In this document: positions 1-64,000 of the stretch, piece after piece | Layout: every line of letters starts with the position of its first letter | Numbering within the stretch: the first letter of the stretch is position 1 | The notes under the pieces: generated by a model | Seen by the model: the letters and a program-made list of their open reading frames with translations, nothing else | The model's database searches: none | What the model was told of the DNA's origin: nothing | Program-made: the position numbers and the translations under genes | Origin: Psychrobacillus psychrodurans | GTDB lineage: Bacteria > Bacillota > Bacilli > Bacillales_A > Planococcaceae | Direction: 5' to 3' | DNA: 64,000 nucleotides | Assembly: GCA_900114885.1 (NCBI GenBank) | Contig: FOUN01000002.1 | Span: forward strand, 62,001 to 126,000

Positions 1-1390
1 CCGAGAACTTATTGCAGATTCTGCTGAAACGGTGATTAATGCGCACTGGTTCGACGGAGTGTTCTACATTCCAAATTGTGACAAAATTACGCCGGGAATG
101 CTTATGGCAGCGGTAAGAACGAATGTCCCATCTGTATTTGTTTCAGGTGGACCGATGGAAGCTGGTACTTCAGCTGATGGGAAACAGCTTTCACTCACAT
201 CTGTGTTTGAAGGGGTAGGGTCTTATAAATCAGGTGGCATGACAGCGGAACAACTACTTGATATTGAACAAAATGCATGTCCAACATGTGGTTCATGTTC
301 AGGGATGTTCACAGCTAACTCCATGAACTCTTTAATGGAAATGTTAGGAATGACACCACCGGGTAATGGAACGATTATTGCAACATCGGATGAACGTCAT
401 CGCCTCATAAAAGAAGCGGCACATCATCTTGTACGTATGGTTAAAGAAGATGTAAAACCTAGAGATTTGATAACAAAAGAAACAATCGATGATGCATTTG
501 CACTCGATATGGCAATGGGAGGTTCTACAAACACTGTCCTTCACACATTGGCAATTGCACATGAAGCTGAAATCGAATACGACGTGAGAGAGATCAACGA
601 AGTTGCTAAGCGTATTCCTTATTTATCGAAAATTATGCCAGCATCAGACTACTCCATGCATGATGTACATCTTGCAGGAGGGGTTAGTGCCATTATAAAA
701 GAGCTTTGCGAAATTCCTGGAGCGGTTCATCCAGATCGGCTAACGATTACTGGTAAGTCACTCTATGAAAATGTGAAAGAAGCAGAAATTACGAATGATC
801 AAGTCATACGCCGAAAAGAAAATCCATATAGTCCTGTAGGTGGCTTATCCGTATTATTCGGAAATATCGCTCCTGAAGGCGGAGTAATTAAAGTAGGTGC
901 AGTGGACCCTTCTATTAAAGAGTTTACTGGTAAAGCAATTGTATTTGATTCACAGGAAGCTGCACAAGAAGCTATTGATGACGGTATAGTTCAAGCAGGT
1001 CATGTAGTGGTTATCCGCTATGAAGGTCCAAAAGGAGGACCAGGGATGCCAGAAATGCTTGCTCCGACATCAGCCATTCAAGGGCGTGGATTAGGAACTC
1101 AGGTAGCACTTATAACAGACGGTCGTTTTTCCGGAGCATCTCGAGGAATTTCCATTGGACATATTTCTCCTGAAGCTGCAGATGGTGGTCCGATTGCTTT
1201 AGTGCAAAATGATGATGTGATCGCTATTGATTTAACAAATAGAACGATAGATTTGAAAGTTAGCGATGTGGAATTAGCTACCAGACAAGCAAACTTACAA
1301 CCATTTGAACCAAAGATTAAAAAAGGTTATTTAGCAAGATATTCAAAATTAGTAACATCAGCAAGCACTGGTGGAGTAATGAAAATCTAA
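1..1390 (+). CDS. ilvD: Dihydroxy-acid dehydratase, 3' part (5' end outside window)
   Basis: Catalyses dehydration of 2,3-dihydroxy-isovalerate and -methylvalerate, the third common step of valine/isoleucine synthesis. The reading frame is open from base 2, so the gene enters from the left; the GTG at 32 is internal. About 462 residues are present, so roughly 95 N-terminal residues are missing relative to the usual ~558. Visible signatures are NCDKITPGM and the cysteine cluster [11 protein letters not shown], which belong to the iron-sulfur site of the IlvD/Edd family, and the C-terminal GRFSGASRG motif. The frame is intact to the TAA at 1388-1390. It is followed by a T-box leader rather than directly by ilvB, so it may be transcribed separately from the downstream operon. 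Confidence 0.97.
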
Positions 1391-1535
1391 TTTAGTTAAG
1401 CAAATAATTGGTTTGATGAATTAAGTTAGTTCAGCATTAAAGAATTTTTATCGAACTTATTCGAGAACGCAAATAAGCTAAGGCGAATTTGATTAAATCT
1501 AATATTTAAATCATTGATGAGGCAAAAGTTAAAGG

Positions 1536-1804
1536 AATCTTGTATTTACAGAGAGTCGGTGTGGTGGGAACCGACAGTACAACCTTTAGCGACATCCCCT
1601 CGGAGTGAAGTGTTGAATGGGAAACCTAATAGATACTTCCGGGTGTAGTTTAGCTACTCTCGTTATAAATGGATAGTGGGCATTTGTCTGCTATCTGCGA
1701 GGTAGCGGTTGCGCTACGAACTAGGGTGGTACCATGAAAAGAATTTCATCCCTATACAAAAAACGAAGGTTTATTTGTGTGGGGTGAAATTCTTTTCTTT
1801 TTTA
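1536..1804 (+). promoter_or_regulatory. T-box riboswitch leader of the ilv-leu operon
   Basis: The diagnostic T-box sequence AGGGTGGTACC lies at 1723-1733. It precedes a strong terminator (1736-1804). The base of Stem I pairs GAGAGT (1551-1556) with ACTCTC (1656-1661), and the GGTGG/ACCGAC helix and GGAGTG segment of a typical Stem I lie between. The best specifier candidate is ATC at 1594-1596 (Ile), placed two bases before the CTCGGAG segment; CTC at 1599-1601 (Leu) is the alternative. Uncharged tRNA pairing at the T-box bulge would disrupt the terminator and turn on ilvB and the genes after it. Confidence 0.93.
1736..1804 (+). terminator. Intrinsic terminator of the T-box leader
   Basis: Long stem: GAAAAGAATTTCATCCC (from about 1737) pairs with GGGGTGAAATTCTTTTC (to about 1797), followed by a T-run. 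The 5' arm overlaps the region needed for the T-box antiterminator, giving the usual mutually exclusive structures. Confidence 0.9.
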
Positions 1805-1887
1805 TAAATTAGACTTCAGCAATTTAAAGCGCAAAGTCGAAAAGCTTTTCTAAGTAAACTGGACGATTTGATAAAAAGGAGGAATTA

Positions 1888-3642
1888 ATGATGAAGTTGA
1901 CCGTTGAGGAAGCTGAGCAAGTTTACGAAGAGCCGATAACCACAAAGGCTCCTAGACAATTGAATGGTGCGGATGTTTTTATTGAAACGTTAAAGAAACA
2001 TCAGGTAGAAGTAATATTCGGTTATCCAGGTGGAGCAGTTTTACCTATTTATGATGCATTGTACAAAAATCCGATTAAGCATATTCTTGCCAGACATGAA
2101 CAGGGAGCTATTCACGCAGCAGAAGGGTATGCACGAGTTTCAGGAAAAGTTGGAGTAGTGATTGCCACTTCTGGACCAGGTGCAACGAATTTAGTAACTG
2201 GTATTGCCGATGCGATGATGGATTCAATTCCACTTGTTGTGTTTACAGGGCAGGTTGCTACTACCGTGATTGGTACAGATGCTTTCCAAGAGGCAGATAT
2301 TATCGGTATAACACAGCCAATTACCAAACATAATTACCAAGTTAAAGATGTAGCGGATTTTCCAAGAATCATTAACGAAGCTTTTCATATTGCTTCTACA
2401 GGTCGTCCAGGACCAGTTGTCGTAGATATACCTAAGAATATGGCTACGAGTTTGTTCGTAACGCCGGAGGAAAACTCACAGGAAGTGAATCTTCCAGGAT
2501 ACCAGCCAACGACAAAACCAAATTTTTTACAAATTCAAAAAGCAGCGCAAGCTATTTCTACTGCAAAGCAGCCGTTAATTCTTGCGGGTGCAGGCGTATT
2601 ATTCGCAAAAGCCACAAATGAACTAGCTGTATTTGCAGAAAAATATCAAATACCGATAACGAACACGCTTTTAGGATTAGGTGGTATCGAAGGAAATCAT
2701 CCACTTTTCCTAGGAATGGCAGGAATGCATGGAACGTATACAGCGAATATGGCAATCCAAACCTGTGATTTACTCATAAATGTTGGTGCAAGATTCGATG
2801 ACCGTCTAACAGGAAATTTAAACTACTTTGCACCAAACGCAAAAGTAGTTCATATAGACATTGATCCAGCGGAAATCGGTAAAAATGTTCCTACAGAAAT
2901 TCCAATTGTAGCGGATGCAAAAGAAGCTTTAGAAGCATTACTTGCGCAAGGTTCACCGAACGGAAATACAGCGGCATGGCTAGAAAGCTTAAATATTTCC
3001 AAAGAGCAATACCCATTTCATTATCAAGCGAGTGAGGAACGTGGATTGCTTCCACAGCAAGTATTAGAGCTAGTCCATGAGTATACAAACGGAGATGCTG
3101 TTGTCACAACAGACGTTGGGCAGCATCAAATGTGGACAGCGCAGTACTATAAATTCACTCAGCCGCATAACTGGGTAACATCTGGTGGACTTGGAACTAT
3201 GGGGTTTGGTTTCCCAGCAGCAATTGGAGCACAGCTAGCTAAACCGAACGCGAAAGTAGTTTCAATCGTTGGTGATGCAGGTTTTCAAATGACGTTACAG
3301 GAGCTATCACTTTTACAGGAGCTAAGAATTCCAGTAAAAGTTATTATTTTAAACAACCAAGCTCTTGGAATGGTTCGCCAATGGCAAGAGACATTCCATG
3401 GGGAAAGATTTTCGCAATCACTTATTCCGGTTCAACCAGATTTCGTGAAGTTAGCGGAGGCCTATGATATTAAAGGTTATAAAATTGAAACGTTTGAAGA
3501 TGCGAAGGTGCTATTAAAAGAAGCGCTAGAATCCGATGAGCCAGTATTAATTGATTGTCGAGTAGTACAAAAAGAAAGTGTCTATCCAATGGTTGCTCCA
3601 GGTAAAGGGTTACATGAAATGATTGGAGTGAAGCCAGAATGA
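1888..3642 (+). CDS. ilvB: Acetolactate synthase large subunit
   Basis: Thiamine-diphosphate enzyme condensing two pyruvates, or pyruvate and 2-oxobutyrate, as the first committed step of Val/Leu/Ile synthesis. The 584 residues show the three-domain ThDP architecture: an N-terminal PYR domain with the catalytic Glu in [14 protein letters not shown] (residue about 70), a central domain, and the C-terminal PP domain with the GDAGFQM...NN metal/diphosphate motif (about 465-495). Length is normal. AAAGGAGG at 1875-1882 serves adjacent ATGs at 1888 and 1891; 1891 has the slightly better spacing. It overlaps ilvN by ATGA (3639-3642), so the subunits are translationally coupled. Confidence 0.97.
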
Positions 3643-4154
3643 AACGAATCATAACAGTAACCGTGATCAATCAAAGCGGAGTTCTTAATCGTGTAACAGG
3701 TCTACTCATGAAGCGTCAGTTCAACATAGAAAGCATCACTGTTGGGCATACAGAAAATCCTGAAATATCCAAAATGACATTTGTCGTAAATGTGGAGGAC
3801 GAACAAAAGCTTGAGCAACTATTAAAACAGCTGCAAAAACAAGTAGATGTGCTAAAAGTGAATGATATTACTGAAAAACAAATTGTTGTAAGAGAGTTGG
3901 CACTCTTGAAAGTCGTATCGCCACCAGCTGTAAGAGCAGAGATTAATAGCATCATTGAACCTTTCCGAGCTTCTATTATTGATACTGGAAAAAATGTTGT
4001 CACATTCCAAGTCACAGGTAGCCCTGAGAAAATTGATGCATTTATTGATTTGCTAAAGCCATATGGCATAAAAGAGCTGACAAGAACAGGCGTAACTGCT
4101 TTTGTTCGAGAGACACAGAAAGTAAATGCACCACAGTTATCTATTTTAAAGTAA
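3639..4154 (+). CDS. ilvN: Acetolactate synthase small (regulatory) subunit
   Basis: Regulatory partner of IlvB, which confers valine feedback inhibition and boosts activity. The 171 residues comprise an N-terminal ACT domain (about 4-76, with the [16 protein letters not shown] signature) and the C-terminal ALS_ss_C domain (about 80-160, with [10 protein letters not shown]). Length fits the family. The start overlaps the ilvB stop by four bases. It is also named ilvH in B. subtilis. A 144-bp gap without a visible terminator separates it from ilvC. Confidence 0.96.
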
Positions 4155-4265
4155 TGACTTTGGAACATTTAAGTTTTGGTATTTAGAAACTTTATAGGCG
4201 GAGAATCCAGTTGGAGGGCTCACAGACCGCGTAAATCAGCAGATGTAATTAATGAGTCAAAATAA

Positions 4266-6858
<2,593 letters not shown>

Positions 6859-6981
6859 TTGATACCCGCTCCAGGCGGACGCTTTCCGCGGGCACGGCTT
6901 CAATCTCCTCGTCACTGCGTTCCTGCGGTGCTTTCAGCTCGCGCTGTTCCCGCTGGAGTCGCCGCCTTGCGCTACAATCAA
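6859..6981 (+). repeat. GC-rich intergenic repeat, family A, copy 1 (between leuA and leuB)
   Basis: About 123 bp, much more GC-rich than its surroundings. It starts TTGATA, contains GGACGCTTTCCGCGGGC and CCCGCTGGAGTCGCC, and ends AATCAA. Similar blocks occur at 12678, 12971, 27711, 33478, 33841, and partly at 36658. It lies inside the leu operon without an obvious terminator, so it is probably transcribed. Confidence 0.85.
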
Positions 6982-7070
6982 CGAAATCCTTAAGCTAATT
7001 GGATAAGATCACATAGATATTCGTGTTTTCATATGAATTTGACTTAAATCTAAAAATGGGAGTGAATGGG

Positions 7071-8171
7071 ATGGAAAAAACGATAACGGTATTACCGGGA
7101 GATGGAATCGGTCCAGAAGTGACAGAAGCAGCAGTAAAGGTGCTTCAAGCAATTGCAAAACGTTTTAACCATACGTTTAACTTGCAATACGGATTGATCG
7201 GTGGGGCAGCAATTGATGCTTGTGAAAATCCCCTACCACAAGAAACGATAAACGTATGCAGTAAAAGTGATGCCATACTTTTAGGCGCAGTAGGTGGGCC
7301 AAAGTGGGATCAAAATCCATCTCATTTACGCCCGGAAAAAGGACTGCTAGCTATTCGGAAGCATTTTGGATTGTATGCTAATATTCGTCCTGTAAAAGCG
7401 ATTCCTGCATTACTTGAAGCCTCTCCTCTTAAAAAAGAAGTGGCAGAGTCGGTAGATCTAGTAATTGTACGTGAATTGACAGGTGGTTTATATTTTGCAG
7501 AGCCACGTAAGAAAACTAATGATTACGCAGTCGACACTTTAGTTTATACGCGCAGTGAAATTGAACGAATTGTGGATACTGCTTTCCAATTAGCAAGGAG
7601 CCGTCGTGGCAAGCTTGCATCTGTAGATAAAGCAAATGTATTAGATTCTAGTAAATTATGGCGTGAAATTGTCGAAGAGAAAAAACAAGGGTATCCAGAT
7701 GTAGAAGTAGAGCATATGCTTGTGGACTCAACTGCGATGAAGTTGATCACGAAGCCAGATTCATTTGACGTAATTGTTACGGAAAATATGTTTGGTGATA
7801 TTTTAAGTGATGAGGCTTCCGTAATCACCGGTTCCTTAGGCATGTTACCGTCAGCAAGTACGCGTGAGGATGGATTTGGTTTATATGAACCAGTCCATGG
7901 CTCTGCGCCTGATATTGCGGGGCAAAATAAAGCAAACCCAGCAGCAACTATTCTTTCAACTGCAATGATGCTGCGTGAAGCATTCCAAATGGAAACGGAA
8001 GCAGCGGCTATTGAAGAGGCGGTATTTAATGTATTGAATGACGGTAATTTCACAAGTGACCTTCAAATAAAAGGGAAACGAGTGCTGTCTACGACGGAAT
8101 GGACCTTAAAGGTTATAGAAGAATTAGACTCAGAATTTGTATCAGATAGTATTATGTTTTCTTATGTCTAA
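7071..8171 (+). CDS. leuB: 3-isopropylmalate dehydrogenase
   Basis: NAD+-dependent oxidative decarboxylation of 3-isopropylmalate in leucine synthesis. The ATG at 7071 gives MEKTITVLPGDGIGPE and a 366-residue protein of normal length, with GGGAGTG at 7058-7064 as ribosome-binding site; the frame is open back to a GTG at 7023, but that extension has no family counterpart. Motifs: TENMFGDILSDEAS (metal/substrate), GSLGMLPSAS, and the nucleotide-binding EPVHGSAPDIAGQNKANP. The C-terminal dozen residues look loosely conserved. leuC follows after 19 bp. Confidence 0.95.
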   Translation: MEKTITVLPGDGIGPEVTEAAVKVLQAIAKRFNHTFNLQYGLIGGAAIDACENPLPQETINVCSKSDAILLGAVGGPKWDQNPSHLRPEKGLLAIRKHFGLYANIRPVKAIPALLEASPLKKEVAESVDLVIVRELTGGLYFAEPRKKTNDYAVDTLVYTRSEIERIVDTAFQLARSRRGKLASVDKANVLDSSKLWREIVEEKKQGYPDVEVEHMLVDSTAMKLITKPDSFDVIVTENMFGDILSDEASVITGSLGMLPSASTREDGFGLYEPVHGSAPDIAGQNKANPAATILSTAMMLREAFQMETEAAAIEEAVFNVLNDGNFTSDLQIKGKRVLSTTEWTLKVIEELDSEFVSDSIMFSYV

Positions 8172-8190
8172 CCAAAAGGAGAGGAACTAA

Positions 8191-9606
8191 ATGGTAAAAA
8201 CGATTATTGAGAAAATTTGGGATGAACATATTGTGTATGAGGAAGAAGGTAAACCAGACCTTCTCTATATCGATTTACACTTACTCCATGAGGTGACATC
8301 TCCGCAGGCTTTTGAAGGGTTACGACTAAATAAACGGAAGGTTCGTCGGCCAGATCTATGCTATGCAACAATGGATCATAACGTACCTACTCGGAATAGA
8401 GAACAGATCAAAGACGTTATCGCTCGTAAACAAATCAGTACTCTTCAACAAAACTGTGAAGAATTTGGGGTTCCACTTGCCAATATGGATCATCCTGACC
8501 AAGGGATTGTGCACATTATTGGACCAGAGCTTGGTTTAACACAGCCTGGTAAAACAATTGTTTGTGGAGACAGTCATACATCTACACATGGTGCATTCGG
8601 GGCAATTGCTTTTGGTATAGGTACTAGTGAAGTAGAGCATGTTCTTTCTACTCAGACACTATGGCAGGCTAAACCAAAAACGATGCAAATTAAAGTAACG
8701 GGTGACCTTGGGTATGGTGTTGCTGCAAAAGATATTATTTTAGCGATTATTTCAAAGTTTGGAATTGATATGGGAACAGGTTACATCGTGGAATACACTG
8801 GTGAAGCGATTCGTAAGCTATCAATGGAAGAGCGCATGACCATTTGTAATATGTCCATTGAAGCAGGAGCACGAGCTGGATTGATTAGCCCGGATGAGAC
8901 AACGGTTGAATTCCTTAGAGGTCGTGAGCATGTTCCTTCAGGTGAAGCATTTGAGAAAGAAGCTGCTCGTTGGTTAGCTTTAGCGACTGATGAGGGTGCT
9001 ATTTACGATAAAACTGTAGAAATTTCTACAGATGAGATTGAACCATTTGTAACATGGGGTACAAATCCTTCTATGGGTTCTGGTGTATCGCAAAATATTC
9101 CGTTCACATCTGATTTCATGGAGACAAGTGATCAACAAGCACATGAAAAAGCACTAGCTTACATGGGTCTAGAACAGGGAATGCCTCTAGAGGATATAGC
9201 TATTTCGAATGTATTTATCGGGTCCTGTACAAATGCACGTTTAAGTGATCTTCGTACAGCAGCCAACGTAATTGCTGGTCGTAAAGTGCATCCAAACGTA
9301 ACAGCCATTGTCGTTCCGGGATCCCAAACGGTAAAAAAACAAGCAGAGCAAGAAGGGATCGATCAAGTATTCCTTGATGCAGGATTCGAATGGCGTGAGT
9401 CGGGCTGCAGTATGTGCCTTGCGATGAATGAAGATGTCGTGCCAGCAGGGGAACACTGCGCCTCTACATCCAACCGCAACTTTGAAGGTCGTCAAGGAGC
9501 TGGTTCCAGAACGCACCTGATGAGTCCAGCAATGGCAGCAGCAGCAGCAATCGAAGGACATATTGTAGATATTCGCAAATTTCAACTTAATACAGTAGGG
9601 GTTTAA
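8191..9606 (+). CDS. leuC: 3-isopropylmalate dehydratase large subunit
   Basis: Aconitase-family subunit isomerising 2- to 3-isopropylmalate with LeuD. The 471 residues carry the [4Fe-4S] cysteines in [12 protein letters not shown] (about 347) and GCSMCLAMN (about 407-410), plus [14 protein letters not shown] in the N-terminal half and [10 protein letters not shown] near the end. AAAGGAGAGG precedes the ATG. Unlike in B. subtilis, a 264-bp structured gap separates it from leuD. Confidence 0.96.
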
Positions 9607-9625
9607 CCCTTACTGTATTAAAGGA

Positions 9626-9835
9626 ACTCTGGCTAAAATCGCCGCGTCCTGCGGCAACGCCTGTGTGACTAACACCCTGTTGGCCTAAGCCTCCGGCGGA
9701 TGTCACAGATTTTTTAAAGGAGTAAATTGAGCAAGGTGGGGCCTGAGTGATGCAGGTCAGTTAACCGTTGTCGCAAGGATGCGACCAATTTAGGTTAACT
9801 TCAACTCTTGATCTGGAAGCAATTACTCCAAGGCG
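9626..9835 (+). repeat. Structured GC-rich element between leuC and leuD (family B repeat plus nested hairpins)
   Basis: Two parts. The block 9638-9708 (CGCCGCGTCCTGCGGCAACG ... CTCCGGCGGATGTCACA) is GC-rich, and a degraded relative appears at 54111-54172. Then GGAGTAAATTG near 9719 is mirrored by CAATTACTCC near 9824. Inside this lie GTTAACC...GGTTAAC arms around the perfect hairpin GTCGCA-AGGA-TGCGAC. No reading frame is evident. It should be transcribed as part of the operon mRNA. Confidence 0.7.
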
Positions 9836-9870
9836 AAATTGATCTAGTAAATGCATAAGGAGGAAAACCA

Positions 9871-10452
9871 ATGGAGCCTATCAATGAAATAATAAGTGTC
9901 ATAACACCTTTGAATCAAAAAAATGTAGACACTGACCAAATAATTTCGAAAGAATTTCTAAAACGCATTGAACGTACTGGTTTCGGTAAATACCTATTTT
10001 ATCATTGGCGATTCGATGCAAATGATGAGCCAATTAAAGACTTCGTATTAAACGATGAACGATATAAAGATTCTACTATATTAATAGCACATGACAATTT
10101 TGGTTGTGGCTCCTCCCGTGAGCATGCACCATGGTCTATTTTGGATTATGGCTTTCGAGTAGTCATTGCACCAAGCTTTGCGGATATCTTCTATAATAAC
10201 TGCATGAAAAACGGGATTTTACCGATAAAGTTATCGGTGGATGAAGTAGAAGCATTGTTAAGTAAAGAAGTGTATAACGTAGCAGTAAATTTAGAAGAGC
10301 AAACGGTAACAGGTACGGACGGTATTGTGTATTCATTTGATATTGATCCATACCAAAAGGAAATGCTTCTAAATGGATGGGATGAAATTTCGTTAACCTT
10401 CCAATATGAAGATAAAATAAAAGCTTACGAAGATAAAAAAATAGCTAATTAG
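9871..10452 (+). CDS. leuD: 3-isopropylmalate dehydratase small subunit
   Basis: Swivel-domain partner of LeuC. The 193 residues show GFGKYLFYHWR, the active-site loop NFGCGSSREHAPW (about 72-84) and PSFADIFYNNCMKNG, all hallmarks of the family. The length is normal. AGGAGG precedes the ATG. It lies directly upstream of the ilvA-like gene, with the stop at 10450-10452. Confidence 0.96.
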   Translation: MEPINEIISVITPLNQKNVDTDQIISKEFLKRIERTGFGKYLFYHWRFDANDEPIKDFVLNDERYKDSTILIAHDNFGCGSSREHAPWSILDYGFRVVIAPSFADIFYNNCMKNGILPIKLSVDEVEALLSKEVYNVAVNLEEQTVTGTDGIVYSFDIDPYQKEMLLNGWDEISLTFQYEDKIKAYEDKKIAN

Positions 10453-10523
10453 GAGATGGTTTTGTTGGGAATTCATACGACACTGTAGGTTTATATCTAG
10501 CATCTGAGAAAGTAGCGGAGTTT

Positions 10524-11447
10524 GTGCATCGCACACCGTGTAAAAGATCGACCACATTCAATAAAATTACCGAGAAAAATGTGTTTTTGAAATTAGAAAA
10601 CCTGCAAAAAACTGGGTCATTTAAAATAAGAGGCGCTATGAATAAAGTATCGCAGCTAAGCGAAGCAGAGTGTGCCAAAGGATTAATCGCAGCCTCTGCT
10701 GGTAACCACGCACAAGGTGTCGCCTTTTCTGGTAAAGCACGAAATGTGCCAGTCACGATTTTCATGCCGCTTGGAACACCCGTTTCGAAAGTAAATGCTA
10801 CGAAAGGGTATGGAGCAACAGTCAAACTAATCGGTCAAAATTTTGATGAAGCGTATATTGCTGCTCGTGAGGAACAGCTTCGAACAGGAGCAACATTCAT
10901 CCATCCTTTTGACGATATGGCAGTTATCGAGGGGCAAGCAACCGTAGCGATGGAAATGCTTCAGCAGCGTCCAGAGCTAGATTCGATTGTTGTGCCAGCA
11001 GGCGGAGGAGGCTTACTAGCTGGTACCCTTCTTGCGGTAAAATCCATCCGTCCTGATATCAGAGTTATCGGAGTCCAATCCAGAAACGCTTCTGCAATTG
11101 CCTTTGCTTATAAAGGAAACGGTCTGCTACCATTCTTGGGCAAATCAATCGCTGAGGGTATTAACGTGAAAACACCAGGGAATTTGACTATGAACATTAT
11201 TCAAGCACTCGTGGACGATGTAATCACCGTGAGCGAACAAGAAATAGCATCTGCCATTCTCTTCACGCTTGAACGTGAAAAAACGCTCATTGAAGGTGCG
11301 GCAGCTGCAGCTGTAGCGGCAGTATTGAATAACCGCATTCCAGAATCCTCCCAAAATGTCGGCATAATCGTCAGCGGTGGCAACATCGATGTTACTAAAC
11401 TAGTCGAATGCCAGCAACTATGTACGAATATGCCTTTAGCTAAATAA
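10524..11447 (+). CDS. ilvA: Threonine ammonia-lyase, short TdcB-like form; 5' end disrupted or misread
   Basis: PLP-dependent fold-II enzyme converting threonine to 2-oxobutyrate for isoleucine synthesis. The PLP lysine is in TGSFKIRGAMNK, the phosphate-binding glycine loop is PAGGGGLLAG, and SGGNIDV lies near the end. There is no C-terminal ACT domain, so it resembles catabolic TdcB more than the feedback-regulated IlvA. The listed GTG at 10524 is the first recognisable start in frame, yet homology-like sequence (YDTVGLYLASEKVAEFV) continues upstream to about 10470 without any ATG/GTG/TTG. The ribosome-binding site AGGAGA (10451-10456) points to TTG at 10465, which is one base out of frame. 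See findings. Confidence 0.85.
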   Translation: MHRTPCKRSTTFNKITEKNVFLKLENLQKTGSFKIRGAMNKVSQLSEAECAKGLIAASAGNHAQGVAFSGKARNVPVTIFMPLGTPVSKVNATKGYGATVKLIGQNFDEAYIAAREEQLRTGATFIHPFDDMAVIEGQATVAMEMLQQRPELDSIVVPAGGGGLLAGTLLAVKSIRPDIRVIGVQSRNASAIAFAYKGNGLLPFLGKSIAEGINVKTPGNLTMNIIQALVDDVITVSEQEIASAILFTLEREKTLIEGAAAAAVAAVLNNRIPESSQNVGIIVSGGNIDVTKLVECQQLCTNMPLAK

Positions 11448-11457
11448 GGACTCTCGA

Positions 11458-11489
11458 ACACCACTAGCCATTGAGCTAGTGGTGTTTTA
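11458..11489 (+). terminator. Terminator after ilvA
   Basis: ACACCACTAG (11458-11467) pairs with CTAGTGGTGT (11476-11485), followed by TTTT. It closes the ilv-leu operon. Confidence 0.9.
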
Positions 11490-11572
11490 ATACTATAGAT
11501 TAACCAAATCCATATAGGGAATAACTAAAATATTCGACAGCAAAACAAAAGTCAATCCCCATTAGACCGAAC

Positions 11573-11663
11573 TTGCGGTTTGCATGCCCTATATTTCGAT
11601 TCTATCCTATTAATTTGCGATTTGGTGCGCAGATTTTGCGATTCTGCCCCATGAACTAGTGAT
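11573..11663. repeat. 21-bp phased heptamer array, TTGCGAT type
   Basis: TTGCGGT at 11573, TTTCGAT at 11594, TTGCGAT at 11615, TTGCGAT at 11636 and the weaker TAGTGAT at 11657 are spaced exactly 21 bp apart, with unrelated 14-bp spacers. It lies between the ilvA terminator and the catE promoter. The rest of the 11490-11697 gap shows nothing else recognisable. Confidence 0.6.
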
Positions 11664-11697
11664 TCACTCTTCCATCGACTTAACCTAAACTCATCAC

Positions 11698-11742
11698 TTG
11701 ACTTCAATAGGTAACTAAAATATAATTACTTACGAAAAGTAA
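11698..11742 (+). promoter_or_regulatory. Promoter and putative operator of the catE-like gene
   Basis: TTGACT at 11698-11703 and TATAAT at 11721-11726 are 17 bp apart, a near-consensus sigma-A promoter. The inverted repeat TTACTT-N5-AAGTAA (11726-11731 and 11737-11742) overlaps the -10 end and likely start point, the usual place for a repressor. In B. subtilis catDE is controlled by the YodB/CatR (DUF24, MarR-like) regulators; assigning this site to such a regulator is inference. Confidence 0.65.
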
Positions 11743-11776
11743 CTAAAAAACTAACAAATTAACTGGAGGATTTCAA

Positions 11777-12625
11777 ATGAAATACCATAATAAACCGCAC
11801 ACATTTGTAGATTTAGTAGAACTAAAAGTAGTGGATCTTCAACGTTCACTAGAATTTTATGAAAATATTATAGGCTTAAAAGTTCTTGAGCAACACGCCG
11901 ACAAAATTTTACTTACTGCTGATGGGAAGAATGCACTGATTTCTATTGAACAACCTTCGGGTATAATGCCAACAAAGCAAAAAACAACTGGGTTATATCA
12001 CTTCGCTCTATTGTTACCGACACGTGCAGATCTAGGTGCAGTTTTAAGACACTTTGCAGAGAGTAATATTCGCATTGGAGCGGGAGACCACTTAGTTAGT
12101 GAAGCACTTTACTTGAATGATCCAGACGGAAATGGAATTGAGATTTACAGTGATCGTCCAGATTCTGACTGGAAATGGGAGAATGAATACGTCGAGATGG
12201 CTACACTACAAATTAATGCGCAAAGTATCTTAGCGGAAGGTGCAAACACAGAATGGAATGGGCTACCTCAAGGAACTGTAATGGGACATATTCATTTGCA
12301 TGTTTCTGAACTGGATGCAACAAAGAAATTTTATAACGCATTAGGCTTTGATGTTATGACACCTAATTATCCTGGAGCATTATTTATGGGATCAGGCAAA
12401 TATCATCACCATATTGGTTTAAATACTTGGGCTGGGGTTGGCGCTCCTCCTACACCAGAGAACGTAGTTGGACTAAAGACATTCTCAGTAGTTTTTCCAA
12501 CAAACGAAGAGCTACAAGCTGCAATAACTAATGTTATAGAAATTGGTTCAGATATTGTGGAAGAAAATGGAGTATTTGTTGTGCAAGATCCTTCCCAAAA
12601 TAAAATTAAATTAATTTTAAAATAA
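11777..12625 (+). CDS. catE: VOC-family ring-cleavage dioxygenase, CatE-like
   Basis: Likely an extradiol dioxygenase or related metal-dependent VOC enzyme acting on catechols. The 282 residues hold two vicinal-oxygen-chelate modules (about 8-130 and 160-280). Candidate metal ligands are the N-module TGLYHFALLLP, IHLHVSELD and KYHHHIGLNTW histidines and the DPDGNGIEIY glutamate. Order and length match B. subtilis CatE (YfiE). CTGGAGG precedes the ATG. It is monocistronic, with its own promoter/operator and followed by repeats. The exact substrate cannot be read from sequence. Confidence 0.85.
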   Translation: MKYHNKPHTFVDLVELKVVDLQRSLEFYENIIGLKVLEQHADKILLTADGKNALISIEQPSGIMPTKQKTTGLYHFALLLPTRADLGAVLRHFAESNIRIGAGDHLVSEALYLNDPDGNGIEIYSDRPDSDWKWENEYVEMATLQINAQSILAEGANTEWNGLPQGTVMGHIHLHVSELDATKKFYNALGFDVMTPNYPGALFMGSGKYHHHIGLNTWAGVGAPPTPENVVGLKTFSVVFPTNEELQAAITNVIEIGSDIVEENGVFVVQDPSQNKIKLILK

Positions 12626-12628
12626 AGC

Positions 12629-12851
12629 AAGAGGCTGGGACAGAACCCCAAAACAGCATTTTTCTCTGTGCACAAAATTGATTTCCATTCCAGGGACGCT
12701 TTCCACGGGCGTGGCCTGAGCCTGTAGTCTCAGGCGTCACGCTATTCCCGTAGGAGTCGCCCCTCCATTCCAATCAATTTTATTAAATATCCATTATTTA
12801 GTAAAGTTTTCTCCTAATCCAATAAAATTTCTACTTCTGTCCCAGCCTCTT
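12629..12851. repeat. Compound inverted repeat GAGGCTGGGACAGAA with nested family A copy
   Basis: A perfect 17-bp inverted repeat: AAGAGGCTGGGACAGAA (12629-12645) and TTCTGTCCCAGCCTCTT (12835-12851). The enclosed ~190 bp contain a family A repeat (12678-12777). GAGGCTGGGAC elements are widespread in Firmicutes intergenic regions. Four bases after the catE stop, it may also act as a 3' end, although no T-run follows directly beyond TTTC. Confidence 0.8.
12678..12777 (+). repeat. Family A repeat, copy 2
   Basis: Starts TTGATTTCC, contains GGGACGCTTTCCACGGGC and CCCGTAGGAGTCGCC, and ends CCAATCAA. About 100 bp, shorter in the middle than copies 1 and 5. It sits inside the GAGGCTGGGAC inverted repeat. 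Confidence 0.85.
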
Positions 12852-12970
12852 TCAGCTTGACGACAAAAGTATTTTTATAAACTGCTATGAGTAATAATAA
12901 ATACTTTAAAGAGGTTGCTTTATCTAAATAAAAGTATATATAGTGGAAACCTTTAAGGAGTTGTTTATAA

Positions 12971-13151
12971 GGCAAGGGCTACCACGAAGAGTCCTGTGGG
13001 AACAGCTTGAGCAGAATGCCCCGCAGGAAAGGCATTGGTCGAACTTTGTTTGACCAATGTCTTTGCGACGAGTAACCGCTGGAGCATATGTTTTCGCAGT
13101 GACGAGGAGGCTGAGGCCAAGCCCACGGAAAGCGAAGTGGTGGTCCTTGCC
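12971..13151 (-). repeat. Family A repeat, copy 3, inverted orientation, with 15-bp terminal inverted repeats
   Basis: GGCAAGGGCTACCAC at 12971-12985 is mirrored with two mismatches by GTGGTGGTCCTTGCC at 13137-13151. The inside holds the reverse of the family core (AGTCCTGTGGGAACAG ... GCCCACGGAAAGCG) plus a self-complementary TTGGTCGAAC...GTTTGACCAA hairpin. The apparent reading frames across it are products of the repeat. Sequence from 13232 to 13697 holds no gene I can support. Confidence 0.75.
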
Positions 13152-13204
13152 GATTTTAGTATACAACTCTATGCACCAAAATTTAAGTTTGTCTAAAGTC
13201 TGCA

Positions 13205-13231
13205 ATGACTCCGAGCAATCGGAGTCATTTT
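13205..13231 (+). terminator. Orphan terminator-like hairpin
   Basis: ATGACTCCGA-GCAA-TCGGAGTCAT followed by TTTAT. No gene lies directly upstream on the plus strand, only repeat copy 3, so it may end an unannotated short transcript or be a remnant. Confidence 0.6.
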
Positions 13232-13715
13232 ATGTCTTCTTCCTCATTTATAATATCTTCAGCATACGACCATCGATTATTAAACTCTATGTGTTTACTT
13301 GTGAGCAAAGAAATGTGATTATTTACCGAAATTAAAGCCGCTTCGCAATATATTCAATCGAAATTATTTGCTCTAATCTTTCTCTTCTTCCTCTATAGAT
13401 TCTTCTCTTTTGTCAGCAACTATTTGTTCTACCTCTCTGACACAATTTGCTTGAATTCGACTTAGACCAGCTATATTGATTATTATGTAGTTTCTTGCGC
13501 GCGCATTCGACAATCGACCAGCCCTAGTTGGAATAGATTCGACAGAATTAGACTGTCTGTGAATGATGAGAAATATTGACGTATTTCGGAAAATCGCTCT
13601 AAACGTACACCAAGTTTTAAAAATCAACTTTGTAAAGTTCATGTTAAGTTTCAGAAAACACAATCATTTCTTTAATGGATTATGCTATATTTCAACTGGG
13701 GAGGTCGGAATACCT

Positions 13716-15404
13716 ATGAAAAAATGGTCTGTTATTCCACTGCGAATGAAGTATTTAATTGCAATTTTTAGTTCCTTTATCTTATTCGGGGTGATGGCTG
13801 TTTTATTAATCATCCAAGTAATTCACAATCAAGAATTAGCTGACGATATGGAAACTTCGTCACATAGTGTGGAAAGTATAGATATTATGCGATCGGAGGT
13901 TGCGAGTTTATACATTGCTATATCCAATTTCGCAGGAGATCCATTGGAAGAGTTCGATCAAGATTATAATTTGACAAAAGAGAGTTTAGCAAGTCAACTA
14001 AATGTAGCTAGTAAGCAAATGCCTAATGTAGATTGGAAGGCTTTTTTAGAAACGTTACAATCAATTCAAACTACATACGAGAATAATTTAAAGGAATCGG
14101 TTGTCAATAAAGAAAATGTTGCAAAACGAAGACAGCTTCAATCTATAAATGAAAAATACACTAGCCTGACTTTGATATTAGAAGAAACTAGACAACATGA
14201 ATCTGACAAACGACAGCTTTCAATAGAGGAAATGTCCAAAAGTCAGAAAAATACCATTGTTATTGTAGTTACTGCTTTTCTTATAGCAGGTTTACTATCA
14301 CTTGCTTTAGTTTTAATAACAAATAGACAAATTAAAACCCAGCTAGCACAAGTAGTTTTATCTGCAAAAGATATATCTGAAGGAAATTTAAATAGCCAAC
14401 CATTACAAGTTTTAGCGAACGATGAAATTGGTGAAGTATCGAAAGCGATGAATGAGATGCGAGGAAACCTTATAGATATCGTAAAAACTATTAAATATAC
14501 TGCCGAGAAATTGAGTGGAAATAGCGCAGAGTTAAAAGAATACTCCACTAATACAGTAGATAGCACAAATATCGTCAAATTAGCTATTCATGAAACGAGT
14601 GGAAGTATGCTAAAGCAAAAGGAAAGTTCTATAAGTATCCGTTCCTTTTTAGAGGAGTTTTCACAGACTTTTGGCGAAGTAACAGAAAAAGTAATTGAAT
14701 TGACCGAGTATTCCACAATTGCTGTACAAATGGCTGATGAAAGTGCATCGGCATTGAAAAATGCTGCTGGTGAATCGGCAAAATTACGAACATTATTTAA
14801 AGAAGCTGATGCAGAGAGAAAAATACTGCAAGAGCGGACTGAGGAAATAGCACGAATGACTACAATCGTCCAAACGATTTCCAAGCAAACTAACTTATTG
14901 GCATTGAACGCTGGAATAGAGGCTGCCAGGTCGGGTGTACATGGTAAAGGATTTGCAGTTGTAGCGGAAGAAGTAAAAAAACTTGCAGATGAAGTGTCTG
15001 GTACAGCTTCCACAATTCATCAGATATCTAATTCTATTACTCAACAAGGGACTCAGATGGCAAGCGTTTTTGCTGATGGATTGGCTACATCCAAAAATAA
15101 CGCGGCAACGTTTGAGATGCTGCATCATAAAATGGATAAAATAGTTTCCTATATACGAGATTCCAAAAATCAAAATGATTATATGAAAGATTCTATTTTA
15201 ACGATTGAAGAAGAAAAGAATACTTCTGAGAAACTCATATTTGCATTAATAGAATCAATCGAATCTAACACAGCGCAAATGGAGCACACTGAGGACATGC
15301 TTTTATCTAATGTTCAGACAATCGAAATGCTTTCTAAATTGATAAATAATGTAAGTGAACAGGCAATTATTTTGGAGAAATCAAGCACTAGATTTGTCAT
15401 ATAA
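13716..15404 (+). CDS. Methyl-accepting chemotaxis protein with periplasm-facing sensor
   Basis: Membrane chemoreceptor signalling to CheA/CheW. From the ATG at 13716 (GGGGAGG at 13698-13704) the protein has 562 residues: a transmembrane helix at 12-34, an extracellular helical sensor (35-180), a second helix at 181-202, HAMP at about 203-256, and a long cytoplasmic coiled-coil. The hairpin tip is at about 384-420 ([19 protein letters not shown]). The usual [10 protein letters not shown] is altered to [10 protein letters not shown], a mild departure. The frame is open upstream to 13563, but that extension lacks a ribosome-binding site and would precede the natural membrane anchor. The ligand is unknown. 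Confidence 0.93.
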
Positions 15405-15410
15405 ATTAGT

Positions 15411-15449
15411 CCTAACAAGTAATTATTTCTATACTTGTTAGGTTTTTTT
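15411..15449 (+). terminator. Terminator after the first chemoreceptor gene
   Basis: CCTAACAAGT (15411-15420) pairs with ACTTGTTAGG (15433-15442), followed by seven Ts. Confidence 0.9.
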
Positions 15450-15481
15450 GTGTAATCCGTTGAAAACACTGAGTTTTCGTT

Positions 15482-15497
15482 GTAACACAATTGTTAC
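15482..15497 (+). promoter_or_regulatory. Inverted repeat upstream of the NlpC/P60 gene
   Basis: GTAACA-CAAT-TGTTAC, a 6-bp inverted repeat with a 4-bp loop about 90 bp before the start codon. It could be a regulator site; no regulator can be named from the sequence. Confidence 0.3.
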
Positions 15498-15582
15498 ATA
15501 ACTGTAAAATTAAAAAGGTTTAAAGAGTGGTAAGATGAGTTTAGAGAAATAATCAGAAAACTTTAAACCTTGGGGGAACACG

Positions 15583-16077
15583 ATGAATTTAAAATCTATG
15601 TCGCAAAAAGTCATGGCTATATTAGCATTATCCGTTCTCTTAGTTATATCAACATTCGCAGGAAATACGGAAGCAGCAAGCTCTGTTAATTCATCTGAAT
15701 TAGTAGCAACAGCTAAGGATTTAATTGGAACAAAATATCGTGGTGGCGGTACAACAAAAGCAGGATTTGATTGTTCAGGATTTGTAAGCTATGTGTACAA
15801 TGATTTAGGAGTAAGTCTTCCAAGAACTTCTTCAGGAATGTACGCTTCAGGATCTAAAATAGATAAAAGTGATTTATCTTCTGGTGACTTAGTATTCTTC
15901 AATACTTCTGGTAGAGGCGTCTCACATGTTGGTATTTATATCGGAGACGGCAAATTTATCCATTCATCCACTTCAAAAGGTGTGAAAATCGATAAATTAA
16001 GTGATCCATATTATTGGGGAGATCGTTACGTGGGAGCTAAACGAATTGCTGATGTAACAGTAGCGGTAAACAAATAA
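15583..16077 (+). CDS. Secreted NlpC/P60 cell-wall endopeptidase
   Basis: Probable D,L-endopeptidase cleaving peptidoglycan stem peptides outside the cell. 164 residues: a signal peptide (about 1-31, cleaved after NTEA) followed directly by one NlpC/P60 domain. The catalytic Cys is in GFDCSGFVSYVY (about 60-71), the His in SHVGIYIGDGKFIHSS, and a third polar residue follows. There are no LysM or SH3 wall-binding repeats, so it is a minimal single-domain form. TTGGGGG precedes the ATG. It is flanked by terminators and therefore monocistronic. Confidence 0.93.
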   Translation: MNLKSMSQKVMAILALSVLLVISTFAGNTEAASSVNSSELVATAKDLIGTKYRGGGTTKAGFDCSGFVSYVYNDLGVSLPRTSSGMYASGSKIDKSDLSSGDLVFFNTSGRGVSHVGIYIGDGKFIHSSTSKGVKIDKLSDPYYWGDRYVGAKRIADVTVAVNK

Positions 16078-16092
16078 AACATATACATATCT

Positions 16093-16126
16093 GTTCTATC
16101 GTATAATCTACGGTAGAACTTTTTTT
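16093..16126 (+). terminator. Terminator after the NlpC/P60 gene
   Basis: GTTCTATCGTA (16093-16103) pairs imperfectly with TACGGTAGAAC (16109-16119), followed by seven Ts. Confidence 0.85.
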
Positions 16127-16220
16127 GTGTTCCCAACATCTTCTTATCGTTTGATAATTCTTTGTTAATTCTGCATAATGAAAAATATATTATAAGTACC
16201 CATCGGAAGGAGGAAGGAAT

Positions 16221-16598
16221 TTGAAGTATAACCGTAACGAGTATTTTCGTTATACATTTGAAGAACCTTGCGATGCAACATTTCGTTTAATAAAACAAAC
16301 TGAAGGCAGTAATGGAGTGGAATTATCAAACAAAGGTATTTGCAAAATTATAGATATCAGTCCAAATGGCTTGAAGATGTTTAGTGAATTATTTATTTCC
16401 ATCGATCAATTACATCATGTTGAATTACATTTCACTTTAGATACAAATCCTATTTCTATGGTAGGAGAATTTGTTTGGTCCCACCGAAAAGCAGATGGTC
16501 ATGAATATGGCATAAAGTTAGTTGGGGATAGTGAGAGTGAAAAAATGATTATTGGAGAGCTAAAAAACCGGAGACGTAAAGAGATGGAACTCAGGTAA
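16221..16598 (+). CDS. PilZ-domain protein (putative c-di-GMP binder)
   Basis: 125 residues starting at TTG 16221 behind AAGGAGGA (16208-16215). Near the N-terminus an Arg-rich stretch (NRNEYFRY) is followed by the DISPNG segment, matching the D/N-x-S-x-x-G part of PilZ, and a C-terminal beta-barrel strand GEFVWSHRKADGHEYGIKL. The Arg motif is spaced R-x4-R rather than the classical R-x3-R, so c-di-GMP binding is not certain. It sits between the cell-wall enzyme and hpf; no partner is apparent. Confidence 0.7.
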   Translation: MKYNRNEYFRYTFEEPCDATFRLIKQTEGSNGVELSNKGICKIIDISPNGLKMFSELFISIDQLHHVELHFTLDTNPISMVGEFVWSHRKADGHEYGIKLVGDSESEKMIIGELKNRRRKEMELR

Positions 16599-16649
16599 GT
16601 AAAAATTATTACAAGTTTCGACAAAAAATAAATAAAAACTTTAAAATAA

Positions 16650-16678
16650 GAAGGATATTTTAAAGGTGGTGTTGAAAT
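16650..16678 (+). promoter_or_regulatory. Sigma-H-like promoter of hpf
   Basis: GAAGGATAT at 16650-16658 matches the sigma-H -35 form RnAGGAwww. After 12 bp, GTTGAAATA at 16671-16679 matches RnnGAATww with one mismatch. B. subtilis yvyD (hpf) is known to be sigma-H and sigma-B controlled, so the placement is plausible. Confidence 0.45.
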
Positions 16679-16712
16679 ATATATATAGAGTTAAATTAAA
16701 GGAGGAGTTTAC

Positions 16713-17270
16713 ATGCTAAACTTTAACATTCGTGGAGAAAACATTGAGGTGACTCCTGCAATACGTGAATACGTTGAAGGGAAGATTGAGAAAGTAGACC
16801 GTTACTTCAACGAAGAAATTCAAGCAACTGCAAACGTTAACTTAAAAGTGTATAACGACAAGCAAACAAAGGTAGAAGTAACAATTCCTATGAAAAATTT
16901 AACACTGCGAGCAGAAGAACGCAATGCAGATATGTACGCTGCAATCGATTTAATCGTTGATAAATTAGAGCGTCAAATTAGAAAATATAAAACAAAAGTA
17001 AATCGTAAGTTCCGTGAACGTGAAGGTGTAGCAACATTTTTTGCAACAATTGATCCACCAGATGCTGTAACAGACCATACTGAAGAAGATGAATATAATA
17101 TCGTTCGTACTAAACAGTTTGACCTAAAACCGATGGATCAAGAAGAGGCAGTACTTCAAATGAACATGCTTGGTCATAATTTCTTCATCTTCACAGATGC
17201 AGAATCTAATGGAACACATATTGTTTATAAGCGTAGCGATGGAAAATATGGTTTGATCGAAACAAACTAA
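16713..17270 (+). CDS. hpf: Ribosome hibernation promoting factor, long form
   Basis: Binds the 30S decoding region and dimerises 70S ribosomes to 100S particles in stationary phase or stress. 185 residues is the long-form length: a basic N-terminal ribosome-binding domain (about 1-100, beginning MLNFNIRGENIEVTPAIREYVEGK) and a C-terminal dimerisation domain (about 127-185, VRTKQFDLKPMDQEEAVLQMNMLGHNFFIF). AAAGGAGG precedes the ATG. The position upstream of secA matches B. subtilis yvyD-secA. Confidence 0.97.
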   Translation: MLNFNIRGENIEVTPAIREYVEGKIEKVDRYFNEEIQATANVNLKVYNDKQTKVEVTIPMKNLTLRAEERNADMYAAIDLIVDKLERQIRKYKTKVNRKFREREGVATFFATIDPPDAVTDHTEEDEYNIVRTKQFDLKPMDQEEAVLQMNMLGHNFFIFTDAESNGTHIVYKRSDGKYGLIETN

Positions 17271-17290
17271 GCGTCTAAATCCAAATACCG

Positions 17291-17319
17291 AACTCTCCTC
17301 ATTACGAGGAGAGTTTTTA
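17291..17319 (+). terminator. Terminator after hpf
   Basis: ACTCTCCTC-ATTAC-GAGGAGAGT stem (17292-17314) followed by TTTTTAT. Confidence 0.92.
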
Positions 17320-17500
17320 TCGTTTACATGGGATAATATCGAGTAAAATGTTGGGTGGTCTAAGTAATCAGAACCACTTTTTACTTATGCATTATGCATA
17401 TAAGTCTCCAAATGCATTCAAAATAATAGTGTACCTTATTTGCGTGCCTTTAGAACGAATGGTAAAATGGAGAGTAAGACTAAATGGGAAGTGAAAATAG

Positions 17501-20011
17501 ATGCTTGGAGTATTAAATAAAGTGTTCGATTTAAATAAACGTGAACTAAAACGCCTAGAGAAAATTGCGGATAAAGTAGAAGCATTAGAAAGTAAAATGG
17601 AAGCATTGTCTGATGAAGAGTTACGAGCGAAAACAGAAGAGTTCCGTGGTCGCCATTCAAAAGGAGAAAGCTTAGATAGTTTATTGCCAGAGGCATTTGC
17701 AGTAGCACGCGAAGGATCTAAACGTGTTCTTGGAATGTTCCCTTTCCGTGTTCAAATTATGGGAGCGGCTGCTCTTCACGAGGGTAATATTGCGGAGATG
17801 AAAACAGGGGAAGGTAAAACACTAACTTCAACTATGTCTATTTATTTAAATGCGATTACTGGTCTCGGTGCGCATGTTGTGACGGTCAATGAATACTTAT
17901 CTAGCCGTGATGCTGCTGAGATGGGACAATTATATGATTTCCTAGGATTAAGTGTTGGATTGAACTTAAATTCATTGTCTAAAGAAGAAAAGCGTGAAGC
18001 TTATGCGGCGGATGTTACATATTCTACAAACAATGAGCTTGGGTTCGATTATTTACGAGATAATATGGTGTTGTATAAAGAAGATAAAGTTCAACGTCCT
18101 CTTCACTATGCAGTAATCGATGAAGTTGATTCCATCTTAATAGATGAAGCGAGAACACCTTTAATTATTTCAGGACAAGCCAACAAAGCAGCACTTCTTT
18201 ATAAACAAGCAAATGCATTTGTGCGTACATTAACAAAAGAAGTAGATTTTTCTTATGAAGAATCCACAAAAGGTGTAACACTAACTGATACTGGTGTAGA
18301 AAAAGTAGAAAAAGCTTTCAATATAGATAATTTGTTTGATTTGACTCATGTTCGTTTAAATCATGCTGTTAATCAATCATTAAAAGCCCATGCTTCCATG
18401 CATTTGGATGTCGACTATGTCGTTCAAGAGGGCGATGTTGTAATAGTCGATTCATTCACTGGTCGTCTAATGAAAGGTCGTCGTTATAGTGATGGTCTTC
18501 ATCAAGCGATTGAAGCAAAAGAAGGCTTAGAAATCCAAAACGAATCGATGACAATGGCTACGATTACTTTCCAAAACTTTTTCCGTATGTACGATAAGCT
18601 GTCGGGAATGACTGGTACAGCAAAAACGGAAGAAGAGGAGTTCCGCAATATATACAACATGAATGTTATTGCGATTCCAACAAACCGTCCAATTGCAAGG
18701 GATGACCGCGCAGATTTAATCTATGCATCCATGAATGGTAAATACGAAGCAGCAGCTGCTGATATTGCAGAGCGCAACAAAAGCGGTCAACCAGTTCTAA
18801 TTGGTACTGTTGCTATTGAAACCTCTGAAATTATTTCTAATTTATTAACCAAACATGGTATTAAGCATAATGTATTAAATGCCAAAAATCATGAACATGA
18901 AGCGGAAATTATTGCAACTGCTGGTCATCTAGGATCTGTTACGATTGCAACAAATATGGCTGGTCGTGGGACAGATATTAAACTAGGCGATGGAGTAGTT
19001 GAAGTTGGTGGTTTAGCAGTAATTGGGACGGAACGACATGAATCTCGTCGTATAGATAACCAACTACGTGGACGTTCTGGTCGTCAAGGAGATCCTGGGG
19101 TTACTCAATTCTATTTATCAATGGAAGATGAATTAATGCGCAGGTTTGGCTCTGATAACATGCGTGCCATGATGTCAAAGCTAGGTATGGATGACACTCA
19201 ACCAATTCAATCGAAGATGGTATCCCGTGCAGTAGAATCAGCGCAAAAACGGGTAGAAGGAAATAACTTCGATTCACGTAAGCGTTTATTACAATATGAT
19301 GATGTACTACGTCAACAACGTGAAATTATTTATAAAGAACGTAATGAAGTATTAGAAACAGAAAATATGCGTGCACTTGTTGAGTCAATGTTATTCGGTG
19401 CAATTGAGCGTTTAGTTTCTTCCCATACAAGCTCTGAGAATAACGCTGATTGGAGTTTGAAAGGAATTGAAGATCATATTCAAGCGAACTTATTGCCTGA
19501 AGGTGTAATAACACAATCGGTATTAGAAAATTTATCTTCTGAAGAAATGATCGAAAAAATCAAAGAAGAAGTAATTCGATTCTACGATGCGAAGGAAGAA
19601 GAAATGACTGCTGAACGTATGCGTGAGTTTGAAAAAGTAGTATTACTTCGTTCAATTGACTCCAAGTGGATTGATCATATTGATGCAATGGATCAACTTC
19701 GCCAAGGAATCCACTTACGTGCATACGGGCAAACAGACCCACTTCGTGAATATCAAAGTGAAGGATTTGCCATGTTCGAAGCAATGGTCGATTCCATCCA
19801 GGAAGACGTTGCAAAATATGCGATGAAAGCTGAAATTCGGAATAACCTAGAACGCGAAGAAGTAGCAAAAGGGCAAGCTGTAAATCCGAAAGAAGAAAGC
19901 GGTCCTGTGAAGAAAAAACCAGTACGCAAACAAGTTTCTGTCGGACGTAACGATCCATGTCCATGTGGGAGCGGTGAAAAATTCAAAAACTGTCATGGAG
20001 CAGTGCAATAA
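17501..20011 (+). CDS. secA: Preprotein translocase ATPase subunit SecA
   Basis: Motor ATPase pushing unfolded preproteins through SecYEG. 836 residues, normal for Bacillales. Walker A is in [12 protein letters not shown] (about 100-110), the DEAD-like Walker B in [16 protein letters not shown] (about 205-220), and the preprotein cross-linking domain follows. The second nucleotide-binding fold has [13 protein letters not shown] and the arginine-finger-type [13 protein letters not shown]. The C-terminal zinc finger [14 protein letters not shown] (SecB/lipid binding) is intact. The start ATG at 17501 gives [10 protein letters not shown]. Confidence 0.98.
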
Positions 20012-20080
20012 TAAAGTAAAGTGAAGCGTCTATGCTAAGAGATACAGTTTAAGTTCGTGGTATCCTGTCACAACCTCTGA

Positions 20081-20110
20081 AAGACCCACATAATGTGGGT
20101 CTTCGTTAAG
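20081..20110 (+). terminator. Terminator between secA and prfB
   Basis: AAGACCCACA-TAA-TGTGGGTCTT stem (20081-20103). The tail CGTTAAG is poor in T, so termination may be incomplete. The rest of 20012-20257 shows nothing else. Confidence 0.65.
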
Positions 20111-20257
20111 ATTGGAAAGGGATGCAGCTAATGTCATATTTTAGTTTATATAGTATGGCATTAGTCATAAAGTAGTCTCACTGCATAAACACGAACACTC
20201 ATGCTAATGCTACAGTACAATATTGGTATGAAATCAAGAAAGTCGGAGGAACAACAA

Positions 20258-21362
20258 ATGATAGAAATTGCAACAGTACGTAATGAGTTAGATAGAACTT
20301 CAGGCAAGTTAAAAGACTTTAGGGGGTCTCTTTGACTTAGAAAACAAAGAGGTCCGAATTCAAGAATTAGAAGAGCTGATGACATTTCCTGATTTCTGGG
20401 ACGATGCACAGGGAGCTCAAAAAGTGATTAATGAGACAAATGCATTAAAAGCTATTGTAGAAGAGTATCGTAATCTTGAATCCACTCAAGAAGACTTAGA
20501 GATGACTTTGGAATTAATAAAGGAAATGCCTGATGAAGAGCTGCAGGAAGACCTTGGTAACGAATTAAAAGATTTTACAAACAAGCTTAGTGATTTTGAA
20601 TTGCAAATGTTACTTAGCGAGGAATACGATAAACACAATGCAATTTTAGAATTGCACCCTGGTGCTGGTGGTACGGAGTCTCAAGACTGGGGATCTATAT
20701 TGTTACGTATGTACCAACGATGGGCAGATAAACGTGGCTTTAAAGTAGAAACAATCGATTATTTACCTGGAGATGAAGCTGGTATTAAGTCGGTAACTTT
20801 ACTCATCAAAGGGCATAATGCATATGGCTATTTAAAAGCGGAAAAAGGCGTTCATCGTCTTGTTCGTATTTCTCCTTTTGACTCATCAGGACGTCGTCAT
20901 ACTTCGTTTGTTTCATGTGAAGTAATGCCTGAGTTCACAGATGAAATCGAAATTGATATTCGTACTGAAGATTTGAAAATTGACACGTATCGTGCAACTG
21001 GTGCTGGTGGTCAGCATATTAATACGACTGACTCAGCAGTTCGTATTACACATTTACCTACAAATACAGTTGTTACTTGTCAATCAGAGCGTTCACAGAT
21101 TAAAAACCGTGAGCATGCGATGAAATTATTAAAATCTAAACTTTATCAGCTGAAAATCGAAGAACAAGAAGCGCAATTATTGGAAATCCGTGGAGAACAA
21201 AAAGAAATCGGCTGGGGAAGTCAAATACGTTCTTACGTATTCCATCCATATTCGATGGTAAAAGATCACCGTACAAATGAAGAAAGTGGTAATGTTCATG
21301 CAGTTGTAGATGGTGAAATTGATCCGTTTATTCACGCTTACCTACGTTCAAAAATAAATTAA
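20258..21362 (+). CDS. prfB: Peptide chain release factor 2, expressed by programmed +1 frameshift
   Basis: Releases nascent chains at UGA and UAA. The first frame runs from ATG 20258 for 25 codons to an in-frame TGA at 20333-20335. Here the canonical slip site CTT-TGA is preceded by the internal Shine-Dalgarno AGGGGG (20321-20326). Skipping T20333 continues in the second frame (GAC at 20334) to 21362, giving 367 residues. The GGQ catalytic motif is in [21 protein letters not shown], and the stop-codon recognition tripeptide position holds the RF2-type SPF ([12 protein letters not shown]). The frameshift autoregulates RF2: slow termination at UGA favours slippage. Confidence 0.97.
20321..20335 (+). 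promoter_or_regulatory. prfB programmed frameshift site
   Basis: AGGGGG (20321-20326), then TCT, then CTT at 20330-20332 and TGA at 20333-20335. This is the conserved RF2 recoding arrangement, with the SD-like hexamer three bases before CTT. Confidence 0.97.
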
Positions 21363-21378
21363 TAGACGTTTTTAACAC

Positions 21379-21412
21379 CGATGTTATAATTATATAATAT
21401 CGGTTTTTTTAT
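21379..21412 (+). terminator. Terminator after prfB
   Basis: ACCGATGTTATAAT...ATTATATAATATCGGT stem followed by a T-run (TTTTTTTATTTTT). Confidence 0.85.
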
Positions 21413-21444
21413 TTTTCAGAATATTAAGGATAGGGGAAGTAGAA

Positions 21445-22911
21445 ATGAATATTAATGAGTTGAAAAACGAAGATTTAAGGAGAAAAAACTTCATTTTATT
21501 TTTAGCTTATGGATTGGCTTCTGGGTTAGCTTTATTAGTACAAATTATTATTCAAGAGAAAACCGTGATTATTGTATCACTTGCAATTCCATTTATAATA
21601 TCAGTCATCATGTATTTATTTGCAAGGAAAGCATCAGCTATTGCACTTATTTTTCCCTATTTTGTTATCCTCGCAGGAGCAATTACAGCATTAAGTATGA
21701 GTTTTTTTAATGTCGTGAGTGTTGCCACAATTGTATTAGCTTTATTTATCCTAATTTTAAGTAGTTTGCATTCTAAACAGAGTATTTTTATATTCGGTTA
21801 TATTTTGTCGGTAATAGCTATGATTAATAATGTAATAATGGACAACTCAGGTATATTTGAAGGTAGAATCGTCAATATTTTTCTTATACAGTTCGTTATG
21901 GCACTTGGGATTTTCCTACAAGTAAGACAAAGTAAAAAGTTATTCTCTAATGTCGAAAAGCTAATAGAAGATGCTAAGGTGAAGTCAGTTGAAGATGCTT
22001 CCTTACATCAAAAATTAGAAACCGCTGTATCTGTTATTACGACTAATTTAGAGCAAATTCGCACTAATACATTTAATACCAATAATGCGCAGGCAGAAAT
22101 GCTTGTTGCTGTTGGAGAAGTTAGTATTGGTTCTCAAAAACAAGCAGACCACGTAGTTGAAATTGTAAAAAATACAGAGGCAACTTCTGATTCTGTTAAA
22201 GAAATGGCCGGACATTTGCATGAAATTGTTAAACAAGCAGAATTAGCAGAACAGAATGCTTCGGATGGCTCTGCAGTGATGGAGAAGATGAAATATGAAA
22301 TTGATCAATTTACAGTCTTTTTTGTAGAATTAAATAGAACGTTTAACGGACTTTCTGAAAAAATTAATGAAACAAATAATTTTGCAAGTGATATTCGTCA
22401 AATTACTTCACAAACTAATCTTCTAGCCCTAAACGCCTCAATAGAAGCTGCAAGAGCCGGAGAACTAGGCAAAGGATTTGCTGTCGTTGCAGAAGAAATC
22501 CGAAAACTTGCAGGAGTAACCGATCAATCACTGGAAAAAATAGATGATAATTTGAATCAATTAAATAAATTCAATCAAGAAGCTCTTAATAAGCTAGAAA
22601 ATGGAGTGAACCAGATTTACGCTCAAGTAGCAACAGCTGATAAATCGAATAAGTCATTTAACATACTTCATGAAACAATGAAGAATTTACAAAACGAGTT
22701 AGCTAAATTCTTACACGATGTGGATGTCATTTCAAATAATACAGAATCCATTAATATTAGTACAAATGAGTTCGCCGCAATTATAGAAGAAAGCACAGCC
22801 ACTGTAGAAGAGTTCAACGCAACACTTGTTCAGATAACCGAAGATCAACAGGCAAATGCCAAATATATCGATCAAACCTACAAAGAAGCACAGAGCATTA
22901 ATAAAATATAG
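21445..22911 (+). CDS. Methyl-accepting chemotaxis protein with multi-span membrane sensor, no HAMP
   Basis: 488 residues from an ATG with AGGGGAAG ahead. The N-terminal ~170 residues form about six hydrophobic helices with very short loops, so sensing is probably in or at the membrane. There is no extracellular domain and no recognisable HAMP. After a short linker the cytoplasmic signalling coil (about 190-488) has the canonical tip [37 protein letters not shown], split here across about residues 325-361. It lies between prfB and yvjA, where B. subtilis has no such gene. The ligand is unknown. Confidence 0.92.
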
Positions 22912-23113
22912 CTCCTATTAAAAGCATGTAGAGATACATTATTGCTCATGTATAAATTACTAATGTTGAGAGATAACATATATATAATCCAAAATCCTCT
23001 ACTTCATTCACTTTACCTAGTCAACACGCTATCTTGTTGAAGTTCACAAATTACTTCTCACTTGTTATACTAGTGCAGGCAAATACAAGTATTTAAGTGA
23101 AAGAGGATAAGAA

Positions 23114-23989
23114 ATGGAAACTAATTATAATCGTAGACAATATAAAGAACCACATCCCCTCATAAAAAATTCAAAAGATTATGTTTATGTAATTGTTGGC
23201 GCAGCTATTATTGCTTTAGCATTTAACGTCTTTTTATTACCAAACCAAATCGCTTCAGGTGGAGTTAGTGGGATCAGTACAATTTTAAAAGGAGTTTTTG
23301 GTTGGGAGCCAGGACTTGTGCAATATGCTTTTAATATTCCTTTGTTTATATCAGGACTTATCTTTTTGGGAGCAAAATTTGGTATTAAATCCTTAGTTGG
23401 AACATTAGTGCTGCCAGCAGTGGTGTTAGTGTCTGCTAATTGGGAACCATGGACGATGAATCCATTACTTGGCGCGTTATTTGGCGGAATTACTGTTGGC
23501 CTTGGTTTAGGCTTAGTTTTTAGAGGCGGTGCGTCCACAGGTGGAACCGATTTAGCTGCTCAAATAATTACAAAATATACAGGATTTTCTCTTGGGACAA
23601 GTGTCCTCTTATTAGATGGATTAATAGTACTTAGTGCAGCAGTCGTTTTCGACATTGAGAAGGCTCTTTATGCGCTAATAGCATTGTTTGTTACGACAAA
23701 AACGATTGATCTTGTTCAATTAGGGTTTAGTCAATCCAAAATGATTTATATTATTACGAATAAACAAGATGAAATTAGAGATGCTATATATACCGAGATA
23801 GATCGCGGTGTAACAAAACTTCCAGCTTATGGTGGGTACACGAATATAGAAAGACCAATTTTAATGGTTGTGGCATATCAGACAGAGTTCACAAAGTTGA
23901 AACATGTCATTAAAACTATTGACCCTGCTGCTTTTGTCATAGTTTCGGACGCCTATGAGGTACTGGGAGAAGGTTTCAAAAGATCTTAA
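23114..23989 (+). CDS. yvjA: YitT-family membrane protein
   Basis: 291 residues with five or six transmembrane helices in the first ~200 residues, including the family's GGVSGISTIL and RGGASTGGTDLAAQIITKY signatures. A C-terminal soluble DUF2179 domain (about 205-291; VTKLPAYGGYTN) is a predicted ligand-binding ferredoxin-like fold. The molecular function is not established. Order prfB...yvjA-cccB-ftsE matches B. subtilis, supporting the name. An extended -10 (TGTTATACT at 23063-23071) lies about 45 bp upstream; no clear -35 is seen. Confidence 0.85.
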   Translation: METNYNRRQYKEPHPLIKNSKDYVYVIVGAAIIALAFNVFLLPNQIASGGVSGISTILKGVFGWEPGLVQYAFNIPLFISGLIFLGAKFGIKSLVGTLVLPAVVLVSANWEPWTMNPLLGALFGGITVGLGLGLVFRGGASTGGTDLAAQIITKYTGFSLGTSVLLLDGLIVLSAAVVFDIEKALYALIALFVTTKTIDLVQLGFSQSKMIYIITNKQDEIRDAIYTEIDRGVTKLPAYGGYTNIERPILMVVAYQTEFTKLKHVIKTIDPAAFVIVSDAYEVLGEGFKRS

Positions 23990-24039
23990 CTAAGGTATAA
24001 TATTTATGCAAACTAAATTCGATTTAGGGAGGTAGTAAC

Positions 24040-24390
24040 ATGAACAAGAAACTTTTAGCTTTAATATTAGGAGCAGGGTTAGTACTAGCAGCATGTGGTG
24101 GCGGTGATGATAATGCCGATAAAGATACGGATAAATCAACAGACTCAGGTACAACAACTGAAACAGCCTCTGTAGATGCAGAAAAGATAGTTAGTGCAAA
24201 ATGTATTAGCTGTCATGGCCAGAATTTAGAAGGGCAAGGTAACTTCCCAGCTCTAAATAATGTAGGTTCACGCTTATCAGAAGATGAAATTTTGAACGTT
24301 ATTGAAAACGGTAGAGGTGCTATGCCTGGTGGAATTATTTCTGGTGATGACGCTCAAGCAGTAGCAGAGTGGTTAGCTGCTAAGAAGTAA
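24040..24390 (+). CDS. cccB: Membrane-anchored lipoprotein cytochrome c551
   Basis: Small electron carrier on the outer face of the membrane, feeding terminal oxidases. 116 residues: a lipoprotein signal (lipobox LAAC, Cys about 19), an acidic/Thr-rich flexible linker, then one class I cytochrome c domain with the haem motif CISCHG (about 52-57) and the axial Met in GAMPGG (about 97). GGGAGGT precedes the ATG. The position before ftsE is as in B. subtilis. Confidence 0.94.
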
Positions 24391-24419
24391 TTATAGTGAA
24401 AATCAAACCTAAATATGGA

Positions 24420-24455
24420 ATCAGCTGCTCTTATTGAGTAGCTGATTTTTTTATT
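24420..24455 (+). terminator. Terminator after cccB
   Basis: ATCAGCTGCTC (24420-24430) pairs with GAGTAGCTGAT (24436-24446), followed by TTTTTTATT. Confidence 0.92.
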
Positions 24456-24626
24456 GATATAAAAGAAGGAATCTCCACGATTGGTGTAGAATGTATGTTG
24501 AAGAAGGGTATAAAGTAGGTAAGAGAAATTTACTATTTAGGCTAAAACGTAGGTTTGTTTTCAAAAAAACTACCTATATTTACCTACAAATTGAAATCTA
24601 TTTGTAACAAACAAAAGCTCTTCTAA

Positions 24627-24635
24627 TGTTATAAT
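24627..24635 (+). promoter_or_regulatory. Extended -10 promoter of ftsEX
   Basis: TGTTATAAT at 24627-24635 is a TGn extended -10 hexamer, 44 bp before the ftsE ATG. No good -35 is visible at 17 bp. Confidence 0.5.
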
Positions 24636-24678
24636 AGGCGTGTTGCATTTTATGACGAATCTAATTAGGTGGTTTATA

Positions 24679-25365
24679 ATGATAGAAATGATAAATGTCT
24701 ACAAAAAATACCCAAATGGTATTGTTGCCGCTAACGGTATTGATGTAAAGATTGAACAAGGTGATTTTGTCTATGTAGTAGGACCAAGTGGAGCAGGAAA
24801 ATCGACATTCATCAAAATGATGTATAGAGAAGAACGCCCGACCTCTGGAGATATTTTGATCAATGGTACAAATTTAGCAAGTCTCAAAAACAGTAAAGTA
24901 CCATATTTAAGACGTCAAATTGGTGTAGTATTCCAAGACTTTAAGTTATTACCCCGTTTGAATGTTTATGAAAATGTGGCGTTTGCATTAGAAGTTATTG
25001 AAGAAACACCAAAAGTAATACGCAAAAAAGTTATGGATGTGTTAGAGTTAGTAGGTTTGAAACATAAAGCAAGAATGTTCCCTACAGAGCTTTCAGGAGG
25101 AGAACAGCAACGTGTGTCGATTGCTCGTTCAATTGTGAATACTCCACAGCTAGTAATTGCAGATGAACCGACAGGAAATTTAGATCCAGAAACTTCATGG
25201 GAAATTATGAATATATTTGAAGAAATAAATGCTCGAGGAACAACGATTATTATGGCAACTCATAATAGAGAAATTGTTAATACTATTAGACACCGTGTTA
25301 TAGCAGTTGAGGGTGGATTAATCACTCGAGACGAATACGGAGGAGAATACGGTTATGAAGGGTAG
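24679..25365 (+). CDS. ftsE: Cell-division ABC transporter ATPase FtsE
   Basis: ATPase that drives FtsX conformational change to activate a peptidoglycan hydrolase. The ATG at 24679 (AGGTGG at 24668-24673) gives MIEMINVYKKYPNG and 228 residues, as in B. subtilis; an upstream GTG at 24640 adds only an unconserved tail. Walker A is GPSGAGKST, the signature LSGGEQQR, Walker B VIADEPTGNLD, and the H-loop TH. It overlaps ftsX by 11 bases. Confidence 0.97.
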   Translation: MIEMINVYKKYPNGIVAANGIDVKIEQGDFVYVVGPSGAGKSTFIKMMYREERPTSGDILINGTNLASLKNSKVPYLRRQIGVVFQDFKLLPRLNVYENVAFALEVIEETPKVIRKKVMDVLELVGLKHKARMFPTELSGGEQQRVSIARSIVNTPQLVIADEPTGNLDPETSWEIMNIFEEINARGTTIIMATHNREIVNTIRHRVIAVEGGLITRDEYGGEYGYEG

Positions 25366-26242
25366 AACATTAGGAAGACACTTCAGAGAAAGTTTAAAGA
25401 GCATCAGTCGCAACGGGTGGATGACATTTGCTTCCGTAAGTGCAGTAACAGTTACATTGTTACTTGTTGGAGTGTTCGTCATGATCATGATGAACTTAAA
25501 CAAAATAGCAGATGATTTGGAGAAAGACGTAGAGATTAAAGTCTATGTTGAGTTAACAGCAGATGAAGCTTCTATAACAAAACTAGAGCAAGAGATTAAA
25601 GAGACAGCTGGAGTAGCAGAAGTAAAATATTCTCCAAAAGGTGATGAATTAAGTAAATTAGTAGTAGATTTTGGAGAAGATTTACGATTATATGACCAAC
25701 AGAATCCATTACATAATGTATTTTATGCTAAAGCTACAAATCCTCAAGAAACCGAAGCAGTCGCAAAGAAATTAGATCGTCTCGATAATACGTTTGAGGT
25801 GAAGTATGGAGAAGGAAAGATAGAAAATTTATTCTCGTTCTTGAACACGGGTAGAAACGTTGGGTTAGTACTAATTCTAGCATTGCTATTTACAGCAATG
25901 TTCCTAATTTCTAACACGATTCGTATTACTATCGTTGCAAGAAGAAGAGATATTGAAATTATGAAATTGGTTGGAGCAACGAATTGGTTTATACGTATTC
26001 CATTCATCTTAGAAGGTATGTGGCTTGGAATTTTAGGGTCTATTGTTCCTATCACGTTAGTAACAGTACTCTACTATAATATTTCTAACTTGCTAGCACC
26101 AAAATTGAAACAAGGAAAATTATTTGAACTGCTAGATTTCTCGCCATTTATTTATCAAGTAAACGGCTTGATCTTATTAATGGGCGTACTCATAGGCGTT
26201 TGGGGAAGTTTTATGTCAGTCCGTAAGTTTCTACGTGTGTAG
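25355..26242 (+). CDS. ftsX: Cell-division membrane protein FtsX
   Basis: Four-span membrane partner of FtsE; its extracellular loop binds the hydrolase or its coiled-coil activator. 295 residues: cytoplasmic N-terminus, helix 1 at about 27-50, a large extracellular domain (about 52-170), then three helices near 175-200, 222-250 and 265-290. The ATG at 25355 lies inside the ftsE end, with GGAGAATACGG upstream. The M23 hydrolase gene begins 24 bp downstream, so the three are probably one operon and one machine. Confidence 0.96.
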   Translation: MKGRTLGRHFRESLKSISRNGWMTFASVSAVTVTLLLVGVFVMIMMNLNKIADDLEKDVEIKVYVELTADEASITKLEQEIKETAGVAEVKYSPKGDELSKLVVDFGEDLRLYDQQNPLHNVFYAKATNPQETEAVAKKLDRLDNTFEVKYGEGKIENLFSFLNTGRNVGLVLILALLFTAMFLISNTIRITIVARRRDIEIMKLVGATNWFIRIPFILEGMWLGILGSIVPITLVTVLYYNISNLLAPKLKQGKLFELLDFSPFIYQVNGLILLMGVLIGVWGSFMSVRKFLRV

Positions 26243-26266
26243 TTTGTAAATTGAAGGGAGCAAGAA

Positions 26267-27580
26267 GTGTTGAGAAAACAGTCTAAATGGATGCTAAGAA
26301 TTATGGCGATAGCTACTACAGGTGCACTTTTAATAACAACACCAAGTGCTTTAGCTAATACTCTAGATGATTTAAAAAACGAACAAAAACAATTAGAACA
26401 AAAGAAAAATAGTATTGACTCAAATATTAAAGATACAGAAGGCAAGATTGACCAAAACGTATCAAAAATAGATCAAATTATGGCTCAAATAAAAGAGTTG
26501 GATACTAAGATTATTAGTACGGAATCTCAGATTGCTGAAGTGCTAAACCAAATTAAATTAACAACAACTGAGATTGAAAAATTACATGCTTCAATTAAAG
26601 AACTTGAAAGAAAAATTGAAGAGCGTGATGAACTATTAAAAGAACGAATCCGTGCAGTTCAAGTAAGTGGGGGTTCTGTTAGTTACCTAGATGTATTGCT
26701 AGGGGCAAATAGTTTCATCGATTTTATTGACCGCTTTTCTGCAGTCAATACGTTGATGGATGCAGACCGTACCATCTTAAAAGAACAGGCAGATGATAAA
26801 GCCCAATTAGAAGAGCAACAAGCAAGCCTAGAGAAAAAACTACAACAACAGGAAGATAGTAAAAATGAGCTTGTAAGTTTGAAGGCATCTCTAGACACTC
26901 AAAAGGCTTCAAAAGGTAATTTAGTAGATCAGTTAGAAGTAGAACAGGCTAAATTACATGAAGAAAAAGAAGTATTAGAAACAGAATATGACGAAATTCT
27001 AAACTTAAGCCAAGAAACGCAAAATAAAATTGTTGCTGAACAAAAAAGAATAGCAGAAATTGCAAGAAAAGCAGCTGAAGAAAAGAAACGTAAAGAAGCG
27101 GAAGAAAGAAAACGTCAGCAAGCAGCGAGTGGCGGTTCTTCTTCAGCCATACCAAATGTCTCTGCTGGTTCTTGGACTAGACCTGCATCTGGACGCTTCA
27201 CTTCTGGATATGGTAGTCGAACACACCCGATACATGGTGTAGTAAAAACTCACTATGGTATTGATATTGCAAACAGTACAGGTACCCCGGTAGTATCGGC
27301 TGCAGATGGAGTTGTTTCTTATGCTTCTCCGCTCAGCACATATGGAAATGTAATTATGGTAACTCATTCTATTGACGGTCAAATTTTTACTTCGCTATAT
27401 GCGCATTTAAGCAGTATTAAAGTAAGTAAAGGACAAGTTGTGTCGAAAGGGCAGATTATCGGTGGAATTGGTACTACTGGTAACTCTACTGGACCTCATT
27501 TGCATTTTGAAATTCATTTAGGAAACTGGGAAGGTATGGCGAAAAACTCTGTTAACCCATTGAGATATATTTCCTTATAA
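26267..27580 (+). CDS. Secreted coiled-coil M23 (LytM) peptidoglycan hydrolase, EnvC/PcsB-like partner of FtsEX
   Basis: 437 residues: signal peptide (about 1-29, cleaved after SALA), long coiled-coil (about 30-265, rich in EQKQLEQKKN-type heptads), a Ser-rich linker, and a C-terminal LytM domain (about 305-437). The zinc/catalytic residues are all present: His and Asp in THYGIDIA, YAHLS, and HLHFEIH. It is thus likely an active endopeptidase, unlike catalytically dead EnvC. B. subtilis FtsEX works through the NlpC/P60 enzyme CwlO, so an M23 enzyme next to ftsX is notable. Start GTG 26267 or TTG 26270 behind GAAGGGAG. Confidence 0.92.
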   Translation: MLRKQSKWMLRIMAIATTGALLITTPSALANTLDDLKNEQKQLEQKKNSIDSNIKDTEGKIDQNVSKIDQIMAQIKELDTKIISTESQIAEVLNQIKLTTTEIEKLHASIKELERKIEERDELLKERIRAVQVSGGSVSYLDVLLGANSFIDFIDRFSAVNTLMDADRTILKEQADDKAQLEEQQASLEKKLQQQEDSKNELVSLKASLDTQKASKGNLVDQLEVEQAKLHEEKEVLETEYDEILNLSQETQNKIVAEQKRIAEIARKAAEEKKRKEAEERKRQQAASGGSSSAIPNVSAGSWTRPASGRFTSGYGSRTHPIHGVVKTHYGIDIANSTGTPVVSAADGVVSYASPLSTYGNVIMVTHSIDGQIFTSLYAHLSSIKVSKGQVVSKGQIIGGIGTTGNSTGPHLHFEIHLGNWEGMAKNSVNPLRYISL

Positions 27581-27588
27581 TATTTAAA

Positions 27589-27626
27589 CAATGCTTCTCC
27601 AATCATGGAGAGGCGTTGTTTTTTTT
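27589..27626 (+). terminator. Terminator after the ftsEX-M23 operon
   Basis: CAATGCTTCTCC (27589-27600) pairs with GGAGAGGCGTTG (27607-27618), followed by eight Ts. Confidence 0.92.
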
Positions 27627-27710
27627 AGAATTAAAAAGTCTTAGAATTTAATAGAGTATTTCTACTACAATTCTCATAAAAGTTCTAGATAACGGTAAAC
27701 AGGGAATACT

Positions 27711-27820
27711 ATGATTTCCGTTTCACGCGGACGCTTTCCGAGGGCGGTCCGTGAGCCTCCTATGGAGTCTCGCCTGGACACGCAATTCCCGCTGAAGTCG
27801 CCACGTTACACTCCAATCAA
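27711..27820 (+). repeat. Family A repeat, copy 4
   Basis: Begins TGATTTCCGTTTC, contains GCGGACGCTTTCCGAGGGC and CCCGCTGAAGTCGCC, and ends CTCCAATCAA. It sits between the M23 gene terminator and the tandem array described next. Confidence 0.88.
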
Positions 27821-27954
27821 TATAAGTGAGTAGATATTACTTTATAATTGAACCGGATTAGTACTAAAAAACAATAATTAGAATCGGTTGATGAAATAGA
27901 GCGAACAGCAGTGTCCATTCGTATAGTAAGGATTTTTACCTTTACATCGAGAAA

Positions 27955-29690
27955 TCTCTGTTACTTGCTTGGGTATTTTGGATACTTGCTCTCATGTGAA
28001 TAATACTTGCATTATACTTCAAGATACTTGTGTATATTCATTGTTTACTTGCTCTCGATGTAGATCAACTTAAGTAATGGGGATTTTATCCATTTATTTG
28101 GTGTCTTTTATCTTATTTATGTAATAATTCGTTCCTTTAGAAAATCAATTCTATTTCATCGGTGAAAAATAGGATGTGTGCCTTCCAAGCTGCATGAGCG
28201 CGAAGAATGAGACTTCAAAAAGGATGAAGGAGTGTAAGCGACCATCCTTGAAGGCTCATGCGTAGCGTGCGGCAAGCATACATCCGGATAGAAAGTTTCT
28301 TTATGATAAAATTTCTACCTGATGATTAGTTACTTGCTTTGGTAGGTTGAATACTTGCGGTCAAAGGAATAATACTTGTGGTCATGTAGATAATACTTGC
28401 ATATATGGATCGTTTACTTGTTCTAGATGCAAATTTACTTTCGAAAAGGAATAATTCTCCTTTTATTGAAAAATCAATTCTACTTCATCGGCTTAAAATA
28501 GGAGGTGTGCCTTCACAAGTCGCAAGAGCGCGAAGTATGAGACTTCATAAAGGAGGAAGGAGCGTCAGTGGCCATCCTTGAAGGCTCATGCGTAGCGTGC
28601 GGCAAGCATACATCCGGATAGAAAGTTTCTTTATGATAAAATTTTTCTACCTGATAATTAGTAACTTGCTTTGGTAGGTTGAATACTTGTGGTCATGTAG
28701 ATAATACTTGCATATATGGATCGTTTACTTGTTCTAAATGCATTTTACTTGCGAAAGGGAATAATTATCCTTTTATTGATGGAAATCTTTATACTACTAA
28801 TGTGATAATCCGTTCTTTTAGAAATTCAACTCTATTTCACCGGTGAAAAATAGGATGTGTGCCTTCCAAGCCGCATGAGCGAAAAGAATGAGACTTCAAA
28901 AAGGATGAAGGAGCGTAAGCGACCATCCTTGAAGGCTCATGCGTAGCGTACGGCAGCGCACATCTGGATAGAAAGTTTCTTAATGATAAAACTTCTACCT
29001 GATGATAAGTTACTTGCTTAGGTAGGTTGAATACTTGTGGTCATGTAGATAATACTTGCATATATGGATAATTTACTTGCTCTAAATGCGTTTTACTTGC
29101 GAAAAGGAATAATTATCCTTTTATTGATGGAAATCTTTATACTACTAATGTGATAATCCGTTCCTTTAGAAATTCAACTCTATTTCATCGGTGAAAAATA
29201 GGATGTGTGCCTTCCAAGCCGCATGAGCGCGAAGAATGAGACTTCAGAAAGGGTGAAGGAGCTTAAGCGACCATCCTTGAAGGCTCATGCGTAGCGTGCG
29301 GCAAGCACACATCCGTATAGAAATTTTCTTAATGATAAAATTTATACCTGATGATTAGTTACTTGCTTTGGTAGGTTGAATACTTGCGGTCAAATGAATA
29401 ATACTTGCATCTATGGATAATTTACTTGCTCTAAATGCATTTTACTTGCGAAAGGGAATAATTATCCTTTTATTGATGGAAATCTTTCTACTACTAATGT
29501 GACAATTCGTTCCTTTAGAAATCAATTCTATTTCATTGTCGAAAAATAGGATGTGCGCCTTCCAAGCCGCATGAGCTCGAAGAATGAGACTTCAGAGAGG
29601 TGAAGGAGCTTAAGCGACCATCCTTGAAGGCTCATGCGTAGCGTGCGGCAGCGCACATCCGTTTAGAAGGTTTCTATATGGAAGATTCAA
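27955..29690. repeat. Five tandem ~350-bp composite units: phased TACTTGC array plus structured palindrome
   Basis: Units begin near 27961, 28330, 28662, 29010 and 29359; a second landmark (AGGATGTGTG or variant) recurs at 28171, 28500, 28852, 29200 and 29548, so the period is 329-369 bp. Each unit opens with 5-6 heptamers TACTTGC/TACTTGT at a 21-bp pitch (the last step is sometimes 20). A CTTTTATTGATGGAAATCTTT-type spacer is followed by a ~115-bp palindrome. Eighteen exact TACTTGC copies are visible. No reading frame of note crosses the region and no transposase is present. Together with 27627-27954 and 29691-29793 this is a 2.2-kb gene-free region. Confidence 0.9.
28172..28285. repeat. Palindromic element within unit 1 of the tandem array
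   Basis: Outer arms GGATGTGTGC and GCATACATCC. Inner complementary pairs are GCATGAGC with GCTCATGC, and GACTTCAAAAAGGATG with CATCCTTGAAGG. Equivalent elements lie at 28501-28615, 28853-28965, 29201-29314 and 29549-29660; in units 4 and 5 the arms read GCACACATCC and GCGCACATCC. As RNA it would fold into a long multi-bulge hairpin. Confidence 0.8.
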
Positions 29691-29793
29691 GTCACTACAT
29701 AGTCACATTTGAGCTCATTTAATTCGTATTTAACGCAACAGATAACATATAATAAGGGCAGTGAAATATTATCGTACCAGTAGGAGGTATAAT

Positions 29794-30372
29794 ATGAAGA
29801 AAAAAGTTATTGGACTAGTAGTTATAGCTGCATTAGTAGCAATCGCAACAATATCCTTTGTAAGAGATAATATTGATGAACAAGAAGCATTTGCGGGCGA
29901 GCAAATGGGTACAGATTTAGCGAACAATGCTGCAAACGAAGGTTTAGGAAAAGGAAATGCAGCACCTAATTTTACTCTGACTACACTAGCGGGCGAGGAA
30001 GTCACACTCGCAGATTATAAAGGAAAGAAAGTTGTATTAAATTTTTGGGCAACTTGGTGTCCTCCTTGTAAAGCAGAGATGCCACATATGCAAAACTATT
30101 ATGAAGATATGGCAGAGAAAGAAAATGTGGAAATTTTAGCGGTCAATTTGACAAGTACTGATACTGGTCTGGACAAAGTCAAAGCGTTTCAAGAAGATTA
30201 TGCACTTAGCTTTCCTATACCACTAGATGAGGAAGGGATAGTTGGGGAAACATATCAAGCGATTACAATACCAACTACTTATATGATAGATACTACGGGA
30301 ATCATTCAAAATAAGATTGTTGGACCGATGGACGAGCAAATGTTGACAGACTATGTGAGTAATTTAAAATAA
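29794..30372 (+). CDS. Membrane-anchored thiol-disulfide oxidoreductase, ResA/TlpA-like
   Basis: Extracytoplasmic thioredoxin-fold protein, probably reducing disulfides on exported apo-cytochrome c or similar targets. The ATG at 29794 has TAGGAGGT (29781-29788) ahead and yields 192 residues: an uncleaved N-terminal anchor (about 4-22), a linker, then a TlpA/AhpC-type domain from about 50. The active site is WATWCPPCKAEMP. The cis-Pro segment ITIPTTYMID is present. The context next to ctpB and, further upstream, cccB is compatible with envelope or cytochrome maturation, but the target is not determined. Confidence 0.9.
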   Translation: MKKKVIGLVVIAALVAIATISFVRDNIDEQEAFAGEQMGTDLANNAANEGLGKGNAAPNFTLTTLAGEEVTLADYKGKKVVLNFWATWCPPCKAEMPHMQNYYEDMAEKENVEILAVNLTSTDTGLDKVKAFQEDYALSFPIPLDEEGIVGETYQAITIPTTYMIDTTGIIQNKIVGPMDEQMLTDYVSNLK

Positions 30373-30443
30373 CAACCGATTTTTGAGCAAGTATTAAACT
30401 CCTGTTTTCACACATATATTAGTGGAAAAGTAGGAGGTTGAAC

Positions 30444-31859
30444 TTGCGCAAAAGTCGGTTTTTTCTTTATGGTTTGTTAGTCGTTGTTATTTTAGGTATC
30501 GGGTATATGTGGTTGATGAAACCTTCAGCTACAGAACAAAAAAGTGTGAGCAATAGTCAAGTCATTGATGAAGCGTTCAAACTAATAAAAAAAGAGGCGG
30601 TATTCTCTAAAAATGAAAATCTGCTCGTTGAAGGTGCAATTCGTGGAATGGCAGATGCGTTAGAAGATCCACATAGTACGTATTTAACTAAGGAAGAAGC
30701 AGCGAATCAAGAGGCTTCACTTGCAGAAGAAAGAGTTGGAATTGGAGCGGAGATTATGCTCTCGGCAGGGAAATTTGTCGTGGTGGCACCTTTAAAGGAT
30801 TCGCCTGCTTTTAAAGCTGGCTTAAAATCTCAAGATGAAATTGTTCGTGTGAACGAAGAAAGAGTAGAAGGCAAGTCAATGGCAGAGTTAATACAGCTGT
30901 TAAGTGGTAAAAAAGGATCTAACTTGAAAATGACGGTGTATCGAGCTAGTGAGAATCGCCATGTAGAATTACATATGAAACGTGATACGATTGCGATGCA
31001 TACGGTTTCCAGTGATATTTATGAAGTAGAAGACTATTCAATTGGTATTGTGAATATCACTTTATTTGGTGAGAAGACTGGAGAAGAGTGGGAGAAACAA
31101 ACGAAGGCATTAGTGGAACGAGGGATAGATGGGCTTGTAATTGATGTAAGAGGGAACCCCGGCGGCTATTTATTTAGTGTATCTACTATTATCGGTACTT
31201 TATTGCCGAATGGCTCCACTTTCGCCTATATGCAAGATGCAAAAGGTGTTTTGGAAATGCTTAATACTGAAACACAGGATAATCAGTATCTAAACAAGCT
31301 TCCAGTAGTGCTATTACAAAATGGTGGAAGTGCTTCCGCAAGTGAAGTGCTAGCAGGAGCATTGAAGGATAACCAGCGTGCGATGATTGTCGGAGAAACA
31401 AGTTTTGGTAAAGGGACTGTTCAGGAAACACGTCCACTGAAGAATGGTGGAAAGCTTAAAATCTCTACTCATAAATGGCTTACTCCAAAACAAGAGTGGA
31501 TTCATCATAAAGGCATTCAAGCAGACTTACAAGTCGAACCTGATGAATTATATACAATGGATACAAAATATTATCAAGGTAATTTTCGTGTAGGTGACTT
31601 TGGGGAAGAGGTAAAGTATGTTCAACAAGTATTAGGTGCACTTGGTTATAATATAAGTCGCCAAGATGGATACTTTGATGAAGATACGGGAGCAGCAGTT
31701 GAAAAATATCGAGAGGAGAGAAGCTTGGATAAATTCAATGAGATAGATGATGCACTTTTTCAGTCATTAACAAAAACTATTCTGGATTATAAAACTAGTA
31801 GAGAAAATGATAAGCAGTTCCAAATGGGCATTAGTTATTTACTTCATGATATAAAATAA
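30444..31859 (+). CDS. ctpB: Carboxy-terminal processing protease CtpB (S41 family)
   Basis: Exported serine protease; in B. subtilis it cleaves SpoIVFA to trigger sigma-K activation during sporulation. The TTG at 30444 sits six bases after TAGGAGG; the in-frame TTG at 30438 is too close. 471 residues: N-terminal anchor (about 6-24), PDZ domain (about 85-165), S41 protease core with GGSASASEVLAG (catalytic Ser) and GKGTVQ (Lys), and a C-terminal peptidoglycan-binding domain (about 375-440). The domain order matches CtpB. Confidence 0.93.
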   Translation: MRKSRFFLYGLLVVVILGIGYMWLMKPSATEQKSVSNSQVIDEAFKLIKKEAVFSKNENLLVEGAIRGMADALEDPHSTYLTKEEAANQEASLAEERVGIGAEIMLSAGKFVVVAPLKDSPAFKAGLKSQDEIVRVNEERVEGKSMAELIQLLSGKKGSNLKMTVYRASENRHVELHMKRDTIAMHTVSSDIYEVEDYSIGIVNITLFGEKTGEEWEKQTKALVERGIDGLVIDVRGNPGGYLFSVSTIIGTLLPNGSTFAYMQDAKGVLEMLNTETQDNQYLNKLPVVLLQNGGSASASEVLAGALKDNQRAMIVGETSFGKGTVQETRPLKNGGKLKISTHKWLTPKQEWIHHKGIQADLQVEPDELYTMDTKYYQGNFRVGDFGEEVKYVQQVLGALGYNISRQDGYFDEDTGAAVEKYREERSLDKFNEIDDALFQSLTKTILDYKTSRENDKQFQMGISYLLHDIK

Positions 31860-31945
31860 CAAAGTAAATACGAAAATCCTATACGCAAAGCCCTCTCTGT
31901 TTGTTACAATAATAGGAAGTATAGTTGCAAGTGAGGGGGATGCGT

Positions 31946-33115
31946 ATGGTGCAAGAAATTTTAATCGAATTGGTTAAAGGAATTGGACGTTTTTTCCTTC
32001 ATCCTTCAGTATATATTACGCTTCTCTTCTCGATATTGATCGGATATGTTCGAGTAAAAAGAGAAAGAAGGCAGTTTCGCACAAGATTACTATGGGGATG
32101 GACAGAAACTAAGAAATTCTTGTTGGATGGATTAATTTGGGCGTTAATTATTTCTGTTGTCAGTGTAGTTGTGGGATTAGTTATTCCTAATTCTTGGCTA
32201 TGGGTATATAGCGCGTGGATGATATTATTTATATTATTATTTACGTATCAGTTTGGTTCTGCGGTATACGCAATTGCATTAGGTACGGCAACAATCTATG
32301 CCATGTATACATATGGCTGGTCATTAGACTTATTTTCATGGACTATTTCTGGTTTGGATATTTTACAAAATGGGATTGTTCCAATAGCTATAATAGCGGG
32401 TCTTCTACTTATTGTTGAAGGTGTTCTTATTCAAAAACATGGTGCTTCACAAGCTTCTCCAAAACTAGTGATGACTGCTAGAGGTGTAGAAGCAATCGTT
32501 TATCATGTAAAAAGATTATGGCTATTGCCTATATTACTTATAATTCCTGGCGATGTCATTCCGACTTATTTACCTTATTGGCCGCAGTTTTCGCTTGGTG
32601 AAACGACCTTTTCTTTGGTTTTATTTCCATTTGTAATTGGCTTCCAACAAAAATCTCAACATTCTCTACCCATTCATTTTTTCGCAGGATACGGAAAAAT
32701 TGTTTGGCAATTAGGGATTGTTATAACGATAATCGCGGCTTTCGGTTATTTTGAGCCATTAGTTAGTGCAATTGCTCTACTAGTTGGAGTAATTGCAAGA
32801 TTGCTTATAACAATCATAAAGTATCAACAAGAAAAAACAGGGAATTATGCTGTCTCACCACAATCGAATGGTGTTATGATTGCGGGTGTCCTGTCCGGTT
32901 CTCCAGCAGAGAAAATGGGGCTGTTAATAGGAGAACGTATTGTAAAAGTGAACGGACAAAAAGTTGAAAATGAACAGGAATTGTATGAAGCAGTTCAAAT
33001 AAATGCCGCGCATTGTCGGCTTGAAGTATTAGATTCAAATGGAGAATTACGTCTTCGTCAGCACATATTATTTAGACATGATCATTATCGACTAGGTCTA
33101 ATCTTAGTTAGATAG
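31946..33115 (+). CDS. minJ: Polytopic membrane protein with C-terminal PDZ domain, MinJ-like
   Basis: In B. subtilis MinJ bridges DivIVA and MinD at the division site. The ATG at 31946 (GAGGGGG at 31933-31939) gives 389 residues, close to MinJ. About seven or eight hydrophobic helices span residues 15-300, and a PDZ domain fills about 305-385 (GVMIAGVLSGSPAEKMGLLIGERIVKVNGQ region). It follows ctpB by 86 bp and precedes csbA by 8 bp, as expected from synteny. The name rests on architecture and position. Confidence 0.8.
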   Translation: MVQEILIELVKGIGRFFLHPSVYITLLFSILIGYVRVKRERRQFRTRLLWGWTETKKFLLDGLIWALIISVVSVVVGLVIPNSWLWVYSAWMILFILLFTYQFGSAVYAIALGTATIYAMYTYGWSLDLFSWTISGLDILQNGIVPIAIIAGLLLIVEGVLIQKHGASQASPKLVMTARGVEAIVYHVKRLWLLPILLIIPGDVIPTYLPYWPQFSLGETTFSLVLFPFVIGFQQKSQHSLPIHFFAGYGKIVWQLGIVITIIAAFGYFEPLVSAIALLVGVIARLLITIIKYQQEKTGNYAVSPQSNGVMIAGVLSGSPAEKMGLLIGERIVKVNGQKVENEQELYEAVQINAAHCRLEVLDSNGELRLRQHILFRHDHYRLGLILVR

Positions 33116-33123
33116 GAGAAACT

Positions 33124-33381
33124 ATGGAATCACTATCACTCACAACTCAAATAATATTGGCTATTTTTGCTCCTGCAGCACTCGTTGTATTATTTACACG
33201 CATAACATTCAATCATTATGTTGCGTTAATATTAACCGTTGCATTATTCGCCGCATCAGTCTATGCAGGCTACACACATAGATGGTGGATTTATATGATC
33301 GACGCTGCATCACTTACAATCGGCTTCTGGTATAGTACTCATATGAAAACTAGTAAAAATAAAAAAAATCCGCCTCTTTGA
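33124..33381 (+). CDS. csbA: Small membrane protein CsbA (DUF2198)
   Basis: 85 residues with two or three transmembrane helices. The VVLFTRITFNHYVALILTVAL segment (split here over about residues 21-41) closely resembles B. subtilis CsbA, a sigma-B-controlled protein of unknown function. ATAGGAGAA precedes the ATG. In B. subtilis uvrB-uvrA follow; here the synteny stops at a repeat-rich gap. Confidence 0.88.
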   Translation: MESLSLTTQIILAIFAPAALVVLFTRITFNHYVALILTVALFAASVYAGYTHRWWIYMIDAASLTIGFWYSTHMKTSKNKKNPPL

Positions 33382-33397
33382 CGAGAGCGGATTTTTT
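33361..33397 (+). terminator. Terminator after csbA
   Basis: AAAAATCCGC...GCGGATTTTTT stem, whose 5' arm overlaps the last csbA codons. Confidence 0.9.
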
Positions 33398-33477
33398 GTT
33401 CTAAAAATTATGTGCGATTAAAATATTAAAATTAGTCAATTTCACAAGTGGTAATTAATGGTAAAACTCAAACAAAG

Positions 33478-33601
33478 TTGATTTCCGTTTCAGGTGGACG
33501 CTTTCCGCGGGCTTGGCTTTAGCCTCCTCGTTCGCTACGCTCCCTGTGGGGTCTTCAGCTCAAGCTATCCCGCTGGAGTCGCCACCTTACACTCCAATCA
33601 A
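33478..33601 (+). repeat. Family A repeat, copy 5
   Basis: TTGATTTCCGTTTCAG ... CTCCAATCAA, about 124 bp, the fullest plus-orientation copy. The core contains GTGGACGCTTTCCGCGGGC and CCCGCTGGAGTCGCC. The AT-rich stretch 33602-33840 between this copy and the inverted copy 6 holds no gene; it has an imperfect CTTATAAGA...TCTTATAAG-type hairpin near 33745-33782. Confidence 0.9.
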
Positions 33602-33840
33602 TATAATGTGTAGTACTAAACTATAAGAATTAGCAAAGTATATCGCTGAGATATTAAGAGTCATCAATAAAAATTTTATAGGGATAAAACCTGTCTGCCC
33701 TATTAGGAATACTATTTTATAATAAAAGAAGAAGGTAAGTTTATTTATAAGAGTCAACTTGATCATTACTCTTATAAGATAAAAAAACTATATTTATGTG
33801 GTTTTATATCCATTTATCCGTTTATATAAAGTGGACCTAG

Positions 33841-33999
33841 TTGATTGGAGCGCAGAGCGGCGACTCCAGTGGGAACAGCACGAGCTGAAGACCCTGGACT
33901 TAGCGTAGCGAAAATCTTTTTTGCGACGAGCTTGCGCAGGAGCAAAGGAAGCGGCTGAAGCCGTGCCCACGGAAAGCGTCCGCTCGGAGCGGAAATCAA
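33841..33999 (-). repeat. Family A repeat, copy 6, inverted
   Basis: TTGATTGGAG ... GAGCGGAAATCAA, the reverse orientation of the family with an extra ~35-bp insert (AATCTTTTTTGCGACGAGC). Termini TTGATT/AATCAA form short inverted repeats. With copy 5 it makes a large inverted pair between csbA and azlD. Confidence 0.88.
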
Positions 34000-34020
34000 A
34001 GGCATAAATTTTATGTACGA

Positions 34021-34329
34021 TTAAAATATCAAACTATATACAGCTAAAACTCCGATTGTACCAAGTACAACAACCATCACATTTGAAAATAGAAAAGCTA
34101 AGCCAAATGCCACAACCGTTCCTATTAAACCAAATAATAGATTATCCTGTTGTACATATAAAATAGCTGGAAAGATTAAAGCACCTAAGACTGCAAAAGG
34201 AATATTACGTAATACACCCGATACGACTGGAGGCAATTCTTTTCCCTCTAAAAAGGTGAGAGGAAACGCTCGCGGAATATATGTAACAAGAGCCATTCCA
34301 AGCAATGTCCACCAATACCACATACCCAT
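34021..34329 (-). CDS. azlD: AzlD-family branched-chain amino acid exporter subunit
   Basis: 102 residues, four hydrophobic helices, with the family's TYIPRAFPLTFL and LRNIPFAVLGALIFPA segments. Partner of AzlC in branched-chain amino acid (and analogue) export. The ATG lies three bases after the azlC stop, indicating one transcript. Convergent with csbA across the repeat pair. Confidence 0.93.
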   Translation of the reverse strand: MGMWYWWTLLGMALVTYIPRAFPLTFLEGKELPPVVSGVLRNIPFAVLGALIFPAILYVQQDNLLFGLIGTVVAFGLAFLFSNVMVVVLGTIGVLAVYSLIF

Positions 34330-34332
34330 TTG

Positions 34333-35040
34333 TTATACCCCTTTCGGTAAATTTTTTCCACGTTTTGCATAAATTATTTCAATAAAAATAGAAGAAGCCA
34401 GTGTAGCAACTAATATGGACCAACCAGTGGATAATAGCTGAGTCCAGTAAAAGAACCCATTAATCATAGCTGCTAAAAGAGCAAGCATTACTACTTTTCT
34501 ATTTCCTCTCATAGAGGGTACAAGTAGTCCGACAAACATGGCATACAAAGCAATGGACATAGCTGCTTGTAAAAACGCTGGGAGATTTGCGCCGATGACA
34601 TGACCAACTGCGGTAAAAACAACCCAGCTACTATAAGCTATTAAAGCTACTCCAACTGCAAAAGGTGTAGCTATTTTCTTATCCTTTTGTGTAGCTAGTA
34701 CAGAAAAACTTTCATCTGTGATTCCAAAAGCATAAATACCTTTGATCCACCTTTTTTCACTTTGCATCTTTTCGTTCAGTGCAGCCGTCATTAAGAAGTG
34801 ACGAATATTAACGACAAACGTATTTAAAACGATTAAAATAGGGTCAACACCTTTTGAAATGAGTGTGAGGGACATATATTGCGCTGCTCCTGCATAAACG
34901 AAGATACTCATAGCTGTTGCTTCCCAAATTGAAAGACCAGTCGTTTTAGCAAGCAAGCCAAATGTTAGGGCAACTGGAAAATAACCAATTGCAATACTGA
35001 TTCCAGCCTTTAATCCTGAAAGAAATGATCTATTATTCAC
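34333..35040 (-). CDS. azlC: AzlC-family branched-chain amino acid exporter subunit
   Basis: 235 residues from GTG at 35040, which has AGGTGG ten bases upstream; the upstream in-frame ATGs (to 35073) lack a ribosome-binding site. The family motif GYFPVALTFGLLAKTTGLS appears near the N-terminus, followed by YAGAAQYMSLTL, NIRHFLM and ITDESFSV. About six or seven membrane helices. It probably exports isoleucine, valine or leucine, complementing the biosynthetic operon earlier in the window. Confidence 0.92.
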   Translation of the reverse strand: MNNRSFLSGLKAGISIAIGYFPVALTFGLLAKTTGLSIWEATAMSIFVYAGAAQYMSLTLISKGVDPILIVLNTFVVNIRHFLMTAALNEKMQSEKRWIKGIYAFGITDESFSVLATQKDKKIATPFAVGVALIAYSSWVVFTAVGHVIGANLPAFLQAAMSIALYAMFVGLLVPSMRGNRKVVMLALLAAMINGFFYWTQLLSTGWSILVATLASSIFIEIIYAKRGKNLPKGV

Positions 35041-35150
35041 AAAACGTTCACCACCTGAATACATAATCAACAAATTATACTATAACAAGTGAGTTTTATG
35101 TACAGTAATATTGGGAATAGTATAAATATACATATTTGGAGGAGAGCCAA

Positions 35151-35792
35151 ATGCCGGACTGGTTTTCAATAGAGACATTAACAGATTTAACACATGATTA
35201 TCGAGCACTAGGACCACTAATTGGTATCCTCTTGCCGTTTTTGGAGGCCTTTCTTCCATTTTTACCATTAGTCGTTTTTATAGTTGCTAACGTCAATGCA
35301 TATGGTCTACTGATTGGTTTTCTTATATCCTGGATAGGATCAGTTGCCGGTTCCTATGCAGTATTCTTAGTGATTCGAAAATATGGACGAGCACGTGTCC
35401 TAGGTTTTATAACGAGGCATGTGAGAATTCAAAAACTTATAAAATGGGTAGAGAGAAATGGATTTGGACCACTCTTTTTACTCGTTTGCTTCCCGTTCAC
35501 ACCTTCTGCTTTAGTCAATATTGTTGCGGGACTTTCAGATATGAAAAAAAATACGTATTTCTGGACGCTGGCATTAGGTAAACTCATTATGATTTTTGTT
35601 GTCAGTTTTATTGGTTCAGACATTAAGGCATTGATCACTCAACCTATTAGAACAGCTATTGTCATTTTGCTAATTGCTATTCTATGGTTTGTTGGTAAAG
35701 CAATTGAAAAAAGAATAAATAAAAAAGTAGAAGCTGATTTTCGTTTAATCAGCGGCGAAAGAAAAAACAAAAGAGGAGAAAGTCTTGAATAA
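35151..35792 (+). CDS. TVP38/TMEM64 (DedA-superfamily) membrane protein
   Basis: 213 residues from the ATG at 35151 (GGAGGAG at 35138-35144). Five or six hydrophobic segments, with the DedA/VTT-domain features LPFLEAFLPFLPLVVF, a GSVAGSYAVFLVIRKYGR re-entrant region and the C-terminal CFPFTPSALVNIVAGLS. Related proteins transport or scramble lipids or support membrane homeostasis; the substrate is unknown. It overlaps the signal-peptidase gene by eight bases, so the two are co-transcribed. Confidence 0.88.
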   Translation: MPDWFSIETLTDLTHDYRALGPLIGILLPFLEAFLPFLPLVVFIVANVNAYGLLIGFLISWIGSVAGSYAVFLVIRKYGRARVLGFITRHVRIQKLIKWVERNGFGPLFLLVCFPFTPSALVNIVAGLSDMKKNTYFWTLALGKLIMIFVVSFIGSDIKALITQPIRTAIVILLIAILWFVGKAIEKRINKKVEADFRLISGERKNKRGESLE

Positions 35793-36336
35793 TGTAAAAA
35801 AAGAAATGCTGGAATGGTTAATGGCATTAGTAATAGGTATCTTAATTGTGATGTTCGTCAGAATGTTCATTGTGACAAATTATGAGGTAGTGGGTCAGTC
35901 GATGATGCCAACATTGCATAATAAAGATAAAGTGATTGTGACAAAACTTTCTAAAATCGAGCATATGGATATTGTGATTTTTCATGGAGATCAGGGTGAA
36001 GATTATGTAAAGCGTGTCATTGGTCTACCAGGTGATAAGATTAGCTATGAGAACGATGAGTTGTTTATTAACAATAAAAAAGTAGAAGAGCCTTTTCTAG
36101 AATCGTATAGTGCTTATAAAAATCCAAATGATAACTTCACAGGAAATTTTGAATTAGAGGAAATGACCGGAAGTAACCGGGTTCCACCTGATAAATTGTT
36201 TGTTTTAGGAGATAATCGTATTTCTAGCATGGATAGTCGATATTTTCACTTTGTAGATACTGAAAAAATTGTTGGTGAGGTGCAAGCACGTTACTGGCCG
36301 ATTTCGCAGTCAACGACTCAATTCACTACCGAATAA
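35785..36336 (+). CDS. sipS: Type I signal peptidase
   Basis: Removes signal peptides from secreted proteins. 183 residues, start TTG at 35785 with AGAGGAGA at 35772-35779. One N-terminal transmembrane helix (about 11-30). The catalytic Ser39 is in GQSMMPTL and the Lys76 general base in DYVKRVIGLPGDK, with the family box GDNRISSMDSR near residue 145. It is the Gram-positive (P-type) single-anchor form; which Sip paralogue is not resolved. Confidence 0.93.
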   Translation: MNNVKKEMLEWLMALVIGILIVMFVRMFIVTNYEVVGQSMMPTLHNKDKVIVTKLSKIEHMDIVIFHGDQGEDYVKRVIGLPGDKISYENDELFINNKKVEEPFLESYSAYKNPNDNFTGNFELEEMTGSNRVPPDKLFVLGDNRISSMDSRYFHFVDTEKIVGEVQARYWPISQSTTQFTTE

Positions 36337-36395
36337 TTTCCCTCTCTGTAGTATGTTTTGTACAATAGAGATAGGAGATTATTCGGTTTTTTTTA
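36328..36395 (+). terminator. Terminator after the signal peptidase gene
   Basis: ACCGAATAAT (36328-36337) pairs with ATTATTCGGT (36378-36387), followed by a run of Ts. A second inner stem forms from CTCTCTGTA and TACAATAGAG. Confidence 0.75.
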
Positions 36396-36430
36396 TTACT
36401 ATATCAAATTTTGGAAAAATTTCCCGTTCC

Positions 36431-36542
36431 GCAAGTAAATTAGCATCGAGAGCAAGTAAACAGACAGTAAGCGCAAGTAACTAATATAGTAAAGCAAGTA
36501 AAATCCTTAGAAACGCAAGTAATCAACATGACATCGCAAGTA
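36431..36542. repeat. 21-bp phased heptamer array, GCAAGTA type (reverse complement of TACTTGC)
   Basis: GCAAGTA occurs at 36431, 36452, 36473, 36494, 36515 and 36536: six perfect copies at exactly 21-bp steps, with unrelated 14-bp spacers. It lies 43 bp past the signal-peptidase terminator and about 250 bp before addB. It is the same motif as the 27.9-29.7 kb array, in the opposite orientation. Confidence 0.92.
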
Positions 36543-36657
36543 ACATGTGAAAGTTTAGGTTTTGATGTCTCTCTCTATTTAACCTTTTCAATTATCGTTA
36601 TTATAATATTTATTCTGCCCAATCTTATAGTTTATAACTACTCTCTAATTTAATGGA

Positions 36658-36735
36658 GTAACCACAGGAGCATATGTTTTCCAGCGAAGAGACTGAGGCA
36701 ACGCCCGCGGAATGCGTCATCCTGAAACAAAATCA
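36658..36735 (-). repeat. Partial family A repeat, copy 7
   Basis: AGTAACCACAGGAGCATATG and GCCCGCGGAATGCGTC resemble the 3' half of copy 3 (AGTAACCGCTGGAGCATATG). The left half is absent. Confidence 0.65.
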
Positions 36736-36797
36736 CAGCCTATAATTATTTTACATATAACCAAAAGAAAATTTCTTCCGAAAGGAGATTGAAAATA

Positions 36798-39700
36798 TTG
36801 TCGCTACGAATAGTTAGTGGCCGATCAGGCTATGGAAAAACAACCTTTATCCACCAAGAAATAATCACAGAACTACAAAGAGCTCCTATAGGAGACCCGA
36901 TATTCTACATAGTTCCCGACCAAATGTCATTTTCCAGTGAGTATGACCTTGCAGCAGAATCGGGACTTCCAGGACTAATTAGAGCACAGGTAACGACATT
37001 TAAACGATTAGCGTGGCGTGTTCTTCAAGAAACAGGTGGAATTGCCAAAGAAGAAATAAGTGGCTTTGGTTACCGTATGCTTATTCGGAGTCTGCTTGAA
37101 AATCACAAAGACGAATTTACGCTATTTAAGCGAGCAGCAACAAAAAGAGGATTCACCGATCAAATCGAAGTATTACTTAAAGAGTTTAGTAGATACTGCA
37201 TGGATTACTCTACCATGGCAAATGCCCTAAACAATTTAGAAAATGTTAATGCCCCAAAAACGCTTATAGATAAATCCTCCGATATAATGCTGATGCTTGA
37301 AAAGATGGAACAAAAACTAGGAGTTAGCTATATTGACGGTGAAGGTTACTTAACATTACTAGCAACCAAAATAAAAGACTCTACACTACTTGCAAAAACA
37401 GATATATACATCGATGGTTTCACTTCATTCACAACAAGAGAATTAGAGATTATCGCGGAATTAATGAAACAGGTAAAGCGTATTACAATTGCTCTTCCAA
37501 TGGAATCATTGCAGGATGCTGTAGATGAACAATCGCTATTCTATCAACCAGCAAATACATGTGCTAGGTTATTAGAAATAGCACAAACCGAACAAGTTGA
37601 AATCGAAAAAGCAGTACATCTGCATGAACAGAAACGCTTTATGTCAAAAGAAATTGCCCATATTGAGGAAAATCTGGATCAGCTTCCTCCCTTGCAAACA
37701 AAATCAGAAGGGAATATTCGAATAACAGAAGCTGCCAATCGTCGTGCAGAAATGCATGCAGTAGCAAGGCAAATACGAGAATTGATGCAACAAAAAAGTG
37801 TTCGTTATAACGAAATGGCTATTTTGCATAGAGATGCAGATACGTATGAAGGGTTGATCGAGACTATTTTCCCACAGTACGATATTCCAGTTTTCATTAG
37901 TAAAAAGAAACCGATGTTACATCATCCACTAATCGAACTTAGCCGAACCATTTTAGAAATAATTCGAACAGACTGGAAGTATGAACCAGTGTTTCGCGCA
38001 GTGAAGACGGATTTGTTTTTTCCGTTAGATGCCCCTAAAAAAACGTGGAGAGAGCGTGCGGATCGTTTAGAAAATTTTGTACTGGCATTTGGAATCTATG
38101 GAGATAGATGGTGGGATGAAAGACGTTGGGTTTATAAAAAATATCGTGGTTTAGAATTTTATTCCAAAGTGCAAACCGATGAAGAAAAAAGTATCCAAGC
38201 AGATATCCATACAATAAGAGATTTGATCGTTGAACCAATCAAAGACCTTTCCGATCAGTTGAAACAAAGTAAAACAGGGAAAGATTATGCAATAGCTATC
38301 TATACATTTATAGAAGCACTAAATGTATATGAAAAACTGCAAAGCTTGAAGCAAACTGAAGAAGAAAACGGCCAATTACTCCTCGCTTCCGAACATGAGC
38401 AAGTATGGAATGAGTGGGTAAATGTAATCGACCAATTTGTATTGATGTTTGGCGAGAAGGAAATGTCCTTGGAAGAAGTAGCCAAAATTTTAGATGAGGG
38501 ATATGATCAGCTTGATTTTTCTAGCATTCCACCTACTATTGATCAAGTGATTGTTGGTAATGTTGATATCATTCGTCTAACGAATATAAAAGCGGCATTT
38601 GTACTAGGGGTTAATGATGGAGCTTATCCAAAGCGGATGGATCATGAAGGGATACTAACTGATACAGAGCGTGAATGGTTCATGCAAATTGGATTTGAAC
38701 TTGCACCAACGTCGAAAGTGCGCTTGATGGATGAAAATTATTTAATCTATAAAGCATTTGTAACAGCTTCACATTTCTTATACGTATCTTATCCAATGGC
38801 AGACAACGAAGGGAAAGCACTATTACCTTCCATGTATATTAAAAAGCTACATCAAATGGTAAGTGATTTGCCTGTTGAAGTAGCTGTAGTCGATCCGAGC
38901 GATATGCTAACAGATAAATTAGATCTGACTTCTATTAGTCACCCACGACCTACTTTGCCTTATGTTATTACGCAGCTTCGAAGTGCTCTAGAAACAGGGG
39001 AATTACCAGAAGTGTGGCAGTCGGTTTATCAGTATTATTTAATGGATCCTTATTGGTCGAAGCTAGTAAAAAGAATTACAAAGCCCTTAATACATGGCAA
39101 TAAAACAGAGAAATTAAATGAAGAGATGACTGAAGCTCTATATGGGGAAACGATTATTTCCAGTGTATCTCGTGTAGAAAAATATTATAGCTGTCCGTTT
39201 GCACACTACGCATCTTATGGCTTGAAGCTAGAAGAACGTGCAGAATATAGATTAGAAGCACCACAAATGGGAGACTTATTCCATGCGGCTTTAAAATGGA
39301 TTGCTGATGAAACGAAGCGTTTAGATTTACAGTGGTCTCAGTTAACTCGCCCACAATGCTACCAACTTGCTAGACAAGCAGTCGATTATATTGTGCCAGT
39401 TTTTGTACACCAATTATTATTAAGTACAAATCGATATCGATATATCCAACGGAAATTGGAGCAAATCGTTGCCAATACATTGATTGCCTTAAGCCAGCAT
39501 TCTAAAGGATCCAGCTTTGTTCCAATTGCTATTGAAGCTGGTTTCGGTCCTGGTGAGGCGCTGCCTGCCTTGGAAATTCCACTGAAGCGCAATCGTAAAA
39601 TGCAATTGCGTGGTCGAATCGACCGAGTGGATGCAGCTAACATTAACGGCAATATGTTTGTACGGATTGTCGATTATAAATCATCTAAAAAAGGAATTGA

Positions 39701-40292
39701 TTTGAACGAGGTTTATCATGGTATTTCTCTTCAAATGTTAACTTATTTAGATGTTGCTGTTGAAAATGCCGATATATGGCTACATGAGGATGCTGATCCA
39801 GCAGGAGTATTATATGTGCATATGCATAATCCATTTATTCAGTCCCAAAAAGAAATGGAAGATGCAGAATTAGAGGATGCGATTTATAAATCATACAAAA
39901 TGAATGGTCTACTACTCGATGATTCAGAAGTAATTATGGAAATGGACGACCAGATTTCAGGATTTTCGAAAGTGATTCCAGTACGTATGAACAAAGACGG
40001 AAACTTGTCGAAATCATCTTCCAAGGTAGTTGAGCCAGAGCAAATGAGATTGCTACAATCCTTTGTTCGTAAAAAGCATGAGCAAGCAGGAAATGGCATG
40101 AATGCTGGGGATACTCGCGTTCTACCTTATCGAATAAAAGATAAAATGCCTTGTAACTATTGCTCTTATCGTAGTGTTTGCCAATTCGACCCCGGAGATC
40201 CAGCTCAACAAGTACGTGTATTGAAAATGGATCAACCAGAAATAGTAGCAGAAAAAATACGAGAGGAGATGGGTTCAAATGAACATTCCTAA
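36798..40292 (+). CDS. addB: ATP-dependent helicase/nuclease subunit B
   Basis: With AddA forms the AddAB helicase-nuclease that resects double-strand breaks to Chi for RecA loading. About 1164 residues from TTG 36798 (AAAGGAG at 36781-36787; TTG 36789 is too close). Walker A GRSGYGKTT at 8-16 and UvrD-like helicase folds follow; the C-terminal RecB-type nuclease has GRIDRVD and RIVDYKSSKKG. The iron-sulfur staple cysteines are YYSCPF and the C-terminal CNYCSYRSVCQF. Length matches B. subtilis AddB. The last 14 bases overlap addA. Confidence 0.96.
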   Translation: MSLRIVSGRSGYGKTTFIHQEIITELQRAPIGDPIFYIVPDQMSFSSEYDLAAESGLPGLIRAQVTTFKRLAWRVLQETGGIAKEEISGFGYRMLIRSLLENHKDEFTLFKRAATKRGFTDQIEVLLKEFSRYCMDYSTMANALNNLENVNAPKTLIDKSSDIMLMLEKMEQKLGVSYIDGEGYLTLLATKIKDSTLLAKTDIYIDGFTSFTTRELEIIAELMKQVKRITIALPMESLQDAVDEQSLFYQPANTCARLLEIAQTEQVEIEKAVHLHEQKRFMSKEIAHIEENLDQLPPLQTKSEGNIRITEAANRRAEMHAVARQIRELMQQKSVRYNEMAILHRDADTYEGLIETIFPQYDIPVFISKKKPMLHHPLIELSRTILEIIRTDWKYEPVFRAVKTDLFFPLDAPKKTWRERADRLENFVLAFGIYGDRWWDERRWVYKKYRGLEFYSKVQTDEEKSIQADIHTIRDLIVEPIKDLSDQLKQSKTGKDYAIAIYTFIEALNVYEKLQSLKQTEEENGQLLLASEHEQVWNEWVNVIDQFVLMFGEKEMSLEEVAKILDEGYDQLDFSSIPPTIDQVIVGNVDIIRLTNIKAAFVLGVNDGAYPKRMDHEGILTDTEREWFMQIGFELAPTSKVRLMDENYLIYKAFVTASHFLYVSYPMADNEGKALLPSMYIKKLHQMVSDLPVEVAVVDPSDMLTDKLDLTSISHPRPTLPYVITQLRSALETGELPEVWQSVYQYYLMDPYWSKLVKRITKPLIHGNKTEKLNEEMTEALYGETIISSVSRVEKYYSCPFAHYASYGLKLEERAEYRLEAPQMGDLFHAALKWIADETKRLDLQWSQLTRPQCYQLARQAVDYIVPVFVHQLLLSTNRYRYIQRKLEQIVANTLIALSQHSKGSSFVPIAIEAGFGPGEALPALEIPLKRNRKMQLRGRIDRVDAANINGNMFVRIVDYKSSKKGIDLNEVYHGISLQMLTYLDVAVENADIWLHEDADPAGVLYVHMHNPFIQSQKEMEDAELEDAIYKSYKMNGLLLDDSEVIMEMDDQISGFSKVIPVRMNKDGNLSKSSSKVVEPEQMRLLQSFVRKKHEQAGNGMNAGDTRVLPYRIKDKMPCNYCSYRSVCQFDPGDPAQQVRVLKMDQPEIVAEKIREEMGSNEHS

Positions 40293-43200
40293 TATGCCAG
40301 CAGAGCTAACATGGACAGCTGCACAATGGAAGGCAATTTGGGCTACGGGTTCAGATGTGCTAATTTCCGCAGCTGCAGGATCTGGAAAAACAGCTGTCCT
40401 CATCGACCGACTCATTCAAAAGGTTATTGCGAAAGAACAACCTATCAATGTTGACGAGTTATTAGTCGTTACATTTACCAATGCTTCCGCTGCAGAAATG
40501 CGTCACCGAATGGCAGAGGCGCTAGAAAAGGCTATAACAAACGATCCAACATCAAATCATTTACGAAAACAACTAAGTTTGTTAAATAAAGCACAAATTT
40601 CTACACTGCATTCATTTTGTTTAAACATTGTACGGCAATATGCATATATGCTAACGATAGACCCAGGTTTCCGTATTGCAAATGAAACAGAAGCAGCAAT
40701 CATGCGTGACGATATGTTAGCAGAAGTATTAGAAGAAGCTTATCATGTTGACAATCCGGAGGCGATGTACCGATTGTCTGATAGTTTCACCTCCGATCGT
40801 GACGATCAATCAATTGAAGTGATGATTGAAAAACTATATTCCTATTCGCGCGTTCATCCAGAGCCCCAAAAATGGTTGTTGGCAATTCCAGATGCTTATG
40901 ATCTGCCAGTAGATATGACTATAGACGAACTATCGTTTATGGGGCCGTTGAAGCTTGCAATCATCCATCATTTAGAAGAAGCGATCGCTGTAACCGAGGA
41001 GATTCGTAGACTTGCAAATGAACCAAATGGGCCAGCACCACTTGCAGAAACTGCTATGATCGATCAGCAAATGATTCAAGAGGCAGTAGATTTGATGAAG
41101 AATAGCTCGTGGCAAAGTGTTTTTCATTACTTCCAAGGCATTAAATGGGGAAGAGCAGCAGCCATAAAAAAAGATTCCTGTGATGAAGGAATGAAAAATC
41201 AAGCGACAGACAAACGGACTAAAGTGAAGAAAATTGTTAATGACTTAAAGGATAATTATTTTACACGAACTCCAGAACGGCTCTTGGAGGAAATGCGTTT
41301 AATGGCACCTCAGCTACAAAAACTAGTAGAATTGACTATAGTTTATGGAGAAAGGTATACTGCAGCTAAAAATGAAAAGGGGTTAGTCGACTTTTCAGAT
41401 TTGGAGCATTATGCACTAGACATTCTATCCGAGCAGGATGAAAATGGTGAACTTATACCATCAGATATTGCGAAGGAATATAAGTCCCGTTTTAAAGAAG
41501 TACTTGTAGATGAATATCAGGATACTAATCTACTACAAGAGACCATTTTACAATTTGTGAAAAGTGGCGATGAAAATACAGGGAATATGTTCATGGTAGG
41601 CGACGTGAAGCAGTCCATCTATCGATTCCGTTTAGCAGAACCAATGCTATTTTTAGGGAAATATCTTGCATTCAATGATCTTCCGATTAATTCAGGCATC
41701 AAAATAGATTTAAATGCTAACTTCCGCAGTAGAAAGGAAGTGTTGTATGCAACCAACTATATTTTCAGTCAAATTATGGGTGAATCAGTAGGAGAAATTG
41801 TGTATGATGAAGCAGCATCGTTAAAGCCAGGAGCACCCTATGAAGAAACTGAAACGCCTGTTGAGCTTGCTCTATTATATGAAGAAGAAGATGGCAGTGC
41901 AGAACCGTTAGAGGAAGAGGAAGAAACGATAGAAGCAATTGCTGAAGAAGAGTTAAAAAAATCGCAAGCCGAAGCACGTTATATTATTTCAAAAATAAAC
42001 GAGATGATTCACTCTAAACAAACTGTCTATGATCCATGGAAAAAAGCTCATCGTCCCGTCGAGTACAGTGACATCGTTATATTGATGCGCTCGATGACAT
42101 GGTCAGGAGAGGTTACAGAGCAATTTAAAGAAGCTGGTATTCCTTTGTACGCCGAACTTTCGAAGGGATATTTTGAAGCAATTGAAGTTCTTATAATGCT
42201 TCATACGCTTCGTGCAATAGATAATCCCTATCAGGATATATCACTTGCATCCGTTCTCAGGTCGCCATTTGTAGGACTAACAGAGTCAGAGCTCGCACTT
42301 ATCCGTTTATCTGCTCCAAAAGAGCCTTTCTACGATGCATTAAAAACTTTTGTATCTACCGGAGGGCAGGGACTGTCTGCAGATACTGCTGAGAAACTAC
42401 AAAGGTTCTTACTTCAATATGAGGATTGGCGCGATTTAAGTAGAAGAGGTTCACTTGCGGATTTAATATGGCAAATATACTTGGATACACATTACTACGA
42501 AATAGTAGGTGCTATGCCAAATGGTAAACAAAGACAAGCAAACCTTCGTATTCTTCATGACCGTGCAATCGATTATGAGAAAACTTCCTTCCGAGGACTG
42601 TTCCGTTTTTTACGTTTTATCGATCGTATGCGTAAAAGAGGGGATGATTTAGGTGCTGCACGAGCTATTGGTGAAAAGGAGAATGTTGTTCGTTTAATGA
42701 CTATCCACTCATCCAAAGGGCTAGAATTTCCAGTTGTTTTTTTAGCTGGAATGGGTAGACCTTTTAACCAAATGGATTTTAATGAGTCCTACTTGTTTGA
42801 CCAATCGTTTGGTCTTGCTGTTAAAGCAATTGATCCGGAAAAGCGTATTTCATTTACTTCATTGCCATTTTTATCTATGAAAGAAAAAAAGCAGATGGAG
42901 TTGAAGGCGGAGGAAATGCGGGTTTTATATGTGGCCATGACGCGTGCAAAAGAGCATTTATACCTCATTGGATCTATAAAAGATTTAGCAAAAACATTGG
43001 CAAAATGGCAAGATGCCCAAAACGTATTAAGTGATGAAATGCTGCCGGACTATATGCGTGCAAAAGCAAAAGGATATTTAGATTGGATTGGTCCAGCCTT
43101 ATCAAGACATACAAATTTCCGCCAGTTATCGGATGTAAATGAAGCGAATATAGTGGATAGTGAATCGAATTGGAGAATTGTCACTAAATGTGTAAATGAT

Positions 43201-43992
43201 TTAAAGCATATTGTACAAGTGGAAGAAAAAGAGGCTGTTCAATTGAACCAGTTGATTGATCCAACACAAAATATATATTTAAAGAAGATTCAGGAACGTT
43301 TTGATACACCATACGTGCATGAAATAACTACTCTTAAACGATCAAAGCAAACGGTAAGTGAGATGAAAAGAATACAGCAACTTATGGACCAATCAGATGA
43401 TGAATATTTTCAAATGTCTAGTCCTACTAGTCTGAAAAAGATTGCGAAGCGTCCATTTTTCCTTCAGCAAGAAGCAAAATTGACAGGGGCAGAAGCAGGT
43501 ACTGCGGTCCATGCTTTTATGCAAAACGTTGATCTTCACGAAGAAAAAAATGAGGAGCAGGTTCTGCTATTTGCAGAAAGACTGGCTGAAAGGGAAATTT
43601 TAACGAAAGCTGAACAAGCTGCGATTAATCCAAACAAAATGGTACCTTTCTTCAGCTCAGAAATAGCAAAACGTTTACGAAATGCAAAAGAAGTTATGAG
43701 AGAATTTCCTTTTACGTATGCACTCGAGGATAATGATGGCGACAAACAAATTATTCAAGGAGTCGTCGATTGCTTATTTTTAGAGGATGATGGACGTTGG
43801 GTTTTATTGGATTATAAAACGGATAAAGTTAAACATTTAGTTAGTAACGAGTCTTTATTACAGCAAGAAATGCAAAAACGTTATCAACTTCAATTGTCAC
43901 TTTATACACAGGCAATTGAGGCAATTTTACAAGTAGAGATTAAAGAGAAAGTATTATACTTGTTTGACATAAATAGAACAGTGTCATTTTAG
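40279..43992 (+). CDS. addA: ATP-dependent helicase/nuclease subunit A
   Basis: 3'-5' helicase and nuclease subunit of AddAB. 1237 residues: Walker A ISAAAGSGKTAVLIDR at about 31-46, Walker B VDEYQDTN, motif III VGDVKQSIYRFRLA, motif V TIHSSKGLEFPVVF, motif VI VAMTRAKEHLYL, and a C-terminal nuclease with EFPFTY...GVVDCLF and VLLDYKTDKV. An acidic insertion (EEEDGSAEPLEEEEETIEA) lies between helicase subdomains near residues 533-551. Normal length; translation is coupled to addB by the overlap. Confidence 0.97.
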   Translation: MNIPNMPAELTWTAAQWKAIWATGSDVLISAAAGSGKTAVLIDRLIQKVIAKEQPINVDELLVVTFTNASAAEMRHRMAEALEKAITNDPTSNHLRKQLSLLNKAQISTLHSFCLNIVRQYAYMLTIDPGFRIANETEAAIMRDDMLAEVLEEAYHVDNPEAMYRLSDSFTSDRDDQSIEVMIEKLYSYSRVHPEPQKWLLAIPDAYDLPVDMTIDELSFMGPLKLAIIHHLEEAIAVTEEIRRLANEPNGPAPLAETAMIDQQMIQEAVDLMKNSSWQSVFHYFQGIKWGRAAAIKKDSCDEGMKNQATDKRTKVKKIVNDLKDNYFTRTPERLLEEMRLMAPQLQKLVELTIVYGERYTAAKNEKGLVDFSDLEHYALDILSEQDENGELIPSDIAKEYKSRFKEVLVDEYQDTNLLQETILQFVKSGDENTGNMFMVGDVKQSIYRFRLAEPMLFLGKYLAFNDLPINSGIKIDLNANFRSRKEVLYATNYIFSQIMGESVGEIVYDEAASLKPGAPYEETETPVELALLYEEEDGSAEPLEEEEETIEAIAEEELKKSQAEARYIISKINEMIHSKQTVYDPWKKAHRPVEYSDIVILMRSMTWSGEVTEQFKEAGIPLYAELSKGYFEAIEVLIMLHTLRAIDNPYQDISLASVLRSPFVGLTESELALIRLSAPKEPFYDALKTFVSTGGQGLSADTAEKLQRFLLQYEDWRDLSRRGSLADLIWQIYLDTHYYEIVGAMPNGKQRQANLRILHDRAIDYEKTSFRGLFRFLRFIDRMRKRGDDLGAARAIGEKENVVRLMTIHSSKGLEFPVVFLAGMGRPFNQMDFNESYLFDQSFGLAVKAIDPEKRISFTSLPFLSMKEKKQMELKAEEMRVLYVAMTRAKEHLYLIGSIKDLAKTLAKWQDAQNVLSDEMLPDYMRAKAKGYLDWIGPALSRHTNFRQLSDVNEANIVDSESNWRIVTKCVNDLKHIVQVEEKEAVQLNQLIDPTQNIYLKKIQERFDTPYVHEITTLKRSKQTVSEMKRIQQLMDQSDDEYFQMSSPTSLKKIAKRPFFLQQEAKLTGAEAGTAVHAFMQNVDLHEEKNEEQVLLFAERLAEREILTKAEQAAINPNKMVPFFSSEIAKRLRNAKEVMREFPFTYALEDNDGDKQIIQGVVDCLFLEDDGRWVLLDYKTDKVKHLVSNESLLQQEMQKRYQLQLSLYTQAIEAILQVEIKEKVLYLFDINRTVSF

Positions 43993-44003
43993 GGGGAAAA
44001 AGC

Positions 44004-45200
44004 TTGCTAATCAAACCAACAGGAGTAAATGAGCGCATCATCTCGATAGATGTAATGAGAGGGTTCGCCTTACTAGGGATATTTGTCGTGAATATGCTAT
44101 TTTTTCATACTCCATATATTTATATAAATCCATATACTTGGTATCAAAACCCAAGTGATTATGAGACATTTAAAATGATTGACATTTTTGTACAAGGAAG
44201 TGTGTATCCATTATTCTCCATGTTATTTGGATATGGTTTGGCAATGCAGTATATGAAGTCTGAAGCAAATGGTAGTCCATTTTCCAAATTTGCAGTACGA
44301 CGATTGTCTGTTTTACTAATAATTGGATGTATTCATGCATTTCTTATATGGGCAGGAGACATCTTGATAACCTATGCATTGGCGGGATTTGTTTTAATAC
44401 TCATCATTAGATTAAAGCCAATTTGGTTGCTTCTCATAAGTATTTTCTTATTCTTAATACCAAATGGTTTACTAAATGGTTTAGTCTACTTGGGCTCTCT
44501 AATAGAGCCAGATGCCATGGTTATTTATACTGGAATACAGGGAATTGAAGCATCTATTGTTGCATATGGCCAAGGATCATGGGGCGATATTTTCTCTCAA
44601 CGATTAGCTGATTGGTTATATATGAGTGGAAATGGTCTAATCATCATAAGCATGCTGTTTACAATCGTTCCATTTCTTCTATTAGGTGCAGCAGCAGCAA
44701 AGTGGAAGCTTATTGAGAGGGCAAGAGAGTTAAAGTTGTTTTGGAGTGTTACGGTGTTAGTAACTTTAATAGCAGGTACAGCTATCAAATGGCTTCCTTA
44801 CTTAACAGAAGCGAACTTGTTCACTATGAGCGTTCAAGATACTTTTGGAGGACCACTACAAGCAATTGCATACGCAGGCGTAATTGCCATGGTTTGTTCC
44901 ATTCCAATCGGTGCAAAAATACTATCTCCAATTTCTAAGGCTGGTAGGATGTCCATGACAATATATTTAATGCAATCGATTATTGCAACGACTATTTTTT
45001 ATTCCTACGGATTCGGGTTATACGGAAAAATCGATATAAGTACTGGTACATGGATGGCAGTTGGCATTTTCGCGTTACAAATAGTGTTTGCAGAATTTTG
45101 GTTTATGAAATTTAAGCAAGGTCCTGTAGAGTTATTGTGGAGAAAACTGACTTATTCGAATAGTTTATCTAAAATAGGTGAAAAAGAAACTAATTTGTAA
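44004..45200 (+). CDS. DUF418-family membrane protein
   Basis: 398 residues starting TTG at 44004 behind GGGGGAAAAAG. The family signature SIDVMRGFALLGIFVVNM opens the first helix; about nine or ten transmembrane helices follow, and the C-terminal half has the DUF418 core (AGRMSMTIYLMQSI, then EFWFMKFKQGPVELLWRKLTY, split here). Relatives (B. subtilis YxaH/YrkO, E. coli YeiB) are of unknown function and may be acyltransferase- or transport-like. It begins 11 bp after addA. Confidence 0.88.
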   Translation: MLIKPTGVNERIISIDVMRGFALLGIFVVNMLFFHTPYIYINPYTWYQNPSDYETFKMIDIFVQGSVYPLFSMLFGYGLAMQYMKSEANGSPFSKFAVRRLSVLLIIGCIHAFLIWAGDILITYALAGFVLILIIRLKPIWLLLISIFLFLIPNGLLNGLVYLGSLIEPDAMVIYTGIQGIEASIVAYGQGSWGDIFSQRLADWLYMSGNGLIIISMLFTIVPFLLLGAAAAKWKLIERARELKLFWSVTVLVTLIAGTAIKWLPYLTEANLFTMSVQDTFGGPLQAIAYAGVIAMVCSIPIGAKILSPISKAGRMSMTIYLMQSIIATTIFYSYGFGLYGKIDISTGTWMAVGIFALQIVFAEFWFMKFKQGPVELLWRKLTYSNSLSKIGEKETNL

Positions 45201-45245
45201 TAGACTAATAGATAGATTCAAAACTATTAAAGGAGTGTCCAAAAG

Positions 45246-46142
45246 ATGAAACTGTTATCCTACCGTTTACATGACAAAATTTACTTCGGACCTAAAGTCA
45301 AAAAAGAAGAGGCAGTATGGGATGTTTTACAAATTCAAGAGACGCTCCAAGTATTACCCCAATTTCCTACTACAATCGTAGAAGGTGTTCATTTAGGGAT
45401 GGATTTTGTCGAACAAATTCGTAAATTAGTAGAAGCAGCATTGAAGGCAGAGAATCCAAATGAGTTTAAACGCTCTTTCGCTGAAATCGAATGGCTGTCA
45501 CCAATTCCGCGTACTCCCAAAAATATTATGGCTGTAGGTAAAAACTATGCTGATCATGCGAAAGAAATGGGTGGCGTAGCAAGTAGTTTTGTTGTCTTTA
45601 CGAAGTCTCCAACTTCCATTGCAGCTGATGAACAAACTCTTTCACTACATGCAGATGTAACAAACTCCTACGATTACGAAGGAGAGCTAGCAATCGTTAT
45701 TGGTAAACAAGGAAAAAATATTCCGGAAAAGTTAGCTTATGATTATATTTTTGGATACACAATTGCCAATGATTTAACTGCACGTGACCTACAAACGAAG
45801 CATCAGCAATACTTCTTAGGCAAAAGTCTTGAAGGGTCTTGCCCTATGGGACCATACTTAGTAACAAAGGATGAGTTACCAAATCCACAGGAACTTGCAG
45901 TTGTCACTAAAGTAAATGATGAAATTCGTCAAAACGGAAAAACTTCTGACATGGTATTTTCGGTTGAACGAATTATTGCTGAAATTTCAAAGTCGGTTAT
46001 CCTAGAACCAGGAGATGTTATATTAACAGGAACTCCTGCAGGTGTAGGGAAAGGGTTTAATCCACCACGCTTCCTAAAGTCAGGAGATATAGTCAAAATT
46101 TCTATTGAAGGAATAGGTACATTAGTGAACAAATTTGAGTAA
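45246..46142 (+). CDS. yisK: Fumarylacetoacetate-hydrolase family protein, YisK-like
   Basis: 298 residues with the FAH catalytic core from about 95: AVGKNYADHAKEM, the metal ligands in YEGELAIVIGK (E-x-E) and IANDLTARDLQ (Asp), and TPAGVGKGF near the end. B. subtilis YisK has been described as an oxaloacetate decarboxylase with Mbl-dependent localisation, and it also lies near addBA, with yisL adjacent. The exact substrate here is inferred. AAAGGAGTG precedes the ATG. Its N-terminal ~90 residues are the less conserved cap. Confidence 0.87.
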   Translation: MKLLSYRLHDKIYFGPKVKKEEAVWDVLQIQETLQVLPQFPTTIVEGVHLGMDFVEQIRKLVEAALKAENPNEFKRSFAEIEWLSPIPRTPKNIMAVGKNYADHAKEMGGVASSFVVFTKSPTSIAADEQTLSLHADVTNSYDYEGELAIVIGKQGKNIPEKLAYDYIFGYTIANDLTARDLQTKHQQYFLGKSLEGSCPMGPYLVTKDELPNPQELAVVTKVNDEIRQNGKTSDMVFSVERIIAEISKSVILEPGDVILTGTPAGVGKGFNPPRFLKSGDIVKISIEGIGTLVNKFE

Positions 46143-46197
46143 CATGGTACACTAAATAGGATAGTAGTAAACTACAAGTATAATTGAGGTGGAAAAA

Positions 46198-46560
46198 ATG
46201 GATTTCTTAGCATCAACACATTTACACATTACCACTTGGGTAGTCGCACTAATCCTATTTTTTGTAGCATTAGCGATTGCAAAACCGAAAGTAGTTCACA
46301 TGATTTTACGTTTGTTCTACATCCTAATTATCATTACTGGAGTTGCTTTGTTCATCAAAGGTATGGACTTCGGTGAAGGAATGCTTTACGGATTAAAATT
46401 CCTAGCAGGCATATTAGTAATTGGTATGATGGAAATGACTTTAGTGAAAAAGGCGAAAGGAAAACCATTTACAACTTTCTTAGTGTTAATGTTTGTTTTC
46501 TTCTTTATTGCTCTTTTCCTTGGTTTCAAATTACCAATGGGAGAAAATTTCTTAGCTTAA
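46198..46560 (+). CDS. yisL: YisL-family (DUF1516) membrane protein
   Basis: 120 residues from the ATG at 46198 (TGAGGTGG at 46185-46192), with four transmembrane helices. THLHITTWVVALILFF and MILRLFYILIIITG match B. subtilis YisL strongly. Function unknown. It is 55 bp after yisK. Confidence 0.9.
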   Translation: MDFLASTHLHITTWVVALILFFVALAIAKPKVVHMILRLFYILIIITGVALFIKGMDFGEGMLYGLKFLAGILVIGMMEMTLVKKAKGKPFTTFLVLMFVFFFIALFLGFKLPMGENFLA

Positions 46561-46567
46561 GTTTTGG

Positions 46568-46598
46568 GAAGCTTTCACTTAGTGGAAGCTTCTTTTCA
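46568..46598 (+). terminator. Terminator after yisL
   Basis: GAAGCTTTCAC (46568-46578) pairs with GTGGAAGCTTC (46582-46592), then TTTT. Confidence 0.9.
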
Positions 46599-46650
46599 AT
46601 TTATCGATATTATGCTATTTTGATAGGTAAGAAGAGAGGAGGAGTGGCAA

Positions 46651-46812
46651 GTGGGAATAACATTGCTAATATTACTCATTGTACTTATGATTGCATTTGT
46701 AGGCGCATCATTTGTCATTGCCAATCTACAAAAAAACAAACCAGATTCTCAAATTGAACTCCAATCACATATCCTTCAAGAATTCCATAAAACACAAAAG
46801 CCACCGAAATGA
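46651..46812 (+). CDS. 53-residue single-span membrane peptide, hypothetical
   Basis: GTG at 46651, seven bases after AGAGGAGGAG, opens a 53-residue frame ending TGA at 46810. Residues about 3-24 (TLLILLIVLMIAFVGASFVIAN) form one hydrophobic helix, followed by a polar tail (QKNKPDSQIELQSHILQEF). I do not recognise a family with certainty; the shape recalls small YtzI-type proteins. The strong ribosome-binding site and a terminator overlapping the stop codon argue that it is real. Confidence 0.72.
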   Translation: MGITLLILLIVLMIAFVGASFVIANLQKNKPDSQIELQSHILQEFHKTQKPPK

Positions 46813-46826
46813 TCGGTGGTTTTGTT
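46801..46826 (+). terminator. Terminator overlapping the stop of the 53-aa gene
   Basis: CCACCGA-AATGA-TCGGTGG (46801-46819), then TTTTGTT. Confidence 0.85.
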
Positions 46827-46846
46827 ATGCCAAGAGAATAGTGATG

Positions 46847-47005
46847 TTATGAGCTATATGTTCGATGTTATGGGATATTTCGTTACACTTTTGGGCTAAA
46901 GTGGAGAATTTAAGGGCTATATCGAATTTTATAAGCTTCTATTGATGATTTATGGGCTTATCCGTAAACGTTTAAGGGCAATTTTAATCTCGCATAAAGC
47001 AAGTA
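46847..47005. repeat. 21-bp phased heptamer array, TTATGGG type
   Basis: TTATGAG at 46847, TTATGGG at 46868, TTTTGGG at 46889 and TTAAGGG at 46910 are spaced exactly 21 bp. Beyond that the phase drifts: ATAAGCT near 46931, TTATGGG at 46950, TTAAGGG at 46972. A single GCAAGTA follows at 46999. It lies in the gap between the 53-aa gene and the GH13-like gene; 47006-47140 shows nothing else. Confidence 0.6.
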
Positions 47006-47157
47006 ACCGCCTAAATAGTAGATTTTATGATTACTTTGAAACCTGTCACAGTTTGGACTAAATATTATAGATATTTATTGCTTTAATTGCGAAACGATAG
47101 CGATTAAAACATTGCTTTGATAAAATAATATGTATATGCGTCAAAGGAGGATTTACC

Positions 47158-48600
47158 TTGAAGTTAACAAAATGGATTATAACTGGATTGCTGATGAGTA
47201 GCCTATACTTAACTACATCTCAAGTGAGTAATGCAGAAACGAATAACTCTATACATAACGAAAGTATTTACGATCTATATGTAGATCGTTACTTCAATAA
47301 ATTAGGAACAAACGATTATAAGGTCAATCCCAAAGATCCAAATGCATTCGCTGGTGGAGATTTTCTTGGTGTTATGGAAAAAATGGCTCACATTAAAGAT
47401 ATGGGATTCACTACTATCTCCATAGGTCCAGTTTTTGCAACAGAATCTTATGATGGAAAGCGAATTTTAAATTTCGATGAATTAGAAAAACAATTCGGGA
47501 CACCAGAAGAATTTAACGAGCTATTAGACAAGTCGCACGAACAAGATTTAAAGATTATGGTTGAATTTCCTCTAAATAATTATAGTGAAAACCATACTTG
47601 GGCTACTGATAACAAGAAAAGTAATTGGATACTATCAAAAGAAAATGGTCAAATGCATCTTGATTTGACTAATCCTGAAGTACAACAGGCTCTTACTGAG
47701 ACAATTGTAAATTTTGCAGCAACCTATAAAATTGATGGAATTAAATTGTCTGAGCTAGATGGTGCACCAACTTCATTTATAAATGATTTAATTGCGGCAG
47801 TAAAAGAAATTCGCGATCCAATGTATGTCATTGCTCTCGAGGAGTCAGAAGCTGATTTTGACTTAAAGTATTCGGAAAAGCTAATGCTAGGTTTCCGGGA
47901 TACTTTCAAAAATACAGATCGACCTTCAGAATCTATTTCTTTAGCTAATGAAAATAATCTATTAATGGTGGATCATTTGTTGGCTGAAAGAATTACGTAT
48001 CATAGTGCCTTGGAGAATATGTTCCCACCTACTCGTATTAAAATGGCAATCGGAACTATTCTTACCATACCAGGTGTACCTTATATGACATACGGAACGG
48101 AAATAGCGATGAATGGTCAAAATGCACAAGATAGCCATCAAATCATGAATTTCCGTGTAGATGAAGAGCTAATTGAATATTTAAAAGACATGGCATCCAT
48201 TCGTACAAAATCAGAAACGATGCGAACAGGTAAAATGGAACTGTTAGAAAATAAAGATGGGTATGCTGTGTACAAACGATATTCTGATGAAGAAACATTT
48301 ATCGTTGTCATCAATAACACTAGTGAGACAAAAAGAATTGACATTTCGAGTGAGGAAATAGGCGAAAATAAAGAACTACGTGGGTTATTTGAGTTGGATA
48401 CAGTACGTGCTTCCGATGATGGTTCCTATCGTTTAGTACTGGATAGAGAAATAGCCGAAGTGTATCAAGTTAAAGAAGATAAAGGTCTAAATAGCGCCTA
48501 CATCGCAGCAATGATCATCGCTTACTTATTGTTTATGTTATTTCTCATTATAGTTTGGAAAAAAGGAAAGCAAAGAAGAATGGATGAAGAGAATAAATAA
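47158..48600 (+). CDS. Membrane-anchored GH13-like protein lacking catalytic residues (probable pseudoenzyme)
   Basis: 480 residues, TTG start with AAAGGAGG at 47143-47150. Signal peptide (about 1-26), a GH13-type barrel (about 35-350), a small beta domain, and a C-terminal transmembrane helix (about 445-467) with a basic tail, so it is tethered outside the cell. The fold resembles alpha-amylases: GGDFLGVMEKMAHIKDMGF, FGTPEEFNELLDKSH. But region II reads DGIKLSELD where DGFRxD is expected (nucleophile Asp becomes Ser), and region IV reads MVDHLLAER for NHDxxR. Region I NH is also lost. Only the acid Glu (ALEES) seems kept. Classical hydrolysis is unlikely. Confidence 0.8.
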   Translation: MKLTKWIITGLLMSSLYLTTSQVSNAETNNSIHNESIYDLYVDRYFNKLGTNDYKVNPKDPNAFAGGDFLGVMEKMAHIKDMGFTTISIGPVFATESYDGKRILNFDELEKQFGTPEEFNELLDKSHEQDLKIMVEFPLNNYSENHTWATDNKKSNWILSKENGQMHLDLTNPEVQQALTETIVNFAATYKIDGIKLSELDGAPTSFINDLIAAVKEIRDPMYVIALEESEADFDLKYSEKLMLGFRDTFKNTDRPSESISLANENNLLMVDHLLAERITYHSALENMFPPTRIKMAIGTILTIPGVPYMTYGTEIAMNGQNAQDSHQIMNFRVDEELIEYLKDMASIRTKSETMRTGKMELLENKDGYAVYKRYSDEETFIVVINNTSETKRIDISSEEIGENKELRGLFELDTVRASDDGSYRLVLDREIAEVYQVKEDKGLNSAYIAAMIIAYLLFMLFLIIVWKKGKQRRMDEENK

Positions 48601-48603
48601 ATG

Positions 48604-48648
48604 CAAAAAACTGTCCCCCACACAAAATAAGGTGGACAGTTTTTTTTT
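48604..48648 (+). terminator. Terminator after the GH13-like gene
   Basis: ACTGTCCCCCA...GGTGGACAGT hairpin (48610-48640), then eight or more Ts. A degenerate stub of the family A repeat (GATTTCTGCTTCGGGCGGATTCTT) follows at 48685-48708. Confidence 0.85.
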
Positions 48649-48733
48649 GCAGAAAGAAAAATGTTCTGTGAACTAGCAGCGCTATGATTTCTGCTTCGGG
48701 CGGATTCTTCCCGAATTAAAATGTTATCCTTTA

Positions 48734-49588
48734 TTATTGACGTACAATTGGCATTGAACAGCATCGGAATGATCCGCCTGATTTAATGATTTCCGAGAAA
48801 TCAACCTCAATTACTTGATATCCGTGCTTTCTAAGCTGATGATTGACGTCAGAATTTAATGGTAAACTAAGTACTCGATTATTCCCGATAGACAATACAT
48901 TCGTCCCCATTGAGAACTGCTCACTTTCACTCACCTCGATTAAATTATACATACTGGACAAATTGTCGACGATTTCCGGATCGATTGCATCAGGGTAAAT
49001 CAAGGCATCCTTGGAAGAGAGGATATTGAACACACAGTCAAGATGTAAATATTTTGGGTTAAAAGGAATAGGGAAAATTTCAAAGTCTGGTAATTCTTCT
49101 TGTAAATCTTGAATGGCTTTCTTACTTGTCCGATGGCTAATTCCAACAAATACACGGTGGCCGTCAACAATTACATCGCCACCTTCGATGGAATGTGTGG
49201 AGAGTTTTTTATAAGAAATATCATGTTCATTCATCCACTCTGCTAATACCTTTTCTTCACCTTGGCGAATCGGATTTGCCATTTCGGAAATAAACAAGCA
49301 ATTACCTAAAGTAAAACCAATATCTCTAGTAAAGACTTGTTCTGGATGATCTTTACTTGGTGGTAGTTTAATTACTTCCACACCCGCATTTCGTAAAGTT
49401 TGTTCAAATATCTGATGCTGTGAAATCGCAAGTGAACGATCAATACTGCTATTTATATATTTTTTCTGAACGTCATTAATCACTTCTTTAATTTCCATGT
49501 ACTGAGGTTCACATAGGATGACTTTTTGAAGTTCACCATATTCACTTTGACATTGTATTTGAGATTGATCTTTGAATATTTTTACCAT
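48734..49588 (-). CDS. Amidinotransferase/DDAH-superfamily guanidino hydrolase, YkgA-like
   Basis: 284 residues from the ATG at 49588, six bases after GGAGGT; the longer frame to 49642 lacks a good site. Guanidine-modifying pentein fold: substrate-binding Asp in VFTRDIGF (about 90), GGDVIVDG, catalytic His in YLHLDCVFN, and nucleophile Cys in GGSFRCCSMPI at the C-terminus. These fit dimethylarginine dimethylaminohydrolases and relatives, which convert guanidino-substituted arginine to citrulline. The true substrate is unknown. It is divergent from the YqcI/YcgG gene, with a 168-bp shared regulatory gap. Confidence 0.85.
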   Translation of the reverse strand: MVKIFKDQSQIQCQSEYGELQKVILCEPQYMEIKEVINDVQKKYINSSIDRSLAISQHQIFEQTLRNAGVEVIKLPPSKDHPEQVFTRDIGFTLGNCLFISEMANPIRQGEEKVLAEWMNEHDISYKKLSTHSIEGGDVIVDGHRVFVGISHRTSKKAIQDLQEELPDFEIFPIPFNPKYLHLDCVFNILSSKDALIYPDAIDPEIVDNLSSMYNLIEVSESEQFSMGTNVLSIGNNRVLSLPLNSDVNHQLRKHGYQVIEVDFSEIIKSGGSFRCCSMPIVRQ

Positions 49589-49695
49589 TAGGCTACCTCC
49601 ACTTTCTTGGTTCATTCCTTTTCTATTCCCTTGATTTTTCATTTCATAACCTATTTGTGAAATTTATTTTCATTTGAACAATGTTGTTTCAGAAA

Positions 49696-49722
49696 ATTTA
49701 ACATGGGGTAAAGGCTAGGTAT
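49696..49722 (+). promoter_or_regulatory. Candidate promoter of the YqcI/YcgG gene (sigma-B-like)
   Basis: ATTTAA (49696-49701), 15 bp, then AGGTAT (49717-49722), one mismatch in each hexamer from GTTTAA/GGGTAT. A sigma-A reading (TTAACA-N18-TAGAAT) is equally possible. Confidence 0.35.
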
Positions 49723-49756
49723 AGAATATGTAGATATAGATAGTGGAGGAGATTGT

Positions 49757-50491
49757 ATGATTACAAAGGAACAAGCTTTATTGACAAAAGAAGATTTTCA
49801 CTCTAGAAAAGACTTACCGAGTTGGCTCTATAAAGAATACGAAACTTTTCATAACACGGTAACGGATAAAACGTTTCCATGTTTTTTTGGAATGAATGGT
49901 GAGTTGAAAGGTGAACTCCGCTACGCTTTTATCAATCAAGACGACTGGAGTAATTTACCTTCTGCGGTAGAAGGATTTCTAGATTTATTTAAATTACCAA
50001 ACTACAAGAGACACGGTCTTTTTGTATTTGTAGAACCTTTTGAGTCAGAAGGTTCTATCGAAGATTACCGAAAGCAATTTTGGGATATCCTTCAATACTT
50101 ACATGAAGTCGATGAAGTAGAATGGCCAGAAGACAGTCCTCGTGACCCTGAACACTATTTGTGGGATTTCCGATTCAATGGAGAGCCGATTTTTGTATTT
50201 GGAAATGCTCCAGCATATAAGAAGCGAAAGACACGTCATCTAGGAAATGCGATGGTTCTTGGATTTCAACCACGGAAAATATTTGAAGGATTAGAAGGTA
50301 CTGAAAAAGGTGGTATTATGTCACGTGAAAAAGTTCGTAAACGTGTAGAAGCATGGGATCAGCTACCTAAGCATCCAGATATCGGCCATTTCGGCGACCC
50401 AACGCATAACGAATGGAAGCAATCCTTTATTGGTGATGATATTGTACCGATTCAAGGCAAATGTCCATTCCACCATAAATCACAAGTTTAA
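49757..50491 (+). CDS. YqcI/YcgG family protein (possible haem-dependent guanidine N-hydroxylase)
   Basis: 244 residues, TGGAGGAG before the ATG. The family is recognised by PCFFGMNGELKGELRYAF, the central HYLWDFRFNGEPIFVFGNAP, the RxLGNAM..GFQPR segment and the C-terminal GKCPFHH. Family member GntA of guanitoxin biosynthesis is a haem-dependent N-hydroxylase of an arginine-derived guanidine, and other members act in arginine N-oxygenation. Whether this Bacillales form is such an enzyme is inference. The Cys/His of the CPFH motif would be natural haem-site candidates. It is divergent from a guanidino-hydrolase gene. Confidence 0.82.
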   Translation: MITKEQALLTKEDFHSRKDLPSWLYKEYETFHNTVTDKTFPCFFGMNGELKGELRYAFINQDDWSNLPSAVEGFLDLFKLPNYKRHGLFVFVEPFESEGSIEDYRKQFWDILQYLHEVDEVEWPEDSPRDPEHYLWDFRFNGEPIFVFGNAPAYKKRKTRHLGNAMVLGFQPRKIFEGLEGTEKGGIMSREKVRKRVEAWDQLPKHPDIGHFGDPTHNEWKQSFIGDDIVPIQGKCPFHHKSQV

Positions 50492-50666
50492 AAACTATTC
50501 TATGCTTTCATATAGCAATATTTGTGGAAAAAAACAAGAGGATAGAGGTATGTAGCTTAAGTTAGTATTATAGATAATACCATTCTGTCATAAACGCTGA
50601 TGAATGGGAGCAACAGCTGGTAATCGGAATTGTCCTACTAGACAACCCAAGATTATTGAAAATAGA

Positions 50667-50706
50667 GTGGCGGGTCGTGATAAAAATCATTACCCGCCTT
50701 TATATA
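50667..50706 (+). terminator. Terminator-like hairpin downstream of the YqcI/YcgG gene
   Basis: GGCGGGT (50670-50676)...ACCCGCC hairpin followed by TTTATATATTTC. It lies about 180 bp past the stop; the intervening 50492-50666 shows no gene. Confidence 0.7.
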
Positions 50707-50793
50707 TTTCTTGTAAATTATGCAGTAAAGCACTACTGGAATTACTACTCGGAACTCAAACTAATTTTTAGCTAACGAGCAATACATATATTC

Positions 50794-51303
50794 CTATCCT
50801 TTACCAGGGAAATGATGAAGAGGAGGTGGTACTAACCAGCCCTTACTTTTGTTTAAGCGAAGTATTTTGGCACCAATCTGTACTTTAGCAGTATGGAACT
50901 GGCCATAGAGCATAGCGATATCTTCACGTATACTTTCACCCATGACTTTACTACAAGCTACTAAACCAGCTGCTGAATCTTTAGCCAATGCTGCGCCAAT
51001 TTCTGGATCATTAAATCGTGCTCCAACCGGAATATCTTCAAGACGAGCATCTGGTCGAGCAGGAGGGGCGGGTGGTAATCCAACAGCATTTACCTTAAGT
51101 ATTTTCTCAATTTGTTTATTTTCTTCTTCCATAGATTTAACGCACTCTTCAATTAACCCTTTCAACTCGTCATCACCAGCATGATTATAAAAGGTCTGGT
51201 ATGCAGCAATTAGCCCGTTATTCATTATTAAATTTGTCCAAATAGCAAATACTTCACCATAATGCAGAGGTTCTTCCTTAGGATTTCCACTTAAGATACC
51301 CAT
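50794..51303 (-). CDS. DUF3231 ferritin-like protein
   Basis: 169 residues from the ATG at 51303, with AAGGAGTG upstream; the in-frame ATG at 51366 would add an unconserved leader. Two helical stretches (LHYGEVFAIWTNLIMNNGLIAAYQ region and the EDIAMLYGQFHTAKVQIG region) match the DUF3231 half-repeat seen in Bacillus spore-coat-like and stress proteins, which adopt a ferritin-like bundle. A Pro-rich linker (GLPPAPPARPDAR) splits the halves. The usual protein has two such modules (about 330 residues), so this is the short one-module form. Function unknown. Confidence 0.8.
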   Translation of the reverse strand: MGILSGNPKEEPLHYGEVFAIWTNLIMNNGLIAAYQTFYNHAGDDELKGLIEECVKSMEEENKQIEKILKVNAVGLPPAPPARPDARLEDIPVGARFNDPEIGAALAKDSAAGLVACSKVMGESIREDIAMLYGQFHTAKVQIGAKILRLNKSKGWLVPPPLHHFPGKG

Positions 51304-51454
51304 TATTTCACTCCTTGCTTTCATTTTCACAGAAATTATCCATGTAAATGGTAGTATGTGGAGCATATGAGAAAGTATTCATTCAATAAAAAAAGAGGAT
51401 CTACATATAATATAGACCTCAATTTATAAATAAACATATGCGCTTTCGCATTTC

Positions 51455-52306
51455 TTATGATAATTTATTTAAAAAGAATAAACCCATTGTTCCGGGACCG
51501 ACATGTGCTCCTACAGTTGAACCAATGGAATGTATTTCAATACTCTTCGGATGAAATCTATCCTCGATCATTTGTTTTAAATCTAGTGCTGTAGGTTCAT
51601 CATCACTATGGCAAAGGGCGATAGATTGTTCACTAATCGTATCACCACGTTCGTCCATCATATCAATCATTCGCTTCAAAACTTTTTTGCGTCCGCGAAT
51701 TTTTTCTAGAGGGACTAGCTTGCCGTCCTCCACATGAAGAAGTGGTTTAATATTAAGTAATCCACCAACAAATGCACTTGCTTTAGAAACTCTCCCACCG
51801 CGTGCTAGGTAATCTAAATCTTCTACGGTGAATAAATGCTCCATATGCTCTGCATGGAAACGTACTTTTTCAATAATTTGAGCATTGTCCATTCCTGCAT
51901 CACGTAATTTAACTGCTTCTTTTAATACTAAACCATATCCGAGTGATGCACATTGTGAATCGATGATCGTTAGTTTCAGATCTGGGTACGTTTCTAATAA
52001 TTGTTCGCGCATCATCATAGCCGTACTATAGGTTCCGGATAGAGCCGACGAAAAGGCTATATATAATCCTTCTTCTCCAGATTTAGCAAGATCCTCAAAT
52101 AGTCGTAAAAATAATTCTGGTGAAACTTGTGAAGTTTTTGGATGCTTTCCTGCCCGTATTGCTGCGTATACTTCAGATGAATCAATACCAATAATGTCTT
52201 CATACTCATCTTCATCAATATGAACTCTAAGTGGAGCTAATAGAACGTTGTTATCTTCAAAAAATTCTCTTGGTAAATCTGTAGCGCTATCAGCAAATAT
52301 TCTCAT
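51455..52306 (-). CDS. yitS: DegV-family fatty-acid-binding protein
   Basis: 283 residues from the ATG at 52306 (AGGAGG seven bases upstream). DegV fold: N-terminal FADSATDLP, the TSQVSPELF substrate loop, SSALSGTYSTAMM, and LDYLARGGRVSKASAFVGGLLNIKP, split here. Family members bind a fatty acid and hand it to fatty-acid kinase FakA. B. subtilis YitS sits in the same yitS-yitU-yitV-yitW neighbourhood, supporting the name. Confidence 0.93.
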   Translation of the reverse strand: MRIFADSATDLPREFFEDNNVLLAPLRVHIDEDEYEDIIGIDSSEVYAAIRAGKHPKTSQVSPELFLRLFEDLAKSGEEGLYIAFSSALSGTYSTAMMMREQLLETYPDLKLTIIDSQCASLGYGLVLKEAVKLRDAGMDNAQIIEKVRFHAEHMEHLFTVEDLDYLARGGRVSKASAFVGGLLNIKPLLHVEDGKLVPLEKIRGRKKVLKRMIDMMDERGDTISEQSIALCHSDDEPTALDLKQMIEDRFHPKSIEIHSIGSTVGAHVGPGTMGLFFLNKLS

Positions 52307-52328
52307 TTCCAATCCTCCTGTATCTCTA

Positions 52329-53141
52329 TTATTTAGTTAAGTTTAATCTTTCTATTAATAATTCTGCAATACCATCTTCGTTATTTGATAAAGTAACTTC
52401 GTTGGCAATAGTTTTAAGAGGACTTATAGCATTTCCCATTGCTACACCAACACCAGCATACTCAATCATTTCTAAATCATTATCTTCATCACCAAATGCA
52501 ATAATACGTTCTTGTGGAATATTCAAAAACTCGGATACATGTGATAATCCAACGGCTTTATTTAAACCATGCTTTACAATCTCAATGACATCCCATGGGG
52601 CACCCCAACGACGATGGTCAATTACTTCCGCATGTACATCTCTTAAATGCTGACGAACTAAATCGACTGAATCTTCTTCGGCATGGATTAGTAAACTTGT
52701 AGGGTCAGTTTTCAAAAGAGACTTTAAGTCTCCAGTTGTAACCTGTGGATTTCCTAATGAAAATGCAGAAAGTATTTTTTCATCGTGATAATGTAAATAC
52801 ACATCATCAAGTACCTCAGCTAGCATATTTTTGATGGAATAACTTTCTACAGCCTCTACTACTTGCTTTACAACTTTTAAATCAATCGGAGTATGTAAAG
52901 TTTTCCATGAAGAATTTCTAGGATGATGAACAAATGCTCCATTAAAGTTAACAATTGGTGTACTTAAACCAAGTTCTTTATAATACATTTCACTGGATCT
53001 ATATGGTCTACCAGTGGCAATCATAACTTCATGTCCCTCATTTTTTGCCTGTTGAAGTATGTTTTTAGTTTTTGCTGAAATTACTTTTTCATCGGTCAAT
53101 AAAGTTCCATCTAAATCTAACACGATTAAATGCTGTTTCAT
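52329..53141 (-). CDS. yitU: Cof-type HAD phosphatase
   Basis: 270 residues. HAD motif I is VLDLDGTLL at 7-15, motif II ATGRP at about 42, the C2B cap domain spans about 85-190, and motifs III/IV are in NKAVGLSHVSEF and AFGDEDNDLEMI. Cof-like phosphatases act on sugar phosphates, FMN or pyridoxal phosphate; B. subtilis YitU can dephosphorylate a riboflavin precursor. GAAGGGAG precedes the ATG. It is followed by yitS 16 bp downstream, so the two are co-transcribed. Confidence 0.92.
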   Translation of the reverse strand: MKQHLIVLDLDGTLLTDEKVISAKTKNILQQAKNEGHEVMIATGRPYRSSEMYYKELGLSTPIVNFNGAFVHHPRNSSWKTLHTPIDLKVVKQVVEAVESYSIKNMLAEVLDDVYLHYHDEKILSAFSLGNPQVTTGDLKSLLKTDPTSLLIHAEEDSVDLVRQHLRDVHAEVIDHRRWGAPWDVIEIVKHGLNKAVGLSHVSEFLNIPQERIIAFGDEDNDLEMIEYAGVGVAMGNAISPLKTIANEVTLSNNEDGIAELLIERLNLTK

Positions 53142-53271
53142 AAAAAAACTCCCTTCTATCTTATGTTAAAGTGTATCGTTTTCAACGAATAACGTCAAAA
53201 TGTAAAATCAGCCTCTTTGTACTCTCTAGATTACTTTGGTAGAATAATAATAGAAGAAAGGTGGGATATAA

Positions 53272-54030
53272 ATGATAGTAACAACCGAGGCATGGGGAAA
53301 CATTCCTTTATTACATATTTATAAAGAAGATACAAAAAAAGATGCTTCAATTGTCATCTTTTTACACGGATTTGAAAGTGGAAAAGAGCATAACCTACAT
53401 TATGCATATCAGCTTGTTCAACAAGGTTGTCGTGTCATTCTACCAGATGCACATTTGCATGGAGAACGAGACGAGAAATTAGATGATGTAGAAATCAGCT
53501 TACGTTTTTGGGAAATTGTTTTAACTTCCATTGAAGAAGTTGGACATATTAAGCATGAATTAGAAAAGCGTGGCTATTTCAACGGACAAAAAATTGGTAT
53601 CGGTGGAACTTCTATGGGTGGGATTACTACTTTAGGTTGTTTAACGGCATATCCTTGGATTGATGCTGCTGCTATTATGATGGGAACACCTGGTTATGTA
53701 GAACTTGCCAAAGCGCAAATTGCTTCGGTAGAGCAAAAAGGATTCAAAGTACCATTAAATGCAGAAGAGAAGAAGAATATGTTCGACACCTTATCGACTT
53801 TTGATGCATCAATTCATTCGGATAACCTTATTGAAACACCACTATTTTTCTGGCATGGAGAAAAGGATCCTGTTGTACCATATGAACCAACTTCCCAATT
53901 CATTGCCGCTCTCAGAAAACAATATGATAAACAGAATATAGTCCTAATGAATGAAAAATCAGCAGGACATGCAGTATCACGAAAAGGAATGCTAACTTCT
54001 ATGCAGTGGCTTGCAAACAGTTTGGCATAA
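53272..54030 (+). CDS. yitV: Alpha/beta-hydrolase esterase, YitV-like
   Basis: 252 residues. The nucleophile elbow GGTSMGG (Ser about 117) is preceded by the oxyanion strand IVIFLHGFESGKEHN, and followed by Asp in GEKDPVVPYEP and His in SAGHAVSRKG. Divergent from yitU by 130 bp and upstream of yitW, as in B. subtilis. AAAGGTGG precedes the ATG. Substrate unknown. Confidence 0.9.
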   Translation: MIVTTEAWGNIPLLHIYKEDTKKDASIVIFLHGFESGKEHNLHYAYQLVQQGCRVILPDAHLHGERDEKLDDVEISLRFWEIVLTSIEEVGHIKHELEKRGYFNGQKIGIGGTSMGGITTLGCLTAYPWIDAAAIMMGTPGYVELAKAQIASVEQKGFKVPLNAEEKKNMFDTLSTFDASIHSDNLIETPLFFWHGEKDPVVPYEPTSQFIAALRKQYDKQNIVLMNEKSAGHAVSRKGMLTSMQWLANSLA

Positions 54031-54110
54031 ACTGACGAGTTTGTTATGATTAAGATATAAAGTGAAACTTCTATTATTGGGAATTTTTTCATCCCCATTA
54101 ATGGAAAAAA

Positions 54111-54172
54111 GAACTCAGGCAATTCCTGAGTGACCAACATCTTGTTGGTCCGAACCAATCGGCGAATTACAG
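54111..54172 (+). repeat. Degenerate family B repeat
   Basis: CTCAGGCAATTCCTGAGTGACCAACATCTTGTTGGTCC... (start 54115) follows the outline of the leuC-leuD block (CCTGCGGCAACG, TGTGTGACTAACACCCTGTTGG) and contains two small hairpins. Homology between the two is suggestive, not certain. Confidence 0.45.
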
Positions 54173-54271
54173 GTTGTTTATTATCACCATTTCCTTTGAT
54201 TTTCTTTTGAAAAGTTGAGGTGGTAGTATTTCCGCCTGTTAAACCGGAATAGAATAGAGGAGGTTTTCAAA

Positions 54272-54592
54272 ATGAGTCAAGATACAGAGCAAGATATGAA
54301 GGATAGTATGATGGCCGCTCTTGAGAATGTTATCGACCCTGAACTAGGTATTGATATTGTCAATTTAGGTTTAGTATATGATGTACAATTAGCAGATGAA
54401 GATATTGCAAAAGTTACTATGACATTAACATCCATCGGATGCCCAATGGGTCCACAGATTGTCGATCAAGTAAAAACTGCTCTTGGTGAACTACCTGAAG
54501 TAAAAGATACAGATGTAAATATTGTCTTCAACCCACCATGGTCAAAAGACAATATGTCCCGCTACGCTAAAATAGCTCTTGGGGTAAGGTAA
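54272..54592 (+). CDS. yitW: MIP18/SufT-family iron-sulfur assembly factor
   Basis: 106 residues of DUF59: MMAALENVIDPELGIDIVNLGLVYDV, TLTSIGCPMGPQI with the conserved Cys, and FNPPWSKDNMS. Family members help deliver Fe-S clusters to targets. The acidic protein starts at ATG 54272 with GAGGAGG upstream. The yitV-yitW order is as in B. subtilis. Confidence 0.93.
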   Translation: MSQDTEQDMKDSMMAALENVIDPELGIDIVNLGLVYDVQLADEDIAKVTMTLTSIGCPMGPQIVDQVKTALGELPEVKDTDVNIVFNPPWSKDNMSRYAKIALGVR

Positions 54593-54610
54593 TAAAATAT
54601 ACCATATATA

Positions 54611-54646
54611 ATAAAAGTCGAATCATCCAAGATTCGACTTTTATTA
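54611..54646 (+). terminator. Terminator after yitW
   Basis: ATAAAAGTCGAATC (54611-54624) pairs with GATTCGACTTTTAT (54631-54644). It can act in both directions. Confidence 0.9.
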
Positions 54647-54738
54647 TGGAGTTCAACTAAATCTAAACTGATTACCTCCCACAGCAACTTGAAGTAAACC
54701 CAACCCATTCCGAACTCAACCAAATAAAATCTTACCAA

Positions 54739-54772
54739 TAAAAAAAGCCACTGAAATATTTCAGCAGCTTCG
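54739..54772 (-). terminator. Terminator after fnr
   Basis: On the minus strand GCTGCTGAAATATTTCAGTGGC is followed by TTTTTT, starting six bases after the fnr stop. Confidence 0.82.
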
Positions 54773-54776
54773 TATA

Positions 54777-55472
54777 CTAGTCAATCCGACAAATATGAAG
54801 TGGGCAGTTATCACATTCTACTTCCGTTCGTAAAAACTGTAAATCATGAATCGTAATCATTCCCTTGTCTAAAGATAGCACATCTTTTTTCTTTAGATCA
54901 TTTAAAATTCGGTTTACGACCTCTCTACTTGTCGCACAGAAGTTGGCTAGCTCCTGATTGGTCATAGCATAGTCAATGAGAATGCTTCCATCCTCCCGTT
55001 TGATCCCATAAGTATTTGTTAATCGTATTAATGTGGATAATAAAGCACCCTTTTTCCCATGAAGCAACAAGTCTCTAAAGCGTGTCTCGTTTTTCAAACT
55101 ATGCATTTGCATTACTTGAATCCATTCCATCATGAGAGACGAACAATCTGATAAGTATTTTTCCAACGTTGTGCGTGGTAATACTAATAATTGAGTTGTT
55201 TCTATCGCATTAGCTGAGACAGAATGATAAATAGTTTCGCAGAAAATAGATGTTTCTCCGATAAATGTATTATTTCCTGTAATTCGTAAAGTCAACATCT
55301 TACCGCTCTCAGTATCCTTACTAATGCGTACTGTACCTGTTTTGATGAGGTAGACATCTTCTGCACTTTCACCTTCTAAGAAAACAGGACGATCCTTATC
55401 TACTTTTAAGTTGGTTCCAAATTGTTCGAACAGTGCATGTATACCCTGTGAATTGGAGCTATGTTCATTCAT
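54777..55472 (-). CDS. fnr: Fnr-type anaerobic transcription regulator with C-terminal [4Fe-4S] site
   Basis: 231 residues from the ATG at 55472; the upstream in-frame extension to 55571 lacks a ribosome-binding site. Crp/Fnr architecture: cyclic-nucleotide-type beta-roll (about 15-120), dimer helix, and winged helix (about 160-225) with the recognition helix in TSREVVNRILNDL. The Bacillus-type Fe-S ligands are all present: Asp134 (RFRDLL) and C-terminal Cys220, Cys223, Cys228 (CDNCPLHIC). Each is offset by exactly seven from B. subtilis Fnr D141/C227/C230/C235. It is an oxygen-sensing activator of anaerobic genes. Confidence 0.9.
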   Translation of the reverse strand: MNEHSSNSQGIHALFEQFGTNLKVDKDRPVFLEGESAEDVYLIKTGTVRISKDTESGKMLTLRITGNNTFIGETSIFCETIYHSVSANAIETTQLLVLPRTTLEKYLSDCSSLMMEWIQVMQMHSLKNETRFRDLLLHGKKGALLSTLIRLTNTYGIKREDGSILIDYAMTNQELANFCATSREVVNRILNDLKKKDVLSLDKGMITIHDLQFLRTEVECDNCPLHICRID

Positions 55473-55576
55473 AAATATTACTTCCTTTCCTTCATTCACA
55501 TTCGTTTTCATGTGCACTTTCTTATATAATAGCATATTTAGAATATATATTAGAGAAATACTATTGGCCATATTTC

Positions 55577-55629
55577 TTTACAAAGTTATTATTAAGGACT
55601 TATACTTATAATAGTCAAAGAAGGTCAAA
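55577..55629 (+). promoter_or_regulatory. clpB promoter with CtsR operator
   Basis: AGTCAAA-GAA-GGTCAAA at 55613-55629 matches the CtsR heptad direct repeat (RGTCAAANANRGTCAAA). Upstream, TTTACA (55577-55582) and TATACT (55601-55606) are 18 bp apart, and TATAAT is at 55607-55612. CtsR bound here would cover the start point and repress until heat shock. Confidence 0.9.
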
Positions 55630-55655
55630 CTAATTTCATAAGGAGAGGTTTGCAT

Positions 55656-57791
55656 ATGCAAATGAAACAACAAGATGAAAAAAGTCCTTTAGAAACGTAC
55701 GGTAGAAATCTAGTAACTGCAATTAAAGAGGGGAAAATGGATCCTGTTATTGGTCGCGATCAAGAAATTAGAGATGTTATTCGTATCCTTTCAAGAAAAA
55801 CGAAAAATAATCCTGTACTAATTGGAGAACCAGGGGTAGGGAAAACAGCTATTGTAGAAGGTTTGGCACAGCGAATTGTGCGTAAAGATGTACCAGAAGG
55901 ATTGAAAGAGAAGGAAATCTTTGAGCTTGATATGAGTTCCTTAATCGCCGGTGCAAAATATCGAGGGGAATTTGAAGAACGTCTTCAAGCGGTATTAAAG
56001 CAAGTGAAAGATAGTGAAGGACAAATTATTTTGTTTATCGATGAAATTCACACAATAGTTGGTGCTGGAAAATCTGATGGTGCAATGGATGCTGGGAATA
56101 TGCTTAAACCAATGCTAGCACGAGGTGAGCTACATTGTATTGGAGCTACGACACTTGATGAATATCGAATGTATATTGAAAAAGATCCAGCTTTAGAAAG
56201 ACGCTTTCAACAAGTAATGGTAAGAGAACCTTCAATAGAAGATACAGTATCTATTTTACGTGGACTTAAAGAACGCTTTGAGCTACACCATGGTGTGCGT
56301 ATACATGATCGAGCAATCGTTGCAGCAGCCGAGCTTTCTAATCGCTATATTACAGAAAGGTTTTTACCTGATAAAGCAATCGACTTAGTCGATGAGGCAT
56401 GTGCAATGATTCGAACAGAAATCGATTCAATGCCACAGGAGCTCGATGAAGTTACAAGAAAAATGATGCAGCTTCAAATTGAAGAACAAGCATTAATGAA
56501 AGAAAAAGATGATGCAAGTAAGAAAAGACTAGAACAACTGCGTAAAGATTTGAAAGAACTAGAGGCTTCGACTAGTGAAATGCGAAATAAATGGCAATTA
56601 GAAAAAGAAGCCATTCAAGTAATACAGCAAAAACGAGAAGTACTGGATCGCTATCGTCGAGAATTAGAAGAAGCTGAAAACCAATACGACTTAAACAAAG
56701 CTGCTGAGCTTCGTCACGGGAAAATTCCTACATTAGAAAAAGAACTTCAAGTATATGAAAATCAAATCAATGAAGATTCAGAAACACGGTTATTGCGCGA
56801 AGAAGTAACGGCAGAAGAAATTGCCTCAATCGTATCCAGATGGACGGGAATTCCTGTTACGAAACTTGTTGAGGGCGAAAGAGAAAAACTTTTAAGGCTG
56901 AAAGAAACACTAGGAGAGCGCGTAGTGGGACAAGACCAAGCAGTTCAATTAGTTACAGAAGCTGTGTGGCGTGCAAGAGCGGGTATTAAGGATCCAAATA
57001 AACCAATTGGCTCTTTTCTATTCTTAGGACCTACTGGTGTCGGAAAAACGGAACTTGCTAAATCACTAGCAGCTAATTTGTTTGATTCTGAGGAGCACTT
57101 TATCCGTATTGATATGTCTGAATACATGGAAAAACATAGTGTTTCCCGTTTAGTTGGCGCGCCGCCAGGATATGTCGGTTATGAGGAAGGTGGCCAATTA
57201 ACCGAAGCTGTACGTAGAAATCCATACTCAGTAGTGTTGCTAGATGAAATAGAAAAAGCGCATCCAGATGTTGCTAATATTTTATTGCAATTGATGGACG
57301 ATGGAAGAATTACTGATAGCCAAGGAAGAATTGTTAACTTTACGAATACCATTGTTATTTTAACTTCCAATATTGGTTCAGTATATTTAGCGAATACAAC
57401 GGGGGAAGTCTCTGAACAAGAAGAAAATCTTGTTATGAGTGCATTACGTGAGCATTTTAAACCGGAATTATTAAATCGATTAGATGACATCATTATGTTC
57501 CACTCATTGACAACGCACCACTTTATTAAAATTACGGAAAAATACGTGAAACAACTTCAAAAACGATTACAGCAACAAGAAATTGAGTTGCAGGTGGATA
57601 GCTCAGTGACACAGTGGATTGTTGAAGAAGGAACAGATGCTGCATTTGGAGCGAGACCATTAAAGCGTTACATCCAACGTTATTTAGAAACAGCAGTGGC
57701 CAAACTTCTAATCGGAGGTACCGTTCTTCCCGGCAGCAAAATAGTGGCTATAATGGAAGAAGATAAACTAAAAATATCGATTGAGAGCTAA
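55656..57791 (+). CDS. clpB: ClpB disaggregase lacking the N-terminal domain
   Basis: 711 residues from the ATG at 55656 (AGGAGAGG at 55641-55648), against about 860 for full ClpB. The protein begins directly at the first AAA+ module ([15 protein letters not shown]; Walker A GEPGVGKT). It has a complete coiled-coil M-domain (about 255-375), which rules out ClpC/ClpE, and a second AAA+ module (Walker [28 protein letters not shown] region). No ClpP-binding IGL-type loop is evident. The Clp-N repeat domain is simply absent, not frameshifted: the leader has a CtsR operator and promoter directly upstream. Confidence 0.92.
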
Positions 57792-57802
57792 TCGGTAAAT
57801 AT

Positions 57803-57849
57803 ACCATAGATAACTCACCTATAAATTGTGGTTTATCTATGGTTTTTTG
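57803..57849 (+). terminator. Terminator after clpB
   Basis: ACCATAGATAA (57803-57813) pairs with TTATCTATGGT (57833-57843), followed by TTTTT. The stretch 57850-57996 shows no gene. Confidence 0.88.
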
Positions 57850-57996
57850 ATGAAAAGAAATATATGCTCTAGCACCAAGCTTTCTCGTATAGCCGATGAT
57901 CCCTCTCGTGTATATGAGCGTTTCTATCTTGAATAGCTTATAATCGCTTTCATATAAAAATGGACATGCAAAATCCAAAGGAATTTTAGGGATATA

Positions 57997-58030
57997 AAAA
58001 ACAGCCTCCCAAGAAGGAAGGCTGTTTTTT
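57997..58030 (-). terminator. Terminator after the DUF2929 gene
   Basis: On the minus strand AACAGCCTTCC...GGGAGGCTGTT is followed by TTTT. AAAAAACAGCC on the other side would let it work in both directions. Confidence 0.85.
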
Positions 58031-58217
58031 AGTGATGTGCTTTAGCTACTGGTTCGTTTGGAATGATTGCAGCAATGATTAAAACCATAATTGCAACTGG
58101 AATGGACATGATAATACCATTCATGAATACAAACTCAACGTTTTGAACGGAACTTACTACGTAATTTAACATAGAAACTAAAAGTACTGACCAGACAAAT
58201 GTCATTATATATTGCAT
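58029..58217 (-). CDS. yjzD: DUF2929 (YjzD-like) small membrane protein
   Basis: 62 residues, two transmembrane helices (about 4-22 and 34-53), beginning MQYIMTFVWSVLLVSMLNYV. GAGGTGA precedes the ATG. B. subtilis YjzD is a DUF2929 protein in the same general region as fabH-fabF. Function unknown. Confidence 0.82.
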   Translation of the reverse strand: MQYIMTFVWSVLLVSMLNYVVSSVQNVEFVFMNGIIMSIPVAIMVLIIAAIIPNEPVAKAHH

Positions 58218-58307
58218 GTAATTTCACCTCAGGCGCTAATTTTATATATGTATCATACCATAGCATAGCATATTACAAAAGAATATTTGGTAAAAGAAAC
58301 TCTGTTG

Positions 58308-58353
58308 TTGAAAAATATACATAAATTCGTTATTATTAATACCAGGTACTAAT
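58308..58353 (+). promoter_or_regulatory. fabH-fabF promoter with FapR operator
   Basis: TTGAAA (58308-58313), 17 bp, then TATTAT (58331-58336). ATTAATACCAGGTACTAAT at 58335-58353 is a near-perfect palindrome matching the FapR box (TTAGTACCTGGTACTAA type), overlapping the -10 and start. FapR would repress until malonyl-CoA accumulates. Confidence 0.9.
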
Positions 58354-58381
58354 AATAGATTATAAGAAAAGAGGAACATTC

Positions 58382-59317
58382 ATGAATGCAGGAATAATTG
58401 GTTTAGGTACATATGCACCTGAACATATTTTGACAAATGAAGACCTTGAGAAAAGAATGGATACATCTGATGAATGGATAAGAACGATGACTGGTATAGA
58501 AGAACGTAGAATTGCAGAATCAGAAGAAAACACTTCTCATATGGCGGTGAAAGCTGCAAAAGAGGCAATAAAAGATGCAGGAATTAATGCAGATCAAATT
58601 GGCTTAATAATTGTAGCAACGGTAACTCCAGATCGACCATTTCCAAGTGTTTCAACTATGCTACAAGAACAACTTGGTGCAACAAATGCCGCTGCAATGG
58701 ATTTGTCGGCAGCATGTGCAGGATTTATATATGGGATAGTAACAGCGAAGCAATTTGTTGAGTCTAATACTTACTCACACGTGCTTGTAGTCGGAGTAGA
58801 AAAACTATCTAAAATTACTAATTGGGAAGATAGAAACACAGCAGTTTTGTTTGGAGATGGTGCTGGTGCTGCGATAATAGGCAAAGTTTCTGAAGGTCGT
58901 GGTATTTTATCCTTCGAGCTTGGTGCTGATGGTAGTGGAGGCAAGCATTTATCGCAAGAAGGTCCGCATCTTCAAATGAACGGACGAGAAGTTTTTAAAT
59001 TTGCTGTAAGACAAATGGGTGAATCTGCCGTAAATGTAATAGAAAAAGCTGGATTAAATAAAGAAGAAATTGACATGTTAATTCCACATCAAGCCAATAT
59101 CCGTATAATGGAATCTTCTAGAGAAAGACTAGGGTTACCTATTGAAAAAATGTCTAAAACGATTCATAAGTATGGTAATACATCTTCGGCTTCCATACCT
59201 CTATCTTTAGATGAAGAAGTGAAAAATGGTAAAGTAAAAGACGATGACGTCATTGTAATGGTTGGTTTTGGTGGAGGTTTAACTTGGGGCGCAATTGCAC
59301 TAAAATGGGGAAAATAA
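58382..59317 (+). CDS. fabH: 3-oxoacyl-ACP synthase III
   Basis: Starts fatty-acid synthesis by condensing acyl-CoA with malonyl-ACP. 311 residues: catalytic Cys in [12 protein letters not shown] (about 112), His in PHQANIRI (about 238), Asn in YGNTSSAS (about 268), and the N-terminal [15 protein letters not shown] motif. GAGGAAC precedes the ATG. fabF follows after 28 bp in the same FapR-controlled transcript. Confidence 0.97.
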
Positions 59318-59345
59318 ACTTACAATTTGGAAGGATGAATAATTC

Positions 59346-60581
59346 ATGACGAAACGCAGGGTAGTAGTAACTGGTTTAGGTGCTGTTACACCACTAGGTA
59401 ATGATATTGAAACAACGTGGTCGGGTATAAAAGAAGGTAAATCTGGTGTAGGTATGCTAACAAGGCTAGATGCTTCACAATTTGCAGCTAAGGTTGCAGC
59501 TGAAGTGAAAGATTTTGATATTGAAAAGTATATCGAAAGAAAAGAAGCACGAAAAATGGATCGTTTTACCCATTATGCATTAGCTGCATCTATCATGGCG
59601 GTGGAAGACGCAAATCTTACCATTACAGAAGAAGTGGGTCTTCGTACAGGAGTGTGGATTGGCTCTGGGATTGGTGGAATGGAAACTTATGAGGCTCAAT
59701 TTCGTGTCTTTTTAGAAAAAGGAGCACGTCGAGTTAGTCCATTTTTTGTTCCAATGATGATTCCAGATATGGCAGCAGGGCAAGTGTCAATTCATTTTGG
59801 CGCGAAAGCTATTAATTCATGCTCGGTAACTGCTTGTGCATCCGGTACAAATTCTATTGGAGATGCATTTAAGGTGATTGAACGTGGAGATGCAGACGTA
59901 ATGATTACAGGTGGTGCAGAATCTCCAATTACTCACATGTCGGTAGCAGGATTTGTATCAAATACAGCACTTACGTTAAATACTAATCCGGAAAAAGCTT
60001 CTCGTCCATTCGATGCCGATCGTGATGGATTTGTAATTGGAGAAGGTGCAGGAATTATTATTTTAGAGGAATATGAACATGCCGTAGCTCGTGGTGCGAA
60101 AATTTATGCAGAAATTATCGGATATGGTTCCACAGGTGATGCGCATCATATTACGGCTCCAGCTCCGGGTGGAGAAGGAGCAGCACGTGCGATGAAACAA
60201 GCATTAGAGGATGCGACAATTACACCAGAGCAAGTCGATTATATAAATGCACATGGAACGAGCACTCCTTATAATGATCATTTTGAAACAATGGCAGTGA
60301 AAACTGTTTTTGGAGAGCATGCATATAATCTTGCGATGAGTTCTACAAAGTCAATGACGGGTCATCTTCTAGGAGCCGCTGGTGGAGTAGAAGCAATCTT
60401 CACTGTTTTAGCATTAAAAGAAGGAATTTTACCACCGACGATGAATCTAGAAACTCCAGATCCAGAATGTGATTTAGATTATGTGCCAAATGCCGCTAGA
60501 AAAGCGGATATTGAGTTCGCTATGAGTAATTCATTAGGTTTTGGTGGACATAATGCAAGTATTTTATTCAAAAAAATATAA
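59346..60581 (+). CDS. fabF: 3-oxoacyl-ACP synthase II
   Basis: Elongating condensing enzyme of fatty-acid synthesis. 411 residues: [13 protein letters not shown] at the N-terminus, the active Cys in [13 protein letters not shown] (about 163), and His residues in [11 protein letters not shown] and [14 protein letters not shown] (about 302 and 339). GGAAGGATG precedes the ATG. Confidence 0.97.
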
Positions 60582-60590
60582 ATTCTTCTC

Positions 60591-60631
60591 AAAAAGCATT
60601 TCCAAGTAAAATTTGGAAATGCTTTTTCTTA
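60591..60631 (+). terminator. Terminator after fabF
   Basis: AAAAAGCATTTCCA (60591-60604) pairs with TGGAAATGCTTTTT (60614-60627). Confidence 0.92.
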
Positions 60632-60690
60632 TATATTGTTATTTCATTGCTTTAAAGCGCTGGAACACTAGTGTTTTAGAGGGGAGAACA

Positions 60691-60729
60691 ATGAATTTGT
60701 TGAAAAATGACGAATGGTTAATCTTTTAA
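60691..60729 (+). CDS. Possible 12-residue leader peptide upstream of the app operon
   Basis: ATG at 60691 behind GAGGGGAG (60679-60686) opens a 12-codon frame MNLLKNDEWLIF ending TAA at 60727. The ribosome-binding site is better than that of many genes here, and no longer frame follows. It could be a leader peptide or the start of a lost gene. The remaining 60730-60956 is very AT-rich (long A-runs) and probably holds the appD promoter, which I could not fix. Confidence 0.35.
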   Translation: MNLLKNDEWLIF

Positions 60730-60971
60730 AAAAATAATTTTAACTATTAAAAGAGATCCAAATGTATTGATTTTACTAGATTCCTAGTATGACTAAATAT
60801 TCAAAAAAGACAAAATTGGGTAAATAATAAAAAAATAATATTGCGATTGTAATAAAACTGTAATAGACTTTATCTTAAGAATTAAATAAACAGAAAAATG
60901 TAAAAATTGAATAAGTAATTATCTTGCTAAATTAATAGTTTAGACAAGTGATGATTGAAAGGAGTAATACG

Positions 60972-61985
60972 TTGAACAACTTAGATCAGCTTTTAACTAT
61001 AAAAGACTTACATACTGGGTTTCGCATAAAAGATACATATTATGATGCGGTTGATGGTGTATCCGTATCCTTAAGAAAAAATGAAATACTTGCCGTAGTT
61101 GGTGAGTCTGGCTGTGGAAAATCTACTTTAGCTACTTCTATAATCGGGTTGTACGATCATAACAAGACAAGAGTTCAAGGAGAAATTCTCTATAAAGGGA
61201 AAAATCTTGCCCTATTGGAAGAGGAAAAGTTAAATAGTGTTCGTGGGGAAGAAATAGGAATGATTTTCCAAGACCCATTATCTGCTTTAAATCCTTTGAT
61301 GAGAATAGGCGAGCAAATTGAAGAGGGGCTTATATATCATACTAAAATGTCAAAACAAGAGCGTACTAGCCGTGTTTTAGAGCTGTTAAAACAAGTAGGA
61401 ATTCCCAACCCTGAGCGAATTTCTAGACAGTTTCCACATCAGCTTTCGGGTGGGATGAGACAACGTGTTATTATTGCGATCGCTATTTCTTGTAAGCCGA
61501 ATATCATTATAGCTGATGAACCAACAACTGCACTCGATGTTACTATTCAAGCTCAGATTTTGGATTTGCTGAAAGAACTTCAAAAAGAAACAGGAGCAGG
61601 TATTATATTAATCACACATGACTTAGGAGTAGTAGCTGAAACAGCAGACCGTGTTGCAGTTATGTATGCTGGTCAAATAATTGAAGAGGCTCCCGTAGAT
61701 GAGTTGTTTGCAAATCCTAGACATCCATACACACGCTCTCTACTAAATTCTATACCACAGATGAATAGTGAGAATGAAAAGCTTCAAGTAATACAAGGAA
61801 TGGTCCCATCGTTAGTAAAATTACCGAGAATTGGATGTAGATTCGCAGATCGTATTCCTTGGATTCCAAAGGAGGCACATGAGGAAAATCCGACCTTGCA
61901 TGAAGTATCTCCGGGTCATCTCGTTAGATGTACATGCTGGCAGCATTTTCACTTTGAAAGTGAAAAAGGAGGTAATTCCTTATGA
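60972..61985 (+). CDS. appD: Oligopeptide ABC transporter ATPase AppD/OppD
   Basis: First ATPase of a peptide permease. 337 residues from TTG at 60972 (GAAAGGAG at 60957-60964); the upstream GTG at 60948 would place the Shine-Dalgarno inside the gene. Walker A GESGCGKST, signature LSGGMRQR, Walker B IIADEPTTALD, and the oligopeptide-type C-terminal extension with the CRFADRIP and CTCWQH cysteines. Its stop overlaps appF by ATGA. Placement after fabF matches B. subtilis fabHA-fabF-yjaZ-app, without yjaZ. Confidence 0.92.
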   Translation: MNNLDQLLTIKDLHTGFRIKDTYYDAVDGVSVSLRKNEILAVVGESGCGKSTLATSIIGLYDHNKTRVQGEILYKGKNLALLEEEKLNSVRGEEIGMIFQDPLSALNPLMRIGEQIEEGLIYHTKMSKQERTSRVLELLKQVGIPNPERISRQFPHQLSGGMRQRVIIAIAISCKPNIIIADEPTTALDVTIQAQILDLLKELQKETGAGIILITHDLGVVAETADRVAVMYAGQIIEEAPVDELFANPRHPYTRSLLNSIPQMNSENEKLQVIQGMVPSLVKLPRIGCRFADRIPWIPKEAHEENPTLHEVSPGHLVRCTCWQHFHFESEKGGNSL

Positions 61986-62929
61986 GTTTCATGCAAATTA
62001 ATGACCTAAAAGTGCATTATCCTATCCGTGGAGGATTTTTCAATACAGTAGTGGACAATGTTCCTGCTGTAGATGGAATAAGTCTAGAATTTGAAAAAGG
62101 CAAAGCATACGGATTAGTAGGTGAATCAGGGTGTGGAAAATCCACAACTGGAAAATCTATTATCGGATTAGAGAAAATTACATCTGGAAGTATTATTTAT
62201 GAAGGTGAAAATGTTACAAACAAGGTTAGAGGCAGAAATTCAGCCTATAATCGAGACATACAAATGATTTTCCAAGATGCGCATTCTAGTTTGAATCCTC
62301 GTAAACGAGTACAGGATATCATCGCAGAACCTATTCGGAACTTCTTAAAACTTTCTCCTGGTGAAGAAAGAAAAAGAATTAATGAATTATTAGCGATTGT
62401 AGGCATGAGTGAAGAAGCAAGATTAAAATACCCTCATGAATTCTCTGGTGGGCAAAAGCAAAGAATTGGTATTGCGAGAGCAATCGCTAGTAATCCTAAA
62501 CTAATCATTGCCGATGAACCGGTATCAGCACTTGATTTATCAGTTCAAGCACAGGTTTTAAACTTCTTAAAAGATATCCAAGATGAGTTTGGATTAAGTT
62601 ATTTATTTATATCCCATGACCTTGGAGTAGTCAAACATATGTGTGATAACATCTCGATTATGTACAAAGGACGTTTTGTAGAGTCTGGTAATCGCAAAGA
62701 CATTTACACAAATCCTCAACATATATATACAAAGAGATTACTTTCGGCAATTCCAGAAGTAAATCCAACAAACCGCGAAGAGCGAAAGGAAATACGAAGA
62801 GCAGTAGAAGTAGACTATTTAACGAATCATCACGATTATTATGATGAAAATGGAAGGGTATTTGATTTACAAACTATTTCCGAAACACATCAAGTAGCAA
62901 CGAGTGCTCAGAAAAAAGGAGGCATATAG
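61982..62929 (+). CDS. appF: Oligopeptide ABC transporter ATPase AppF/OppF
   Basis: Second ATPase partner. 315 residues: Walker A GESGCGKST, Q-loop MIFQDAHSSLNPR, signature FSGGQKQRIG, Walker B IIADEPVSALD, and a C-terminal tail (ALDLSVQAQVL onward, NPTNREERKEIRRAV). AAAGGAGG lies inside the end of appD. appB begins one base after the stop. Confidence 0.93.
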   Translation: MSFMQINDLKVHYPIRGGFFNTVVDNVPAVDGISLEFEKGKAYGLVGESGCGKSTTGKSIIGLEKITSGSIIYEGENVTNKVRGRNSAYNRDIQMIFQDAHSSLNPRKRVQDIIAEPIRNFLKLSPGEERKRINELLAIVGMSEEARLKYPHEFSGGQKQRIGIARAIASNPKLIIADEPVSALDLSVQAQVLNFLKDIQDEFGLSYLFISHDLGVVKHMCDNISIMYKGRFVESGNRKDIYTNPQHIYTKRLLSAIPEVNPTNREERKEIRRAVEVDYLTNHHDYYDENGRVFDLQTISETHQVATSAQKKGGI

Positions 62930-62930
62930 T

Positions 62931-63893
62931 ATGTGGAAAACAATTGTTAAACGTATTCTTGTAATGATCCCACAATTGTTTGTACTTAGTCTCTTAATTT
63001 TCATTATGGCGAAATTTATGCCAGGTGATCCTTTCACGGGACTAATCACTCCAGAAACAGATCCTGCTAGGGTCGAAGAGCTTCGGATTAAAGCTGGTTT
63101 CTATGATCCATGGTATGTCCAATATGTGAATTGGATTGGAAATGCATTCCAAGGAGACTTCGGACGAAGTTATACATTTAACGTGCCAGTTGCTAATTTA
63201 ATTGGAGACCGTGCGATGCATACATTATGGTTATCTTTACTTAGTGTCTTTTTATTGTATTTAATCGCAATTCCTTTAGGAGTATTAGCTGGTAGATACC
63301 ACGATTCGTTCCTAGACAAATCGATTGTTTTCTATAGTTTTATCGTATATGCAATACCAACATTCATTTTAGGATTGATCAATCTGTTCTTCTTCGGCTA
63401 TGAACTAGGTTGGTTTCCAACAAGTGGGACGGTGGATATCAAATACGAGTCGGGTACATTCGGTTACTTATGGAGTAAGTTCTACCATATTTTATTACCA
63501 GCGATTACGTATGCTTTACTTGCTACTACTGCAATCATTCAGTATTTACGTACGGAAATTATCGATTCAAAATCGATGGATTATGTTCGTACGGCGAGAA
63601 GTAAAGGTATTCCTATCAATAAAGTATACTCACGTCATATATTCCGTAACTCATTGTTACCGATTGCAGCTTTCTTAGGTTTCACGATCACTGGACTTTT
63701 AGCCGGATCTATCTTTATTGAAACCATTTTTGGGTATCCAGGTATGGGGAAATTGTTCATAGAGGCTATAAATGGGCGTGATTACAGTGTAATTACAGCA
63801 CTTGTTATGCTTTTTGGATTCTTAACATTATTAGGAAGTCTTTTATCCGATATCATCATGAGCATTGTTGACCCTCGAATTAGGATTGACTAA
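62931..63893 (+). CDS. appB: Oligopeptide ABC transporter permease AppB/OppB
   Basis: 320 residues from the ATG at 62931 (AAAGGAGG at 62915-62922). Six transmembrane helices; the N-terminal QLFVLSLLIFIMAKFMPGDPF and the EAA loop DYVRTARSKGIPINKVYSRHIFRNSL, split here, contact the ATPases. Together with the next gene it forms the channel. There is no substrate-binding-protein gene between appF and appB. Confidence 0.93.
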   Translation: MWKTIVKRILVMIPQLFVLSLLIFIMAKFMPGDPFTGLITPETDPARVEELRIKAGFYDPWYVQYVNWIGNAFQGDFGRSYTFNVPVANLIGDRAMHTLWLSLLSVFLLYLIAIPLGVLAGRYHDSFLDKSIVFYSFIVYAIPTFILGLINLFFFGYELGWFPTSGTVDIKYESGTFGYLWSKFYHILLPAITYALLATTAIIQYLRTEIIDSKSMDYVRTARSKGIPINKVYSRHIFRNSLLPIAAFLGFTITGLLAGSIFIETIFGYPGMGKLFIEAINGRDYSVITALVMLFGFLTLLGSLLSDIIMSIVDPRIRID

Positions 63894-63923
63894 CAAAAAT
63901 AATGGATAAGGAGAGTCCGATTA

Positions 63924-64000
63924 ATGAAAAATACTGAAGCTATTGAAATATCAAAAGAGATGAAAGCAAGCTCTCCCCCGACAGGTTTTCAAGTTATTGC
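63924..64000 (+). CDS. appC: Oligopeptide ABC transporter permease AppC/OppC, 5' part
   Basis: ATG at 63924 with AAGGAGAG upstream. Only 25 codons are inside the window (MKNTEAIEISKEM..., ending in SSPPTGFQVI). An OppC-type protein is expected from operon order and the short hydrophilic N-terminus. Confidence 0.75.
   Translation, partial: MKNTEAIEISKEMKASSPPTGFQVI

Follow-up and report, generated by a model that had tools for sequence, protein, structure and literature searches.

Interspersed intergenic arrays of short words at a two-helical-turn pitch in Psychrobacillus and other Bacillales

The iterons of plasmid and phage origins (22 bp in R6K, 19 bp in P1 and F) are direct repeats spaced at about two helical turns; they lie close to an A+T-rich or palindromic stretch, and an initiator binds them from one side of the helix. 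REP/BIME elements are short hairpins mobilised by RAYT (Y1) transposases, and in intergenic minisatellites (VNTRs) the whole repeat unit is normally alike. Heptamer repeats of the sequence TAACTGA in Beggiatoaceae are reported to lie mostly just upstream of start codons (PMC4679880).

The DNA analysed here, a 64-kb stretch of the Psychrobacillus psychrodurans genome (hereafter the window), contains arrays in which a heptamer, TACTTGC or TACTTGT (TACTTGY, hereafter the A word), recurs at 21-bp steps between variable spacers. A preliminary description had noted five such units in tandem. These are one case of a genome-wide class of arrays.

Anatomy of the arrays

The features of the window are collected in Table 1. 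The genes beside its arrays encode an M23/PcsB-like peptidase, a thioredoxin-like protein, a signal peptidase and AddB, and the array at 36413..36543 sits between the signal peptidase (S26) gene and addB. The degenerate array, built on a TTATGGGCTAT-like word (hereafter the D word), ends in a single leftover A heptamer (GCAAGTAA). Matches to TACTTGY-N14-TACTTGY with at most two mismatches number 33 in the window against a mean of 1.85 expected, and none of 100 shuffles reaches 33.

Table 1. Arrays and hairpin repeats located in the window
Feature	Position	Strand	Description
A-family array, tandem copy 1	27961..28073	+	5 intact heptamers (starts 27962, 27983, 28004, 28025, 28046, read against the sequence) and a decayed sixth (AACTTAA, 28067); pitch 21 bp
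A-family array, tandem copy 2	28330..28460	+	6 heptamers (starts 28331, 28352, 28373, 28394, 28415; sixth at 28436, TACTTTC); steps 21, 21, 21, 21, 21, then tail GAAAAGGAATAATTCTCC
A-family array, tandem copy 3	28662..28752	+	5 heptamers; steps 21, 21, 21, 20; first is AACTTGC (28663)
A-family array, tandem copy 4	29010..29100	+	5 heptamers; steps 21, 21, 21, 20
A-family array, tandem copy 5	29359..29449	+	5 heptamers; steps 21, 21, 21, 20
Second A-family array	36413..36543 (heptamers 36431-36542)	-	6 heptamers at exact 21-bp pitch and tail GGAACGGGAAATTTTTCC
Degenerate D-word array	46847..47006	+	about 21-bp pitch; read by eye, unscored by the period scan
Hairpin repeat after array copy 1	28171..28286	+	about 115 nt, GGATGTGTGCCTTC ... 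GCACACATCC
Hairpin repeat equivalents	about 28499-28615, 28852-28965, 29201-29314, 29549-29661		read off the sequence

The heptamer positions first given for units 1 and 2 agree with the sequence; in unit 2 the first five heptamers are intact and the sixth is not. The steps reported for units 3, 4 and 5 match as well. The preliminary description had also proposed a tandem unit of about 350 bp. Its five copies are real, with successive starts 369, 332, 348 and 349 bp apart, but the unit is a locally amplified composite of an array and a separate hairpin repeat and is not the basic element. When folded, the third copy of the hairpin repeat gives a z score of -4.83; partial matches to this repeat occur elsewhere in the P. 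psychrodurans genome and also beside A arrays at some sites in relatives. An Rfam scan of 27500-29800 returned one hit outside the arrays (21.1 bits against a gathering score of 80), and the hairpin repeat had no match. A further repeat (GCGGACGCTTTCCG.GGGCGGTCCGTGAGCC) occupies 27716-27815, just before array copy 1, and similar repeats stand in tandem at the addB site of the related genome G136.

Arrays of six units predominate. Among 29 entries in the P. psychrodurans genome, 18 have six units, seven have five (four of these being tandem copies of the window) and four are merged tandem blocks. Among 28 entries in the related genome G138, six units occur in 16, five in seven, four in three, three in one and nine in one. 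Over the stretches read in both genomes, 34 of 53 separate arrays have six heptamers; the two sets of loci are partly orthologous and hence not independent, here as in the placement, period-scan, pitch and orientation counts below. The scanner allowed any number of units and was tuned to the A word, as were the scanners of bit content and of orthologous sites. A tail such as GGAACGGGATATTTATCC recurs 3' of the last heptamer in the P. psychrodurans arrays printed. Whole elements stand in tandem at several sites with different DNA between them, at steps of about 186, 226, 217-238 and 326 bp and, for the tandem copies of the window, 332-369 bp.

Abundance, pitch and word conservation

The preliminary description had named as refuting a frequency of 21-bp-phased copies no higher than in shuffled controls, which is not what the genome shows. 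Exact TACTTGY-N14-TACTTGY occurs 352 times in the whole genome (160 forward and 192 reverse; 4,015,297 bases, 47 contigs), whereas a reversed control pattern occurs once. Same-strand distances between heptamers in the 464 kb read, a count not limited by scanner step settings, are 21 bp in 149 cases, 20 bp in 14 and 22 bp in one. The mean pitch is thus 20.9 bp, or about 10.5 bp per helical turn, and because this amounts to two helical turns the words lie on one face of the DNA. The scanned arrays of P. psychrodurans and G138 give 218 steps of 21 bp, 26 of 20 and one of 22 (mean 20.90), counts that are bounded by construction because the scanner permits steps of 20-22 bp alone. One set of array chains was filtered at spacer identity under 0.6.

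Periods of 14-45 bp were also scanned, with no motif named, in 410 intergenic stretches (192,838 bp) of the same two genomes; a hit required eight conserved phases, the remaining positions being variable. All 45 variable-spacer arrays that this yielded have period 21 (none at 14-20 or 22-45), and one mononucleotide-shuffled set gave no hits. Lowering the cut-off raised the count at period 21 to 74 and added a single hit at 42, with the other periods still empty. A caveat is that the choice of regions was guided in part by their arrays.

A similarity query with a whole element found 60 matches in the P. psychrodurans genome. The query and the 18 of these matches that cover most of the array make 19 rows, of which 15 were aligned (L380, L386, L390 and L397, near contig ends, were left out), and their consensus has six words at exactly 21 bp. 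Among these dispersed copies the words are preferentially conserved: 22 of 720 word letters (3.1%) differ from the consensus, against 186 of 972 in the spacers (19.1%, p=1.4e-26), as the preliminary description had held in stating that word and pitch are kept while spacers diverge. In the 62 bp after the array, 189 of 893 letters differ. Spacers are position-specific and common to dispersed copies and to orthologues, which indicates that arrays were copied whole. The information content at most spacer positions of the arrays is about 0.1-0.2 bits; it is far higher at word positions, which were selected by the pattern.

A comparison of orthologous arrays between the two genomes points the same way before correction. 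Taken from P. psychrodurans to G138, 22 of 328 word letters and 78 of 433 spacer letters have changed (p = 4e-6); taken from G138, the figures are 24 of 342 and 89 of 447 (p = 2e-7). The rates taken from P. psychrodurans to G138 come from seven rows at five distinct sites, three rows being tandem copies matched to one G138 array; the pair 158085/896010 (words 8/48, spacers 28/65), which fell under the identity cut, is omitted. Since the arrays were chosen by their words in one genome, half the spacer rate is a fair lower bound for comparison, and against this conservative one-branch neutral rate the advantage of the words is not significant (p=0.28 based on P. psychrodurans, 0.20 based on G138). 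Word conservation is therefore established among dispersed copies, and selection, acting either at each site or via the copying, may account for it.

Word families, genomic placement and turnover

Several words share one pitch. Besides the A word, scans of P. psychrodurans and G138 found CTATACGAGAG, TTATGTGG, ATGTTGCG and CTTGCGATT at 21 bp, some of these additional words resembling parts of the A word. Arrays of the D word occur in G140. Triples of TTATGGGC number 15 in G140 and one in P. psychrodurans (2 of 19 genus genomes), and those of CTCTCGTAT occur in G138, G136, G125 and G140 (4 of 19). In 13 of the 19 genus genomes there is no match to the array pattern used. G138 also has a block of about 1 kb (C1:977380-978400) in which ATGTTGCG units, spaced 20-21 bp apart, build a higher-order repeat of about 102 bp.

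Of the 261 genomes and 19 genera of the family, 20 genomes in 8 genera have the strict TACTTGY triple, and 23 genomes in 9 genera have the looser TTTACTNNC triple; some genomes from two further genera match a reversed control of the looser pattern as well. The two N of TTTACTNNC are mostly constant per genome among the matches listed (i.e. TG, CC, GG, CG/CA, TA or AC). The arrays of G103 hold a 20-bp pitch, and G025 has runs of near-identical 21-bp units.

In Fictibacillus, nine of 11 loci have six units (L059, L063, L091, L110, L114, L123, L102, L109 and L127). L102 was called with seven, the first with three mismatches, and is counted as six; L109 and L127 have one TAGTTGC unit each; and L114 and L123 are near-duplicate arrays from one genome. 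The L055 array is cut by the locus end, and in L125 four TACTTGC units give way to units built on a TTACTCAC word. A common tail like AAAACACATCATTTTCATAAA or ATATCACGTCATTTTCAT follows the Fictibacillus arrays. Many spacers of L055, L109, L114, L123, L125 and L127 contain TTCGACA, which we take to equal the Spo0A-box consensus; its recurrence is likely due to chance and duplication. Elsewhere, an uncultured Bacillaceae locus (L112) has six units, Metabacillus L084 five, Ureibacillus L087 and L133 four and five, and Bacillus sp. 522_BSPC 8 and 15. Among 17 four-heptamer matches listed, six loci outside Bacillales and those in Brevibacillus and Paenibacillus were rejected, having near-identical spacers or contiguous heptamers. 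The triple patterns also have matches in viral contigs (84 and 19 stretches, most with a single match), and carriage by viruses is possible. A 501-bp array query (window 28300-28800) had no match in 72,556 plasmid and 50,697 phage records, a search that would miss arrays with other spacers.

The arrays are intergenic. None of the 20 P. psychrodurans loci first mapped overlaps a gene called with our home-made hexamer model. With the same gene calls, 39 of 41 loci of P. psychrodurans and G138 were placed in intergenic stretches of at least 100 bp (two near a contig end were left out): 29 lie between tandem genes, 10 between convergent genes and none between divergent genes, where 5.6 would be expected from length (p = 0.0023), so that every placed locus is 3' of at least one gene. 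In tandem settings, 10 arrays run in the direction of the genes and 19 against it (p=0.14). Terminator-like hairpins within 100 bp are no commoner for arrays (0.44) than for random positions in the same intergenic stretches (0.50). Clustering at the replication terminus was considered and rejected: the GC skew in stretches sampled from G138 indicates a terminus at about 0.2 Mb and an origin at about 2.1 Mb, and the main cluster, from the 100 of 123 pairs listed, lies at 1.3-1.65 Mb.

When 25 P. psychrodurans arrays were compared with syntenic G138 DNA, seven rows had clear orthologues, 15 were absent or too diverged and three could not be placed. The 15 include the five window tandem copies and an array at C8:286375 that is inverted in place in G138. 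For the arrays at 259931, 314633, 329402 and 158085, G138 shows a counterpart that is partial or decayed; those at 163124, 359506, 381953, 180738 and 254407 look truly absent. One site carries an array in G136, G138 and G125, with varying decay, and a remnant in G140, and is empty in P. psychrodurans and G130, whose junctions are nearly alike; inspection by eye of the cleanest filled and empty site showed no clear element ends or target-site duplication. For an 8-kb Psychrobacillus antarcticus locus (L089), about 7.1 kb aligned with the P. psychrodurans genome at 83.5-85.1% identity.

Words can also be exchanged at one place. Where P. psychrodurans has A arrays, at C8:359506 and at 381 kb, G138 has the CTATACGAGAG word, which P. 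antarcticus also carries at the 381-kb site, and at the site of the degenerate D-word array of the window G138 has a six-unit A array. The addB-side array of the window keeps its place and orientation in G138 and G125 and is decayed in G130 and G140; in the stretch read, G136 has a different repeat there. Counting decayed ones, this site is occupied in six species. All comparisons of presence and absence are between species, not strains. This turnover among close relatives suggests that the elements are an interspersed repeat, which may be mobile, and not just a regulatory array.

Interpretation and comparison with known systems

We see an even chance that the arrays are a non-coding interspersed element with, at its core, a platform of six sites on one face of the helix for a putative cooperative DNA-binding protein. 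About six short identical words, two helical turns apart, would share one face of the DNA, and a putative sequence-specific protein would bind them cooperatively. The resulting nucleoprotein may serve the copying and insertion of the element by a putative enzyme acting in trans, with the local tandem amplification at 27.96-29.66 kb being secondary. The word, and presumably also its binder, would change between lineages while the spacing is held. We infer action as DNA rather than RNA from the lack of a significant orientation rule relative to genes, the absence of RNA structure in the folded arrays and the inversion at an orthologous site. The small recurring number of sites could reflect the need of an oligomer of set size, and common descent from a six-unit ancestor could also explain it. 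Against this reading, no binding protein, transposase, terminal repeats or target duplication turned up, the advantage of the words between orthologues is not significant against the neutral rate, and arrays of other lengths exist (four units in one Fictibacillus array, five in Metabacillus, four and five in Ureibacillus, 8 and 15 in Bacillus sp. 522_BSPC). More tentatively, it may be the geometry rather than the word that is conserved in Bacillales, i.e. a row of about six sites, spaced at two turns, in the intergenic DNA 3' of genes; words (TTTACTNNC variants, CTATACGAGAG, TTATGTGG, TTATGGGCTAT and others) would swap between lineages and even within one site, and each would have its own reader in a putative DNA-binding protein family whose oligomer fixes pitch and count.

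The main rival to a binding platform is a host role at gene ends, in which arrays would be kept site by site and a bound host protein would organise the nucleoid or block transcription or replication past gene ends. We hold this to be possible but doubtful. The conservation of words over spacers, the persistence of some arrays at orthologous sites in the same orientation (e.g. beside addB) and the lack of divergent-gene sites are all consistent with it. However, arrays are absent from syntenic sites, inverted in one case and replaced by another word family in others; they decay in G130 and G140, their main cluster among the listed G138 pairs lies away from the terminus, and most genus genomes have no match to the pattern used. 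Passive growth of a minisatellite, in which slippage multiplies 21-bp units and the words are kept by chance or through mutational bias, seems unlikely. A difference of 42 bp (two whole units) between P. psychrodurans and G138 at one array, the tandem amplification of whole arrays and the ordinary minisatellite growth that the runs in G025 resemble speak for it, but low information at most spacer positions, spacers that differ six times more than words in dispersed copies found without the word, the mode at six and the single period all argue against it.

Action as a transcript, whether a regulatory RNA or an mRNA 3' end, would agree with the position of each placed locus 3' of a gene, but we consider it quite improbable, given the lack of a significant strand preference, the array inverted in place and the absence of an Rfam family at 27500-29800; the two arrays folded are, moreover, less structured than shuffled sequence (z +1.67 and +2.72 on the two strands of one, +1.02 on one strand of the other). 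The length of seven codons would suit a relic of a gene with heptapeptide repeats, which the preliminary description had judged unlikely; the 18 six-unit arrays of P. psychrodurans average 0.44 open frames of six against 0.51 when shuffled, and together with the frame-breaking 20-bp steps and the position outside called genes this refutes it for practical purposes. A CRISPR-like memory with very short repeats and spacers would likewise explain a conserved repeat, a variable spacer and a fixed period, but hardly spacers that are position-specific and common to dispersed copies and orthologues, a count that is mostly six or the many dispersed copies, and we give it next to no credence.

If the arrays bind protein, a DNA-binding protein occupies 3' intergenic space in several Bacillales genera, and a strict pitch with swappable words offers a natural experiment on how oligomer geometry constrains DNA recognition. 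If they are mobile, they form a family of interspersed repeats set apart from REP and MITE elements by a multi-site core, which matters for interpreting intergenic DNA in Psychrobacillus, Ureibacillus and Fictibacillus genomes.

A literature search found no description of such arrays in open-access sources, in keeping with the preliminary statement that no bacterial element of this layout was known; subscription papers were outside its scope and the novelty is hence provisional. With REP/BIME elements the arrays share an interspersed, intergenic, lineage-specific distribution and tandem clusters, but the two folded arrays are unstructured direct repeats, less stable than shuffled sequence. RAYT-like Y1 transposases are not supported as array partners: 18 of 19 genus genomes have one to three matches, with or without arrays, and no array flanks any of the nine copies inspected. 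Five of these nine genes have isolated heptamers just downstream, which proved on inspection not to form 21-bp arrays. The RAYT-like genes of P. psychrodurans lie at G000:C8:538785 and G000:C9:42579 (L435 and L436). Y1 transposases may be partnered with the hairpin repeats and not with the arrays.

Minisatellites resemble the arrays in their tandem units of about 21 bp and unit-sized length differences, whereas in the arrays only the word is alike and the spacers are not. CRISPR arrays have a constant repeat, a variable spacer and a fixed period, whereas the word here is 7-9 bp and the spacers are position-specific and common to loci. MITEs, as non-autonomous transposons, likewise show dispersed copies and presence/absence differences between species. 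In contrast to the Beggiatoaceae TAACTGA repeats as reported (PMC4679880), the arrays have a 21-bp pitch, variable spacers and no divergent-gene sites. Iterons are like them in being direct repeats at about two helical turns (149 steps of 21 bp and 14 of 20 bp here), but the arrays are scattered intergenically over the chromosome, with no replication gene beside those of the window. In brief, the arrays depart from REP/RAYT elements, CRISPR arrays and minisatellites in at least one defining trait, show no clear MITE-like ends at the site inspected, and share the pitch of iterons, not their setting.
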